The notes beneath the pieces were generated by a model. It made no database searches. It was not told the origin of the DNA and was given only the letters and a program-made list of their open reading frames with translations. DNA of 35,631 nt, from IMG/VR virus record IMGVR_UViG_3300028388_001959, positions 1-35,631 of that record; one strand, given 5' to 3'. Positions 1-35,631 of this stretch are shown piece after piece. The DNA is from a virus. The translations under genes were made by a program, and so were the position numbers. Every line of letters begins with the position of its first letter. Positions within the stretch are counted from its first letter, which is position 1.

Positions 1-99
1 ACGGTCGCGTGCCGAAGGAAGTCGTGAAGTGCGGCCTGCAAGCTGCGGGCGAGTACGCGTACGGACCTGGCGAAATCGTTCATGCCCGTCGTCATCACT
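1..99. repeat. Terminal direct repeat, left copy
   Basis: Bases 1-99 match 35533-35631 exactly. The repeat falls in the middle of a coding frame, so it is more likely an assembly overlap of a circular or circularly permuted genome than a true physical end. Ninety-nine bases is also a usual assembler k-mer length. Confidence 0.95.
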
Positions 100-209
100 A
101 TGTATACCCTATCCACCGACCACTACGAAGGCGGCTCGCGAAGCTCGCGCTGACGCCGCCGAAGGACCCCGCTGTGTTCCGCAGGAACCAGAAGTGGGAG
201 AGCGAATAA
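1..209 (+). CDS. Mom-like DNA-modification protein A, C-terminal part (cut by window start)
   Basis: This is the C-terminal end of the gene that begins at 35043; the first complete codon is at base 3. The reading frame joins exactly through the 99-base repeat shared by both window ends, giving a protein of about 232 residues. The part seen here is basic, with the run RRRLAKL and several His and Tyr residues, which would suit nucleic-acid contact. It stops with TAA at 207-209, and the next gene begins within that stop (TAATG). A GTG at position 9 could be mistaken for a start, but it has no ribosome-binding site and the frame is open upstream. The family reasoning is given with the 5' part at 35043. 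Confidence 0.85.
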   Translation, partial: GRVPKEVVKCGLQAAGEYAYGPGEIVHARRHHYVYPIHRPLRRRLAKLALTPPKDPAVFRRNQKWESE

Positions 210-1018
210 TGGAGGCGCGCGCACGAGGGCGCAGGCGCAGCGATGCGTCTACCGTTCAACCCGGTACGCCTCCGCCAACCTCAGCAAAGCAGATCGTCGT
301 CAAGCCTATCGCGAGGGCCGACGCCAACAGGATCATCAAGGCGCTGCACTACAGCGGCAAGGTCGTGAACAATTCGCAGATCCATCTTGGCGTCTTCCTG
401 AACGGGAAGTGCGGCGGCGCGATGCAGTACGGACCGTCGATGGTCAAGCGCGGGATGCTCCACTTGGTCGAGGGCACGAAGTGGAACGGCTTCCTTGAGC
501 TGAACCGAATGGCGTTCGCCGACTGGCTCCCTCGCAACAGCGAAAGCCGCGCGATAGGCTACTCGCTGCGTTGGCTGCGCAAGGAGTACCCGCATATTGA
601 ATGGGTCGTGAGCTTTGCGGACGGCACACAGTGCGGCGATGGAGCGATCTACCGAGCGAGCGGGTTCGTGCTCACGAACATCAAGCGAAACGACGGCCTG
701 CGAAAGCATCCAGTGACGGGCAAGGTCACAGCACGCATGACAGCGTATCATCACGGTTACTCCGACGGCGAGTGGCGTTCGTGGGACCCGCTGCCAGGCT
801 TCCAGTTTCGTTACATGTACTTCTTGAACCCGGAAGCGCGAGAGCGCCTCACCGTGCCGATCATACCGTTCAGCGAAATCAAGAAGCGCGGCGGCAGCAT
901 GTATCGTGGGGAGAGAAGCGTCGGAGGTGTTGATAGCGACACGCCTGATGTCCAGTCAGGAGAGGGCGGTGCAATTCCGACCCCGACGCTCCACGCGCCA
1001 TCGCGCAACGCGAAGTGA
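209..1018 (+). CDS. Mom-like DNA-modification protein B
   Basis: This 269-residue protein belongs by motif to the phage Mu Mom family, GNAT-related enzymes that convert adenine in DNA to a carbamoylmethyl-type derivative and shield phage DNA from restriction. Visible family features are the HYSGK segment near residues 47-51, LNRM at 98-101, PRNSESR at 108-114 followed by the helix GYSLRWLRKEYP, SFADG at 135-139, and YRASGF at 148-153. Residues 1-27 are a basic, Pro/Thr-rich extension and the last 60 or so residues look disordered. The chosen ATG overlaps the stop of Mom-like A and follows GGGAG with an 8-base spacer. Tight coupling to protein A upstream and the terminase genes downstream suggests late expression just before packaging. 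Family membership is firm by motif; the exact chemistry is not known. Confidence 0.85.
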   Translation: MEARARGRRRSDASTVQPGTPPPTSAKQIVVKPIARADANRIIKALHYSGKVVNNSQIHLGVFLNGKCGGAMQYGPSMVKRGMLHLVEGTKWNGFLELNRMAFADWLPRNSESRAIGYSLRWLRKEYPHIEWVVSFADGTQCGDGAIYRASGFVLTNIKRNDGLRKHPVTGKVTARMTAYHHGYSDGEWRSWDPLPGFQFRYMYFLNPEARERLTVPIIPFSEIKKRGGSMYRGERSVGGVDSDTPDVQSGEGGAIPTPTLHAPSRNAK

Positions 1019-1023
1019 ACGTC

Positions 1024-1590
1024 ATGAGCGAGTCTGCGCTGTACGAACGACAACCGGGCGAAACGCCGAAGCAGTATCACGCGTTCTGCTTGTATCGCGA
1101 TATGCCTGCAAGTGAGCGATCGCTGCGTCGCGTCACAGCACAGATCCACGGCGACGACTATCGCGATTCGCAGCGGCGCACGATTGAGAAGTATAGCAGT
1201 CGGAACAATTGGGTCGAGCGCGTGCGAGCGTGGGACTTGGAGCGCGACCGCGCTTCCAGGCAAGCAGAGCTTGAGGCGATTGCCGAAATGCGTCGCAAGC
1301 ACATCGAAGAGTCGCGTGCTTTGCAGCACGTCGCAGTTCAATCGCTCCTGCGCCTACGTGAAGAGATCGAGCGCGACCCGAATCGCAAGCTGACGCCGGG
1401 GATGATCCTTCGCTACATCACAGCGGGCGCACAGATGGAGCGCCTCACGAGAGGCGAGCCGACAGAAATCACGCACGGCGAACACGCCGTCACAGCGATG
1501 TCGTGGAACGAATACCTGCGGTCGTTGCGCGAGGAGCGCGGCCTCGACGCAAGCGAATTGCCAGCAACCGACCAAGACGAAGCTGACTGA
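1024..1590 (+). CDS. Probable small terminase subunit
   Basis: The protein has about 188 residues and sits directly before the large terminase, where the small subunit that recognises phage DNA normally lies. Near residue 55 it has the segment NNWVERVRAWD, a pattern common in phage small-terminase and HTH proteins. After this come long charged helices (residues 65-125) that could form the oligomerising coiled coil. An alternative GTG start at 1015 overlaps the stop of the Mom-like gene and would add three residues; I prefer ATG 1024. Its stop overlaps the large-subunit ATG (TGATG), so translation is probably coupled. The call rests on position and general pattern, not on a diagnostic catalytic motif. 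Confidence 0.65.
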   Translation: MSESALYERQPGETPKQYHAFCLYRDMPASERSLRRVTAQIHGDDYRDSQRRTIEKYSSRNNWVERVRAWDLERDRASRQAELEAIAEMRRKHIEESRALQHVAVQSLLRLREEIERDPNRKLTPGMILRYITAGAQMERLTRGEPTEITHGEHAVTAMSWNEYLRSLREERGLDASELPATDQDEAD

Positions 1591-3164
1591 TGTTCCGCGG
1601 GATGCCCGACCTGCGTAACTTGACGCGCGAACAGCGTCGCTACCTCATCGAAACGCTGATCCAAGTCGAGGAGCCTGAGACGTCCGCCGCCGTCCCGCTT
1701 GTGCCGAACACGATGCAGGCGCACATCCTCGACACGCTGTCGCAGCACGAGCTGACCGTGAAGTCTCGTCGCGCTGGCCTCACGTCCATCTATGTTGCGA
1801 GCGCGTGGATCAATCTCATCACACGAGGCGGATGGAACGTCGAGCTGTACGCGCACGACTGGAGCACAGCGAAGGCCGTGTTCGAGAAGGTCGTGCTGTA
1901 TCAGTTTGAACGCATCCCGCCAGAGATGCGGCCGAAACCGAGCGCGTTGGGCGGGCACTACATCAAGTTCGACGACATCAACAGTAGCTTCGTCGTCGGC
2001 ACAGCGGGGCGAAGCGTTGACGTTGCACAGAAGAAGGGACAGGCGCGCACGATCAACGAGCTGATCTGCACGGAGTTCGCGTTCTATGCGTACGCCGAAG
2101 ACTTCATGGCGAAGATCGACAACTGTGTGCCGAAGGGAAGCGGCGTCATACGCATCGACTCGACGCCGAACGGGCAGAACAGTTTCTATCGTCGCTTCAA
2201 GCGCGGCCTCGAAGGGCGAGGCAAGTTCAAGACGCGCTTCTATCCGTGGTATTGGGATGCGAGCTGCGCGCTGCCGCTCGATGAAGGCGAGAGCGCGCAG
2301 AACCTGCACGGCGAAGGTCCGATCACGCCGACCGAAGCCGCGCTTGGCGAGGGCAACCCGCACGCAACGGACGTTCGCGGGCGCGACGTGCTGACGTACG
2401 AACAGATCAAGTGGCGACGCTGGAAGATCGCGAACACCGAACCGTTGGGAACGGCGACGCCCGAGGACCGCTTCCGCGTTGAGTACCCTGAGGACCCCGA
2501 GTCGTGCTTCCTGTCAAGCGGGCGCCCTGTGCTTGATGCGAAGGACGTGGTCGCTCGCGCGAAGCTACGCGGCCCGATCGAAGGTCATCGGCATGTGATC
2601 GGTCACGACGCATCGACGGGCGACGCGAACGGGCACCCGTGCGGCATCTCGATCATCGACCTCGACACGGACCCGCCCGAGCAGGTTCACGAGGAGCGCG
2701 CCTGGCTGCCCGTCGAGGCACAGGCGGCGCGCTTGATCGCGCTGCAAGACGAGTACCCAGGGATGATCGTGCCCGAGCGCAACGGACCTGGCCTTGCTGT
2801 GCTGACGGCGTTGAAGGCGATGGGCGCGAAGAACATCTATCGCCATCGCATCAAGGACCTCAAGGACGGCCCGAAGAAGGCGGCGCTGCGCAAGCCAGGC
2901 TTCCCAATGACATCGGTAACGAAGCCGCTCGTCTTCGAGGAGCTACGCAAGGCGCTGCGCGCGACACACGACCGCGAGCCCGAACTGCTGCTCGCCGGCC
3001 CGATCACATGCGAGGAGCTGCGTGCGTTTCAGTACGCAGAGAACGACACGATCGACTTCGAGGAACAACGCCTCGACGATGGATCAGTGATACATGGAGA
3101 CGTCGGGATCGCGACGGCGATCGCTTGGCAAGCGCGCAAGGTCGGGCGCGCTGGCATCGTGTAG
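1590..3164 (+). CDS. terL: Large terminase subunit (ATPase and nuclease)
   Basis: This 524-residue protein is the DNA-packaging motor. The N-terminal ATPase has a variant Walker A, KSRRAGLTS, at residues 58-66. A Walker B-like strand LICTEF at 158-163 carries Glu162, with Thr in place of the usual Asp. The coupling motif STPNG lies at 191-195. The C-terminal RNase H-like nuclease shows candidate metal-binding acids Asp340 (GHDAST), Glu396 (VPERNG) and Asp504 (HGDVGIA). The length is normal for the family. The ATG overlaps the stop of the small subunit. The enzyme would translocate DNA through the portal encoded next and cut it at the end of packaging. Confidence 0.92.
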   Translation: MFRGMPDLRNLTREQRRYLIETLIQVEEPETSAAVPLVPNTMQAHILDTLSQHELTVKSRRAGLTSIYVASAWINLITRGGWNVELYAHDWSTAKAVFEKVVLYQFERIPPEMRPKPSALGGHYIKFDDINSSFVVGTAGRSVDVAQKKGQARTINELICTEFAFYAYAEDFMAKIDNCVPKGSGVIRIDSTPNGQNSFYRRFKRGLEGRGKFKTRFYPWYWDASCALPLDEGESAQNLHGEGPITPTEAALGEGNPHATDVRGRDVLTYEQIKWRRWKIANTEPLGTATPEDRFRVEYPEDPESCFLSSGRPVLDAKDVVARAKLRGPIEGHRHVIGHDASTGDANGHPCGISIIDLDTDPPEQVHEERAWLPVEAQAARLIALQDEYPGMIVPERNGPGLAVLTALKAMGAKNIYRHRIKDLKDGPKKAALRKPGFPMTSVTKPLVFEELRKALRATHDREPELLLAGPITCEELRAFQYAENDTIDFEEQRLDDGSVIHGDVGIATAIAWQARKVGRAGIV

Positions 3165-3227
3165 GCGGTTGACTGCTCGACGTTCGTGTGCATCTGTATC
3201 ACACGGCCCACGCAGGGAGCGCACTCA

Positions 3228-5522
3228 ATGGCAGGACGAAGCTGGCTCGATCGTATCGCCCGAACGTCGCTTGCCGACGTGGGCTCGCTTGCGTTGAACG
3301 GCATCTATCGCCGTATCGGCGAACGCGCACGCCAGGAAGTTCTGGCCGAGCTGCGACGCAAGGGGTTCGACGACATCGGTTCGGGCGAACTGATCGCAAC
3401 GCAAAGCGCGATCTATGATGTCGGAGCGCACGACAGCACGCAACAGCTCACTGGCCTGTACGAAGTACACTTGTGGATCCAACGATGCGTTGCGATGGTC
3501 GCGCAGTCGCTGCCTCAGGCGCCGCTTCGCTTCTATCGCGTCACAGGGTTCAGCGAGGGCCGCGAGGAGCTTGAGCCGTGGGATGACCATCCGGCGAACA
3601 AGCTCTTCTCGTACATCAACCCGCACATGGACCCGTTCACGTTCTGGGAGTGGGGCCTGTCGTTCCTGAACCTGACGGGCATGAATTACGTCGCGAAGGT
3701 GCCAGCGAGTGACAGCGCGCCCGATGGCGTCGAGTTCGATCTGTACCCCTTGTTTCCCGCGTTCGTGCGCAAGGTCGTAACGCCGCAGGACGGTATCGTT
3801 CGCTATCGGTACCGCGTGCAAGGCGAAGACGAGATCGTGCTCGACGCAAGCGACGTCCTGTACTGGCACACCTTCTCGCCAAGCGATCGCTTCAACGGGC
3901 AAGGCACGATGCACGCAGGCAGGCAGTCGGTCCTGACGGACTTGCGTGCGCAGCAGTTCAACGATGAGCTGTTGAAGAACGGCGTGTACATGCACGGCAC
4001 GCTCGAAACAGAAGACGACATGGACGTGAGCGACGCTGAGGCGTTGCGCGATCAGTTCGTGAAGAAGTACGGCGGCGCATCGAACGCCGCGAAGGTGGCC
4101 GTGCTATACAACGGCATCCAGTTCAAGCCGCATCAGATCGCGCACCAAGACATTCAATGGCTCGACCAGCGCAAGATGAGCCAGGAAGAGATTGCGATCG
4201 CGCACGGCATCCCGCTTGAGCTGCTTGGCATCAAGGCGGCGAACTACGCAACGCTGAAAGAGAAGCGGCGCATCTTCTGGCAGGACACGATTCAATCGTG
4301 GGGCAAGCGCATCGAGTCGCAGATGAACAGCACGTCGCTCCCGTTGCTGTACCCGCAGACTCCCGACTTGCGCTGCCAGTGGGACTACTCGCAGATCGAC
4401 GCATTGCAGTCGGACATCCTTGAAGTCGTGAAGGCAGGCGACATCGCCATCCGTTCGGGACAGGTGACGCCTGACGAATGGCGACAGTCGCAACTAAGCC
4501 TACCGCCGTTGGGTGGCGCGAGTGAGTTGCAGTACATCAACGGTCGGCCGATTGAAGCCGTCGCGGCGTCCGAAGCGCAACGCATCATTGATGCGGGTTC
4601 GCGCGGGCGCGGTCAGGCCCCGAGCGACGACATGCCGTCTGACGAGTCGCAAGCAGACGAGCAGCTTCGCCTTCGGTCGAAAGCACCGAGCCTCGCTCGC
4701 GCCACCCAGGTTCGCGTCGTTCACGGCGCTGAAGAGAAGGCGGCGGCGCAATGGCGCGACAAGTGGGATCGCGTTGAAACACGCTTCGAGAATCGAATGG
4801 CGGTCGATTGGCGCAAGATTAGTCGCGAGATGGAACGCGAGGTTGGGCAGATCGTATCGCGTTCGCACCTGGGTCAGATCGAAACGATGCGCGAAGTCGA
4901 GCACGTGTTCGTCACGAGCGGGCGCTCGTCCGCAATCGACGCCGCCGATGAGATCATGCGCGCTGGCATGAAGAAGTGGAGCGATGTCGTCGCTGCGGAG
5001 GCTGGCATTGGCAACGTGTGGAACCTGCGCAATGAAGTGGCCGAGCAATACATCAAGAACCGAGGCTCATTCCTAAACGACCACTTCGCCAAGAACGGCC
5101 GTAAGGTTTCGCGTATTGTCGGCGATGGCCTTCGCAGCGGCGCTCCCATGCCTGAGATCGAGCGCGAGCTGTCGCGCTACTTCGTGTCGTACCGCAATCA
5201 GGCACAGACAATCGCACGCACCGAAGTCGTCGCCTCGCTCAACTTCAGCAGCTCGAAGGCGATGGAGGCGGCGTACACGAACGGCGTCAATGTGCGCTCG
5301 CGTTGGGTCACGATGCAGGACGGGCACGTACGCGGGCAGATGGTGAAGGACGAGTTCGATCACATGGCGGCGGAAGGCTTGGAGATCATCCCGAGCAAGC
5401 AACTGTTCATCGTGTCGGGCGAGTCGTTGGAGTTCCCAGGCGACACGAAGAACGGCGCGTCGCCAGGCAACACGATCAACTGTCGCTGCACGACGCAACC
5501 CATCGTCAAAGGGGTGAAGTGA
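3228..5522 (+). CDS. Portal protein fused to MuF-type head morphogenesis domain
   Basis: The 764-residue chain combines two proteins that are usually separate. Residues 1 to about 430 look like an HK97-type portal: LYEVHLWIQRCVAMVAQSLPQ near 80-100, the DVLYWHTF strand, and QEEIAIAHGIPLELLG near 325-340. Residues from about 560 match the Phage_Mu_F minor-head domain: the helix ending IARTEV (662-667), the W-x-x-x-x-DGHVR turn, and a closing NCRC at 751-754. A polar, Glu/Asp/Ser-rich linker (about 455-510) joins them. The start ATG follows CAGGGAGC; more upstream codons are open but lack a site. The portal forms the dodecameric DNA channel, and MuF proteins are usually internal head proteins involved in assembly. 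Confidence 0.9.
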   Translation: MAGRSWLDRIARTSLADVGSLALNGIYRRIGERARQEVLAELRRKGFDDIGSGELIATQSAIYDVGAHDSTQQLTGLYEVHLWIQRCVAMVAQSLPQAPLRFYRVTGFSEGREELEPWDDHPANKLFSYINPHMDPFTFWEWGLSFLNLTGMNYVAKVPASDSAPDGVEFDLYPLFPAFVRKVVTPQDGIVRYRYRVQGEDEIVLDASDVLYWHTFSPSDRFNGQGTMHAGRQSVLTDLRAQQFNDELLKNGVYMHGTLETEDDMDVSDAEALRDQFVKKYGGASNAAKVAVLYNGIQFKPHQIAHQDIQWLDQRKMSQEEIAIAHGIPLELLGIKAANYATLKEKRRIFWQDTIQSWGKRIESQMNSTSLPLLYPQTPDLRCQWDYSQIDALQSDILEVVKAGDIAIRSGQVTPDEWRQSQLSLPPLGGASELQYINGRPIEAVAASEAQRIIDAGSRGRGQAPSDDMPSDESQADEQLRLRSKAPSLARATQVRVVHGAEEKAAAQWRDKWDRVETRFENRMAVDWRKISREMEREVGQIVSRSHLGQIETMREVEHVFVTSGRSSAIDAADEIMRAGMKKWSDVVAAEAGIGNVWNLRNEVAEQYIKNRGSFLNDHFAKNGRKVSRIVGDGLRSGAPMPEIERELSRYFVSYRNQAQTIARTEVVASLNFSSSKAMEAAYTNGVNVRSRWVTMQDGHVRGQMVKDEFDHMAAEGLEIIPSKQLFIVSGESLEFPGDTKNGASPGNTINCRCTTQPIVKGVK

Positions 5523-6307
5523 TGCCGACGGTGCGTGAAATGATCGGACGCAAGCAAGCGCAGCGCGTGCGCGAAGCCGTGAAGGAGCAGGGACCTATGG
5601 AGCTGACACGCAAGAGCCTCGCGTTCAAACTGTCGGACGTGAGCGAAGACGAGTCCGGGCTCATCAAGTTTGAAGGCTTCGCGAACGTAGCGACGCTCGA
5701 CCGCACGAACGACATCATCCCGCCGCAAGCATGGAAGAAGGCGCTGCCGTCGTTCATGGAGTACGGCGCGACGCTGTACTTCATGCACGATTGGGGCGCG
5801 CCGATCGGGCGCGTGCTGAACGCGAAGGTGACCGATCAAGGCTTGTGGATCGAAGGCGGCATCGAGAAGAACGAATCGCCCGACACAGGCCAGCCGATCA
5901 ATCACCCGCTCGCGCAACTTCTCGACTACGCACGGATGGCGCTGAGGAAGCGCCTCATGCGTTCGCTGTCTGTCGGCATCCGCGTGTACGAAACGTCGAA
6001 GCGCAAGGTCGAGGATCAGTTCGCAGGCGGAACGACGACCGCGCGCGTGCTCGACAAGATCGAGTTGCTTGAGATCAGCCTAGTCACTATCCCCGCTTCG
6101 CGCGAGAGTGTCGTAGCGGCGAAGAACCTGTTAGCGTCGGCCTACGGCGAGGAATGGGCCGATGCAATCACACCGAAGGAGCAGGACGCTACGGAAGAGG
6201 AACGCAAGCAAGAGCCCGACGAGGAACCGCGCATCGCACTCGTGTCGCTGCGTGACGACCCTCAGCCCACGAAGATCATTCTTTCAACCCTACGAGGTGA
6301 ACGATGA
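5522..6307 (+). CDS. Prohead maturation protease (HK97 type)
   Basis: The 261-residue protein matches the HK97 prohead protease family. The family core starts near residue 30 with LAFKLSDV and a GFANV strand. A catalytic His is likely His89 in FMHDWGAPIG, and the serine is likely Ser150 in RSLSVGI, where family members have an S-x-G pattern. The strand EISLVTIPA follows, as in the family. Such proteases cut the scaffold or delta segment of the capsid protein after prohead assembly. The long N-terminal delta-like region of the next gene product is the expected substrate. The ATG overlaps the stop of the portal gene, and its own stop overlaps the capsid ATG. The last 45 residues are an acidic tail. 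Confidence 0.9.
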   Translation: MPTVREMIGRKQAQRVREAVKEQGPMELTRKSLAFKLSDVSEDESGLIKFEGFANVATLDRTNDIIPPQAWKKALPSFMEYGATLYFMHDWGAPIGRVLNAKVTDQGLWIEGGIEKNESPDTGQPINHPLAQLLDYARMALRKRLMRSLSVGIRVYETSKRKVEDQFAGGTTTARVLDKIELLEISLVTIPASRESVVAAKNLLASAYGEEWADAITPKEQDATEEERKQEPDEEPRIALVSLRDDPQPTKIILSTLRGER

Positions 6308-7902
6308 GCGATGAGATGAAGGTCGTTGCGCTGACCGAAGTGGAAGGCGTGCTGGCCGAGCAGAAGTCCGCGATCAACAAGGAGATCGTGGACCTCAAGG
6401 AACAGATGGAAGCCGACAAGGCAGCCACGAAGCTCGAACTCGACGAGCGCAAGGATGATGCGGCGAAGTACGCCGCCGCCCTCGCGGAGATCGAAGAGAA
6501 GACCGCCGCCTTCTCGAAGCAGTTCGAGGAGCTGAAGCGCGCGACGGAGTACGGCGAGGATGGGCGCACGCTCACGAAGTCGATCGAGGACGTCGCCAAC
6601 GGCGTGTTCTTCGAGCAGGCCGCTTCGTCCGATGCGAAGGACGTGAAGATCGACGCGCCTGGCAAGCTCACGGTCAAGCAACTCGTGAACGGCGTCATCG
6701 ACGAGAAGGGTCGCGAGCGCATCGTGAAGCACGAGGCCGTCAAGGATCTCATGGAGATCAACGACTCCATGCTCCTTCTCGATGCGATCATGTCGAGCGG
6801 CGAAGAGGCGCGTGAGTACAAGCAACGCGGCGGCGTTCGCAGCACTGACCTGTACAAGCGATTCCAGCGTCAGGCCGAGTACTTGAGCAAGGCGACGAGC
6901 GGAGCTCTCGACACGACCGACTTGGCGAACTGGATGCCGACGCAGTTCAGCGGCATGACGTGGGAAGCCATTCGCATCGGCTTGCCCGAGGTCAACGTGT
7001 TCGACGAGTTCGCGATGAACGCGCCGACCGTCCAGCTCCACAACGAGACGAGCGACGACGAGGCCGACATCGTGAGCGAGGTCAGCACGGTCGCCTCCAT
7101 GAACCCGTTCGCCGACTCCGCGGTGCAGAACCTCGAACCGGGCAAGGTGACGTTCAGCGCACAGAAGCTGCGTTCGCGCTTCGCCTACTCCGTCGAGGCG
7201 GTCGAGGATTCGATCGTGCCTCTGCTGCCTCGCCTTCAGGCGAAGATGGTCCGGAACATGCGCGAGGCGCTTGCTGACGGCATCATCAACGGCCAGGAGA
7301 CCACGAAGATCGACACGGGCGGAACGCACTTCGGCAAGACGAACGTCACGGCGTTCGGTGCGACGGACGTGCGCGGTTCGATGGACGGCATCCGGTACTT
7401 CGCATGGGCTCCCACGACCGATCACAAGAACGACGGCGGCAACGCTGATCTGTCTGTCGCCCTGCTTCGCTCGTCGCGCAAGCTGATGGGTGAGAAGGGT
7501 CAGGACCTGTCGATGCTCGTCTGGTTCCTTGGGATCAGCGGGTACATGGACCTGCTGAACGACTCGACGCTCAAGAGTGCCGACGTCTTCGGCGGGACGG
7601 GCACGAACCGCAGTGGCAGCGTCGGTCGCGTCGATGGCGTGGACCTTCTGCTGTCGCGGCGCTTGCCTGAGAACAGCAACGCGAGCGGCGTGATCGATGG
7701 GACGACCACCGATCGCGGCATTCACGTTCTCGTGCGTACCGATGCGTATTTGCTTGGCAATCGTCGCCGCATGACGATCGGCCAGGACGCGTACGGCGCG
7801 ACCGACAGCCGCGACCTGTTCCTCTTCTGGCGAGGCGACTTCCAGAAGATGTTCCCGAGCACCGAATGGACCGAGACGGTGCTCTACAACGTCGATCTGT
7901 AA
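6304..7902 (+). CDS. Major capsid protein (HK97 fold)
   Basis: The 532-residue protein directly follows the protease and has the layout of an HK97-type capsid precursor. Residues 1 to about 80 are a charged coiled coil (KEIVDLKEQMEADKAA and following), the probable delta or scaffolding domain. A long mixed alpha/beta core follows, with FSAQKLRSRFAYSVEAVEDS near 280-300 (E-loop to spine-helix region) and RRMTIGQDAYGATDSRDLFLFWRGDFQ close to the C terminus, typical of the P-domain end. A good site, GAGGTGA, lies at 6294-6300. The length exceeds that of the HK97 protein, leaving room for the scaffold and an insertion. A stable hairpin follows the stop. Confidence 0.88.
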   Translation: MSDEMKVVALTEVEGVLAEQKSAINKEIVDLKEQMEADKAATKLELDERKDDAAKYAAALAEIEEKTAAFSKQFEELKRATEYGEDGRTLTKSIEDVANGVFFEQAASSDAKDVKIDAPGKLTVKQLVNGVIDEKGRERIVKHEAVKDLMEINDSMLLLDAIMSSGEEAREYKQRGGVRSTDLYKRFQRQAEYLSKATSGALDTTDLANWMPTQFSGMTWEAIRIGLPEVNVFDEFAMNAPTVQLHNETSDDEADIVSEVSTVASMNPFADSAVQNLEPGKVTFSAQKLRSRFAYSVEAVEDSIVPLLPRLQAKMVRNMREALADGIINGQETTKIDTGGTHFGKTNVTAFGATDVRGSMDGIRYFAWAPTTDHKNDGGNADLSVALLRSSRKLMGEKGQDLSMLVWFLGISGYMDLLNDSTLKSADVFGGTGTNRSGSVGRVDGVDLLLSRRLPENSNASGVIDGTTTDRGIHVLVRTDAYLLGNRRRMTIGQDAYGATDSRDLFLFWRGDFQKMFPSTEWTETVLYNVDL

Positions 7903-7922
7903 GCCGTAGGCTTGCACGACTG

Positions 7923-7951
7923 AGGCGGGGCAGCGCGGGGCTGCCTCGCCT
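7923..7951 (+). terminator. Hairpin after major capsid gene
   Basis: Bases 7923-7934 (AGGCGGGGCAGC) pair with 7940-7951 (GCTGCCTCGCCT) over 12 positions with one G-U pair, leaving a 5-base loop. Only a short T stretch follows, so it may be a partial terminator or an mRNA-stabilising hairpin that lowers expression downstream of the capsid gene. Confidence 0.6.
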
Positions 7952-7980
7952 TCACTCCAACGATGAGGCGCTGAACAACG

Positions 7981-8472
7981 ATGAACACGAGGAAGACCGA
8001 AACGAAGGGCCCCGACGCTGTGAAGGCGCAGGCCGAGAACAAGGAAGGCGACGGGTACGTCGCGCAGCTTGAAGCCGACAACGCTTCTCTGCGTGCGGCG
8101 CTCGCTGCACGCGTAGGCGTTGACGCGTCGCTCGCCGAAGTCTTCGAGAACGACGAACGCGAGTTCGTGCAGTTCGTCGAGGCGTACGCGTTCGGCGGCT
8201 GCATCAGCGAGATCGATCCGTCGAAGTGGAAGGTGAAGTCGTACAAGGCGGAGGCCGGCGACATCGGCCTGCTGCCGCAGCGTGAGATTGATCGCCTGCT
8301 GAAGACCGAGAAGGAGACTGGCGACAAGATCATCGAGACGGACGCCGACAAGTTCACCGACAAGGACATCATGGTTCGCGTGTTCAACCCGCGAACGCAG
8401 AAGGTCGAGCTGAAGAAGGATCGCACCGTGACGGTGGAGGAGCAGCGCGAATTGGGTCGCCTGTTCGGTTGA
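7981..8472 (+). CDS. Head-region protein of unknown function
   Basis: I do not recognise this 163-residue protein. Residues 1-30 are polar and probably flexible. Residues 25-45 (YVAQLEADNASLRAALAARVG) form a short coiled coil, and the rest is charged with mixed strands, including RVFNPRTQKVELKK near 130-145. The position between the major capsid gene and further head genes suggests a minor head, decoration or assembly protein. Both flanks carry related GC hairpins, so its dose may be set separately from the capsid protein. The start site is weak, with only GAGGCG about ten bases upstream. Confidence 0.6.
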   Translation: MNTRKTETKGPDAVKAQAENKEGDGYVAQLEADNASLRAALAARVGVDASLAEVFENDEREFVQFVEAYAFGGCISEIDPSKWKVKSYKAEAGDIGLLPQREIDRLLKTEKETGDKIIETDADKFTDKDIMVRVFNPRTQKVELKKDRTVTVEEQRELGRLFG

Positions 8473-8485
8473 CGCGTGATCGTGT

Positions 8486-8542
8486 GAGGGGCGGGGCAGA
8501 TGCCTCCGTTCGCGTCTCGCGAAGCGCCCTGCTTCGCCCCTC
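8486..8542 (+). terminator. Branched hairpin before 8564 gene
   Basis: Bases 8486-8499 (GAGGGGCGGGGCAG) pair with 8529-8542 (CTGCTTCGCCCCTC) in a 14-bp stem with two G-U pairs. The loop itself contains the perfect 6-bp hairpin TTCGCG-tct-CGCGAA. It shares the core GGCGGGGCAG with the hairpin at 7923. There is no U-run, so it may be an attenuator or RNA-stability element. Confidence 0.55.
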
Positions 8543-8563
8543 GCCAATCTGAAGGAGCCTACA

Positions 8564-9022
8564 ATGGCAGTCGATGTTGCTTGGGATCGCGTAGACCAAC
8601 CCTACCCAGGATGTGATCGCTACATCTGGGAAAGCATCGGTCACGACCTGAGCGCCGCGATCTTCACGACGGCGTACATTCCCGTGACGCCGATGCGTCA
8701 CTGCGCTGTGTTCTGCTATCAGACGACGGGCACGTTCACTCGCGGGACGGCGAACGTCACGACGCTCATGACCTTCCCGGCGGCGAACGGTGGCTACGAT
8801 CATTACGTCTCGCAGTACCCGAACCTCGAAGGTTCGGCCGGTGGAGCGTTCGGCTATCAGGCGATGCGCAACAACTCTGTGTCGATGTTCAATCCGATGC
8901 CCGACTTCAGTATTCGCATCCCCGGCGACTCGATCGCGTTGAACTTCAGCAAGGCGACAGTGGGCACCCTCGACCAGATTGACATTCTGGTGTGGGACGC
9001 GGCGATGCTCAGGATCCCGTAA
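8564..9022 (+). CDS. Probable structural protein, possibly capsid decoration
   Basis: This 152-residue protein has no family I can name. It is rich in Thr, Ala, Gly and aromatic residues with alternating strand-like stretches, as in small beta-sandwich virion proteins, and has three Cys residues (near 17, 47 and 51). A strong ribosome-binding site (AAGGAG, nine bases before the ATG) and its place just after the capsid genes suggest high expression, fitting a decoration or head-fibre protein. That role is inferred from context only. Confidence 0.6.
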   Translation: MAVDVAWDRVDQPYPGCDRYIWESIGHDLSAAIFTTAYIPVTPMRHCAVFCYQTTGTFTRGTANVTTLMTFPAANGGYDHYVSQYPNLEGSAGGAFGYQAMRNNSVSMFNPMPDFSIRIPGDSIALNFSKATVGTLDQIDILVWDAAMLRIP

Positions 9023-9033
9023 CGAGGCAGCGC

Positions 9034-10413
9034 ATGAAGACGCCAGAACGCATCGAAGGCTCGTTGGAGTCGCTGACGCCTGAACAGGAGGCGTCAACGG
9101 ACACGCCGTCGCACGTTGACGGCGTGAGCGCGTGCGAGCATCAACCGGGTCCTACGCTGCGCGACGTTGCAGGCGTCACGCCTTCGCTTCTCGTGCGTGG
9201 TCAGTCGGTCGAGGCTGTCAGCGATCAGTTCTGGGGACAGGACACGGCGGCGGGCGCGTTGAACCTTGCGTCGGTGACCGTATCGGAGGCGGGCAGGAAC
9301 GACCTTGCGTCCGTTGGCTTGTGCTTCAATCCGCTCGACCGCGTTCTGACGAACACGGGCCAGCACGTCATCGACCAGATCAGGCAGCAAAACCCAGACT
9401 TCGAGTTCTTCTCGTACTACAAGTTCGGGAACATCCTCGTGAACGATGCTGGCCTTGCGCGACCGCTTGATTCGTATGAGACGAACCTCCTCACGCCGTA
9501 CGTTGCGCAGGACGTCAATGGCGACCCTGCTGTTGCGTGGGCTCCCGACCTCGATCCCGCGAACGACCCGACGCAACTTTGGGTGAACTACTGCTGGCCT
9601 CGCACGCCGGGTTACCTGTTCAACAAGGACCTCATCGATCAGCAGATCGACAACCTCGCGGCGAGCATTCGCGCGGTCGAACACAAGCCTGGCGGCCTGT
9701 GCTTGGACTACCTCAACCCGTCGCGCTTCGGCTACTACATGATCGCAGCGTTCAATGCGGCGCTCGATCTGAAGGGCGAAGGCGTTGCGTTGCTGGACGA
9801 CCCTGAACAGCAAGCCGCGTTCAAGGCGTTCCAAGAGTACTTCGTTGACGCGTTGCACGATGAGTTCGGCGACGACTTCATGATCATCGCGAACGGGTCT
9901 GCGGCGTTCCCGCACGTTGAGCCCGACCTGTGCGCGAAGCTGCACGGCGCATACATCGAGGACCATCCAACGTCGCCGTTCCTTGGCAACCCGTGGGACG
10001 TGTTCGAGATCCTTGAGAACGTTCGCGCTGACCCGTCGCAGTACCTCGACTATCAAGGACGGCACGCCGATGTCGGGATGCCCGTGTATATCTTTCAAGC
10101 TCAAGGCGATGAGCCGAAGACGAGCACGAGGCACGCAGTGAATCGCGTGAGTGCGTTGATGTACGACTGCGTGTTCGGCAACCTGCCAACGACGATCTCT
10201 GGGTCCATCGACGAAGACGACATCGTGGATGCTGTCTGGGATAGCTACACAGCATTAAGCGACCCGGACCCCATGTCTGTGCAGTCGGTTACCACGTCGC
10301 GCTTGTACGCGCGTCGCTTCAACAACGGCGAGAGCCCGAGCAGCAACGCGTTCGTGTTCTTGAGCAGCACGAGCAGCGGCATGTTCCAGGTCGTCAACGT
10401 CGGCGTGTCCTAG
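9034..10413 (+). CDS. Putative glycoside-hydrolase-like TIM-barrel protein
   Basis: The 459-residue protein has an N-terminal low-complexity segment (1-45) and then a series of alternating strands and helices. I read these as an eight-strand barrel similar to putative glycoside hydrolases of the TM1410/COG2342 kind. Candidate strand ends with acid or polar residues are Asp225 in CLDYLNPS, Asn287 in IIANGSA and Glu309 in AYIEDHP, followed by MPVYIFQAQGDEP. A beta-rich stretch closes the protein (about 400-459). It lies among head-tail genes, unlike most phage depolymerases, which sit with tail fibres. It could be a virion-borne sugar-cleaving or sugar-binding protein. The fold is inferred from pattern alone; the enzyme activity is unproven. 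Confidence 0.55.
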   Translation: MKTPERIEGSLESLTPEQEASTDTPSHVDGVSACEHQPGPTLRDVAGVTPSLLVRGQSVEAVSDQFWGQDTAAGALNLASVTVSEAGRNDLASVGLCFNPLDRVLTNTGQHVIDQIRQQNPDFEFFSYYKFGNILVNDAGLARPLDSYETNLLTPYVAQDVNGDPAVAWAPDLDPANDPTQLWVNYCWPRTPGYLFNKDLIDQQIDNLAASIRAVEHKPGGLCLDYLNPSRFGYYMIAAFNAALDLKGEGVALLDDPEQQAAFKAFQEYFVDALHDEFGDDFMIIANGSAAFPHVEPDLCAKLHGAYIEDHPTSPFLGNPWDVFEILENVRADPSQYLDYQGRHADVGMPVYIFQAQGDEPKTSTRHAVNRVSALMYDCVFGNLPTTISGSIDEDDIVDAVWDSYTALSDPDPMSVQSVTTSRLYARRFNNGESPSSNAFVFLSSTSSGMFQVVNVGVS

Positions 10414-10421
10414 GAGGCGAC

Positions 10422-10769
10422 ATGAAGAACCCGTTTCGCTACCCTACCTACTATGTCCCGCAAGGCTCGACGGCGACGGTCTTGCGTCACACGCTGAAGC
10501 AGGACGGCGTTGCTCTGGATCTATCAGGCGCAACGGGAAGCCTGTACTTCCACGCGAGCGACGAATCGGGCACAGCCGTCGTGACCGACGGCGCTGCATC
10601 GTGGGTCACTGACGGAAGCGACGGGGTGATCGAGTTCCAGCTCACGGGCGCTGTCGTCGATACGGTCGGCGATGTGATCTGCGAATGGGAAGTGCAGGGG
10701 TACAACGGCGGCAACCTGAAGTCTTACCCGTTCAAGCTGCGCATCCTCCCAAGCGCGAAGGGAGCGTGA
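10422..10769 (+). CDS. Small beta-sandwich virion protein (BppU N-terminal-like)
   Basis: The 115-residue protein reads like the immunoglobulin-like domain seen at the N terminus of BppU-type baseplate proteins. It shows the VALDLSGATGSLYFHASD strand pair, an inner GVIEFQLTGAVVDTVGDVICEWEVQ segment, and a closing KSYPFKLRIL strand. Such domains often dock larger adhesins or enzymes to the virion. It directly follows the glycoside-hydrolase-like gene (8 bases apart, site CTAGGAGG), so the two may be partners. The fold assignment is by pattern; the partner role is inference. Confidence 0.55.
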   Translation: MKNPFRYPTYYVPQGSTATVLRHTLKQDGVALDLSGATGSLYFHASDESGTAVVTDGAASWVTDGSDGVIEFQLTGAVVDTVGDVICEWEVQGYNGGNLKSYPFKLRILPSAKGA

Positions 10770-10770
10770 C

Positions 10771-11421
10771 ATGCCTGTCGTGTTGAGCGATCGCGCCTTG
10801 ATGGACGAAGCGACGGCGGCGAAGTACCTGCGCGACCAAGGCTACCCGACCGATGGCGGCGACATGCTTCGCCTGCACATCAACGCCGTGAGTGGGTTCA
10901 TCGCACGCGTGACCGGGCGCGAGGCTTTGAAGTACAGCGACACGCAGATCGTCGAGCTGCGCGATGGCGACGACACCGAATGGATCTACACGCGCGAAGC
11001 GCCGATCCGTTCGCTCGTGTCGGTCGAAACGTACCCGTACGAAACGAACTACGGCGAGACGATCACGGGTCCGGGCACGTCGGCATACAACGACGACGCC
11101 TGGTACGAAGCTCGCGGCGGGCGCGTGGTCCTGAAGAACACGACGCTGCCGCAAGGCAAGGGAACGGTCCTCATCACGTACACGGCAGGCTTCTACGACG
11201 ACGGCGACGCGGGCGTCGGCGAGGCAGCCGATCCTGAGTTGAGCGCGTTGAAGGTCATCGCGCTTGAGGCGTTGCTGCGCAAGTGGCAGCGATGGACAGA
11301 GAAGCGCGTAGGTGTCGCGTCACGCTCAAGCGATGCAGGATCAATCACGTACTCGCAAGACGACTTCCCGAAGGCGGTCGTCGCCGAGCTGCTTCGCTAT
11401 CGCAGACAGTGGGTGGCGTGA
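10771..11421 (+). CDS. Head-tail connector protein (gp6-like)
   Basis: The 216-residue protein fits the phage head-tail connector (gp6/adaptor) family. An N-terminal helical part (MDEATAAKYLRDQGY, then LRLHINAVSGFIARVTGREAL) is followed by a beta-rich middle: IYTREAPIRSLVSVETYPY, GGRVVLKNTTLP and GTVLITYTAGF. A C-terminal helical part (PELSALKVIALEALLRKWQ and beyond) completes the family pattern. It would form a ring below the portal. It begins one base after the previous stop, and its own stop overlaps the next ATG (TGATG), as usual for the neck genes. Confidence 0.75.
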   Translation: MPVVLSDRALMDEATAAKYLRDQGYPTDGGDMLRLHINAVSGFIARVTGREALKYSDTQIVELRDGDDTEWIYTREAPIRSLVSVETYPYETNYGETITGPGTSAYNDDAWYEARGGRVVLKNTTLPQGKGTVLITYTAGFYDDGDAGVGEAADPELSALKVIALEALLRKWQRWTEKRVGVASRSSDAGSITYSQDDFPKAVVAELLRYRRQWVA

Positions 11422-11969
11422 TGGGACAGACGCGCGGACAGAAGGCGATGAAGCAGACGGAGTCGTTCCTTGCGATCGACATCCTTGGCTTGCCTGAGAT
11501 CGCAGAATGGATGCGCAAGTCGCCGAAGATCATGAGGCCCGTGCTGCGGTCGGCGATGCACGCAAGCGTCCTACACATCAAGTCGAAGGTCATGGACAAG
11601 CTCAACAACGACGTGCTTCAACGTCGCACGGGCATGTACCATCGAAGCATCAACACGAAGGTTAGACTTCACGACAACGGGCGCGCGTACTACGGCGTGG
11701 TCGGCACGCATGTGAAGTATGCGCGCGTTCACGAGTTCGGCGCGACGATCAAGCCAAAGAACGAAGACGGATATCTCGTGTTCAAGACGCCGGACGGCAA
11801 GCGCGTCCGCACGAAGCAAGTCAAGATTCCAGCGCGGCCGATCTGGAAGCCCGTCTTCGAGAAGGAGCGCCCGCGCGTCATGAAGCTGCATCAAGAGGCG
11901 ACGCATAAGATGCTTCAGAAAGCGGGCAAGGGTTCGGCCGTGTCGGCGTCGAGGGTGCGTGAGCTATGA
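11421..11969 (+). CDS. Neck protein, HK97 gp10-like
   Basis: The 182-residue protein has features of the HK97 gp10/Mu gpG-type tail-completion family. A helix that places MRPVLRSAMHASVLHIKSK near residues 38-56 is followed by RRTGMYHRSI, a strand pair with YYGVVGTHVKYARVHEFG near 90-108, and a late PARPIWKPVFEK segment. The GTHVKYARVHEFGA motif is the most typical part of this family. It lies between the connector and the tail terminator, the expected place for a head-closure or tail-joining protein. The start ATG overlaps the upstream stop. Confidence 0.8.
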   Translation: MGQTRGQKAMKQTESFLAIDILGLPEIAEWMRKSPKIMRPVLRSAMHASVLHIKSKVMDKLNNDVLQRRTGMYHRSINTKVRLHDNGRAYYGVVGTHVKYARVHEFGATIKPKNEDGYLVFKTPDGKRVRTKQVKIPARPIWKPVFEKERPRVMKLHQEATHKMLQKAGKGSAVSASRVREL

Positions 11970-12457
11970 CCATCGACGTCAACGAATGGGCGCTCGCTCA
12001 AGTGAGTGATCTGATCGTCTCCCGCCTGGAAACGATCAACGAAGGCGATGGCTGGAACACGACGCCGTACGTCACCGAGCGTTGGCACTGGCCTGAAGAG
12101 GTCGCGCAGGAACAGCTCCCGCTCGTGATGGTCATCGAAGACCGCACCGAGCAGGAGGAAGGCGCCATTCAAGGGTCGGTCAGTCGCGGCAAGATTCGCC
12201 TTCGCCACTTCTGGTACATCTGGGGCGTCGTTGCGTCGGAGTACAGTGTGCGACAGGCGCGAATGGAACTGCTCGCCGACGTGAAGTCGGTCTTGTTCCA
12301 AGACGAATCGTTCGTCAGCCCAGACGGCACGCAGCAGTACGCGCTCGACCTCGCAATCGAGAACATCGACTACGACTCGAACGCGCTGCAAGATTTGCAG
12401 AAGGGTTTCTTTGTGCTTGAGCTATCGGCTCGCGTCGATATTCTCAGGAAGGAGTGA
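11966..12457 (+). CDS. Tail terminator/completion protein
   Basis: The 163-residue protein occupies the tail-terminator position (lambda gpU-like) just before the tail tube gene. Its pattern fits: an N-terminal helix (VSDLIVSRLETI), a strand LPLVMVIEDRTEQEE, a central helix SVRQARMELLADVKSVLFQDE, and a closing strand FVLELSARVDIL. It would cap the tail at the final length set by the tape measure. The first bases overlap the previous gene in an ATGA junction. The assignment rests on position, size and secondary-structure pattern. Confidence 0.65.
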   Translation: MTIDVNEWALAQVSDLIVSRLETINEGDGWNTTPYVTERWHWPEEVAQEQLPLVMVIEDRTEQEEGAIQGSVSRGKIRLRHFWYIWGVVASEYSVRQARMELLADVKSVLFQDESFVSPDGTQQYALDLAIENIDYDSNALQDLQKGFFVLELSARVDILRKE

Positions 12458-12460
12458 GCG

Positions 12461-12631
12461 ATGGTGAAGTGCACCTACGTTGGTCCCTACCCGAGCGTCA
12501 TCGTGCGCGGCGTCGGTACGGTCAAGCGAGGCGAGGAGGCCGACATCCCCGAGTCGGCAATCACGGAAGCATGGGAACGCGTCAAGGACGCGCCGAAGGC
12601 CAAGAAGACGAACAAGAAGGACGGTGAATGA
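12461..12631 (+). CDS. Small protein of tail region, 56 residues
   Basis: A short gene begins with ATG at 12461 behind the strong site AAGGAG (12449-12454) and ends with TGA at 12629-12631. Its product starts with a beta-like segment (TYVGPYPSVIVRGVGTVKRGEEADIP), which may be a small barrel, then a short helix and a Lys-rich tail. Similar tiny genes are often found between neck and tail-tube genes of siphoviruses, but I cannot assign a function. It overlaps the tail-tube start, which supports real translation. Confidence 0.6.
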   Translation: MVKCTYVGPYPSVIVRGVGTVKRGEEADIPESAITEAWERVKDAPKAKKTNKKDGE

Positions 12632-13617
12632 TGCCTGCTATCGGAAAAGACGCGTACCTGGGCTTCGGCGGCGAATCGTCGTGGGGCAGCGCGGGGACCA
12701 TCGACGAATGGACGCGCGTCATCTCAATGACTCCGCAGAACGCGAAGTCGAACTTCATCTCCGCAACGCGTCGCGCGGGTATGCCTCGCAAGGTGTACTT
12801 CGGCGCAGAGCGTGCAGAGCTTGAAGTCGTCACGCCGTTGATGTTCAACGGGCACGAGCTGTTCTGGGCGGCGCTGTTCGGGACGTACACGTTCAGCTCC
12901 GACTTGCCTGTCGTGAGCGCGTACACGCACGAGTTCGAGATCGGCGACGACACGATCACGGGCATCACGTTCCAGCCTCACTTCGGTCTGGGCGGAACGA
13001 ACGACTACAAGTACACGGGGATGATGCCGTATAAAGTGCGCATCGAGTTGGGCACCGAGAGCGAGGTCACGACGACGTGGTCGTTTGCGGGCAAGCAAGA
13101 GACGGCTCCTGTCGTCGAAGCGCCGCCGACGTTCCCCGAGGAGGTCGTCGCACTCAACAACGATGCAGCGATCGTCACGATCGGAGGCGCGTCGGGCGCG
13201 TACGTTCAGTCGGGCTTCATCGAGATCGAGCGCCCGCGTGCGATGAATCGCTTCCTGTACGGGCAGACGGCGGCAGGCCGTCCGATCGTCAACGGTCCGC
13301 TCAACGTGAACTTCCAGTTCACCGTCGAGTACGATACGGCGAGCGCGTCGGTGGGATCGTACGACGACTTCCGGACCGGAACGCAAGGCGGCCGGCTGAC
13401 GCTTGCGATGATCTCCAGTCAGATCATCACGGGCGCGACGAACTACAATTTCACGTTCGACGTGGACCAGGTGCAGGTCGTCGGTGACACGCCCTCCGTT
13501 CAGGACGACGGCATCGTTCCGTTGACCATCACTGGTATGGGTCTCGACCCGAACGAAGACAGCGACGGCAATTGCACGCTGGCGATCGTCAACGCGGTGA
13601 GCGCGAAGGCGACCTGA
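12628..13617 (+). CDS. Major tail (tube) protein
   Basis: The 329-residue protein is the probable tail tube subunit. It begins with the pattern IGKDAYLGFGGESSWGS seen in tube proteins and is rich in beta strands, such as EVTTTWSFAGKQE and a late NFTFDVDQVQVV, with little helix. It lies directly before the tail chaperones and tape measure. Two adjacent ATG codons (12628 and 12631) could start it, differing by one Met. The length allows two tandem domains, the second perhaps an external Ig-like decoration near residues 170-329. Confidence 0.8.
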   Translation: MMPAIGKDAYLGFGGESSWGSAGTIDEWTRVISMTPQNAKSNFISATRRAGMPRKVYFGAERAELEVVTPLMFNGHELFWAALFGTYTFSSDLPVVSAYTHEFEIGDDTITGITFQPHFGLGGTNDYKYTGMMPYKVRIELGTESEVTTTWSFAGKQETAPVVEAPPTFPEEVVALNNDAAIVTIGGASGAYVQSGFIEIERPRAMNRFLYGQTAAGRPIVNGPLNVNFQFTVEYDTASASVGSYDDFRTGTQGGRLTLAMISSQIITGATNYNFTFDVDQVQVVGDTPSVQDDGIVPLTITGMGLDPNEDSDGNCTLAIVNAVSAKAT

Positions 13618-13642
13618 TCCCTAGCTTCATCGAGGAGGCACG

Positions 13643-14062
13643 ATGAGCGAGTTCGATTGGAGTGCCTGGCAACAGGCCGACGAAACGAAGGAAGTGGCGC
13701 TGGACGGCGGGCGGGTCGCACTGATCCGACCCGTCTCCGCGCTGAAGGTCATCGACCTGCTTGGCCTGCCCGTTTCGATCATCATGAACGCAGGCGAGAA
13801 TGGCAGCGCGGTGGAGGCTGCGTTCGCTGACAAGATGCTGGACATGAGCGCATCCGAACTGCTGAACGTCGTGCGCGACGTCGTGGTCGCAGGATGCGTG
13901 CAACCTCGCATCGCAACCGAAGGCGCGACGATCCCCGGCGAGTGCGTTGCGTGGGATGATCTTGGCGAGACGCGAGCGATGGCGTTGTTCGGCGAGATCA
14001 TGGCGCTCACGAAGCTAACGAAGGAGGATGCCGCGCAAGCTGGCGAGTTTCGTAGCGAGTGA
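13643..14062 (+). CDS. Tail assembly chaperone (G-like)
   Basis: The 139-residue protein sits between tail tube and tape measure, the place of the first tail-assembly chaperone. It has an N-terminal beta part (EVALDGGRVALIRPVSALKVIDLLGLP) and then helices (ADKMLDMSASELLNVVRDVVVAGC, MALFGEIMALTKL). A good site, GAGGAGG, lies upstream. The next chaperone-like frame overlaps its end by 35 bases in a different phase, so the pair resembles the G/GT arrangement that coats the tape measure in other tailed phages. Confidence 0.7.
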   Translation: MSEFDWSAWQQADETKEVALDGGRVALIRPVSALKVIDLLGLPVSIIMNAGENGSAVEAAFADKMLDMSASELLNVVRDVVVAGCVQPRIATEGATIPGECVAWDDLGETRAMALFGEIMALTKLTKEDAAQAGEFRSE

Positions 14063-14309
14063 CGCAGCGCGCGCGATCGACTTCGTGTGTCGCGTCTATC
14101 CTGGCGCGGGAACGCCGAGCGCGTACCTTCGCCGCGCTTCGCTTCGAGACTTGAACCTTGACGTCGCGATGGCTTTCCGTTGGTCGCGTGAACGAATCGC
14201 AACGGCCGAACGTGAGCTTGAGCGCGACCTGATGCGAGCACAGTCTCATGAAGCGAGACAGGAGATCGTGACCCGATGGCTACTTCGCGCAACACTCTCC
14301 AGCTTGTAA
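14028..14309 (+). CDS. Second tail chaperone (T-like)
   Basis: This 93-residue frame overlaps the G-like gene by 35 bases and the tape measure by 34. It contains a helix-rich core (LRDLNLDVAMAFRWSRERIATAERELERDLMRAQSHEARQ) like the C-terminal part of GT fusion chaperones. The apparent ATG at 14028 touches the strong Shine-Dalgarno AAGGAGG (14021-14027) with no spacer, which is too close for normal initiation. A stop at 14016-14018 limits the upstream frame. It may be made by translational coupling or by a +1 or -2 frameshift between 14019 and 14062. I cannot tell which from sequence alone. Confidence 0.6.
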   Translation: MPRKLASFVASDAARAIDFVCRVYPGAGTPSAYLRRASLRDLNLDVAMAFRWSRERIATAERELERDLMRAQSHEARQEIVTRWLLRATLSSL

Positions 14310-16792
14310 TCAACGGCATCAACAAGGCGGGCCCCGCCTTGTCAGCCGTTGGAACGCAACTCGCGGCGGTCGGTGCAGCGGCATCGGCCGCCGTTGGCGT
14401 TTCTGTGCGCGAGTTCGCAGGCTTCGAGCAACGCATGACTGAGATCAGCACGCTGCTCGACGGCCCGACTTCTGAATCCATGCAGAAGATGGGCGACAAC
14501 CTGCTTCGCTTGAGCACGTTGAGCGGGCAAGCGATTGAGCCGTTGCAGAAGGCTCAGTACGATGTGATCTCTGCTGGCTTCACGGATGCCGCTGCGTCGA
14601 TGAACGTGCTCGTTGGATCAACGAAGCTCGCATCGGCGGGCGTCACTGACGTGGCGTCGGCTGCCGACCTCGTGACGACCACGATGAACGCGATGGGCAT
14701 CGGCGCTGACGAGGTGTCGCGCGTTACTGACGTCCTCTTCCAGACAGTGCGCAAGGGTAAGACGACGTTGCCCGAGCTGTCGGCATCGTTGGGCAACGTG
14801 TTCTCGACGGCTAAGACCGCAGGCGTATCGCTTGAAGAGGTCGGCGCTGTCATGGCGACGCTGACCTCGAAGGGCATCAACACGAACGAATCGGTCACGG
14901 CGCTCAACAACCTCATGGTCGCCCTCGCTGCGCCGACAGACGAAGCGGCGAAGGCGATGGCCGACCTTGGCATCGACCTCGACGGCGGCATCATCCCTGC
15001 GCTTGAAAGCCTGGGTGCGGTCGGCGAAGACGGCCTCGACGCGCTGTCGGAGTTGATCCCGAACATTCGTGCGCTGAAGGCGGCGGCGGCGGCAGGCAAG
15101 GACGTTGACACGCTGCGCGCGAACCTCGATGCGATGAACAACGCGTCGGGCGTAACGACCACGGCGTTCGATGCGATGCAGGCAACGCTCAGCGCAGCGA
15201 TCGATCAGCTCAAGGCAACGGTGCGCACCGTCGTGATCGAGTTCGGTTCGCAGTTCGCGCCAGCCATTCAGGACGTGACGACGCGCCTGTCCAGCCTCGC
15301 GCGCTGGGTGCGCGAATCGCCGCGCGACCTCTTGGCGCTCGCCGGGAGTGCTATGCGTGCAGCGATGCAGATCGGTGCGCTTGGCGTCCTGCTTGTTGGA
15401 TCAGTGAAGGCAATGAAGGCGGCGCAAGCTGGCATGACGCAGCTCCGCGCGGTCGTCGATGTCATGCGGAAGTCAACGACGGCGTTGAACGCCGCATCGC
15501 GCCTGAGTTCGTTGCGCTTCATTCTGATCGGCGGCGCTCTTGGCGTTGCACTGCTCGCCGTCGTGCGATTCAAGGACGAGTTGGCGAACCTCGTGTCGTG
15601 GTTGTGGGCGAAGCTGCAACCCGCCGTTCTGACTGTCGGTCGTTGGATCGGCGAGTTCTGGCCGAAGGTCCTTGGATGGGCGCAGGCAGCGTGGACCGCG
15701 ATGCAGTCGGCGATCTTGAACGTCATCAGTACGGTCGTGTCGGGCATGGCGAAGATCATGCGCTTCGGGAATCGTATCGGCATCGTGGGCGACGATGCAC
15801 TAGCGACGGCCGATAGCCTTGATGAACTGTCGCGCAAGCTAGGCGACATGGCCGACACAGACCCGAGCGTCGTGACGCGTTCCATCGCCGACGAATTCAG
15901 GAAGACGAAAGAGAACGCGGTCGAGCTGGCCGACGACATCGGCAACCTCGTGCAGCAGGTGCCTGGCCTTGGCAATGCGTTCGCGCTTGTGCAAGAGGCG
16001 CTTGCCGCGTTCAACGAATCAAGCAACGAGTCGATTGATGATCTGATCACAGGCGTCGAGGGCCTTGGCGAAACAGCGGGCGAGACTGCCGACAAGCTCG
16101 AAGAAATGAAAGACGAAGGCGACGACGGCGCGAGCTCCATGAGGAACCTTCAGGACGCCGCCGAGTTCGCGCGGCAGGACGTGGAGAATCTTGCCTTCGC
16201 GCTTGGCAATAACGTCGCGAACGCGATCGCCGACGTCGGTACGTCGCTCGTTGGTCTTGGCACAGGCACCGTGTCCGTCGCGCAAGCGTTCAAGCGAATG
16301 GCGTCGGCTGTCATCTCAGACATCATCCGAATCACGACGCGGATTCTGGTCGCGCGTGCGCTGCTCAAGAAGTTCGGCGCAGATGTCGCAGGCATCGGAG
16401 GAGGCGGCGGAACGGCGAGTGCGGGCGGCGCTGTGTTGGGTATGGCTGTCGGCGGTCCGATCGGCGGCGTGATCGGCGGTGCTGTCGGTGGCCTGTTCGC
16501 TGCGAACGGAATGATGAACGTGCCCGGAACGCCTGGCCTTGATCGCACGATGGTCCTCGCGAGCGGCGGCGAGATGATTCTGTCGAACCGCAAGGCGAAC
16601 ATGATGCGCGAGGCGTTGTCGCAGCCGCAGGTCGGCGTCGGGTTTGACAAGCTGGGCCGATCAACAACAGGATCGCGTCGCGACGTAACAGTGAACATCG
16701 ACGTGAGCAGGCCGCTTCGCCGTTCGGAGCAGATCGACCTGCTCCGCTCCATCGACGACGCGGAAGCGCAGAGCGGAAGGTTCAACGCATGA
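14276..16792 (+). CDS. Tail tape measure protein (TP901 type)
   Basis: At 838 residues this is the longest tail gene and has the TP901-like tape-measure core: an N-terminal hydrophobic helix, then GFEQRMTEISTLLDG and repeated helices through about residue 230, with the typical LPELSASLGNVFSTAKTAGVSLEEVGAVMATLTSKG segment split by short turns. Hydrophobic helices near 355-375 and 410-430 could insert in the host membrane during ejection. A Gly-rich region (about 700-745) and the strand MNVPGTPGLDRTMVLASGGEMIL near 745-770 mark the C-terminal end. At the usual 1.5 angstrom per residue it would set a tail of roughly 125 nm, supporting a siphovirus form. Confidence 0.9.
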   Translation: MATSRNTLQLVINGINKAGPALSAVGTQLAAVGAAASAAVGVSVREFAGFEQRMTEISTLLDGPTSESMQKMGDNLLRLSTLSGQAIEPLQKAQYDVISAGFTDAAASMNVLVGSTKLASAGVTDVASAADLVTTTMNAMGIGADEVSRVTDVLFQTVRKGKTTLPELSASLGNVFSTAKTAGVSLEEVGAVMATLTSKGINTNESVTALNNLMVALAAPTDEAAKAMADLGIDLDGGIIPALESLGAVGEDGLDALSELIPNIRALKAAAAAGKDVDTLRANLDAMNNASGVTTTAFDAMQATLSAAIDQLKATVRTVVIEFGSQFAPAIQDVTTRLSSLARWVRESPRDLLALAGSAMRAAMQIGALGVLLVGSVKAMKAAQAGMTQLRAVVDVMRKSTTALNAASRLSSLRFILIGGALGVALLAVVRFKDELANLVSWLWAKLQPAVLTVGRWIGEFWPKVLGWAQAAWTAMQSAILNVISTVVSGMAKIMRFGNRIGIVGDDALATADSLDELSRKLGDMADTDPSVVTRSIADEFRKTKENAVELADDIGNLVQQVPGLGNAFALVQEALAAFNESSNESIDDLITGVEGLGETAGETADKLEEMKDEGDDGASSMRNLQDAAEFARQDVENLAFALGNNVANAIADVGTSLVGLGTGTVSVAQAFKRMASAVISDIIRITTRILVARALLKKFGADVAGIGGGGGTASAGGAVLGMAVGGPIGGVIGGAVGGLFAANGMMNVPGTPGLDRTMVLASGGEMILSNRKANMMREALSQPQVGVGFDKLGRSTTGSRRDVTVNIDVSRPLRRSEQIDLLRSIDDAEAQSGRFNA

Positions 16793-18510
16793 GCAAGTTC
16801 AAGGTCACGCTGAACGCAGAGCCGCGCGATCCTGTCGGCGCAAGCGACTACGGCTTCGAGGCGGCGGCGATTGATCTCGTCTCGCCTGACGGCGACCCTG
16901 CTGTTGACATCGTGCTGACATCGCCCGACCCAAAGGATCGCATCGTCGAGTCGGTGTCGGGCGCTGACACAAGACAGCATCGCGAGAAGCGCGCTGTGCT
17001 TGACCTTGACATCGACTGGGTGGACGACGCTGCGAAGCAGGCCATCGAGCTGCTGTACTGGAACGGGCGCGACGTGAGGGTGAACGCGAACTACGATCGC
17101 ACGACGATCCTGTCTTACCCTCTCACCCGCGACTTCGTGCCGACGTGCAATCGGTACGGCCTCAGCGACGTGACGTTCGTGCGCGGACAGACGCGCTACG
17201 TGTGGGATGAGCGCGAGCGCGTGTACCGCAAGTGGGTCAGCGGCGACCCTGCGTTCGCCTTCCATCGCGGCGCGTACTATCGCGGGCTCGTTACGGAACC
17301 CGACATGGACAACCGTGCTGCCGTTCCTCACCCGTCGTCGTCAGGTACGGGTTGGTCGTTCACGACAGGCACGGGCTCCATCTCGCATCGAGGCGACGTC
17401 CCGTCGCCCGTGCTTGCGAAGCGCGGCACCGACGGCATCGCTTCACTACGGGCCAACGCGCCAGGGACGACGACCACTCCTGTCGCGACGCATACGGCGT
17501 CGTCTCTGAGCGGTTCGGCCGACATCGGCGCAAGCATCTGCATCCGCGGGCAAGGCAACGTGATCGTGCGCATCGAGGATTCAGCAGGCAACGCAACGGT
17601 CGGCGGCGGCATCGTCGCGCTGAACCTGAGCAACGACGACGAATGGCAACAGGTCAAGCTGTACAGCGAGAACGCATCGGGCGGCACGACAGCATCGCTC
17701 CGCATCTTCTTCGCCGACGCTGTGTCGAATGCGAAGAACGTAGCGCAGATCGTCGAGGTCGGGCCTGTTGGAATCTACTCCGTCGGCACGTCGTGGCCTC
17801 CTTCGATCTGCGACTGGGTTGAATCGTCAACGACGGGCGCTGCGGATCAGGCTTTCGCTACAGGCACGATCGCGAACCCAGGCAAGCTCACCGTGTCGTT
17901 CATCACACGATGGGCGGCGAACGACCTTGGCTTCTTCGAGCTGGGATACGGTTCAAGCGAGCGCCTGTTCTGTCGCAAGTTTGCAGACGATGATGCATCG
18001 CTGCCCGGATACCTTCGCCTTGACTGGGCATCGGCGTCGGGTGCTGACTCAACAACGCGAGACCCGTCGTTCGCTGGGTTGAGTGAAGGCGACGTCGCGC
18101 ACATCGTCTGGACGCTCGACCCGAACGACGGCTCGCGCTTGTACATCAACGGCATCGCCGACCCCGTTGACCCAGGCCCGTTCCCCGTGTCGCTGTCCAC
18201 GTTCGGTTCAACGCACTTCTTCGGGTCGTACAACCTCAGCACGTTCCTTGCGAACTCGTGCTTGCAGATGTTCCGCCTCGACTCGTGTCGTTGGTCCAGC
18301 GCCGACGTGCAAGCGCACTTCGAGACGTACGCGCAGCCGTGGGCCGTTCAATCGTTGCAGCGATTCATGGGTCGCGTGTTCACCATCGACGACATGCAGT
18401 GGACGCTCCGTCAGGTGTTCGATGGGCAACATCAATGGATCGGCAAGCTATCGCTCGTCGAGCTTGACGTTGACGACGGCGCGCCCGTGCAACAGCAGGA
18501 GGGTCTGTGA
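16789..18510 (+). CDS. Distal tail (Dit-like) protein with sugar-binding-like inserts
   Basis: The 573-residue protein follows the tape measure, as Dit does. Residues 1 to about 165 and the last 60 (QSLQRFMGRVFTIDDMQWTLRQ and after) look like the two halves of a tail-tip beta protein. Between them lie two beta-rich inserts. One at about 175-340 resembles a galactose-binding-like sandwich with the VIVRIEDSAGNATVGG segment. The other, at about 345-510, resembles a LamG/concanavalin fold with ISFITRW-like strands, DVAHIVWTLDPNDG and SRLYINGIADP. Dit proteins with inserted sugar-binding domains are known in other siphoviruses and help host recognition. The start overlaps the tape-measure stop. 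Confidence 0.6.
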   Translation: MSKFKVTLNAEPRDPVGASDYGFEAAAIDLVSPDGDPAVDIVLTSPDPKDRIVESVSGADTRQHREKRAVLDLDIDWVDDAAKQAIELLYWNGRDVRVNANYDRTTILSYPLTRDFVPTCNRYGLSDVTFVRGQTRYVWDERERVYRKWVSGDPAFAFHRGAYYRGLVTEPDMDNRAAVPHPSSSGTGWSFTTGTGSISHRGDVPSPVLAKRGTDGIASLRANAPGTTTTPVATHTASSLSGSADIGASICIRGQGNVIVRIEDSAGNATVGGGIVALNLSNDDEWQQVKLYSENASGGTTASLRIFFADAVSNAKNVAQIVEVGPVGIYSVGTSWPPSICDWVESSTTGAADQAFATGTIANPGKLTVSFITRWAANDLGFFELGYGSSERLFCRKFADDDASLPGYLRLDWASASGADSTTRDPSFAGLSEGDVAHIVWTLDPNDGSRLYINGIADPVDPGPFPVSLSTFGSTHFFGSYNLSTFLANSCLQMFRLDSCRWSSADVQAHFETYAQPWAVQSLQRFMGRVFTIDDMQWTLRQVFDGQHQWIGKLSLVELDVDDGAPVQQQEGL

Positions 18511-19019
18511 TGGCTGATCGCTTCGCCGTTGGCATGATGAACGAACTGCAACGACGCAACGTGACGGTGCGACAAAGCACATACGTCGGCGTATGGGGCA
18601 GCGTCGTCGAGGTGGACGTGAGCGACAAAGTGATCGAGATCCGTGACAGCGCGGAGTATGAGCTATACAACGCGCACCCATCGGAGAAGGGAAGCATCAC
18701 GTTCCCGCCGATCGAGATCGAGATGAACAACAGCGACGGCACGTTCACTATCGGCAACGCGAACGGCGTCTTCCCTGGCGGCCTGCGCGACTTTGAACGC
18801 AAGGCTCGCATCCGCGTGAAGGTCACGCTTGAAGGCGGCGGCGTGTCGCAGGTCGTGTACGAGAATCGAGGCTTCCTGCGTGAGCCGTCTTACGAGGCAG
18901 GCGACCGCGCGTTCTTGTTTGCCGAGCATCCACTGAACCATCTCACGACGAAGGAGTGGTCGATGGCCGAGCACGCGTTTGATTCCACTGGCGTCGTTAC
19001 CTGCGTCCTGAGTCTGTAG
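18510..19019 (+). CDS. Tail-tip/baseplate protein of unknown function
   Basis: The 169-residue protein has no family I can name. It is beta-rich, with strands such as ITFPPIEIEMNNSD, FTIGNANG and RIRVKVTLEGG, and FLREPSYEAGDRAFLFAEHPLN near the end. It lies between the Dit-like and hub-like genes, so it probably joins them in the tail tip. The ATG overlaps the previous stop. A GTG one codon upstream (18507) is an alternative start. Confidence 0.65.
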   Translation: MADRFAVGMMNELQRRNVTVRQSTYVGVWGSVVEVDVSDKVIEIRDSAEYELYNAHPSEKGSITFPPIEIEMNNSDGTFTIGNANGVFPGGLRDFERKARIRVKVTLEGGGVSQVVYENRGFLREPSYEAGDRAFLFAEHPLNHLTTKEWSMAEHAFDSTGVVTCVLSL

Positions 19020-19021
19020 CT

Positions 19022-20992
19022 ATGACCATCGCGACATGGACAGACACGTGGTCGTATCAAGGCGCGCCGTCCTTCACGACAGCGACCGTCTCGATTCTGT
19101 ACGACAGCTCCGCTGCGAAGTATTACTTCAACGCGACAGCGACGAACGTGTTCTACGGCGTCGGGAACGACGACACGAAGCAAGAGCTATATCTTCAGAA
19201 GCGCACCGACAAGTCGCTGACGATCCCGTGCGACAGTTGCAACACGATCAACGCACAGACGCGCCTGTACGAAGTCGAGCTGCCGAACAAGGTCGAGCGC
19301 GTTGGCAGCGACCCTCAGATCATGCAGCCGAACTACCCTGCGTGCAACGGCGTTGGCGCGTCGCGTCGATTCTTCTGGGCGAACCTGTCGAGCGGCTCAA
19401 ACAATTGGGACTTGAAGTGTCGGCGCATCGTTCACTGGGATGCCGACAACCCGTTCGAGGTTCTGTTTGACATCCTCGTTGGACAGCACGACGGCACGAC
19501 GTACTGGAGAGGCATCCTTGAGCGTTCAACGTGGGAGGATGCGAAGGACGCCTACGACGACATCCCGGCCGAGGTGAACTACACGCCCGAAGTCGGCAGC
19601 AAGATGTCGCAGAGCATCAAAGACATCATGGACTGCACGACAGCGTGGTTCGCGATCCGTCCGTCGGATGACGACGGCGTGCTGCGCGCGCATGTCGGCG
19701 ATCGTCAAACGTCGGTTGAGCGCGACACGCAACTCGACCTTGACACGTTCAGCGACTACGGCATCGAAACGTGGGAAGCCGTCGTGCGCATGGACCTGCG
19801 CATCAACGCGTTGGAGATCGCGTACGGCAAGATGTATCACTTCACAGACATCGGCACGTACGAAGTGCGCCGTTCGTTTCCGCACGGCATGGTCGCCGAC
19901 CTCGACATCTTCAAGATGCGCTGGACCGAAGACGACGACACGGAAGCGACCGTGCGCTTGCAATGCCCTCACACGCTCAAGCGACAGGCGTTGCCGAACC
20001 TGTTCGACCTTGCCTGGTGGTACGAGCCGCAGATCGAGATCGTCGTCGAGATGGGTTTGCTTCACTGGAACTACGAGGTCGGCGACATCGTGCGCGTGTC
20101 GCACGAGGGCCTTGGCTTGGACGCCGACACGTTCATCGTGCGCAAGAAGAAGGCGCGCTTCAAGAAGCAGACAGCGACCCTCACGCTCTTGCAGTATCGC
20201 GGCGCTGGCGAGGCATCAATCCTTGGTCACGTCGCCGACTCTGACTTGCTGTTCGTTCTGAGCACGCAGACGACAGGCAACTACAGCGACGGCGAGCAGT
20301 TGCTTGATGTCGCGCCTCGCTTCTACGATCGCATCATCGACGAGAGCGGCATCTACGGGTCGGTCGGCATGTTCGCTGCGCTGCCGACATCGGCAACGAC
20401 GCGGGCGCAAGTCGATGACCCAGGCACAGGCATCGACCCTCCATGTCAGGCGATGCGGTACACGCTGTCGCTGACCGAACAGAGCGCCGGACTTGAGTAC
20501 GATTCGATCGCGCAGAACAAGTCGCTGCAACGACCGTTCCACCTCGTGCTCGTGTGCGACGTCGCGAACGTTGCCGAGCAGATCATGTCGCTTGGATACT
20601 ACACGCCATCGGTGCAGTACATCGAATGGGGCGTCAACGGCGGCAATAACGTCGGATGGTATCTGAGCGACACAGCGACGTGGTACACGGTGGACTTGAC
20701 TTCTGCGCTCGCTGCCCTCACGTCTGAATACTGCGTGCTTACGATCAGCATGAACGGAACGGGCATCACAGGCGGCGGCGTCGCCATCAACGGGTCGTGG
20801 GTCGGGACGGGTTTGACGACGCCTTCATCTTTGAGCTACACGAACGCGACCATCGTGTACTTGAACAACGACCGCTTCAAGCTGCAACTCAGCGACCGCA
20901 AGGCGCTGTTCTGGATGATGCATCAAGCAAGCGAGCACGACCTATCGTGGGGAATCGAAGATCGTCTTGTATCGCGCTACAGGTGCGAGTAA
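19022..20992 (+). CDS. Tail hub (Tal-like) protein with C-terminal lectin-like domain
   Basis: The 656-residue protein fits the central tail hub. Residues 50-130 contain Cys pairs (IPCDSC near 60-65 and others to about 140), perhaps a metal site. Residues 150-390 include a hub-like beta stretch: HWNYEVGDIVRVSHEGLG followed by TFIVRKKKARFKKQ and TATLTLLQY, typical of the late hub domain in other tailed phages. From about 400 to 656 a separate beta domain with VGMFAALPT, FHLVLVCDVA and YCVLTISMNG resembles a LamG-like sugar-binding fold. No separate tail fibre gene follows, so this domain may do the host contact. The hub call is from position and pattern. Confidence 0.65.
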   Translation: MTIATWTDTWSYQGAPSFTTATVSILYDSSAAKYYFNATATNVFYGVGNDDTKQELYLQKRTDKSLTIPCDSCNTINAQTRLYEVELPNKVERVGSDPQIMQPNYPACNGVGASRRFFWANLSSGSNNWDLKCRRIVHWDADNPFEVLFDILVGQHDGTTYWRGILERSTWEDAKDAYDDIPAEVNYTPEVGSKMSQSIKDIMDCTTAWFAIRPSDDDGVLRAHVGDRQTSVERDTQLDLDTFSDYGIETWEAVVRMDLRINALEIAYGKMYHFTDIGTYEVRRSFPHGMVADLDIFKMRWTEDDDTEATVRLQCPHTLKRQALPNLFDLAWWYEPQIEIVVEMGLLHWNYEVGDIVRVSHEGLGLDADTFIVRKKKARFKKQTATLTLLQYRGAGEASILGHVADSDLLFVLSTQTTGNYSDGEQLLDVAPRFYDRIIDESGIYGSVGMFAALPTSATTRAQVDDPGTGIDPPCQAMRYTLSLTEQSAGLEYDSIAQNKSLQRPFHLVLVCDVANVAEQIMSLGYYTPSVQYIEWGVNGGNNVGWYLSDTATWYTVDLTSALAALTSEYCVLTISMNGTGITGGGVAINGSWVGTGLTTPSSLSYTNATIVYLNNDRFKLQLSDRKALFWMMHQASEHDLSWGIEDRLVSRYRCE

Positions 20993-21001
20993 GGGAAGCG
21001 T

Positions 21002-21403
21002 GTGGAACCTGCCGAGATCATCGGAGCGATCGGCTTCGAGAAGTATGCATTCGTCGTCATCGCCGCGATCGCTTGGCAACTCATCTACCTGCTGCGAAGG
21101 TTCGGCGAGAAGAAACTCAACGGGCGGCTTGAGCCTACGGACTACACGAAGCGCGGTGCCGTGCACGCGTGCGCGTGGTCGCCGGACAAGGCGAAGGAGT
21201 GGGGCGACGTCGTTGAGTCGGTCCGCAAGCTGCGGGAGTACAACGAAACCCAGGCTCGCGAGATCGCGAGCGGGAAGTTCGCTTGCCACTTCAAGGATCA
21301 CGACGAGGTGAGAGACATGCTTGACCTGTTACGAAACATCAACACAGGCATCTCGCGCTTGGACGCAACGTTGCAAGACGTAGCACGGCAGGCGCGGTCG
21401 TGA
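21002..21403 (+). CDS. Membrane protein, holin candidate
   Basis: A GTG start behind AAGGGA gives a 133-residue product with one membrane span near residues 14-33 (YAFVVIAAIAWQLIYLLRRF) and a soluble C-terminal part with CHFKDH (about 94-99) and a helix DMLDLLRNINTGISRLDATLQ. It lies directly before the peptidase endolysin gene, with its stop overlapping that start (GTGA). Position and membrane span suggest a holin or a lysis regulator with a cytoplasmic domain. The Cys/His cluster could bind metal. It could also be an unrelated inner-membrane protein. Confidence 0.55.
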   Translation: MEPAEIIGAIGFEKYAFVVIAAIAWQLIYLLRRFGEKKLNGRLEPTDYTKRGAVHACAWSPDKAKEWGDVVESVRKLREYNETQAREIASGKFACHFKDHDEVRDMLDLLRNINTGISRLDATLQDVARQARS

Positions 21404-21912
21404 GCGATAGGCTTTCGACGAACTTCTCCGTGCATGAGGTGTTCGGCGATCACGAGCCGACGACGTTTCAAACGTTCCTCGCACGCGAGCTTGCCGAACG
21501 ATGCCTTGAGCCCATTCGCGCGTTGATGCAGTGCCCGATCTATGTGAGCGACGGCTTCCGTAGCTTCGAGAGGCACAAGGAACTCGACGCGCGAGGCTAT
21601 CAACCTTACATCCTGACCGACCATTCGTTCATGGACTCGTGGCAGCCGCTTGGCGTTGGCGCTGTTGACATCTTGAAGCTCGTGCGTACGCGCTACGGCA
21701 ACCTTCAGCGCCGCGCATTCACCGAAGCGGAATACGACGACATCACCGAACTGCTTGGCGTCGAGAATCCACTTCCCTATGGTCAGCTCATCTGGTACAG
21801 GAAGCGCGGGCACTTGCACATCAGCAACCCGCGTTCGCTTGTGTTCAGTGAAGCGTTCGTCGAGCACGCTGGATTCCCCAGGCGTTCGGCAACGTACATC
21901 AAGGAAGGATAG
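21400..21912 (+). CDS. Endolysin, M15-type peptidase
   Basis: The 170-residue protein has the layout of M15-family peptidases that cut peptidoglycan peptides. Visible are FSVHEVF near 9-15, the VSDGFRSFERH turn near 49-59, a DHS at 74-76, VGAVDI at 86-91 and GHLHIS at 137-142. The likely zinc ligands are His75, Asp90 and His138 or His140. The spacing between His75 and Asp90 is longer than the family norm because of an insert (FMDSWQPL). The GTG start overlaps the stop of the membrane-protein gene. It would degrade the host wall at lysis. I see no signal peptide, so export would rely on a holin. Confidence 0.75.
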   Translation: MSDRLSTNFSVHEVFGDHEPTTFQTFLARELAERCLEPIRALMQCPIYVSDGFRSFERHKELDARGYQPYILTDHSFMDSWQPLGVGAVDILKLVRTRYGNLQRRAFTEAEYDDITELLGVENPLPYGQLIWYRKRGHLHISNPRSLVFSEAFVEHAGFPRRSATYIKEG

Positions 21913-21915
21913 GCG

Positions 21916-22152
21916 ATGGCCTACAACAAACAGCAGATCGAAACGGTCGGAGACGCGATCCTCGCGAGCATCGACGCCGTGAAGGACGGGCTCGACACGA
22001 ACGATGTGACGGCGGCGGTGTCGCTGCTCACCGCGATCGGCGCTGCGGCCGATGAGTTCCGCACCGACACCGATGCGGCGTTGCTGCACCTCGTCGGTCA
22101 CATCGCGAGCAAGGTCGGCGACTCGCGCGTCGATGCCGAGCCGACTGCGTGA
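21916..22152 (+). CDS. Small helical protein in lysis block
   Basis: The 78-residue protein is predicted to be almost all helix (QIETVGDAILASIDAVKDG, then AVSLLTAIGAAADEFRTDTDAAL). I do not recognise a family. It lies 3 bases after the endolysin gene with site AAGGA, and its stop overlaps the start of the next hydrophobic protein. Membership of the lysis operon suggests an accessory role, but no function can be read from the sequence. Confidence 0.6.
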   Translation: MAYNKQQIETVGDAILASIDAVKDGLDTNDVTAAVSLLTAIGAAADEFRTDTDAALLHLVGHIASKVGDSRVDAEPTA

Positions 22153-22508
22153 TGATCGGCAAGCTCGTACGCATCGCAGGTGCGGTCGCTGCAACAGCGG
22201 CCGCGTCTGCGGTGAACCCCGCGCTTGGCGCAGCGTTGGGTTCGTCGTTCGTCGGCGCTGGAGCAATGAAGGTCGCGGGCAAGAAAATCGAAGAGCGAGG
22301 TGGCCCTCCCGTTCATCGCATCGCTTCGCCCGTTGCTGCGCTTTCGTTGCCTGTGCTTCTTCAATCGTTCGGCGTTGACCTTCGCGCGCTTTGCGATGTC
22401 GTCCAGCGCCTGTGTTCCGATGATGCACTGCCAGTCGCGGTCGGCGCTACGGCGGTCGTGCTTCATCAAGTGCTTCGCGGAGTCACGAGCGCGTTCGCGA
22501 GGCAGTGA
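22152..22508 (+). CDS. Hydrophobic protein, second holin candidate
   Basis: The 118-residue product has three hydrophobic stretches, at about 5-38 (Ala/Gly-rich), 58-73 (SPVAALSLPVLLQSFG) and 92-108 (LPVAVGATAVVLHQVL), and a Lys/Arg-rich patch near 40-50. Small size and multiple membrane segments next to an endolysin are the usual signs of a holin. The first stretch is weak as a membrane span. It ends the late block; no gene follows for about 518 bases. A GTG at 22149 could start it one codon earlier. Confidence 0.55.
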   Translation: MIGKLVRIAGAVAATAAASAVNPALGAALGSSFVGAGAMKVAGKKIEERGGPPVHRIASPVAALSLPVLLQSFGVDLRALCDVVQRLCSDDALPVAVGATAVVLHQVLRGVTSAFARQ

Positions 22509-22647
22509 CGCAACGTCGCTCGCTGCGCCTGGTTTTCGGCACTTCCCGCGCGCACAGCGGCGCCCGCGCCCGCCGCCGCACTGCCAGCATCGCCCGCCGC
22601 CGATCCTTACTATACAGTGCAGGCAAGCGCGGGAAACCCGTACTTGC

Positions 22648-22683
22648 GGACAGGTGCCGATATCGGGGCCTGTCCGGCCCCGT
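22648..22683 (+). promoter_or_regulatory. Two competing hairpins
   Basis: CGGACAGG (22648-22655) can pair with CCTGTCCG (22670-22677), while CGGGGCC (22665-22671) can pair with GGCCCCG (22677-22683). The two stems share bases, so only one can form at a time. There is no U-run, so the role, if any, in termination or regulation is uncertain. Confidence 0.4.
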
Positions 22684-22787
22684 CCCTGGCGTCGGGGCCT
22701 CCTGGCGCCGCTGCGCCCGCCTGCCGCATACCCGGTCCACCGCCCGAAAATAACCTGTAACTCGTTGCAAATGCAGCACTTACAAAC

Positions 22788-22815
22788 TTGACACAAAGTT
22801 ACATTCGTATATTAT
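22788..22815 (+). promoter_or_regulatory. Early promoter, sigma70 type
   Basis: A perfect -35 box TTGACA lies at 22788-22793, a 16-base spacer follows, then TATTAT at 22810-22815 (one mismatch to TATAAT) in a strongly AT-rich setting. Transcription would start near 22822 and read the early genes from 23027 onward. This is the clearest promoter in the window. Confidence 0.8.
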
Positions 22816-23026
22816 ATACATGCGGCGGCGATGAGGCTGCCGAAGACGCACGAAGCGAAAACGCGAACGAAAGCGACGAACACTGATCGAACGACGAGTA
22901 GCACGCGAAACGCCGTGAGGCGTCGACCCTCGCTGAACGTTGCGTGGAGGGCCCTGAAGGAGCGAAGCAACGTTCGACAACAAACGCTCAAGCACGCGCA
23001 CAAGCGCAAGCCAAGGAACGAAAACA

Positions 23027-23428
23027 ATGACGACCAAGAAGACCAGCGCCCGCCGCAGCAACGCCGCCTCGAAGACGACCACGACGCCGAAGCAGAAGCA
23101 GGCCGAAGCGCACGCGGCGAACAACGAGCCGAAGCCGATCACTGCCGCCATGGCTGACCGCCTCGTTGCGATGGGAATCATGACGGCCGAACAGCGCGCC
23201 GAGCACGAAGCCGCTGGCTTGATTCGCAGCAAGCGCACGCCGTTCTTCGACCACGAGACTGAGAAGGTGGCTCGTGCGATCTACGAGCGGGTCGCGAACT
23301 TCAACGCGAGCAGTGAGGAGTACACCATCACGATGCGCGTGACCCGGATTCGCGGCGAGGCGAAGGCCAGCAAGCAACTCACGGCGAAGGTGGTCGGGCT
23401 CGACAGCAACGAGGGCGACGACGAGTAG
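23027..23428 (+). CDS. First early protein, unknown function
   Basis: The 133-residue product is the first gene after the strong promoter. Residues 1-35 are Lys/Thr/Ala-rich and probably disordered. A predicted helix-turn follows (ITAAMADRLVAMGIMTAEQRAEHEAAG), then a beta-like region EYTITMRVTRIRG and a short acidic tail. I recognise no family. First-early genes often counter host defences or take over host processes, but nothing here shows this directly. No strong site precedes the ATG; AAGGA lies about 11 bases upstream. Confidence 0.6.
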   Translation: MTTKKTSARRSNAASKTTTTPKQKQAEAHAANNEPKPITAAMADRLVAMGIMTAEQRAEHEAAGLIRSKRTPFFDHETEKVARAIYERVANFNASSEEYTITMRVTRIRGEAKASKQLTAKVVGLDSNEGDDE

Positions 23429-23625
23429 GCGAAGCAACGAGCTTCGCTACGAGGAGGGCACCGCGCTTGCGGTGCCCTCCTTGCGTACACAGCGCGGCGC
23501 GGGCAGCGCCACCTATGCGAACGGCGGACCTTGGGTATGGGTCCGCCTTGCGGCAGTGAAGGGCCTCTGCGAAGCGGCATGAGGCTAGGGTAGCGGCATG
23601 AGGCCGCTGCCGCGCTTGACGCGGC
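23425..23625 (+). promoter_or_regulatory. Row of five hairpins between two early genes
   Basis: Five inverted repeats follow one another: 23425-23450 (GCGAAGC/GCTTCGC core); 23452-23481 (AGGAGGGCACCGC with GCGGTGCCCTCCT, a perfect 13-bp stem with a 4-base loop); 23523-23547 (GGCGGACC/GGTCCGCC); 23592-23608 (AGCGGC/GCCGCT); and 23609-23625 (GCCGCG/CGCGGC). The direct repeat AGCGGCATGAGGC occurs at 23573-23585 and 23592-23604. The second hairpin could be a terminator, though no U-run follows. The set may form one structured RNA element. Confidence 0.55.
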
Positions 23626-23667
23626 CGCTGCGAGGAATGCGGCCGAGAGCAAGAAATGGAGCAGCGA

Positions 23668-24036
23668 ATGGCGAAGAAGAACGAATCGCCGAAGCTGGAG
23701 GACGTCGTGGCCGACATCGAAACGGTCGCGAACTTCGGCCAGGTCCTGAACAAGTGGTCGTGGGCGCAGTATCGCTCGATCACTGCGAAGCATGATGCGG
23801 ACGTTGCGTACGCCGTCGCCTACGAAGAGGCGATGAACATGACCGCGAACGGCAAGCCGCTGAGCGAGAAGGCGAAGGACAATCACGCGTTCGCGCAGAC
23901 GGCGGAACTCGCGCTTGCTGCGCAGCTCGCCGACCTTCAGGCGAAGGTGTACTACAACCTCATGCTGAAGTGGCGCGACAGCGATGCATCGTCTTCGGCT
24001 GCCGAACTCATCGCTGCGTTGAAGGACGTGCGGTGA
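23668..24036 (+). CDS. Early protein of unknown function, helical
   Basis: The 122-residue product is helix-rich and charged (DIETVANFGQVLNKWSWAQY, TAELALAAQLADLQAKVYYN). I do not recognise it. I chose ATG 23668 because GGAG lies six bases before it; an in-frame ATG at 23656 would add four residues but has a poorer site. Its stop overlaps the ATG of a tiny membrane protein gene (TGATG), so the two are probably translated together. Confidence 0.6.
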   Translation: MAKKNESPKLEDVVADIETVANFGQVLNKWSWAQYRSITAKHDADVAYAVAYEEAMNMTANGKPLSEKAKDNHAFAQTAELALAAQLADLQAKVYYNLMLKWRDSDASSSAAELIAALKDVR

Positions 24037-24110
24037 TGTACTGGACGATCCTGCTGATCGCCTTCGCGCTCGTTGTTGCCGACATCGTTGCAACGCGCGA
24101 GCTGTTCTAG
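24036..24110 (+). CDS. Tiny membrane protein, 24 residues
   Basis: ATG at 24036 overlaps the previous stop, and TAG at 24108-24110 ends it. The product is one membrane span (WTILLIAFALVVADIVA) with a short charged end (TRELF). The overlap with the upstream gene and the clean hydrophobic pattern support real translation, but a chance frame cannot be excluded. The function is unknown. Confidence 0.5.
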   Translation: MYWTILLIAFALVVADIVATRELF

Positions 24111-24176
24111 CACTTCGTCGCACGGACGCGACGTCGCAGACATAGACGGATCAAGTAGCGCAAACGCGTGAGACGA

Positions 24177-24226
24177 GCCGTCGGTCGAACGTTGCAATGA
24201 AGCAACGCGACCGGCGGCTTTTTCTT
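24177..24226 (+). terminator. Rho-independent terminator before 24241 gene
   Basis: Bases from GCCG at 24177 through CGTTGC at 24195 pair with GCAACG (24202-24207) and CGACCGGCGGC to 24218, a long GC stem with a 2-base bulge and a G-U pair. It is followed by TTTTTCTTT (24218-24226). This is the most textbook terminator in the window. The next gene starts only 14 bases later, so it may act as an attenuator within the early operon. Confidence 0.85.
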
Positions 24227-24240
24227 TAGGAGCGAACGAC

Positions 24241-25407
24241 ATGAACGACACATACATCACGCGAGGCCGCGGGACGCTCGCGAACCTCATCAACGAACTC
24301 GAACGCCAGCAGGACACGAAGGTGGACTTCGTGGCCGACGCACGGCAGTTCGGCGTTCACTTCAACGGCGACGGCTTGATGATCGGCGGCGTCGATGAAC
24401 GCGTGCGTGAATGGATGCCCGACGAGTCAGGGTTCACGCGCAACGGCCTGAACCAGTTTCTCGCGAAGTGCGATCCTGGCGTGCCTCGCACGTTCTACGA
24501 CAAGCTGCCGCAGGACAACATCACGAGCGACTTCTTGACGCACCTGTTCCGCAACAGCGGCAAGCGTCGCCTGTTTCGGATGCTCGACGGCAAGGTGCGT
24601 GCCGTGCAGTCCGATCAGTACAAGATCGTGGATCACATCGACCTCGCGTTCAGCGCATTACAGACGGTGCAGGCGGTCGGCGGCGAAGTGATCGACTGCC
24701 GCCTCACTGACAGCGAGATGCGCATCTCGTTCACGACGCGCGAGGTCGCTGGTCGTGTGATCGCTGGACAGAAGGAAGGGCCTGCTGGCTGGCAGGCCGA
24801 CGCAACGTTCCGCAAGATGACGGGCCTCCGTTGGGGCGACTACGAGCCGCCGTTCGGAAGTGAGACTGTGCATCCGTGCATTTCACTTCGCAACAGTGAG
24901 ACGGGTCAAGGTGGCCTTCACGTTGAGATGGGAATCCTCGAATCGGCGTGCTTGAACATGGCGCTCGTGCAGAAGCAGATCGCGAAGGTGCACTTGGGTC
25001 AGCGTATGGAGGTCGGCATGTATGAGGCCGACACGCGCGAAGCGATGGGCCGTGCGCTCATCATGCAAGTTCGCGACGTGCTGCAACGTTCGTTCAACCC
25101 GGAGTGGTTCAACAAGCTATGCGCGAAGCTGAACGAGACGGCGAGCACGGAGATCGAGCACCCGACGTCGGCTGTGATGAACTTCGCCGCCGTTCACAAG
25201 ATGCCCGACGCACAGCGCGACAAGGTGCTCCAGCACTTCCTGTCCGAAGCACAGTACAACGTCTTCCAGCTTGCGCGCGCGGTGTCGCGCAGTGCGCAGG
25301 AATTCGATGCAGGCGCAGCGACCGAGATGGAGCAACTCGCCGGCGAGACGATGGTGAGCGCGTTGATCGCAAAGAAGTGCGATCGCGCCGAAGCCATCAC
25401 GAGATAG
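24241..25407 (+). CDS. DUF932-like phage/plasmid protein
   Basis: The 388-residue protein resembles the DUF932 (TIGR03299-like) family found in phages and plasmids. Supporting features are YDKLPQDN with FRNSGKRRLFRMLDGKVRAVQSDQYKIVDH near 105-140, the ISLRNSETGQGGLHVEMGILESACLN block near 215-240, and later helices. The family's biochemical role is unresolved; members often lie in recombination or replication regions, which fits the SbcDC-like gene nearby. The ATG follows AGGAGCGAACGAC, an extended ribosome-binding site shared with other early genes here. A terminator hairpin lies just upstream. Confidence 0.7.
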   Translation: MNDTYITRGRGTLANLINELERQQDTKVDFVADARQFGVHFNGDGLMIGGVDERVREWMPDESGFTRNGLNQFLAKCDPGVPRTFYDKLPQDNITSDFLTHLFRNSGKRRLFRMLDGKVRAVQSDQYKIVDHIDLAFSALQTVQAVGGEVIDCRLTDSEMRISFTTREVAGRVIAGQKEGPAGWQADATFRKMTGLRWGDYEPPFGSETVHPCISLRNSETGQGGLHVEMGILESACLNMALVQKQIAKVHLGQRMEVGMYEADTREAMGRALIMQVRDVLQRSFNPEWFNKLCAKLNETASTEIEHPTSAVMNFAAVHKMPDAQRDKVLQHFLSEAQYNVFQLARAVSRSAQEFDAGAATEMEQLAGETMVSALIAKKCDRAEAITR

Positions 25408-25415
25408 GAGCAGCG

Positions 25416-26588
25416 ATGAACGTACCGAAGAAGCGCGACGCGAGCGCCGTCGCGAAGGTCAAGGTGAGCGGTCAGCCGATAGCGGTCGATCGCATCATCA
25501 ACCGAACCGCGCTCAAGCTGGAGTTGAATCGGCCTGCGCCCGAAGGGTTCGTGCCGATCATCGACGGCGTGGTCATTGACCCGGAAGGCGACACCTACCA
25601 GTTGCCAGGAGGTGCGCGCGGGTTCAGCGCGTCGTTCTTGGCTCGCGTGCAGAACGCGGCGGGCATCCAGCAGACGGAAACGTACCACCGCGAAGTGGTC
25701 GTGAACGGCGAAGACGGCATCGAGGTTGAGGTCGTCGCCATTCGGCCTCGTGCTGGCGAGCTTCCGTTGCAAGCGCGAGCGATCTGCCGCATGTCGTACG
25801 TGGACGCCTATACGCGCTACCTGCGCAGAGGCACCGACGACAGCGAGAAAGAGAAGGCGCGTGAGCGTTCGTTCCTGCCTCGCAAGCTGGAGACGATGGC
25901 GATGAACCGTTGCATCGCGAAGCTCGCAGGCATCAAGCGCGCCGAACGCGGCGACCTGCTGCGAACGGAGCACGGGCCTGTCGTGTGGGCCTTCCGCCGC
26001 GACCAGCTCGACATGGCGCGCGACGACGTGCGCGCTGCGTACATTGACGCGGCGGCATCGAGCGCGGGGCGCCTGTTCGGGAAGGCGGCGGCGCTCGACG
26101 ACGCAACGGAAGGCGCACCGCTCGACATCGCAAGCGAGGAGCACACGGTGCGCCCGGACGATCCTGAGCTTGGCGCTGTCAGCGATGTCGAGTACGAAGA
26201 CGAAGGCGAGGCTGTCTGGGAAGACGTTGCCGACGAACCAGCGCCCGAAGACGAGCCGGAGGCCGAAGTCGCAGAACCGGAGGACGGAGCCGACGGTGGC
26301 GAAGATTCGCACTCTACGCTCTTCCCGCCCGCTTGGCCCTACGAGCCCGACAGCGACATCTCGCAAGGCATCCTGAACGTCAACACGAAGCGCGGGATGT
26401 GGCTGAAGGTGAAGGATCTGCCCGTTTCGGTGTGCAACGTGTTCCTGGCGTCGTGGAGCATTGAGACGGAGTACGACGCTGAAGCCGACGAGCACGGCGT
26501 GTTCGCGCTTTGGCAAGACAGCAAAGCCGACGCGCCGAAACGCGCGACGTGCAAGGTCCTCATGATGCACTTCGGCATCGAGGAGTGA
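25416..26588 (+). CDS. Acidic early protein, possible recombination factor
   Basis: The 390-residue protein starts at ATG 25416 behind AGGAGCAGCG. Residues 1-200 hold a folded part with MSYVDAYTRYLRRG and RSFLPRKLETMAMNRCIAKLAGIKRA, a helix pattern somewhat like the late helices of phage single-strand annealing proteins. Residues about 240-300 are strongly acidic (Glu/Asp with Pro). A small C-terminal domain (about 310-390) ends it. Between a DUF932-like protein and an SbcDC-like nuclease, an annealing or DNA-binding role is plausible. I cannot assign a family with confidence. An alternative upstream frame start exists, but it overlaps the previous gene heavily and lacks a site. Confidence 0.6.
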   Translation: MNVPKKRDASAVAKVKVSGQPIAVDRIINRTALKLELNRPAPEGFVPIIDGVVIDPEGDTYQLPGGARGFSASFLARVQNAAGIQQTETYHREVVVNGEDGIEVEVVAIRPRAGELPLQARAICRMSYVDAYTRYLRRGTDDSEKEKARERSFLPRKLETMAMNRCIAKLAGIKRAERGDLLRTEHGPVVWAFRRDQLDMARDDVRAAYIDAAASSAGRLFGKAAALDDATEGAPLDIASEEHTVRPDDPELGAVSDVEYEDEGEAVWEDVADEPAPEDEPEAEVAEPEDGADGGEDSHSTLFPPAWPYEPDSDISQGILNVNTKRGMWLKVKDLPVSVCNVFLASWSIETEYDAEADEHGVFALWQDSKADAPKRATCKVLMMHFGIEE

Positions 26589-26596
26589 CACGAACG

Positions 26597-26650
26597 GGAT
26601 GCGGTCGCGGTGCGCTGTAGGCTCCTAGGCCGCATCGACGGCCGCATCCC
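26597..26650 (+). terminator. Hairpin before SbcDC-like gene
   Basis: GGGATGCGG (26597-26605) pairs with CCGCATCCC (26642-26650), a perfect 9-bp stem around a 36-base loop. No U-run follows. It may protect or tune the message just before the extended ribosome-binding site of the next gene. Confidence 0.45.
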
Positions 26651-26665
26651 ACGAAGGAGCGAACG

Positions 26666-29600
26666 ATGAGCAAGATCAGAATCGCGTGCACGTCTGACTG
26701 GCATGTATGCGATCGAAACCTAGAGGCGTGCAAGCACGCGCTCGACGAAGTGGCGCAGGTAGTCGAAGCGAACAGGCCCGACTACGTTGCGCTCCTTGGC
26801 GACCTGACGCATGTGCGCGGGAAGCTCGATGCGTCGAGTGCGTTGCTGATCAAGGACACGCTTCGCGACCTGCGTGCGCACGGCGCCCAAGTGGTCGCCA
26901 TCCCAGGCAATCATGATCTGTACAGGAACGGCGAAGGATCGAACCTCGATGCCTTGCTGGCGCACACAGGCGACGACGACAGGCTCGTGCCCGACGACGA
27001 GGCGATGCAGCTTCACAGTGGTCCGTCGTGCGTTGAACTCGCCGAAGGCGTCGGCGCGTTCTTCCTGCCGTTCTATCACAAGTGGCAGTATGACGTTGAA
27101 GGTACGGACGACGAACTCGTGGCCGACCTTCAGCACTTCATCAAGGGCGCACAGGCAACGCTTCGTTCATGGGGGTGCACGACGTTGCTGTGCTTCACGC
27201 ACATGAGCATCGTCGGCGCAGAGTTCGACAACGAGCAGATGATGAAAGTCGGTCACGACCTGGCGCTGCCAGCGAGCGCGTTCGACGGATTCGACCTCGT
27301 TGTTTCCGGTCACATGCACAGGCCGCAGACGTTGCGCACAGGAACGGGCGAGATCGTGTACATCGGCGCGTTGCAGCCGTTCACGTTCGGCGATCGGTGG
27401 ACGCAACCTCGTGTCGTGCTCGTCGAAGCAGAAGCAGGCGGCAACGTCTCATGGTCGGAGTACCCGTTGACGGTCAAGCACGCGTTGCTTCGTTTGAAGT
27501 TCGACCTTGAAGAGTATACGAAGCACTGGAACGGCCTGAGCATCCCGCTTGCGGTCGAGCAGTTCATCGACGCGCACGGGCACGGTCAACTCGACGGCGC
27601 ACGCGTGCGCGTTGAAGCGTGTTTGTCGTCTTCGCAGATCGCGCTGCTCGACAAGGATTGGCAGGCGGGCGTCGTGCGCAAGTACGCGCTGCGTGAGTTG
27701 AAGATCCTGCCGCGACGCACCGACAACGAGCTGATCGCCGCCGTCGAGGGCATCGAGAAGATGACGATGGCGAAGCTCATCGACCTATGGGTCGGCGAGC
27801 AGCCGATGTCGAGCGAGGAGCGCGCGAACGTTCGGAAGTGGGCGGCGCACATCGAAGGCGAGGCTGGCGTGCAGCGCAACGACAGTGCGTTCGATCATGT
27901 TCCAATCCGCACGACAGCGACGAACTGGAAGCAGTGGTCCGAGTTCGATGTCGTCATTGACGACTGGCCCTCAACCGTATGCATCCACGGCGACAACGCT
28001 GTCGGGAAGTCGAACCTCGCCGAAGCCGAAGCGTTCGCGCTGTATGGCGTGAACATGAAGGGCACGAGGCTCGCGAACTGCGTGAAGGACGGCGAGAAAA
28101 AGTGCGCCGTATCGCACGAGTTCACATCGAACGGCGTGACCTATCGCGTGATCCGTTCGCTCACGCTGCGCAAGGACCGCCTCAGCGCAAGCACGACGCT
28201 GAAGTTCCTGAACGTAGACGAAGGTATGCGCGAGCTGTCGGTCGGCACGAACAAAGAAACGCAAGCGATGATCGACGACCTCGTTGGGCCGATCGAGCAC
28301 TACCGTATGCGCTTCGCTCAACAGCAGGACATCGCTGGCCTGATCGAACAGAGCGATGAGCAGCGCCTTGACACGTTCCAACGCTTGCTTGCGTTCGACC
28401 TGGGCGCACGTTCCGAGGTCGCGCGCATCGAAGTTCGCAAGGCGGAAGGACGCAAAGCGGAAGCACTCGCGCAGGCGAACGCGTTGCTGGCGATGAACGA
28501 TGAGGCATGGCGCACGATGCCGGCTCACGTTCGCCTGCATGTGAGCCAGGACGAGCCTGAGGTCGCGACAGTCGAACGCCTCTTGGAAGAGGCACGCACG
28601 AAGACGAACGAGGCGCACGCCGTCCTCGACACGTACATCGAGCGAGGCGAACGCCTCGCGTTGGCGGCGTCGGCGTTGGCTGAGGAGCGCGCTGGCATGG
28701 AAGGCGAGCTTCGCGGATTGCCTGTGCCTGATCTGCAAGCGGCGCACGATCGTGTCGCGTCGTGCGAGCGACGCTTGAAGGAGCGGCAGGACGCGATGAC
28801 GCGCCTGCTCGATGACGAGCCGCCGCCCGTCGAACATGCGCCCGACGACGAGGACCTCGAAGGCTTCGCGATGACGTTCGGTATGGCCACCGACGAGTTG
28901 CGAGACGACATGGAAGCGGCCGAAGGCCGCCGCGGTGTCCTTCGCGGACTTGAAGGGACGTTGATCGCGTTGCGTGCGGAGCGCGATACGCTGGCAAAGC
29001 AAGCGTCGGGCACAGAACACGACCTCCCGTGTCATGGCATGTACAGCCAGGAAGGCACTCAATTATGGGAGGCGTGCCCGTTGACGCGTGACTTGCTTGA
29101 ACGCGGTGAACGCATCGCGAAGCTCGATCGCGAGATCGGACTACAGGGATTGGCGATCGAGAACGCGGAAGAGGACCTCGCGCTTGCGCTTGAACAGGTC
29201 GAACGCCAGCAGGAGCACGTTGAGCGAACGCAACGCGACCTCGATTCAGCGAAGGCGATGCGTAGCGCGTACGTCGTTCGCGGCGCTTGGCTGCGTCGGT
29301 GCGAGGACCTGACAGCAGACGTTGATGCGGCGGCGCGTGCGTTGGTCGAGGCGCAAGATCAGCGCGATGCCGAGTTGAAGGCATACGAAGAGGCGAACGC
29401 AAAGCGCAGCCAACTCAGCCAACGCGTCCTTGAGTTGCGTCAAGACGAAGCGAACGCCAACGAAGCGAAGATCGACAACGAACGGCTCATCAAGGTGAAG
29501 GCGAGCGAGCTTGATGAGTACAAGGACCGCGCGCGTGCGCTTGAAGGCGCGCTGCACTCGCTTGAGCGGTGCGAGGAACGTCGGTTGCAGGCCGAGGAGC

Positions 29601-30151
29601 ACAAGGAGGACGCCGCGTTCGCCGACAAGCAGATCGCGACGCTTGAGGCGTATCGGAAGGCGTGCGGGCGCACAGGCATCCCGCTCATCTTCCTGCGAAC
29701 GGTCGTGCCCGAGTACGAGCGGCTCGTGAACGCGATGCTCGCGCCCGTGGACATGCGCTACGAGCTGGCAACGACGCGCACGACGACGACGGGCGACGAG
29801 CGGCCTTCGCTCGATCAGCACTTCGTTGACGCGAACGGACGGCATCCAGTCAAGGAGGCATCGGGCTTCCAGCGTGTCGTGCTTGGCGTCGCGCTGCGCT
29901 TGGCGTTGACGAAGCTGCATGGCGACCTCACGGGCAGCGGAGTTTCGACAGTGTGGCAGGATGAAGGATGGGGCGCGTTCAGCGAGCAGAACATCCCGTT
30001 GGCTGCCGAGATGATCGCGAACGTGACGGACGTGATGGGCGGTCGCTACGTGTACATCACGCACGTTCCCGAGCTTCAGGAAACGGCGCGTGCGCGTATC
30101 CTCGTGACGAAGGATACCGATGGATCACAGCTCGACCTCGTAGTAGGTTGA
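26666..30151 (+). CDS. Single-chain SbcD-SbcC-like nuclease/ATPase
   Basis: This 1161-residue protein joins both subunits of the Mre11-Rad50 (SbcDC; T4 gp47-gp46) machine. Residues 1 to about 410 are the Mre11-like phosphoesterase: D11-x-H13, GD at 45-46 (GDLTH where GDxxD is usual), GNHD at 81-84, His179 in FTHMS, and GHMH at 215-218. Then comes the Rad50-like ATPase: Walker A GDNAVGKS at 442-449, long coiled coils (about 580-1000), signature-like EASGFQR near 1064-1070 and Walker B VWQDEG at 1096-1101. The hook lacks CxxC and instead has Cys789 and Cys804-Pro805. Such enzymes process DNA ends in recombination-dependent replication. The fusion is clear; the activity is inferred. Confidence 0.88.
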   Translation: MSKIRIACTSDWHVCDRNLEACKHALDEVAQVVEANRPDYVALLGDLTHVRGKLDASSALLIKDTLRDLRAHGAQVVAIPGNHDLYRNGEGSNLDALLAHTGDDDRLVPDDEAMQLHSGPSCVELAEGVGAFFLPFYHKWQYDVEGTDDELVADLQHFIKGAQATLRSWGCTTLLCFTHMSIVGAEFDNEQMMKVGHDLALPASAFDGFDLVVSGHMHRPQTLRTGTGEIVYIGALQPFTFGDRWTQPRVVLVEAEAGGNVSWSEYPLTVKHALLRLKFDLEEYTKHWNGLSIPLAVEQFIDAHGHGQLDGARVRVEACLSSSQIALLDKDWQAGVVRKYALRELKILPRRTDNELIAAVEGIEKMTMAKLIDLWVGEQPMSSEERANVRKWAAHIEGEAGVQRNDSAFDHVPIRTTATNWKQWSEFDVVIDDWPSTVCIHGDNAVGKSNLAEAEAFALYGVNMKGTRLANCVKDGEKKCAVSHEFTSNGVTYRVIRSLTLRKDRLSASTTLKFLNVDEGMRELSVGTNKETQAMIDDLVGPIEHYRMRFAQQQDIAGLIEQSDEQRLDTFQRLLAFDLGARSEVARIEVRKAEGRKAEALAQANALLAMNDEAWRTMPAHVRLHVSQDEPEVATVERLLEEARTKTNEAHAVLDTYIERGERLALAASALAEERAGMEGELRGLPVPDLQAAHDRVASCERRLKERQDAMTRLLDDEPPPVEHAPDDEDLEGFAMTFGMATDELRDDMEAAEGRRGVLRGLEGTLIALRAERDTLAKQASGTEHDLPCHGMYSQEGTQLWEACPLTRDLLERGERIAKLDREIGLQGLAIENAEEDLALALEQVERQQEHVERTQRDLDSAKAMRSAYVVRGAWLRRCEDLTADVDAAARALVEAQDQRDAELKAYEEANAKRSQLSQRVLELRQDEANANEAKIDNERLIKVKASELDEYKDRARALEGALHSLERCEERRLQAEEHKEDAAFADKQIATLEAYRKACGRTGIPLIFLRTVVPEYERLVNAMLAPVDMRYELATTRTTTTGDERPSLDQHFVDANGRHPVKEASGFQRVVLGVALRLALTKLHGDLTGSGVSTVWQDEGWGAFSEQNIPLAAEMIANVTDVMGGRYVYITHVPELQETARARILVTKDTDGSQLDLVVG

Positions 30152-30219
30152 CGAAGGCGCGGAGGCGGCGGCGAGGCATGGTGCCTTGTCGCCGCCGACG
30201 CGTGAACGAAGGAGCGAAC

Positions 30220-30489
30220 GTGAACGAGGAAGCGAAGAAGGTGCCGACGAACGTGCGGCAGGTTGTGATCGCACACGAGATGCTGAGTCGAGCGATCCGC
30301 GATGCGATGCACGAGTATCCTCAGCTCTATGCGGCAGTGATGGGCTGCCTTCGCGATCAGCACGCAGCGAAGGAAGGCGACGCGTTCCACGTCAGCGCGA
30401 TGATCTGCGCGTTGCCTGCCGATGCGCCTGAGCCGTCGCGCATCGTGCGTGCAACGGGACCGTTGCCTGACATCAAGGGAGGCGCGTGA
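30220..30489 (+). CDS. Small early protein of unknown function
   Basis: A GTG start at 30220 follows the extended site ACGAAGGAGCGAAC exactly. The 89-residue product has a helix (VVIAHEMLSRAIRDAMHEYPQLYAAVMGCLRDQH) and a short loop-rich tail. I do not recognise it. Its stop overlaps the next start (GTGATG). A GC hairpin with a small bulge (about 30170-30199) lies just upstream. Confidence 0.6.
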   Translation: MNEEAKKVPTNVRQVVIAHEMLSRAIRDAMHEYPQLYAAVMGCLRDQHAAKEGDAFHVSAMICALPADAPEPSRIVRATGPLPDIKGGA

Positions 30490-30821
30490 TGGGATCGCCG
30501 CGAGCGAGAGCGTACAAGCGTTGGTTGGAGTTCCATGAAGCGAACCCGCACATCTATCGCGAGATCGTGGAGCGTGCGTTCAGGTTGACGTCGCGAGGGT
30601 ACACGCGGTTCGGCTTGCAGATCATCATCGAGTCGATTCGCTACGATCACGCCATTCGCACGAAGGGCGAACTTTATAAGATCAACAACACGCACGCCGC
30701 GTTCTATTCGCGCAAGCTCGTGGCCGACTACCCGGTGCTTGCTGACGTGATCGTGCGGCGCAAGTCGATGGCAGACGACGACGGCGGACCCGAGCCTATG
30801 GAGCTGTTCGCGCATGAGTGA
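30489..30821 (+). CDS. Conserved-type phage protein of unknown function
   Basis: The 110-residue protein has the layout of a hypothetical protein often seen in phage replication regions: WLEFHEANPHIYREIVERAF, then GYTRFGLQIIIESIRYDHAIR, a short N-N-T-H turn and FYSRKLVADYPVLADVIVRRKS. Its role is unknown. The ATG overlaps the upstream stop; GTG 30486 could start it one codon earlier. The end overlaps the next tiny gene by 8 bases. Confidence 0.65.
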   Translation: MGSPRARAYKRWLEFHEANPHIYREIVERAFRLTSRGYTRFGLQIIIESIRYDHAIRTKGELYKINNTHAAFYSRKLVADYPVLADVIVRRKSMADDDGGPEPMELFAHE

Positions 30822-30966
30822 GATCAGGTTGAACAACTCGCGCAAGAGTCGCGAGATCGGGATGCTGAAGGCGGTCATCAAGAAGAAGGACGCGAAGATC
30901 GAACGGCTTGAAGCGCGCGTTCGGTACCTTGAGAAGCAACTCAAGCAAGGAGACGAGGAGCGATGA
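30814..30966 (+). CDS. Small coiled-coil protein, 50 residues
   Basis: The gene starts at ATG 30814 inside the end of the previous gene and stops at TGA 30964-30966, itself overlapping the next ATG. The product is basic at its N terminus and then a heptad-like helix (DAKIERLEARVRYLEKQLKQ), so it probably dimerises. It is too small to assign. The overlaps on both sides support its reality. Confidence 0.55.
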   Translation: MSEIRLNNSRKSREIGMLKAVIKKKDAKIERLEARVRYLEKQLKQGDEER

Positions 30967-31400
30967 AGTGGAAGCAAGCGACAATCGGTGCAGTGGTCGG
31001 TGCGGCAGTGACGATCGCGCCGTTGCTGTATTTCGGTTATTGGGGGCAGATGTTCGGCGCTGCTGATCGCACGACGAAGGAGATCCCAGGCACAGGCTTT
31101 CGTTGGATGCGTGCGACGGTGAACGACGAACCGCGAGCGTCCGTGCAGTTCAACGACGCCGCCTGGCTGCCATGGTGGATTCTCGAAGACGCTGACGCGT
31201 TGCGCGTGTACGGCTGCAATCTGTACCCGTGCGACTACTACACGGGCAGCGGGACGACGGAGCGCGTGCTGTTCGTGCAGGTGGAGCCGTTCCGTGACGA
31301 CGTGCTGAACGTCGCGCTCGCAGGATCGCCGACAGATCCAACGCGAACGCGTGCGATCCAAGTGCCACACGATCGGTGGGAGGCGGTGGTTCAGCGATGA
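30963..31400 (+). CDS. Membrane-anchored protein with exported Cys domain
   Basis: The 145-residue product has an N-terminal membrane span (about 7-32: ATIGAVVGAAVTIAPLLYFGYW) preceded by Lys residues, so it is probably anchored in the inner membrane with the C-terminal domain outside. That domain has a Cys pair in YGCNLYPCDYY, which could form a disulfide. An exported, anchored, small domain in an early operon is typical of superinfection-exclusion or host-envelope proteins, but this is inference only. I do not recognise a family. Confidence 0.55.
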   Translation: MKWKQATIGAVVGAAVTIAPLLYFGYWGQMFGAADRTTKEIPGTGFRWMRATVNDEPRASVQFNDAAWLPWWILEDADALRVYGCNLYPCDYYTGSGTTERVLFVQVEPFRDDVLNVALAGSPTDPTRTRAIQVPHDRWEAVVQR

Positions 31401-31657
31401 GCACGTATCAACCGAACGGCGACGGAACGTGCAAGCGATGCGGGCGTGATGTGGGCGCGCACGATGGAGGGCATGAGTTCGTGGAGTGCTACTGCCTCGA
31501 CTGCTCCGAAGCTCAAGAGTTCGGCGAGTTCGGAGTGTGCGCTCACTTGATCCCATCACCGCTTGACGGCGGCGCGTCGGCCACAGAGTGCGGACGTGCG
31601 TCCGACCATCCGATCCACGACATCGGCCGCGTGCTGCGATGCCCGGAGGTGAAGTGA
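31397..31657 (+). CDS. Small zinc-ribbon-like protein
   Basis: The 86-residue protein has two Cys pairs near the N terminus (CKRCG at 12-16 and YCLDC near 32-36), spaced as in a zinc ribbon, and further Cys residues later (VCAHL, ECGRA and CPEVK). The His/Asp/Cys content suggests metal binding; DNA or RNA contact is possible. The ATG overlaps the previous stop and its own stop overlaps the next start, so it is part of the early operon. I can assign no function. Confidence 0.6.
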   Translation: MSTYQPNGDGTCKRCGRDVGAHDGGHEFVECYCLDCSEAQEFGEFGVCAHLIPSPLDGGASATECGRASDHPIHDIGRVLRCPEVK

Positions 31658-31953
31658 TGCCGCACGATCACAACGAACGTCACGAGGACCGCGCTGTGAG
31701 CAGGCCGAACCCTCAAAGCGACGCGCCTGTCGCGCTGCGCAAGGCGCAGGATGGAACGTACGGCGTGACCTATGGCGATCACGTCGTGCTGACGGGCGAA
31801 AGCTACGCGTTCGCGAATCACGTCGTTGCCGCACTACGAGGCGCGACGTGGCCTTGCAGCGAGGCCGAAGACATCGCCAGGTCGTTCCTCAAGACCATCA
31901 AGGTGAAGCGAACGCGACGTGGCAAGCGCGGCGGCAGGAGGGGCAAGCAATGA
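31657..31953 (+). CDS. Basic-tailed early protein, unknown function
   Basis: The 98-residue product has a polar N terminus with His residues, a beta-rich middle (GTYGVTYGDHVVLTGESYAFANHVVAALRG), and a strongly basic tail (KVKRTRRGKRGGRRGKQ) that could bind nucleic acid. I do not recognise a family. It starts at ATG 31657, overlapping the zinc-ribbon stop, behind GGAGGTG. The end overlaps the resolvase-like gene. Confidence 0.6.
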   Translation: MPHDHNERHEDRAVSRPNPQSDAPVALRKAQDGTYGVTYGDHVVLTGESYAFANHVVAALRGATWPCSEAEDIARSFLKTIKVKRTRRGKRGGRRGKQ

Positions 31954-32297
31954 GCGGCATCCGATCACGACGCAAGGGAGCGAACGGTGAGCGCGAGCTT
32001 GTGAACTTGCTGAAAGCGAAGGGTCTGAACGCGCGACGCATCGCGATGCTTCAGACGAACCGTGACAACAACGACCCGGACGTGGACGTTGCCGATCACC
32101 CGGAGCTGCACATTGAGTGCAAGCGCGGCAAGAAGGTGAACGTTCACGCCGCGATGCGACAGGCGATCAAGGCAAGCACAGAACGAAGCGTGCCTTGCGT
32201 GATGTATCGAAACGACGGTGACGAATGGCTCGCAATCCTGCGGGTCACAGACCTCATCGACTACATGAACGGAGCGAACGATGACGACGAAGCCTGA
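31950..32297 (+). CDS. PDDEXK resolvase-like nuclease
   Basis: The 115-residue protein fits the small archaeal/phage Holliday-junction resolvase type of PDDEXK nuclease. It shows KGANGEREL with Glu16, a PD-like region DPDVDV with Asp44 and Asp46, and IECKRGKK with Glu56 and Lys58, giving the E...D...ExK set. After it, VHAAMRQAIKAS and VPCVMYRNDGDEWLAILR are typical of the fold. It would cut branched DNA before or during packaging, fitting the SbcDC-like gene. The start overlaps the previous gene by 4 bases. Confidence 0.82.
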   Translation: MSGIRSRRKGANGERELVNLLKAKGLNARRIAMLQTNRDNNDPDVDVADHPELHIECKRGKKVNVHAAMRQAIKASTERSVPCVMYRNDGDEWLAILRVTDLIDYMNGANDDDEA

Positions 32298-32472
32298 CAC
32301 TGAAACCCGCGACACGACCATGATTCACGTGCGCGTGCCTTCGGACCTTCGCAAGAAGCTGGCGATCATCGCCGCTGCGGAGGAGACGAGCATGACGGCG
32401 ATCATCAACGGTCTGATCGAAAACTATGTGCGCGTCACGATGGAAGTCTCGATGCGGAAGGCCGCCGAATGA
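32281..32472 (+). CDS. Ribbon-helix-helix (Arc-type) protein
   Basis: The 63-residue protein has the ribbon-helix-helix pattern: a strand TMIHVRVPSDLRKKL with alternating residues at 14-20, a helix KKLAIIAAAEE, a turn, then a helix TSMTAIINGLIENYVRVT. Such proteins dimerise and bind operators through the strand, so it is a candidate transcription regulator of the phage. The ATG sits in the end of the resolvase-like gene behind CGGAGCGAACG, the same extended site as other early genes. Confidence 0.75.
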   Translation: MTTKPDTETRDTTMIHVRVPSDLRKKLAIIAAAEETSMTAIINGLIENYVRVTMEVSMRKAAE

Positions 32473-32473
32473 C

Positions 32474-33412
32474 ATGGCTCAACGAGGCTACGTTCGGCAA
32501 CGTCGCGGCGAGCTGGACCATCACGCGTACTTCGGCGAGCGACCTTCAGCCTACCTCACCTATTCGCACGTCAGACTTCTTGCTGACCACCGAACGGGAG
32601 TGGCTGAGGTGAACGCGAAGAGTATCGCGCACGGAACTGGCCTGTCGGTGCGTGTTGTACGAGCCGACCTGAGGTGGCTCACAAGCGAAGACGAGGTCAC
32701 GGGTCGGCCTGCATACCTGCGCGTAATCGAGCGCGGGAATCAGCACGTCGTGGGCGCCGTCGCTGTAGTGAAATATAGCGATGGTACATCTGTGCCGTTA
32801 CGTTCAAACGTCAGTGCTCAGGAGGGTGCTGTGACGTCTGGAGGTAACAGCACAGAGGGTGCTGTGACGTTTGAGGGTAACAGCACGACCAGTGCTGTGA
32901 CGCCTAAGGGTAACAGCACGCAAGCCAACGCCAACAACGGCAGCGACTTGCAGCGCCTAAGAAGAAGGAAGAAGAAGAAGAAGGAGAAGAATCCTTCTAC
33001 GAAGTACCCTAGTCCACTGGAAGGCAGCGGCAGCGCGAACGGCGGCGAAGGATTCTCTCTACCGATCGGAGTTGTCCTGAGTGCAGGCGAGCACACTCGT
33101 GCTTTCGCGAGTGAGTTGGCGCTTGGAATCCATCGCGAAGCGCGCTTCTCGAAAGTGATGGCCGAGTTCCTCGTGAACGAAGTCGTACCAGGGTTCAATC
33201 AACGACGCAGGAAGGACGGAGCGACATGCGACGACTTCATCCGATACGCACGAACGCGTATGTCCAAGCTGATCGAACACGAGGCGCGAACGGGCAAGAT
33301 CGCAATCGACGGTTCACTTGTGCGACCAGGGTCGCCCCGTTTCGTCGAGTTCGTAGACGAGCAAGTCACCCGACCTTGGAGGCGGGTGCGAGATTCGTTG
33401 CGGCGGGTATGA
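32474..33412 (+). CDS. Replication initiator-like protein (lambda O-type layout)
   Basis: The 312-residue protein has an N-terminal winged-helix-like domain (about 25-85: LTYSHVRLLADHRTG, then AKSIAHGTGLSVRVVRADLRWLTSEDEV), a low-complexity middle with three copies of an 11-residue repeat of the form xxAVTxxGNST (about 117-149), a Lys-rich stretch (RRRKKKKKEK), and a helical C-terminal domain (about 205-300). The DNA of the repeat is a set of 33-bp iterons, as in the lambda O gene, where the initiator binds its own gene. No helicase loader gene follows. The layout supports initiation of replication. The family match is by layout, not by a diagnostic motif. Confidence 0.65.
   Translation: MAQRGYVRQRRGELDHHAYFGERPSAYLTYSHVRLLADHRTGVAEVNAKSIAHGTGLSVRVVRADLRWLTSEDEVTGRPAYLRVIERGNQHVVGAVAVVKYSDGTSVPLRSNVSAQEGAVTSGGNSTEGAVTFEGNSTTSAVTPKGNSTQANANNGSDLQRLRRRKKKKKEKNPSTKYPSPLEGSGSANGGEGFSLPIGVVLSAGEHTRAFASELALGIHREARFSKVMAEFLVNEVVPGFNQRRRKDGATCDDFIRYARTRMSKLIEHEARTGKIAIDGSLVRPGSPRFVEFVDEQVTRPWRRVRDSLRRV
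32826..32998 (+). other. Candidate replication origin: three 33-bp iterons and purine tract
   Basis: GTGCTGTGACG occurs at 32826, 32859 and 32892, and GGTAACAGCAC at 32843, 32876 and 32909, always 33 bases apart. Each unit is thus an inverted repeat (GTGCTGT...ACAGCAC). A weaker match, GTGCCGTTACG, lies just upstream (32792). A purine-rich stretch follows (about 32958-32991, GAAGAAG-type), which would melt readily. Iterons beside an easily melted tract inside an initiator gene is the lambda ori arrangement. Confidence 0.7.
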
Positions 33413-33492
33413 CGAAACTCGAACGCATCGAACTCGCGCTTGCGGCGGCGATGCTCGTTGCGTTCATCGCAATCGTGTACGCGTTCGTGTGA
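33409..33492 (+). CDS. Tiny membrane protein, 27 residues
   Basis: ATG at 33409 overlaps the stop of the initiator gene (ATGA). The product has a short charged start (MTKLERIE) and one membrane span (LALAAAMLVAFIAIVYAFV), ending at TGA 33490-33492. Overlap and hydrophobicity support translation. The function is unknown; tiny phage membrane proteins can modify the host membrane or help lysis control. Confidence 0.5.
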   Translation: MTKLERIELALAAAMLVAFIAIVYAFV

Positions 33493-33542
33493 CGACGCGT
33501 GCAGAGCAACCCGCAACGCACGACGCGAAGCGGGCAACGAGT

Positions 33543-33640
33543 TGGAGGTGTGCGAAACGGTGCCTTTGCTTTCCGCGTTGCGGTGAAGGTGCCAGCGATC
33601 GTGAGTGCGTGGGGCGTGATCGGTCGCACGCACACCTCCA
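33543..33640 (+). promoter_or_regulatory. 12-bp inverted repeat in intergenic gap
   Basis: TGGAGGTGTGCG (33543-33554) pairs perfectly with CGCACACCTCCA (33629-33640) around a 74-base interior that holds CCGC-gtt-GCGG. It lies in the 171-base gap between a tiny membrane-protein gene and the gene at 33664. It could form a long folded RNA or bind a dimeric regulator. An upstream frame through this region has shadow-like composition. Confidence 0.45.
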
Positions 33641-33663
33641 GCGCAAACAACGAAGGAGCGAAC

Positions 33664-33963
33664 ATGACGAAGAAGAAAGTCTCGCACCTGCCGCGCTACA
33701 TGCGCAGCGACCTCGCGAAAGCGAGCAAGCTGAACAAGCGGCAATGGCGCATCGACGACGGGAAGTACGAATGCGGCAAGGACATTACAGCGAACACGGG
33801 CAACGCGATCACGCGCAGGTTCACGACCTGCGCTGCGTGTATGCGCGTGTATGACGCGTGGTGGGCGAGCGTGTTCGAGTCGAACGACCCGCACCGCATG
33901 GTCCAACACATCCATCTCGTGAACACGAACATGGACCCCGCTCGCTTCCCGGTGCCGTTCTGA
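33664..33963 (+). CDS. Small protein with CxxC motif
   Basis: The 99-residue product starts at ATG 33664 behind the extended site ACGAAGGAGCGAAC. It is basic in its first third (MTKKKVSHLPRYMRSDLAKASKL) and has Cys residues at YECGK and CAACM (near 36 and 56-59), which could bind a metal. I do not recognise a family. Translation upstream of this ATG is open but lacks a site. The stop overlaps the next start (TGATG). Confidence 0.6.
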   Translation: MTKKKVSHLPRYMRSDLAKASKLNKRQWRIDDGKYECGKDITANTGNAITRRFTTCAACMRVYDAWWASVFESNDPHRMVQHIHLVNTNMDPARFPVPF

Positions 33964-34175
33964 TGAGCGACAAGCCGAAGCACGAAGCGATGCGCGAGCG
34001 TGCGGCGAACGGGTCACGCGCCGCTGCCATTCGCCTGTTCTGCATCGAGTGCCAGGGAGGGAGCCTGCCAGGCGTCAAAGCATGTGCGGCTTTTCAGTGT
34101 TTCCTATGGCCCTACCGAATGGGAAGGGGCTCGCAGGTGCGGCGGCAAGGGTCGGGCGGCGACGGCGAATCCTGA
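33963..34175 (+). CDS. Small phage zinc-finger protein
   Basis: The 70-residue protein has the compact pattern of a widespread phage zinc-finger family: AAAIRLFCIECQGG near 20-33, then VKACAAFQCFLWPYRMGRG near 38-56. The four Cys residues (C-x2-C and C-x4-C) are well placed to hold zinc. It lies just upstream of the ParB-Mom block. Mu uses a small zinc-finger protein (Com) to switch on mom translation; the sequence here is not Com, so a similar role is only a guess. The ATG overlaps the previous stop. Confidence 0.75.
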   Translation: MSDKPKHEAMRERAANGSRAAAIRLFCIECQGGSLPGVKACAAFQCFLWPYRMGRGSQVRRQGSGGDGES

Positions 34176-34273
34176 GCCGTAAAGTGCCGAAAATCGGCAT
34201 GTGCACAAGCCAGTGGACAGAGGGGATAACTGAGCTAGCTTGCACGAGCGTTCAGTTCGCTCCTGACACGCAG

Positions 34274-34310
34274 GCGCCCGTCGGGTTTGTGGAATTCGGC
34301 GGGCGCTTTC
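34274..34310 (+). terminator. Terminator-like hairpin upstream of ParB-like gene
   Basis: GCGCCCGTCGG (34274-34284) pairs with bases 34296-34306 (TCGGCGGGCGC) in an 11-bp stem with two G-U pairs, followed by TTTC. A smaller hairpin, TGCCGA-aaa-TCGGCA, lies at 34185-34199. This probably ends the early transcript. Confidence 0.6.
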
Positions 34311-34343
34311 ATGTCCTGAGGGACGGTGCTTTCATGGCGCAGG

Positions 34344-34373
34344 TTGACAGGTGCGGTCGAAACGGAGTAAGAA
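34344..34373 (+). promoter_or_regulatory. Candidate late promoter
   Basis: A perfect TTGACA lies at 34344-34349. With an 18-base spacer the -10 would be TAAGAA (34368-34373), a weak match. It sits after the terminator-like hairpin and 30 bases before the ParB-like gene, a suitable place for a promoter of the late block. The weak -10 suggests a need for an activator. Confidence 0.45.
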
Positions 34374-34402
34374 CGCGCCGAACTTGAACCGCGGAGTGCT
34401 TG

Positions 34403-35050
34403 ATGGCGAAGAAAATTGCCTGGCGTGGAAGCGAAACGCTGAAAACGATGCTTCGCCCGATCGACAAGATCGCCGAGGACCCTCGCAACGTTCGGCTTCA
34501 CAGCGAGCGGAACATCGAGGCGATCAAGGCATCGCTCGCCGGATTCTCGCAGGTGAAGAACGTCGTCGTGCACACGTTCGCCGGCGATGAGGTTCCTACG
34601 GTCATCGCGGGCAACGGAACGATCCAAGCCGCTCGCGCGCTTGGCTGGACGCACATCGCGTGCAACGATTTCGGTGGAACCGACGACGAGGCGCGAGCCT
34701 TCGCGGTCGCTGACAATCGCACGTCCGAGCTGGCCGAATGGGATGAGGGCGCGCTGGCTGAGACGCTCGACGACCTGCGGAACATCGACATGCTTGGCGC
34801 GACAGGCTTCAACGAAGACGAGCTGAACGTCATGCTTGGCGAGTTCGACGTCTCTGAAGTCGAGGCGCCTGAGATCCCCGACGGCGACCGTTCCGAGTAT
34901 CAACAGATGACGTTCACGCTGCACGACACGCAGGTCGAGATCGTGAAGGCCGCCATCGAGAAAGCGATTGAGGCCGGACCGTTCATCGGCCCGAACGAGA
35001 GCAAGAACGGCAACGCGATCGAACGCATCGCTGGAGCGTACCTTGCCTGA
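34403..35050 (+). CDS. ParB/Srx-like phage protein
   Basis: The 215-residue protein has the ParB N-terminal fold: IDKIAEDPRNVRLHSERNIEAIKASLAGF near 20-48, VPTVIAGNGTIQAARALGW near 65-83 (GNGT where GHGR or GNGR is common), and AFAVADNRTSELAEWDEGALAETL near 100-123. Its end (QMTFTLHDTQVEIVKAAIEKA, then a late N-A-I-E-R-I helix) resembles the tail of phage ParB-methylase fusions, but no methylase domain is present. It overlaps the Mom-like A start by 8 bases, so it may work with the Mom-like pair. ATG 34403 follows GGAG by six bases; TTG 34400 is a less likely start. Confidence 0.78.
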   Translation: MAKKIAWRGSETLKTMLRPIDKIAEDPRNVRLHSERNIEAIKASLAGFSQVKNVVVHTFAGDEVPTVIAGNGTIQAARALGWTHIACNDFGGTDDEARAFAVADNRTSELAEWDEGALAETLDDLRNIDMLGATGFNEDELNVMLGEFDVSEVEAPEIPDGDRSEYQQMTFTLHDTQVEIVKAAIEKAIEAGPFIGPNESKNGNAIERIAGAYLA

Positions 35051-35631
35051 ATACGTCGCGAATCCGCAGCTTGATGAGTGTCGTGTCGCGCCGATCGCGC
35101 TGGCCGATGCGAAGCGGATCTGCGTCGCGAAGCACTACATGAAAACTTGGCCTCAGGGAGTGACCCACGCGTTCGGCCTCATGTACGAGGGCAAGTGCGT
35201 CGGCATCATGGTCCTAGGTCGTTCGCCCACGACGGCGGGCAAGGTCGCGAAGTACTGCAACAAGATCGAGCCCACGCAGTTCATCGAGTTGCAACGGACG
35301 TGGATCAGCGACGCCATGAAGCAGAACGCAGAGTCGTGGATGATGTCGCGTGTGATGCGTGCGCTGAAGGAGCTTGGCGTGTGGATCGTCATCACGCACA
35401 GCGGCGGCTGTAAGGATGACGTCGGCTTCATCTTTCAAGCGTCCGGATGGCTGTACTTCGGTTGCGAGCCTTGCAGTGACTTCTATCTGACGGCGAAGGG
35501 CGAGTACAAGAACGTCGGTTCGGCAATGCGCTACGGTCGCGTGCCGAAGGAAGTCGTGAAGTGCGGCCTGCAAGCTGCGGGCGAGTACGCGTACGGACCT
35601 GGCGAAATCGTTCATGCCCGTCGTCATCACT
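35043..35631 (+). CDS. Mom-like DNA-modification protein A, N-terminal part (cut by window end)
   Basis: This is the 5' part of the gene completed at 1-209. A TTG start overlaps the ParB-like stop and follows GGAG by six bases; no in-frame ATG lies nearby. The first 196 residues carry Mom-family marks: HYMKTWPQG (31-39), the EGKCVGIMVLG strand (49-59), LQRTW (83-87), KQNAESW (93-99) followed by the helix MMSRVMRALKELG, THSGG (118-122) and FQASGW (131-136). These line up with HYSGK, LNRM, PRNSES, SFADG and YRASGF of Mom-like B, so the two are divergent relatives. Mu Mom modifies adenine in DNA to block restriction. A similar role is inferred here; the reaction is not known. Confidence 0.85.
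   Translation, partial: MPEYVANPQLDECRVAPIALADAKRICVAKHYMKTWPQGVTHAFGLMYEGKCVGIMVLGRSPTTAGKVAKYCNKIEPTQFIELQRTWISDAMKQNAESWMMSRVMRALKELGVWIVITHSGGCKDDVGFIFQASGWLYFGCEPCSDFYLTAKGEYKNVGSAMRYGRVPKEVVKCGLQAAGEYAYGPGEIVHARRHH
35533..35631. repeat. Terminal direct repeat, right copy
   Basis: This copy is identical to 1-99. It allows the two halves of Mom-like gene A to be joined in frame. Confidence 0.95.

Follow-up and report, generated by a model that had tools for sequence, protein, structure and literature searches.

A probable lambda-type replication origin within the candidate initiator gene of a phage whose initiator belongs to no recognisable family

Some bacteriophages carry their replication origin inside the gene of the protein that binds it. 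The best described case is the lambda origin in gene O, with counterparts in gene 18 of P22 and in Stx phages. Lambda iterons are nearly perfect inverted repeats that bind dimers of the O protein, and the adjacent 40-bp A+T-rich region, with almost all purines on one strand, is opened (PMC5043065, PMC7466680). In SPP1, oriL likewise lies within gene 38, which encodes the replisome organizer gp38; as published, direct repeats within the gene of the origin-binding protein are accompanied by an AT-rich unwinding element (PMC6316719). Here we analyse an array of inverted repeats in a virus record of 35,631 bases (the window, that is, the whole stretch of DNA examined), which by its sequence probably forms part of a lambda-type origin within a candidate initiator gene (Table 1).

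The genome has a GC content of ~62%, and its + strand codes nearly all genes. A 99-bp direct repeat at its ends (1-99 and 35533-35631) indicates that it is apparently complete, and circular or terminally redundant. The left part contains genes for the small and large terminase, portal, major head protein and tape measure; the right part, continuing across the junction, contains those for an SbcCD-like fusion, a RusA-like resolvase, a ribbon-helix-helix (RHH) protein, the candidate initiator, a ParB-like protein and a Mom-type modification protein. The virus is a bacteriophage and has no close sequenced relatives. The 1161-aa ORF at 26666-30151 matches SbcD-like (N-terminal phosphoesterase) and SbcC-like (AAA/coiled-coil) PHROGs, and is an apparent SbcD-SbcC fusion encoded by a phage. 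The ParB-like gene (34403-35050; phrog_620, E 9e-31) lies ~1 kb downstream of the initiator gene, and together with the gene of the Mom-family DNA modification protein (29-1018; PF25680, E 5e-51) it possibly forms one modification module.

Table 1. Coordinates in the window of the putative origin, the gene that contains it and the sites discussed with it.
Feature	Position	Strand	Remarks
Ribbon-helix-helix (CopG/Arc-like) protein gene	32281..32472	+	just upstream of candidate initiator; alternative binder of the array
Candidate replication initiator gene	32474..33412	+	ORF, 312 aa from ATG 32474; array in frame
N-terminal domain, probably winged helix-turn-helix, putatively DNA-binding	32516..32790	+	weak profile matches
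Iteron 0, degenerate, inverted	32792..32819	-	inverted repeat with one good half-site, GTGCCGTTAC
Iteron 1, 28-bp dyad	32826..32853	+	
Iteron 2, 28-bp dyad	32859..32886	+	
Iteron 3, 28-bp dyad	32892..32919	+	
Candidate DNA-unwinding element	32957..32996	+	purine tract within a 40-mer of very low stability (second in the genome)
C-terminal all-helical domain, putatively recruiting helicase or loader	33032..33409	+	AlphaFold pLDDT 70, five helices
Putative early promoter, TTGACA-16-TATTAT	22788..22815	+	near-consensus sigma-70; most AT-rich and least stable site of the genome

The array consists of three gapless units with an exact period of 33 bp (32822-32854, 32855-32887 and 32888-32920), in frame within the initiator gene, and is the top-scoring tandem array of the record (TRF score 131). 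Each unit contains a 28-bp dyad, GTGCTGTGAC-N8-GTAACAGCAC, whose 10-bp arms are perfect over the outer 7 bp and have one internal mismatch in every copy. This agrees with the original prediction, which had described three exact-period units, each an inverted repeat GTGCTGT...ACAGCAC, encoding a regular linker peptide xxAVTxxGNST; the translations are indeed EGAVTSGGNST, EGAVTFEGNST and TSAVTPKGNST. The count of three was incomplete, since a fourth, degenerate unit in inverted orientation had been missed: it is identical at 22/28 positions to the reverse complement of unit 2 (the best match elsewhere, in 520-bp segments, reaches 19/28) and encodes a different peptide. The array is thus one of four units, whose starts are 34, 33 and 33 bp apart. 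Searches of IMG/VR for the iteron pattern, with fixed or variable spacer, returned nothing. Solitary exact half-sites, GTCACAGCAC, are found at 725-734, in the Mom-type gene, and at 1132-1141, in the small terminase gene; a third-order Markov model predicts ~0.1 half-sites per whole genome, versus these two outside the array.

Changes among the three direct units are confined to the spacer and to the bases between dyads: 10 of the 11 non-arm columns vary, compared with none of the 22 arm columns (Fisher p=1.2e-7). Third codon positions within the arms are fixed in all three units (GCT, GTG, ACG, and GGT before AAC), and two of these codons, GCT and GGT, are minority codons in the genome (12% and 13%). 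The sparing of the arms points to selection on the nucleic acid and not on the peptide alone.

The purine-rich tract that had been predicted to follow the array was also found. Thirty-nine bases past the last unit starts an all-purine tract of 33 nt (32959-32991). No other pure run of purines or pyrimidines in the genome is longer than 13 nt. Of all 40-mers in the genome, only the one at 22,779 is less stable than the one at 32957, which lies in the top 0.04% for instability. Arginines in the tract are encoded by AGA AGA AGG, while AGR makes up 6% of the arginine codons of the genome; the use of such rare codons suggests selection on the nucleotides of the tract, beyond any need for a basic linker. 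The locus combines a repeated array of likely binding sites inside a putative initiator coding sequence with an A+T-rich, strand-asymmetric candidate unwinding tract beside it, as seen in in-gene origins.

It is this in-gene architecture that suggests a role for the gene in initiation. An in-frame ATG upstream, at 32426, is a less likely start because the ORF would then overlap the preceding gene. The N-terminal domain had been described as winged-helix-like. Profile matches to winged-helix proteins were sub-significant, to the AspA wHTH (E 0.6-0.9) and to a MarR-type PHROG (E 0.13), but agree in covering the same residues; a single-sequence AlphaFold model of the domain was unusable (pLDDT 35). 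Together with these matches, the order of elements seen by inspection (helix, recognition helix, wing) makes a winged helix plausible. For the C-terminal domain, a fold search with the model gave no match.

Scans against Pfam, PHROGs and NCBIfam placed the candidate initiator in no family, and no relatives were found in IMG/VR with the whole protein or either domain, nor among GTDB genomes, INPHARED phages and PLSDB plasmids. Neither the protein nor anything else in the genome matches PF04492 (Phage_rep_O), although in the same scan lambda O and P22 gp18 scored 123 and 130 bits; the protein accordingly falls outside the lambda O family. BLAST and profile comparison (profiles of three sequences only) detected no similarity to lambda O. 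Nor does it belong with the DnaD-like helicase loaders, since no DnaD/DnaB_2-type C-terminal domain was found with PHROG or Pfam profiles. At the level of sequence, the candidate initiator is an orphan that can be assigned to no recognisable family and is not detectably related to lambda O.

We analysed lambda with the same script as a control. Its iterons occupy 0.39-0.48 of gene O, as compared with 0.34-0.47 of the initiator gene for the array described here; the longest purine run of its genome (18 nt at 39138) lies 3' of the iterons, and the 40-mer that follows them is among the 0.7% least stable. P22 gave weaker values than lambda on these measures. In both loci, four inverted-repeat iterons sit midway along the initiator gene (a candidate in our phage) of ~900 bp. 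They are followed by a tract of low stability with purines on the coding strand, and they encode the stretch between the N-terminal DNA-binding domain (presumed for our protein) and the C-terminal domain. The loci differ in the iterons, which in lambda are 18-19 bp long at intervals of 20-24 bp, compared with a 28-bp dyad of other sequence at a 33-bp period and one unit inverted. The phage described here also differs in that its initiator does not match PF04492 and that no P or DnaB-like gene was recognised downstream. The resemblance to lambda O, with different and shorter iterons in lambda, had been proposed from the start, and the reading of the locus as a lambda-like origin inside an initiator gene is supported by the arm-only conservation, the tract 3' of the array and the lambda control. 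The arrangement is also like that of SPP1 oriL; unlike SPP1, which encodes its own loader and helicase, this phage has no gene recognised for either.

As comparators we used thirteen IMG/VR contigs gathered by terminase similarity alone (23-28% identity). Three of the thirteen have a tandem array inside a gene assigned by profile to replication initiation. In L004 this is a PF04492 gene (E 2e-24) with direct repeats of ~19 bp. In L011 and L014, palindromic in-frame arrays lie in genes for DnaD-like helicase loaders (30-185 in L011 and 61-215 in L014; GTTCTTAAAACAAGAAC; CTTCCCAAAAAGGGAAG), with an unstable tract close on the 3' side (top 0.4% and top 0.03%, respectively). In all three, as in our phage, the array encodes a repetitive linker. 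Their units are shorter, however, and their proteins have recognised domains (DnaD-like or PF04492); profile comparison with the three C-termini (three sequences only) gave no match to the candidate initiator. Given how common the in-gene layout is among these comparators, the layout alone does not make this phage exceptional.

The array is probably the cis-acting element of a theta-type origin that lies within the gene for its own initiator. The N-terminal domains of initiator dimers would contact the 28-bp dyads (half-site GTGCTGTKAC), which follow one another at about three turns of the helix. Once assembled, the complex would strain and open the adjoining purine-rich tract of low stability, and the helical C-terminal domain would bring in the replicative helicase of the host or the loader of that helicase. 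In addition, the linker between the two domains, flexible at first and then basic, is encoded by the repeats and the tract. We infer binding, melting and helicase loading at the array from this arrangement; none of the genes scanned was recognised as encoding a helicase, a loader or a primase, which suggests recruitment of the helicase from the host.

A start of replication near 22,800 had been named as the alternative to the array. This site holds a near-consensus promoter (11/12 consensus positions) in front of the early operon and has no repeat array; it was rejected as an origin. No further promoter-like site was seen between 22 kb and the genome end, and the sequence at 22.8 kb reads as the start of an early operon whose transcription would pass through the array. 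A GC-rich stretch with a palindrome (22647-22676) precedes the promoter. The minimum of cumulative GC skew, which had been expected at the array, is at 23,254 after detrending; with nearly all genes on one strand, GC skew says little about the origin, and we did not accept it as evidence.

The main rival to an in-gene origin is that the array serves as a regulatory or partition (centromere-like) site for the upstream RHH or the downstream ParB-like protein. Genes of both flank the initiator gene, and phased palindromes would suit proteins of either type. The array, however, lies mid-gene and away from any promoter, the only promoter-like site beyond 22 kb being that at 22,788. A partition system would also lack a recognised ParA among the genes scanned, and would leave the unstable purine tract beside the array unexplained. 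In phages, ParB-like proteins of similar size are often found alongside genes for DNA modification, and the presence of a Mom gene in this genome likewise speaks against a partition role. Altogether we regard this rival as improbable. It is still less probable that the dyads act as stems of stacked mRNA hairpins which control, for example, how the initiator mRNA is translated or degraded. The region 32780-32930 does fold strongly (-74 kcal/mol, z -6.4), but lambda iterons, which are DNA sites, fold alike (z -7.3), so the fold score does not discriminate; furthermore, a G-A mismatch in the stem is retained without compensation in every unit, and the purine tract again has no place in this explanation.

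The remaining possibility, a recent in-frame tandem duplication that yields a repetitive linker and has no role as DNA, would account for the exact 33-bp period, which preserves the frame and encodes a regular peptide. The changes among units, however, wholly avoid the arms, synonymous positions included; the inverted unit encodes a different peptide, and the peptide has no need of dyad symmetry. We consider a coding-only duplication very unlikely, the least probable of these explanations.

The locus, read as an in-gene origin, is ordinary in its architecture and new in its parts, the initiator being an orphan. It is conceivable, though we would not favour it, that the protein is the first member to be recognised of an initiator family unrelated to lambda O, gp38 and the DnaD-type proteins, that it reached an in-gene origin of iterons and purine tract independently, and that it makes direct contact with the host helicase, with no loader from the phage. 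The finding extends the in-gene layout to a phage whose initiator fits no known family. It also suggests a signature, free of homology and based on sequence only, for locating origins in uncultured phages: in-frame dyads in the middle of a gene, conserved in their arms only, followed by a tract that no other in the genome exceeds in purine asymmetry and hardly any in instability. The recurrence of this layout in lambda, in DnaD-like genes and in this phage prompts a testable question: what makes origins settle in the part of the initiator gene that encodes the linker?
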